11,204 nucleotides of DNA, taken from contig JAKPQU010000411.1 in assembly GCA_029555925.1 (NCBI GenBank), forward strand, positions 1 to 11,204, given 5' to 3'. This document shows positions 1 to 11,204 of the stretch, in pieces (the first letter of the stretch is position 1; each line of letters begins with the position of its first letter). The position numbers and the translations under genes were made by a program. The DNA comes from Bacillota bacterium. GTDB lineage: Bacteria; Eremiobacterota; SpSt-956; JAKJGF01. Below the pieces are notes generated by a model. The model saw only the letters and a list, made by a program, of their open reading frames with translations. It had not been told where the DNA came from and searched no databases.

Positions 1-21
1 TTTAGATAGGCATGAAATCTT

Positions 22-699
22 CTATGCAAAGGAGTATAAAGCTCCAAGACCAAAGATATCAGCCCTGGTATCAACAGGCTTTAAACCATATTGTTCAGGT
101 GCCGAATAGCCGGGAGTTCCCATATATTTATTATGGAAAAATCCTTTGTCTAACATTCTTGAAAGTCCGTAATCAGTCAGTTTTATTTTGCCATCACCGG
201 TAAAAAGTATATTTTCAGGTTTGAGATCATAAAATATGACCGGCCCTGCGGCAGAATTATGAAGAGCAGCAAGGGCATCGCATATCTGAAGAGCCCAGTC
301 TTTAATTTTATCAAAAGGTATATCTCCACTATAGTCCTTTATAACCTGAGCCAGATTTATTCTGTCTGCATTCTCGGCTTCCGTAACAATATAGACCCTG
401 TATTTCAGGAATTCTTTTTCATCTTCCGTAAAGATATCAAATACAGGGCTCAGGTTTTCATGACTTATATTAATAATATACTTGATTCTTTCTTCAAAAA
501 CTTCTATAATTTCTTTCCTGAATTTATCATCAGATATGGAAAATACAAGCTCCCTTATTAATACATTCTTTTCAGGATTATAAATATCAAAGGCTATATA
601 CTTAAGATCATTTTCTTCACTTTCATTTGATAAAACCTGAATAATTTTATATTTGTCTCCCAGAATTGTGTCTTTAGATAATCGTGTAGTTTCTCTCAT
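22..699 (-). CDS. Degenerate Ser/Thr protein kinase domain, truncated
   Basis: This is a Hanks-type kinase domain of 225 residues. Visible landmarks, counted from the ATG at 699, are the catalytic-loop motif YDLKPENI (Asp158, Asn163), the metal-binding DYG in place of DFG (176-178), an activation segment ending GTPGYSAPEQYG, and the subdomain IX motif DTRADIFGLGAL. Several features are abnormal: the Gly-rich loop is not recognisable (around residues 22-38), the VAIK lysine position reads VLIREL (Arg49), and the HRD arginine is Tyr. The frame stops right after subdomain IX, so subdomains X and XI are missing. A shifted frame stays open to the window edge, so a frameshift or decayed gene is possible. 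A GTG at 717 is in frame, but its AAAGGA is only about 2 nt away; the ATG at 699 has AAGGTG 6 nt upstream and is preferred. It lies downstream of the four-cysteine gene, probably co-transcribed. Kinase fold is confident; activity is doubtful. Confidence 0.8.
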   Translation of the reverse strand: MRETTRLSKDTILGDKYKIIQVLSNESEENDLKYIAFDIYNPEKNVLIRELVFSISDDKFRKEIIEVFEERIKYIINISHENLSPVFDIFTEDEKEFLKYRVYIVTEAENADRINLAQVIKDYSGDIPFDKIKDWALQICDALAALHNSAAGPVIFYDLKPENILFTGDGKIKLTDYGLSRMLDKGFFHNKYMGTPGYSAPEQYGLKPVDTRADIFGLGALYSFA

Positions 700-740
700 A
701 AGTTTCACCTTTTCCACATCCTTTTCAGTTAAAATTTAAA

Positions 741-968
741 TTATTCATTCTCTGTATAATCAATGCAACGCCAGATGCCGCCTTCCGCTCCGGCAAAAAC
801 ACAGGTATTACTTTTTATGCAGATAGAACATAAACCTTCGGTATAGTCTCTTACTTCACCGGTAAGAGGAACAATAGTAAGTTCGTTTTTTCTTACGTGA
901 CTATAGTTATCACAGGAAGGAAGATAAAGATATGCATCCTCATAACCATACTCCCTGATCTTTAACAT
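741..968 (-). CDS. Small four-cysteine (Cx2Cx5Cx11C) hypothetical protein
   Basis: This 75-residue protein has a conserved-looking C-terminal half, GLCSIC...NTC...EGGIWRCIDY, in which four cysteines are spaced Cx2Cx5Cx11C, with a fifth cysteine near residue 19. That layout suggests a metal site (zinc or Fe-S). I recall short proteins with a similar CxxC...C...GGVWHC pattern in several uncultured or deltaproteobacterial-type genomes, but know of no established function. It has no signal peptide or membrane segment, so it should be cytoplasmic. The ATG at 968 is well placed behind AAAGGAG (7-nt spacing). It ends about 40 nt before the kinase ATG with no visible terminator, so the two are likely co-transcribed. 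The four-cysteine centre is direct observation; metal binding is inference. Confidence 0.75.
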   Translation of the reverse strand: MLKIREYGYEDAYLYLPSCDNYSHVRKNELTIVPLTGEVRDYTEGLCSICIKSNTCVFAGAEGGIWRCIDYTENE

Positions 969-991
969 AGAATTTCTCCTTTATCACGAAG

Positions 992-997
992 ATTATA
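992..997 (-). promoter_or_regulatory. Candidate -10 box for the four-cysteine and kinase genes
   Basis: Read on the minus strand this is a perfect TATAAT, about 23 nt upstream of the ATG at 968 with the ribosome site in between. No good -35 hexamer sits at 16-18 nt; the closest match, TTGGAA, is at a 14-nt spacing. It could be a weak or activator-dependent promoter, or chance in AT-rich DNA. Confidence 0.4.
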
Positions 998-1240
998 CCT
1001 GTTTACTGAAGTTCCAATTAGTAAATAGCAAGTTCTGTACCAACAGGAATTTTAACGGTATGGAGGGTGTAATATTCTCTTTACAGCATAAGCAATTGAA
1101 TAGGAAATAAAAAATTTTAAGGAGAAAAAAAATCATTCAAAAAAGCCAATTTTTTTCGGGGAAATATACCTCGGTGGGGAAAAATTACCCGATTTTTTCA
1201 ATTATTCATTTTAGAGAGTGTAATGGGTGATACTATAATC
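998..1240. other. Intergenic stretch without a gene
   Basis: This lies between the four-cysteine gene and the heptamer array downstream of the response regulator. I see no coding frame, tRNA or rRNA. It contains A-runs and T-runs, two loosely similar G-rich stretches around 1157-1180, and TTTTAGAGAGTG (1209-1220), which recurs at 8422-8433. CTATAATC, ending at 1240, directly precedes the array. Confidence 0.6.
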
Positions 1241-1352
1241 GTGACGCGTAACGCGTAACGCGTGACGGGTGGTTCGTGATGCGTGGTGCGTAATGCGTAA
1301 TGCGTATCCACTCACTTTTCACTTTTCACGACTCACGACTCACTATTCATCA
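1241..1352. repeat. Mirrored heptamer array (GTGA family)
   Basis: Ten heptamers of the form GTRAYGC or degenerate versions (GTGACGC, GTAACGC, GTGATGC, GTAATGC) start at 1241, 1248, 1255 and so on to 1304. Immediately after, the complementary form takes over, with TCAC at 1312, 1319, 1326, 1333 and 1340. The 7-nt phase is unbroken apart from a 1-nt offset at the switch. The right end overlaps the TAG stop of the response regulator gene (1343-1345). The inverted arrangement could form an imperfect hairpin in the transcript. Confidence 0.9.
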
Positions 1353-2683
1353 TCAAGCTTAAATTTTTTCAATTTTTCTCTGAGAGTTTTTCTGTCAATG
1401 CCCAGTATCTCTGCAGCCTGTGTTTTATTTCCTCCCACACTTGCCAGAACATTGGATATATATTCCAGTTCCACTTCTGCAAGAGGTCTATCAAAGCCAG
1501 ACGTTCTCAGTGCTGAAAAGCGCATAAGAGAAGGTAAATCAGGGACTTCTATTAAATCTCCGTCTGTCATAACGACAAGGCGATTGATTACATTCTCAAG
1601 TTCCCTTATATTTCCCGGCCAGTGATAGTTCTTAATAACCTGAAGGGCATTATCCGAGAAGGCCGGTACCGGTTTACCTGTTTCTCTGGCAAACTTTGCG
1701 GCAAAATGATATGTTAATAATACAATATCTTCTCCTCTTTCGCGAAGTGGCGGGAGATCAATAGTAATAACATTCAGGCGAAAATATAAATCTTCACGGA
1801 AGATACCTTTTTTAACGAGTATCTGAAGATCTTTATTTGTTGCTGCAAGAACCCTTACATCCACTTTTCTTGTTTTTGAAGACCCGACCATACAGACTTC
1901 TTTTTCCTGGAGAACACGAAGCAGTTTTGCCTGCATGGCAAGACCTGTATCACTTATTTCATCAAGAAATATAGTTCCTCCGTCAGCAGTCTGAAAAAAA
2001 CCTGCTCGTGTTTCTGTAGCACCGGTAAAAGAGCCTTTTACATGTCCGAAAAGCTCACTTTCAAGTAAACCTTCAGGTATACCGCCACAGTTTACAGGGA
2101 CAAAAGGAGAAGATGCACGGGCGCCGGTATAATGTATTGCTCTGGCAACAAGTTCTTTTCCTGTCCCGCTTTCACCGGAAATAAGAACAGTAGCAGATGT
2201 CGAAGAAGCTTTCTCTATATCGGAAAAAACCTTTTTAATAACTGTAGACTGACCTATTATACCGTAAGGAGCAGGTGGAATATCATTTAATTTATTTCTG
2301 GCTCTCCTGAGTATGAGTTTATCCATTACCCGTCTTACAGCAGAAAAAAGTTCATCCGATGTAAAAGGTTTGGCAAGATATTCTTCTGCACCAATTTTTA
2401 CGGCTTCGACAGCACTTTCAATAGATGCATAACCGGTAATCATCATAATTTCCGTATCTTTAAAATTTTCCCTTACATGCCTTACGAGATCCATACCGCT
2501 TACCTTTGGCATTCGAAGATCTGTGATTACAAGGTCAACCATCATGGTTTCAAGAATCTTAATGGCCTCCCCCACTTCTGAAGCAGTAAACACTTCATAT
2601 CCCTGAGAGATAAGATTTCTCTGGAGAACCTCGAGTGTATTAATCGAATCATCAACAAGTAAGATTCGTTTTTTTTCAGACAC
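1343..2683 (-). CDS. NtrC-family sigma-54-dependent response regulator
   Basis: This cytoplasmic transcriptional activator receives phosphate from a sensor kinase and drives sigma-54 RNA polymerase by ATP hydrolysis. Numbered from the ATG at 2710: a receiver domain (about 14-130) with acidic pair Asp20-Asp21, phospho-acceptor Asp64 in TDLRMP, Thr92 and Lys114; a linker; an AAA+ domain with Walker A GESGTGKE (179-186), the sigma-54 contact loop GSFTGA (226-231), Walker B TIFLDE (to 251) and arginine-finger region FREDLYFR; and a Fis-type helix-turn-helix (about 415-450). I prefer the GTG at 2683 (codon 10), which has GGAAGGTG at 9 nt and yields the usual MSEKKRILLVDD beginning; the ATG at 2710 sits in repeat-like sequence with no ribosome site. 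It follows the histidine kinase gene on the same strand, its likely partner. All catalytic motifs look intact. Confidence 0.95.
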   Translation of the reverse strand: MSEKKRILLVDDSINTLEVLQRNLISQGYEVFTASEVGEAIKILETMMVDLVITDLRMPKVSGMDLVRHVRENFKDTEIMMITGYASIESAVEAVKIGAEEYLAKPFTSDELFSAVRRVMDKLILRRARNKLNDIPPAPYGIIGQSTVIKKVFSDIEKASSTSATVLISGESGTGKELVARAIHYTGARASSPFVPVNCGGIPEGLLESELFGHVKGSFTGATETRAGFFQTADGGTIFLDEISDTGLAMQAKLLRVLQEKEVCMVGSSKTRKVDVRVLAATNKDLQILVKKGIFREDLYFRLNVITIDLPPLRERGEDIVLLTYHFAAKFARETGKPVPAFSDNALQVIKNYHWPGNIRELENVINRLVVMTDGDLIEVPDLPSLMRFSALRTSGFDRPLAEVELEYISNVLASVGGNKTQAAEILGIDRKTLREKLKKFKLDDE

Positions 2684-2692
2684 TTTATTACA

Positions 2693-2700
2693 CACCTTCC
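2693..2700 (-). promoter_or_regulatory. Ribosome binding site deciding the GTG start
   Basis: On the minus strand this reads GGAAGGTG, with 9 nt between it and the GTG at 2683. It lies inside the longer frame that begins at 2710, and argues for the shorter product. Confidence 0.55.
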
Positions 2701-2708
2701 CTGTGTTC

Positions 2709-2729
2709 ATGACGTGTTATGCGTCACAT
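2709..2729. repeat. Degenerate GTGA-family heptamer remnant
   Basis: Three phased heptamers, ATGACGT, GTTATGC and GTCACAT, resemble decayed versions of the GTRAYGC repeats. They overlap the ATG at 2710. Confidence 0.5.
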
Positions 2730-2750
2730 TACAATTTGAAATCAGATTCC

Positions 2751-2813
2751 GGGTTTCAGGTTTTGGGTTTTAAGCTTCCTGACCCAACACCCATAACCCA
2801 ACATCAATGACCC
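2751..2813. repeat. Mirrored heptamer array of a second family (GGGT)
   Basis: GGGTTTC, AGGTTTT and GGGTTTT occupy 2751-2771. After a short centre containing AAGCTT, the complementary form appears as ACCC at 2782, 2789, 2796 and 2810, all in 7-nt phase (2803 reads ATCA). The mirrored design matches the GTGA arrays but with a different core. It lies between the histidine kinase and response regulator genes and could form a hairpin in their shared transcript. Confidence 0.75.
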
Positions 2814-2875
2814 TTAAAACCAGATTTTACACCATTAAAAATGAAAATTCCTATACCTTCAAGTTATTTCCTCCC

Positions 2876-2889
2876 GTGACGCGTCACGC
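2876..2889. repeat. Heptamer pair forming a palindrome at the kinase stop codon
   Basis: GTGACGC and GTCACGC are joined; the first 12 bases (2876-2887) are a perfect palindrome. The TGA stop of the histidine kinase gene (2884-2886 on the minus strand) lies inside it. Confidence 0.7.
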
Positions 2890-4611
2890 CAGAGGTATCC
2901 GTATTTCAAACCTTGTTCCTTTACCCTCTTTACTTTCAAGTTTAATATCTCCTCCATGGGATGACACTATGCCATGTACTACAGCAAGCCCAAGACCTGT
3001 TCCCTGATTAACATCTTTTGTAGTAAAGAAAGGATTGAATATATGTTTTTTAGTTTCCTCTGTCATACCTTTTCCGGTATCCTCTACAATAAGAAAAAGA
3101 CAATTTTCGGATGAACAGGTTTTTATTTCAAGTCTTCCGCCGTCTGGCATAGCATGAATGGCATTGGTCACAAGATTAATAAGAACCTGTGTCATCTGAG
3201 ACGGGTCTGCAGTAACAGAAGGAAGAGAGTCTGATAGATTAATTATCACTTCTATACCGGACTGCTCGCATTTTCCTTCGAAAAAATAGAGGCTGTCTTT
3301 AATTATATTATTAATATTCAGAGTAACCTTATTTGAAGGTACCTGCCTTGCAAAGAGGAGCAATTTTTTTACTATTTCTCTGGCATAAAGAGAAGATTTT
3401 TCTATTTTTTCAAGATCAGATACTGTCTGTTCAGGAAGTGAAGGACACTGTTTTGCAAGCTGGGCGAAACCAAGTATATTTCCCAGTGGTTCATTTAATT
3501 CATGGGCTATACCTGAAGCAAATTTTCCTATAGTTGCAAGCCTGTCTGCATGTCTTATCTGTTCACTGGAAGCATCAACTCTTACAAGCATGCTATCTAT
3601 GGTACAGGCCAGAGAAGCGATTTCGTCTTCTCCGGGAAGCAATTTTCTTAAAGAAAGATCCTTTATAAGACCTATATTATCAACACTGTTACTCAGTAGA
3701 TAAAGACGGGAAAGAACTATCATATCAAGGAGCATCATATTTACCACACCGATTACAATGGCAACTATCAGAAAGGAGAGTATAAAATAATAGAGACTCC
3801 TCTTTCCTTCAAGATAAATTTCTCTTATCATATCTACCTTTAATATAAGAGCAGAATTTCCATAGATATCTTTTAACACAATATAACCTGCAGTATAATC
3901 TTTATTAAGGGGTCTTATAAAAATACCTGTTTCTTTCAGGAAATATTCCTTTACCAGCCGGACATCATCAGGCAGATCAATGGCACTGAATTTATATATG
4001 TTAATGGAAAGAGACGTAATCTCCCTGAGTCTGTTAATCTCTGATTCATCAATAAATCTGCCCATAATCAATGTACCTCTCGAAGGCCCTTTCCATTCAT
4101 TTGTAAGAATGGGACGGGATGCGACAATCATAGGTTTCCCCTGAAACATAATAATACCTACGACACTGCTGGTCGTACTCTGATGATTTAAAAGGGGAGA
4201 ATTATGCAGAAAGTCATTCAAATTTTCAGTAACAGGTATCTCTTTACCGGCTGCAAGATCAACTGCTTTATAACAAACCACTTTCCCTGAAGAATCAGTA
4301 AAAATTACAATATTGACCCTTAAATTTACAAGAGTGGTATTCTGAAGATTGGCTTCAGAATAGGATTTATTCAAATCTCTAACAAAATTATAGGTATCAT
4401 CCCATGGAGCCCAGTCTCCTGTAATGGCAGCAAGAGATAAATACTCATCCTGCAATGCATTTACGGCTCTTTCTACATTTCTTGTGACAATTTTCTTTTC
4501 TAAATCAATAAATCCTCCCAGGAGTATTACTCTGGAAATAATATAAAGTAATATAATTAAACATATAAATGTAATAATTATGACAATAAGTGTTTTCTTA
4601 CGTATATTCAT
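2884..4611 (-). CDS. Membrane sensor histidine kinase with CHASE4-like domain
   Basis: This 575-residue inner-membrane kinase has a first membrane helix at about 7-32, a periplasmic sensor region (about 33-270) with a CHASE4-like signature (DWAPWDDTY at 66-74, then a TDSSGKVV stretch), a second helix at about 273-297, a HAMP-like linker, a dimerisation domain with phospho-acceptor His370 in IAHELNEPLGNIL, and an ATPase domain with N-box NLVTNAIHAM (479-488), G1 DTGKG (511-515), FNPFFTTK and G2 GTGLGL (537-542). All catalytic boxes are intact. The H-box with ELNEPL is of the NtrB-like class that usually pairs with NtrC regulators, matching the gene 200 nt downstream. The ligand is unknown. The ATG at 4611 is the only reasonable start before the first helix, yet nothing upstream resembles a ribosome site: an AT-rich gap and then heptamers. 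Confidence 0.95.
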   Translation of the reverse strand: MNIRKKTLIVIIITFICLIILLYIISRVILLGGFIDLEKKIVTRNVERAVNALQDEYLSLAAITGDWAPWDDTYNFVRDLNKSYSEANLQNTTLVNLRVNIVIFTDSSGKVVCYKAVDLAAGKEIPVTENLNDFLHNSPLLNHQSTTSSVVGIIMFQGKPMIVASRPILTNEWKGPSRGTLIMGRFIDESEINRLREITSLSINIYKFSAIDLPDDVRLVKEYFLKETGIFIRPLNKDYTAGYIVLKDIYGNSALILKVDMIREIYLEGKRSLYYFILSFLIVAIVIGVVNMMLLDMIVLSRLYLLSNSVDNIGLIKDLSLRKLLPGEDEIASLACTIDSMLVRVDASSEQIRHADRLATIGKFASGIAHELNEPLGNILGFAQLAKQCPSLPEQTVSDLEKIEKSSLYAREIVKKLLLFARQVPSNKVTLNINNIIKDSLYFFEGKCEQSGIEVIINLSDSLPSVTADPSQMTQVLINLVTNAIHAMPDGGRLEIKTCSSENCLFLIVEDTGKGMTEETKKHIFNPFFTTKDVNQGTGLGLAVVHGIVSSHGGDIKLESKEGKGTRFEIRIPLA

Positions 4612-4619
4612 AATAATTC

Positions 4620-4810
4620 GTGACGCGTAACGCGTGACGCTAGGATTTATTTTAATATAGTTATTTTCATAACTCTATCTACAATAATAAGTCGTAATGC
4701 GTGATGCGTAATGCGAAGGGATTATAGTTAGTTTCATAACTATCCATAAATAATGACCTCGTAATGCGTAAAGCGTAATGCGCAGGGATTACACCCGTCA
4801 CGCGTCACGA
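4620..4810. repeat. Three repeats of heptamer triplet plus 19-bp element
   Basis: Heptamer triplets lie at 4620-4640 (GTGACGC, GTAACGC, GTGACGC), 4694-4714 (GTAATGC, GTGATGC, GTAATGC) and 4761-4781 (GTAATGC, GTAAAGC, GTAATGC), each preceded by TC. After the first two comes a 19-bp element, at 4656-4674 and 4723-4741, and each is followed by exactly 19 nt before the next triplet. The second element holds a 7-bp stem, ATAGTTA/TAACTAT, around a 6-nt loop. The third triplet lacks the element and is followed instead by GTCACGC, GTCACGA (4797-4810) in the opposite orientation. The block fills most of the divergent gap between the histidine kinase and the hydrolase gene. Confidence 0.88.
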
Positions 4811-4853
4811 CTCTAATATATTATACGTCATGTTTCTTAAGTTATCAAATAAT

Positions 4854-4882
4854 TTGACATTAATAATTTAAAAATATATAAT
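4854..4882 (+). promoter_or_regulatory. Consensus sigma-70 promoter for the hydrolase gene
   Basis: TTGACA (4854-4859) and TATAAT (4877-4882) are both perfect and are separated by the ideal 17 nt. Transcription would begin near 4889, giving a leader of about 40 nt that ends in the ribosome site GAAAGAAGGG before the ATG at 4930. Confidence 0.85.
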
Positions 4883-4929
4883 ATTTATAAATATAAATAA
4901 ATATTCATACTGAAAGAAGGGCCAAATAA

Positions 4930-5571
4930 ATGGATAGCTTAAAGACAGCTTCGCCGTACAATCTTTCATATAATAACATCATAAATACGCAGATCGCTCA
5001 ACCTAAAGTTCCTTTTAAGTCCATTACTCCCCCTGACGGTCAGGAAACAACAGCACCCAAAGACAGCACCTTATCTAAAGAAGATTTGAAAAAAGCAAGA
5101 TTGAAGTCCCTTACAACTGCACAGGACAAGGTGATGAACAACAAAAGATTTAAACCACACGACGGGAAAACCTTCTGTAACGAAGGATTAAATTCTACGT
5201 TAAAACAACTTGGTGTTCCTGTGGAAGAAGCAGGAGTTGCCCATAAAAGCGGATGTGCTCTTACGGCAAATGTTATAGCAAAAAACCTGGCAGCTTCCGC
5301 AAAAGAAGAAAAAGGTTACTGGATTGAAGTAGATCCGAAAAAAGCCCAGGAATATGCAAATAACGGACTCCCTGTAGTGGGTACACAGGTAAATAAAAAA
5401 GGGCACGGACATGTATCAACAGTTCGTCCAGGTTATGAACCATCTGACGATCCTATGATAAATAATATAGGGGGAACTAATAAAGTAATGAGAGAGAGTA
5501 ATTCTTTTTCCAGTAAAGTTCCCGTGCATTATTATGTAGCAAGAAATGAAGCAAATAGTATAAATCTATAA
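4930..5571 (+). CDS. Putative NlpC/P60-like Cys/His hydrolase
   Basis: This 213-residue protein has a hydrophilic N-terminal arm (1-70) rich in Pro, Thr and Lys, followed by what looks like a papain-fold cysteine hydrolase: DGKTFCNEGLN with candidate nucleophile Cys83, then YANNGLPVVGTQ, then GHGHVSTVRPG with candidate base His161 (or His159), then NNIGGTN and a closing HYYVAR strand. This order resembles peptidoglycan amidases and peptidases of the NlpC/P60 group, where a GHGHV-V-PG strand is common. The family assignment rests on these motifs alone. No signal peptide or membrane helix is visible, so it would stay in the cytoplasm unless released by lysis or a secretion machine; phage lysin, injected effector and housekeeping roles all remain open. 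The start is secure: GAAAGAAGGG lies 8 nt before the ATG. It is transcribed from a perfect promoter and followed by a hairpin-forming array. Confidence 0.75.
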   Translation: MDSLKTASPYNLSYNNIINTQIAQPKVPFKSITPPDGQETTAPKDSTLSKEDLKKARLKSLTTAQDKVMNNKRFKPHDGKTFCNEGLNSTLKQLGVPVEEAGVAHKSGCALTANVIAKNLAASAKEEKGYWIEVDPKKAQEYANNGLPVVGTQVNKKGHGHVSTVRPGYEPSDDPMINNIGGTNKVMRESNSFSSKVPVHYYVARNEANSINL

Positions 5572-5574
5572 GAA

Positions 5575-5644
5575 GTAAAGGGTGAAGGGTGAAGAGTGAA
5601 AGACTATAATCTTTACTCTTCACCCTTTACCCTTTACCCTTCAC
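5575..5644. repeat. Mirrored heptamer array forming a long hairpin
   Basis: GTAAAGG, GTGAAGG, GTGAAGA and GTGAAAG (5575-5602) are followed by the centre ACTATAAT (5603-5610) and then complementary heptamers (CTTTACT, CTTCACC and similar) to 5644. Allowing G-U pairs and one bulge the arms pair over about 27 bp, a plausible terminator or processing hairpin for the hydrolase gene, though without a following T-run. The array ends on the base before the ATG of the radical SAM gene, leaving no room for a ribosome site. TATAAT at 5605-5610 could act as a -10 box, but no good -35 precedes it. Confidence 0.85.
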
Positions 5645-7006
5645 ATGAATAAAATATTAATTTTAACAGATGAATTTTTTAATACTATAAGTCCTGTTTC
5701 TTATTTAAACGGCTATCTTCACGAATCCGGTAAAAAAGCAGATGAATTTGTAATAGATGAACTTACTGATTTCAAAGAATTGTTTGCACTGGCCGAGAGT
5801 TATGAAATTATCGGTCTCAGCAGCTGGGGCCATGACAGGAAAGAAATTCTGGATTTATTATTTAACCTGAGAAAAAACGGGAAAACCACTGTCATAGGCG
5901 GCCCCGGCATAATAGAAGAACAAAAACATTTTACCCATACAGTATCAGGGCCAGGTGAATATTTTCTTCTTGACCTTTTAAATGGTAAAAAACTTCCTCC
6001 TTTTTACAGAGAAACTAAAGAGCCACCTTATAAATTTAAACTCACAGATTTTTCACTCATGAAATTGCCTTCAATGGATAACAATATATCAGTTTCCGTG
6101 AGAACTTTTGATGGATGTTACTGGGGAAAATGTTATTTCTGTACGTACAATCAAAATTATCCTAACAGCCTGACCGGCCTTGATGAAAAAAAAGCTTCTA
6201 TGATAAGTAATACTCTTGATGAGATAGTAAACAATATAAAAGAAATAAAAAGTCATATGGAAGTCACCTTCTATATGTCCCATGCTAGTATTAATGAAAA
6301 AAATCTTGACTACTTACTCGAAGCTATAAAAAAATCTGAGAAAAATTTCAAATGGGTAACCTTTATAAGACCTGAACCGTGGGTAATAAAATACCTGAAA
6401 GATATTCGCAACCTTAACGGAATACTGGATATAGGATATGAATTTATATGTAATAGAGATCTTATCAATAAAGGCTGTATTCCTGAACATGAAATTAGAG
6501 TGTCTCTGGAAGCATTCAAAGAACAGGTTCCTGTTAAAGGAAATTTCCTTTATTGTATACCGGAAGCAGAAGAGAGAGAACTAATAGAATGTGCTGTTAA
6601 TATAGGGAGAATAAGGCACTGTTTTTCTTCTTTCGTGCTGGGCCAGTTATTTATAGAAAAGGAAACAGAATTTTATAGAAAAAAAGAAGATTTTCATATT
6701 ATATGCCATGATGACATAATTGATTATGGAAGATCCGCCGGCGAAAATTATATGCCTCATTTTGAAGACTATTCGGGTTTCCGTACTGTAAAAGACTACA
6801 ACCTATTTATAGAACATAATAAAAAATTTGCCATGGCTGTAGCGGAAATTATGGAGACAGAAATTTCCTCCTGGGAAGATCCGATTGATATAGAAGTAGT
6901 ACTCCCCCCTCTGGATAAAGAAAAAGTCTATAAGATTCTGACTGAATATTTTGACGATAAAGATTTTATAAAAAAATCTATTGATAGTTCCTGGCGTATC
7001 TCTTAA
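5645..7006 (+). CDS. B12-binding-type radical SAM protein, 3' end altered
   Basis: This 453-residue protein has an N-terminal Rossmann-like region (about 1-115) resembling the B12-binding domain of class B radical SAM enzymes: YEIIGLSSWG, TTVIGGPG (81-88) and SGPGEYF (101-107). The DxHxxG cobalamin-ligand motif is absent. The radical SAM core follows, with cluster motif GCYWGKCYFC (Cys158, Cys163, Cys166), a Cx4Cx2C spacing rather than the standard Cx3Cx2C; I recall similar GCxWgxCxFC motifs in some B12-type and RiPP-associated members. Cluster binding and SAM cleavage are expected; the substrate cannot be read. The ATG at 5645 abuts a heptamer array and has no Shine-Dalgarno. The stop is new: an 88-bp tandem duplication places TAA after ...SWRIS, and the second copy shows the older end, ...SWRIS followed by SGQSKNSE and a stop at 7116-7118, giving 461 residues. 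Losing eight C-terminal residues is probably tolerated. Confidence 0.9.
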   Translation: MNKILILTDEFFNTISPVSYLNGYLHESGKKADEFVIDELTDFKELFALAESYEIIGLSSWGHDRKEILDLLFNLRKNGKTTVIGGPGIIEEQKHFTHTVSGPGEYFLLDLLNGKKLPPFYRETKEPPYKFKLTDFSLMKLPSMDNNISVSVRTFDGCYWGKCYFCTYNQNYPNSLTGLDEKKASMISNTLDEIVNNIKEIKSHMEVTFYMSHASINEKNLDYLLEAIKKSEKNFKWVTFIRPEPWVIKYLKDIRNLNGILDIGYEFICNRDLINKGCIPEHEIRVSLEAFKEQVPVKGNFLYCIPEAEERELIECAVNIGRIRHCFSSFVLGQLFIEKETEFYRKKEDFHIICHDDIIDYGRSAGENYMPHFEDYSGFRTVKDYNLFIEHNKKFAMAVAEIMETEISSWEDPIDIEVVLPPLDKEKVYKILTEYFDDKDFIKKSIDSSWRIS

Positions 7007-7091
7007 GGAAAAAATCTATAAGATTCTGACTGAATATTTTGACGATAAAGATTTTATAAAAAAATCTATTGATAGTTCCTGGCGTATCTCT
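6916..7091 (+). repeat. 88-bp tandem duplication over the radical SAM 3' end
   Basis: 6916-7003 is repeated as 7004-7091 with two differences (6919 A versus 7007 G; 6926 G versus 7014 A). The unit is not a multiple of three, so the second copy lies in another frame, and the TAA at 7004-7006 arises exactly at the junction. The near identity outside a reading frame points to a recent event. Confidence 0.95.
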
Positions 7092-7109
7092 TCTGGGCAA
7101 AGCAAAAAC

Positions 7110-7134
7110 AGTGAGTAGAATTTTTCTACTCACT
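7110..7134. terminator. Bidirectional intrinsic terminator between convergent genes
   Basis: AGTGAGTAGAA and TTCTACTCACT form a perfect 11-bp stem with a 3-nt loop. On the minus strand the stem is followed by GTTTTTGC, a classic arrangement for ending the lipoprotein transcript. On the plus strand it is followed by TTTCAC, weaker, serving the radical SAM gene. The stem is built from the GTGA heptamers and contains the ancestral radical SAM stop (7116-7118). Confidence 0.7.
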
Positions 7135-7175
7135 TTTCACTTCTCACAACTCACGACTCACGTCTCACGACTCAC
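7130..7175. repeat. Heptamer array (TCAC orientation) at the lipoprotein 3' end
   Basis: TCAC occurs at 7130, 7137, 7144, 7151, 7158, 7165 and 7172, seven copies in perfect 7-nt phase. Its single left-arm partner is AGTGAGT at 7110. The array ends 2 nt from the TAA stop of the lipoprotein gene (7178-7180). Confidence 0.9.
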
Positions 7176-7177
7176 TG

Positions 7178-7780
7178 TTAAAATCTCATTCTCTCATTTC
7201 TGGATGCAATCGATGAACCGGGGAAGTAACTTGTAACCTTTGAAAGTGCTTCAGTTCTGCTGGTAGTACCCAGGATTTTATAAACACATGTTTCAGGACT
7301 GCCTCCGTTGGGATAGGAAATCATAATATAACTGTTTTCATCATTCGAATAAAGAAGGAGCACTACATGGTCGTAGTTGGATGTAGGCTGATATAAATAT
7401 ACAGACTCTCCGCCATAGATACTCTGAAGTAAAACAGTCATTCTATAACAATTTAATAATTTACTGGTAAAAATCTGTTCCGCACTTGATGAATCCGGCC
7501 ATACAAGCCCGTTCTGTCCATAAAGGGAAAAGATCCATCCGTTATGTCTTTCACTGTCATTCCACCAGGTAACAAACGCGGTTGGTTTCATAGAAGCAAC
7601 CTGAGATTTCCATTGAGTGAATTCACTCTGTGTTGTAGTTACAGGAACTACAGATGTAGAAGTATCTACAGAATTTGAAATAGCAGACGAAGTAATACTT
7701 CCGCCTCCGCCACCTCCACAGGAAGAGAAAAATAACATAATAACAATAAGAACCATTACTTTGAATATAGTCAATTTCAT
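7178..7780 (-). CDS. Small lipoprotein with poly-Gly linker and Cys/His core
   Basis: This 200-residue protein begins with a lipoprotein signal: MKLTIFK, a hydrophobic stretch, and the lipobox FFSSC with lipidation at Cys21, followed by six glycines and a Ser/Thr-rich tether (28-55). The mature domain is unrecognised. It has TWWNDSERHNGWIFSLYG (71-88), a helix-like segment after Cys111 (LLNCYRMTVLLQSIYGG), a strand with His138 (YDHVVLLLYS), and ISYPNGG (154-160). Cysteine at a helix start followed by His on a strand is the general layout of transglutaminase-like or papain-like folds, but no family motif confirms it. The product should sit in the membrane facing the periplasm or outer surface. 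The start is supported by AAAGAAAGGA at a 9-nt spacing. It is convergent with the radical SAM gene and shares its terminator hairpin. Confidence 0.8.
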   Translation of the reverse strand: MKLTIFKVMVLIVIMLFFSSCGGGGGGSITSSAISNSVDTSTSVVPVTTTQSEFTQWKSQVASMKPTAFVTWWNDSERHNGWIFSLYGQNGLVWPDSSSAEQIFTSKLLNCYRMTVLLQSIYGGESVYLYQPTSNYDHVVLLLYSNDENSYIMISYPNGGSPETCVYKILGTTSRTEALSKVTSYFPGSSIASRNERMRF

Positions 7781-7813
7781 AAAAATTCATCCTTTCTTTA
7801 TTTAATAGCATTA

Positions 7814-7841
7814 AAAGTAAAATCTGTACAAAAAAAGTCAA
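7814..7841 (-). promoter_or_regulatory. Weak candidate promoter for the lipoprotein gene
   Basis: Minus strand TTGACT (7836-7841) lies 16 nt before TACTTT (7814-7819), about 35 nt upstream of the ATG. The -35 is good and the -10 poor, so this is only a candidate. Confidence 0.35.
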
Positions 7842-8456
7842 GACAAAGCTTTTTATTAAAATGAGAAAAGGAGCGAACATACTCTTCTAGAAGTGATTTT
7901 CCTTTTTCTTTTGCTTTCTACATATATAATCGGCAAAAAACAAATGGCGTGGAGGCTGAAAATAAGAGAAAAAAGGCTTAATTTAATTTTCACCGAACCT
8001 AGTCCGGCAGGGCAGTTTCCGGTTATAAATAATATAAGTCTATAGATAGTAACAGTTCTTTTTTATAAGCCTGAATTCAGGCATTTTACGGGTAAGGCAG
8101 GATAGCTTCTGTTAAACGGGGCAGATGAGAAAAAAACAATGGAACTATTACCTGCAGACTTCAGGTTCTCCGCTTTATTAATGTTTTTTTGACTGTTCTG
8201 CTTTTTACGACTGTCTTTTCTACAGAGTAGAATAGCTTTATTTTCATCATTCCATAGAACTATAAAAGAGCAAAGAATATGGAAAAATTTGATGAGATTG
8301 TTATAGTTCTAACAGATGATAATATTATATATCTATAGTTATCCGGAAAAATCCATGTAAAAATTTTCAATTAAGAGGAAATAAGGAATAATTAACAGAG
8401 AATTAATAAAAATTAAACCTTTTTTAGAGAGTGGTAGTTCTATGGGATTATTAAAA
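7842..8456. other. Long intergenic region without a gene
   Basis: I find no coding frame with plausible protein features and no tRNA-like fold. Visible structure: a perfect 14-base palindrome GCCTGAATTCAGGC (8069-8082); a small hairpin TTCTAC/GTAGAA (8218-8232); AGAACTATAA (8256-8265) with its complement TTATAGTTCT (8301-8310); and TAGTTCTATGG (8435-8445), complementary to bases around 8253-8263. TTTTAGAGAGTG (8422-8433) repeats the copy at 1209-1220. A small RNA or the remains of an element are possible. Confidence 0.5.
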
Positions 8457-8615
8457 AGTGAATGGTGAGTAGTGAGTGGTTAGTGGTGAAGACAAACTTT
8501 CACTGACTTTATAGTTTAATTCATAATTTATTAGAATTTAATTAGCGTGAACAGTGAAAAGTGAAAAAAATAGGACATTGCTTACTATTCACTTTTCACT
8601 TTTCACTATTTACTC
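8457..8615. repeat. Composite heptamer arrays and 19-bp element at vault gene 3' end
   Basis: AGTGAAT, GGTGAGT, AGTGAGT, GGTTAGT and GGTGAAG occupy 8457-8491. A 19-bp element follows at 8510-8528, then 18 nt, then GTGAACA, GTGAAAA, GTGAAAA (8547-8567), a 20-nt centre, and complementary heptamers TTCACTT, TTCACTT, TTCACTA, TTTACTC (8588-8615). AGTGAAAAGTGAA (8553-8565) pairs perfectly with TTCACTTTTCACT (8588-8600) as a 13-bp stem, a possible terminator for the vault gene, whose TGA stop (8614-8616) lies in the last heptamer. Confidence 0.88.
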
Positions 8616-11073
8616 ACTGTTTCAGAATATCCTCTAAGGGAGTGCCTCTGAGTAAATTTGAGAATACTTCAGAAATACTCTTTCCTCCGATAATTGCAAG
8701 AGGTGCCATGGTTTCTGCCATTTTTTCCGCCAGATGTTTATCAGAGAATGCCTGAAGTGCTGCAATAAGTTCGGGAGATACAGCTCCTGCTTTGGCAACT
8801 ACTGCATCAACTTCTGCTTTCACCTCGGCAAGTTTCTGATGAAGTGCTTTTTCTGCCAGATAAAGTTCCTGTTCCCGTTCCAGTTTATGTCTTTCCAGTT
8901 CTGCTTTTGATATATCGGAAAGTTTATCCTGCTGTGCAAGTTTTGCAGACAATCTGCTGTCTTCCGTATGAATTTCGGAAGCAATCTGAGTGAGGGCAAG
9001 TTCCAGATTCTTTTTAACCTCTTCTATTTCCAGTGCCAGCCCTTTCTGAGTTGTTTCAGCCTGTGCCTGGGCAATTTGCTGTTTGATTATCTCCGTTTCC
9101 CGCGTAATTTCAAGTTTTCTGTGTTCCTGGGCAATCTGTATGGCCTGCTGGACAGAAGTATGCTGTGCCTGTACCAGAAGTCCTGAAATGGTACTGTCAC
9201 CTATTGTTACATCCAGTATCTCCACATCATAAACCCTCATGCCGTTTTCATCAAAGGCTCTTCCGGGACGTTTGCCTCCGTCGGCAACACCCAGAATGGT
9301 ATCGCGAATAATACTGATGGCATTGGCATAAAATTCTTCAATCCCCTTCTGCTTGACTATATTTCTGATCAATGACCTCATATGGTCAGTAAGGAATTTG
9401 ACATAATTTTCCACGTTAAACCATTTATCAGGATTACCTTCAAAATTTACCCTGTATGAAACATGGACTTTTACCTGACATAGATCCTTTGTTTCTGCCG
9501 TAACAACATCAGATACTTTATTATTCAAAACCCTTAAATAAACTGTTTTAAATAAATTATTATCAGATTTCGGCGTTCCAGTGGAAAGTTCCATATATTC
9601 AAGGTTTTCATCATATTCAAGAAGACAGGCCTGAGGGCCTACCATAACCTTTCTCTCCCCTGTTTTACTTACTACTAACACTGCATAGCCTGTCCAGATA
9701 TTTATTGTAACAGCACCTTCATATTTCGTATCGAGTGTTATAGTTCTTGGTTGACTGAAGGTCTGCTTTCTTGTAAAGTCATCTCCCGCAAAAGCTTCTT
9801 TTGCCTTTTCTCTTCGTGTATCTCTGGCTTCGGCCATGGCCTCGAGTTTTTTCTGAGGAGCAAAACTGTCTAAAGCTTCTTTATCTGTTACATAATCAGC
9901 TTTAATCTTGCTGGTAATCTCCATGAGCCTGCGGTTATATTCCAGAGCTTCAGCATTTCCCGGAAACATAAGCCTTACAGCTTTCTCATCCAGAACTCTT
10001 CTTACAATGACTTCTTTTCTCGGATCAGGAAGAAACATACAGGGGCCTCTTTTAAGAGAAATTTCTCCGTTCAATCTGTTAAGTACATATCTTGCTTCTC
10101 CTGCAGGTATGGCAACAGCATAGTGTCTCTCATGGTCGCTGTATTTTATAACAGCATGTTCAGGTCTCGGGAAATAGATCATCTGATCTTTACCTGTTAT
10201 AAAAAGCTCTTCCCCGACTTTACGTTCTGTCCCGTCCTCTTCTTTATAAGGTGCAATGACCTTTATATAGAGGCCGATTATTTCATTTAATTCAATGGCT
10301 TTGAATTTCCTGGAACCATTTTTTTCCACAAAAATCTCAGTAGGTTTCGGAAACACTACGGCAGGTCCCTGAATAAAACGTTTATTCCCGTCTTCATCAA
10401 GTAAAATACAGTATTCAAGCCTTTCCAGAGTGACTGCTTCACGGACATATTTTCCGTTGCTGTCTCTTACCACTTCAATACCTGTAGGAGGCATATAGAA
10501 AGACACGTCAGTACCTTTAATAACAAGCTGTTTACCTATGGTCAAATCGGGAATTTCCGTATCCAGTTTTGCACCTTCTGAAGTATCGGTAGAACTGCCT
10601 TTCTGCGGTTTTATAACAGCCTTTGCCCAGTTTTCCCTGGCAGCTTCTTCATTATATACCCTTACGACAAGATACTGGTTGGAGCGAAGATGATGTCCCT
10701 GAATAACATGGGCAACCTGGCCCGGCCAGAGGGGAAATGTTACGGGCCCGGGAATATTTACCTTGCACCCTGAAATCAATTTCGGTAAACTGTTTGGTCC
10801 GCTTCTCGGATGTTCTTCATCTCCTCCTTTTGCAGGATTTTCAAGGACTATATACCATCCTTCCTCTGCAAAAGGATACTGTGTTATTGCTTCCTCAAGG
10901 TTACACCTTTTATACTTTCTCGAAGAAGCATCAAAAATTACAGGTCTGTCCGTATTGGCAAGACTCGTCTTGTGAGGCCCCACATAGGCAATAACATTAC
11001 CTTTTGTCTCATCCAGAATAAAAGCATATTCATTGGGGGCAAGCACCAGATCTCTTTCACGGCCTTCTGCCAT
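8614..11073 (-). CDS. Major vault protein (MVP) homologue
   Basis: This 819-residue cytoplasmic protein matches the plan of MVP, which in eukaryotes forms the barrel of the vault particle from dozens of copies. Residues 1 to about 500 hold vault-type repeats: LAPNEYAFILDETKGNVIAYVGP near the N terminus (8-33, written with gaps in the family), and repeated GP-x-F-P turns at IQGPAVVFPKPTE (235), KRGPCMFLPDP (341) and VMVGPQACLLEYDE (477). Residues about 505-640 are a shoulder domain of SPFH/stomatin-like fold (YLRVLNNKVSD, VHVSYRVNFEG). Residues about 640-765 are a long Gln/Glu/Lys/Ala-rich helix corresponding to the cap helix, and a C-terminal GGKSISEVFSNLL segment would be the cap ring. Length is close to eukaryotic MVP (about 860-890). 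GGGAGAGG at 6 nt supports the start. No other vault component is visible here. Family is confident from overall architecture; particle assembly is inference. Confidence 0.88.
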   Translation of the reverse strand: MAEGRERDLVLAPNEYAFILDETKGNVIAYVGPHKTSLANTDRPVIFDASSRKYKRCNLEEAITQYPFAEEGWYIVLENPAKGGDEEHPRSGPNSLPKLISGCKVNIPGPVTFPLWPGQVAHVIQGHHLRSNQYLVVRVYNEEAARENWAKAVIKPQKGSSTDTSEGAKLDTEIPDLTIGKQLVIKGTDVSFYMPPTGIEVVRDSNGKYVREAVTLERLEYCILLDEDGNKRFIQGPAVVFPKPTEIFVEKNGSRKFKAIELNEIIGLYIKVIAPYKEEDGTERKVGEELFITGKDQMIYFPRPEHAVIKYSDHERHYAVAIPAGEARYVLNRLNGEISLKRGPCMFLPDPRKEVIVRRVLDEKAVRLMFPGNAEALEYNRRLMEITSKIKADYVTDKEALDSFAPQKKLEAMAEARDTRREKAKEAFAGDDFTRKQTFSQPRTITLDTKYEGAVTINIWTGYAVLVVSKTGERKVMVGPQACLLEYDENLEYMELSTGTPKSDNNLFKTVYLRVLNNKVSDVVTAETKDLCQVKVHVSYRVNFEGNPDKWFNVENYVKFLTDHMRSLIRNIVKQKGIEEFYANAISIIRDTILGVADGGKRPGRAFDENGMRVYDVEILDVTIGDSTISGLLVQAQHTSVQQAIQIAQEHRKLEITRETEIIKQQIAQAQAETTQKGLALEIEEVKKNLELALTQIASEIHTEDSRLSAKLAQQDKLSDISKAELERHKLEREQELYLAEKALHQKLAEVKAEVDAVVAKAGAVSPELIAALQAFSDKHLAEKMAETMAPLAIIGGKSISEVFSNLLRGTPLEDILKQ

Positions 11074-11079
11074 GATAAT

Positions 11080-11087
11080 CCTCTCCC
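11080..11087 (-). promoter_or_regulatory. Strong ribosome binding site of the vault gene
   Basis: GGGAGAGG on the minus strand, 6 nt before the ATG at 11073, contrasts with the array-adjacent genes that lack one. Upstream, TATAAA near 11130 could be a -10 box but no convincing -35 accompanies it. Confidence 0.6.
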
Positions 11088-11130
11088 TTCTTTTTTATGT
11101 TCACGTTTTTATCAATCCTTCTGTATTTTT

Positions 11131-11197
11131 TATAGTATATTTCATTCAGTAGTCGTGATGCGTAACGCGTTACGGGTTTATAGTGTATTTCATAACT
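11131..11197. repeat. Heptamer triplet flanked by two 19-bp elements
   Basis: GTGATGC, GTAACGC and GTTACGG (11155-11175) lie between 19-bp elements at 11131-11149 and 11179-11197. The right element is followed by TATTAGA at the window edge, the same seven bases that follow the element at 8510-8528. The block is upstream of the vault gene start. Confidence 0.85.
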
Positions 11198-11204
11198 TAT
11201 TAGA

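Follow-up and report, generated by a model that had tools for sequence, protein, structure and literature searches.

The window analysed here, an 11,204-nucleotide stretch of bacterial DNA, encodes a genuine bacterial major vault protein (MVP), as is established by the match of its sequence, domain order and predicted fold to MVP. The gene is an ordinary member of the bacterial MVP family, and the explanation that we consider best overall, namely a genuine MVP that forms a vault-like shell and possibly a scaffold for RNA repair and NAD, has, taken whole, about an even chance of being right. The vault, a hollow particle among the largest of eukaryotic cells, is of unknown purpose; an intact and widespread bacterial MVP offers simple systems in which the shell could be deleted, purified and imaged. 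The gene clusters in which MVP is found in large phages provide a concrete hypothesis, that of RNA repair and NAD+/ADP-ribose handling, which is testable in laboratory strains and agrees with recent findings on the eukaryotic vault (PMC13174449). The features of the gene and its product are:

8614..11073, minus strand: coding sequence of the bacterial MVP, 819 amino acids, ATG to TGA
11080..11089, minus strand: Shine-Dalgarno-like AAGGGAGAGG, read from the sequence, six bases before the MVP ATG
9988..11073, minus strand: N-terminal vault-repeat region, residues 1-362, by fold match to the vault wall and the R1-R7 fragment
9739..9993, minus strand: helical, partly low-confidence insert, residues 361-445, from the model and profile alignment
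9535..9669, minus strand: last repeat before the shoulder, Pfam Vault_3, residues 469-513, by Pfam match
9196..9525, minus strand: SPFH-like shoulder, Pfam MVP_shoulder, residues 517-626, 98.7 bits, pLDDT about 90
8788..9195, minus strand: cap helix, residues 627-762, a single continuous predicted helix whose confidence falls along its length
8617..8787, minus strand: C-terminal cap segment, residues 763-819, low confidence
8547..8613, no strand: inverted repeat directly past the MVP stop codon, arms 8547-8567 and 8593-8613, 90% complementary

The open reading frame lies where the first-pass annotation had put an MVP homologue, starts with ATG and runs for 819 codons with zero internal stops, so the gene is intact. 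It looks to be under purifying selection, because comparison with the copy in the closest locus compared (L001, from a record named Bacillota bacterium, with an MVP that is 85% identical) gives a dN of 0.096 and a dS of 1.33. The inverted repeat past the stop codon is possibly a transcript end or a dispersed repeat, and positions 8449-8613 as a whole hold short GTGAAAAGTGAAAA-type repeats together with inverted repeats. A search of the window for Rfam families (at gathering score) and tRNAs found none.

Profile matches identify the protein. The Pfam MVP_shoulder model (PF11978) matches with 98.7 bits against a cut-off of 25, and Vault_3 matches with 31.3 bits against a cut-off of 28.8; both are found, at E<=1, in all 23 members of an alignment (A1) that comprises the window protein and 22 homologues. 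The Vault repeat model is seen in nine of these 23 members and gives the window protein 13.5 bits, under that model's cut-off. Pfam Band_7 also matches the window protein, at residues 513-673 with 25.3 bits, exceeding its own cut-off. Scans of the protein against NCBIfam (E<=0.01) and PHROGs returned no family.

The fold was modelled with AlphaFold from a 93-sequence alignment that includes phage MVPs (pLDDT 75.4); a first model, made from 23 close sequences, was discarded at a pLDDT of 50.5. The prediction matches the vault wall and the R1-R7 fragment, with 20-24% identity to vertebrate MVP in the structure alignments, and all of the parts named in the first-pass annotation are present: repeats, an SPFH-like shoulder, a cap helix and a C-terminal cap segment, the last at low model confidence. 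This is the same order of repeats, shoulder, long cap helix and C-terminal segment that is found in eukaryotic MVP (rat 4hl8 and 4v60, human 9bw5 and 9mxj, rabbit 9z4w), in a somewhat smaller protein (819 residues versus 861-893 in the eukaryotic PDB chains, and 934 in 6bp7). Structure alignments with rmsd values of 4.8-5.7 begin to match at vault chain residues 105-219, and three with rmsd values of 13.0-16.6 begin at residues 5-43; in the alignment to the vault R1-R7 fragment, residues 3-516 of the window protein are covered. A family's absence from the fold-match list was not counted as exclusion. Toward the C terminus, the profile alignment to the vault chain runs through the cap helix up to chain residue 813. 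It stops near the start of the cap segment, for which the model gives helices at residues 780-795, 800-807 and 813-818 with pLDDT values of about 40-57.

Residues 1-362 would comprise about six repeat-like units, and profiles of segments from this region are related to each other, weakly. In the profile alignment to vertebrate MVP, the insert at residues 361-445 appears as residues surplus to the vertebrate chain. On the repeat boundaries of vertebrate MVP, we infer that the window MVP has about seven repeats, together with this helical insert, some 80 residues long, ahead of the last repeat; the internal-repeat signal of the segment profiles for about seven units is weak. Vertebrate MVP has nine repeats (PMC13347060, PMC7618893), a number that would suit our comparisons less well than seven. 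We predict that repeats, shoulder and cap helix would pack side to side into a hollow shell, and that the window MVP probably assembles into such a vault-like shell or half-shell. Because about seven repeats are apparent, this shell may be shorter than that of eukaryotes, a hollow particle of 78 subunits.

MVP is known above all as a eukaryotic protein, and its ancestry was reportedly treated by Daly in 2013. Bacterial MVP as a kind is already known, because a review notes, in the portion concerned, putative bacterial homologues, and there leaves prokaryotic origin open (PMC7916137). The earlier view that such homologues are only scattered does not hold, since they are numerous: at least 6,503 proteins, among 7,998 scored candidates, pass E<=1e-3. 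The 43 loci that we compared belong, by their record titles and in part by group names from the tree, to Eremiobacterota, Riflebacteria, Wallbacteria, Bacteroidota, Myxococcota, Chloroflexota, Spirochaetota, Nitrospirota, deltaproteobacteria and others, and PF11978 was confirmed in 42 of the 43 genomes behind them and in none of 14 control genomes. Within single groups the gene is found in a minority of genomes, with PF11978 in 7 of 98 from the phylum of G001, the nearest genome compared to the window, and in 33 of 241 from the order of G017, 32 of these exceeding the cut-off. Other bacterial MVPs (from Riflebacteria, Wallbacteria, Bacteroidota, Myxococcota, Leptospiraceae and others) are homologous to that of the window over their full length, mostly with 52-97% identity, which is ordinary divergence; the best database match among those listed, at 97%, is annotated Candidatus Eremiobacterota. 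A search of plasmid sequences for the window MVP gave no match.

In a tree of 93 rows (90 of them different), which cover part of the relatives detected, the window MVP is sister to P0003 and belongs to a 28-row clade with Eremiobacterota/Xenobia, Wallbacteria and other sequences. Nested within the same clade is the MVP of a magnetotactic Nitrospirota (L036), a position that suggests gene transfer. Phage and cellular MVPs form separate clades, the phage clade (23 rows) with an SH-aLRT value of 100.

The phage proteins are homologous to the window MVP across most or all of its length, at 39-52% identity. IMG/VR scans with the window protein and three phage MVPs as queries returned 117 loci, many of them the same place retrieved twice; with L038 added, these 118 reduce to 58 unique loci, 57 of them from IMG/VR, and simple gene calling recovers the MVP frame in 55 of the 58. 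L038 comes from a record titled as a Bacilli metagenome-assembled genome, its contig shares the phage MVP gene cluster and is probably phage, and its genome has a second MVP place. Three huge-phage records (LR756500, LR756501 and LR756503) also match MVP, the last two identical in length and positions; full-length frames encode 827 amino acids in LR756500 and 809 in LR756501.

Many phage copies differ from the window gene in that they sit in clusters of RNA-repair and NAD/ADP-ribose genes. Counted over the 58 loci, whose flanks are of unequal length and whose neighbour clusters were annotated from one or two members each, the neighbours of phage MVP include three clusters of calcineurin-like phosphoesterases (32, 23 and 22 loci), a polynucleotide-kinase-like P-loop protein (30), the nucleotidyltransferase RlaP (24), an RNA ligase (23) and a second type of RNA ligase (13; assigned by PHROG, with Pfam under cut-off). 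Further neighbours are DNA gyrase B (16 loci), Thg1 (14), a DUF2828/DUF7788 protein (14), cREC (9), NADAR (8), a flotillin-like Band_7 protein (8) and an isochorismatase-fold protein (7). The DUF2828/DUF7788 protein was considered as a TROVE protein, of which only a von Willebrand-like stretch aligned (probability 61). One locus, L083, has both kinds of gene: clusters of RlaP, phosphoesterase, Thg1 and RNA ligase precede MVP, which is followed by SIR2, NAMPT/NAPRTase, NAD synthase, NADAR and a protein resembling cytidylyltransferases; a search there for a macro domain gave no Pfam match. LR756500, a 462-kb record, carries a gene with a PARP catalytic domain (L176:4517-5791, 1.6e-21) some 6 kb away from MVP, and also a gene whose macro domain scores just at the cut-off. 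RNA repair was reportedly a subject of Burroughs and Aravind in 2016. It is known in jumbo phages from PMC7824862, a text in which the word vault is absent, and a search of the literature on prokaryotic and phage vaults and RNA repair found no account of phage MVP; one may still exist.

Closeness of these genes to MVP was assessed in 30 viral contigs longer than 100 kb, all bearing MVP. PF09414 matches occur in 25 of them, or in 22 once frames above 600 amino acids, taken for DNA ligases, are dropped. In 18 of these 22 contigs MVP has an RNA ligase no more than 10 kb away, with 2.9 expected at random MVP positions, and none of 100,000 draws reached 18; when one near-copy (of the pair G393/G394) is left out, the count is 17 of 21 with 2.8 expected (0 of 100,000). 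NADAR is present in eight of the 30 contigs and lies within 10 kb of MVP in five (1.0 expected, p 0.001), or in four of six without near-copies (0.8 expected, p 0.0035); a limit of 12 kb, chosen after the distances had been seen, gives six of eight (1.2 expected, p 0.0004). The remaining contigs are partly related, which makes all of these p values too small.

These contigs look like phage. A strong large-terminase match (E<=1e-12) is found in 15 of the 30, and the terminase family also gives matches in 11 of 14 controls from named bacteria or archaea, where prophages are the presumed source. Thirteen of the 15 strong matches contain in-frame TAG codons, one of them also TGA and TAA (G394 and G398 being near-copies), which points to recoding of stop codons in late genes. 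Because all 31 MVP places are free of in-frame TAG, phage MVP belongs among the standard-code genes, unlike the apparently recoded terminase.

The first-pass annotation saw no companion vault protein, which stands for the visible window, where the view upstream of MVP covers just 131 bases; within the same scope, none of the window's open reading frames is an RNA-repair, NAD or PARP neighbour. These frames encode, by Pfam, a kinase, an NtrC-type regulator and a CHASE4 histidine kinase, and in addition a B12/radical-SAM-like protein (under family cut-offs) and two proteins that have no convincing family. The B12/radical-SAM-like gene (5645-7006) and a gene for a 213-residue protein (4930-5571) adjoin MVP also in L001, at 61% and 56% identity; we rejected them as functional partners, since their synteny reflects close kinship. 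Across the 43 bacterial-genome loci no neighbour cluster occurs in more than five, and RNA ligases and end-healing enzymes are absent from the recurrent neighbours. A first clustering gave an additional cluster in four loci, three from one lineage (L004, L009 and L011). A later one (L001-L043 without L038) gave a single cluster besides MVP in four or more loci, unannotated and present in five. Because this top cluster reaches only five loci, and at varying positions, cellular MVPs have no conserved adjoining partner gene in the loci sampled.

Partners elsewhere in the genome were counted in one Bacteroidota order, the order of G017 (241 genomes; L017 is from Microscillaceae), with kinship ignored in all counts. 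MVP occurs in 33 of these genomes, PARP (PF00644) in 33, TROVE in 54 and DUF4062 in 51. PARP is found in 19 of the 33 MVP genomes versus 14 of the other 208 (two-sided Fisher p 4e-11, ignoring kinship), and in 18 of 32 versus 13 of 209 when rows under the cut-off are removed. Because a sampled PARP tree (11 PARPs from the 19 genomes that have MVP, four from the 14 that lack it, and the phage PARP), itself poorly resolved, needs only two label changes, few independent events may lie behind this association. The distance between PARP and MVP is about 28 kb in G019, where other genes intervene, and about 33 kb in G217; in G225, G174 and G158 it is on the MVP contig at a distance of 0.13 to 2.4 Mb. 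Three cellular PARPs from the order, two of them from MVP genomes, were scanned and have a WGR domain in front. TROVE is present in 12 of the 33 MVP genomes versus 42 of 208 (7.4 expected; one-sided Fisher p 0.037, two-sided 0.045) and in 8 of 41 MVP genomes in a separate count, a weak association on which we rejected it as an MVP partner. DUF4062, the NADase domain of TEP1, was rejected as well (3 of 33 versus 48 of 208, 7.0 expected, p 0.07), being if anything rarer with MVP. MVP, PARP and TROVE occur together in 11 of the 241 genomes, with 1.0 expected when kinship is ignored. PARP is found in 6 of 44 MVP genomes searched across all groups and in none of the seven MVP-bearing genomes from the phylum of G001. 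Some other bacterial MVP genomes carry PARP and TROVE; a search of G001 itself found neither.

These patterns recall the eukaryotic vault, which holds TEP1 with NADase activity, PARP4 and RNA and binds ADP-ribose in a shoulder pocket, according to parts of PMC13174449. In that ribonucleoprotein the partners of MVP are TEP1 (with TROVE and DUF4062), PARP4 and vault RNA; the window has no Rfam match on its side of the comparison. The shell could be a chamber or scaffold used in times of stress for damaged RNA and for enzymes that handle NAD+ and ADP-ribose. This predicted role in RNA repair and NAD+/ADP-ribose handling, proposed because of the phage gene clusters, the PARP co-occurrence in one order and the contents of eukaryotic vaults, is tentative and somewhat unlikely for the window gene, which has no such partners in view. 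The function of cellular MVP may in any case differ from that of phage MVP, because the two form separate clades. A wider and rather unlikely conjecture is that the vault shells of prokaryotes and phages have the ancestral role of housing enzymes for RNA repair and NAD+/ADP-ribose while tRNA or NAD+ is under attack, that large phages bring along such a shell, together with genes for RNA ligase, kinase, phosphatase, RlaP, Thg1, NADAR and PARP-like proteins, as a means of counter-defence, and that the eukaryotic vault, with its RNA, TROVE, NADase and PARP, carries this theme on.

The same data can be read as a general stress or storage shell that has no specific partners, the phage clusters being unrelated to the bacterial role. 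We regard this as unlikely: the lack of a recurrent neighbour in cellular loci, the gene's patchy occurrence (in 7 of 98 genomes of one group and 33 of 241 of another) and the failure to find TROVE or PARP in G001 favour it, but many residues are strongly conserved across phyla and phages, which suggests specific contacts, and PARP co-occurs with MVP in one order.

An improbable alternative to the free vault-like shell is a membrane-attached SPFH cage or half-vault that organises membrane patches in the manner of flotillin, HflK/C or erlin. The shoulder fold is common to flotillin, stomatin, prohibitin and HflK/C. However, SPFH proteins have no vault repeats, and their structural match to the window MVP lies wholly beyond about residue 440, whereas tandem MVP repeats, about 500 residues of them, come before the shoulder in the window protein. 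The N-terminal anchor that SPFH membrane scaffolds have directly before the SPFH domain also finds no counterpart, the model predicting beta strands at the N terminus, followed by repeats, and no membrane helix. In addition, every sequence-level PDB match is MVP. The analysis as a whole supports the interpretation given in the first-pass annotation.

Recent acquisition of the gene from a eukaryote, or eukaryotic contamination, is extremely improbable even though MVP is chiefly known from eukaryotes, because relatives at 62-97% identity occur in bacterial assemblies from several phyla, the window MVP is nested among Eremiobacterota/Xenobia and other bacterial proteins (in a tree of bacterial and phage rows), the two neighbouring genes are syntenic in L001, and vertebrate MVP is a match of merely 20-24% identity. 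The prokaryotic origin left open in part of the review (PMC7916137) is the other point in its favour.

Vault proteins in prokaryotic mobile elements have a possible parallel in the Borgs, archaeal extrachromosomal elements of methane oxidisers, for which PMC12660748 describes a predicted vault-like protein. Among the phage contigs, one from IMG/VR (L094/L132, 402,311 bases) carries MVP twice, at around 184 kb and around 397 kb, and in two others, L051/L092 and L050, MVP is split into two frames (338 and 478 amino acids, and 251 and 524 amino acids).
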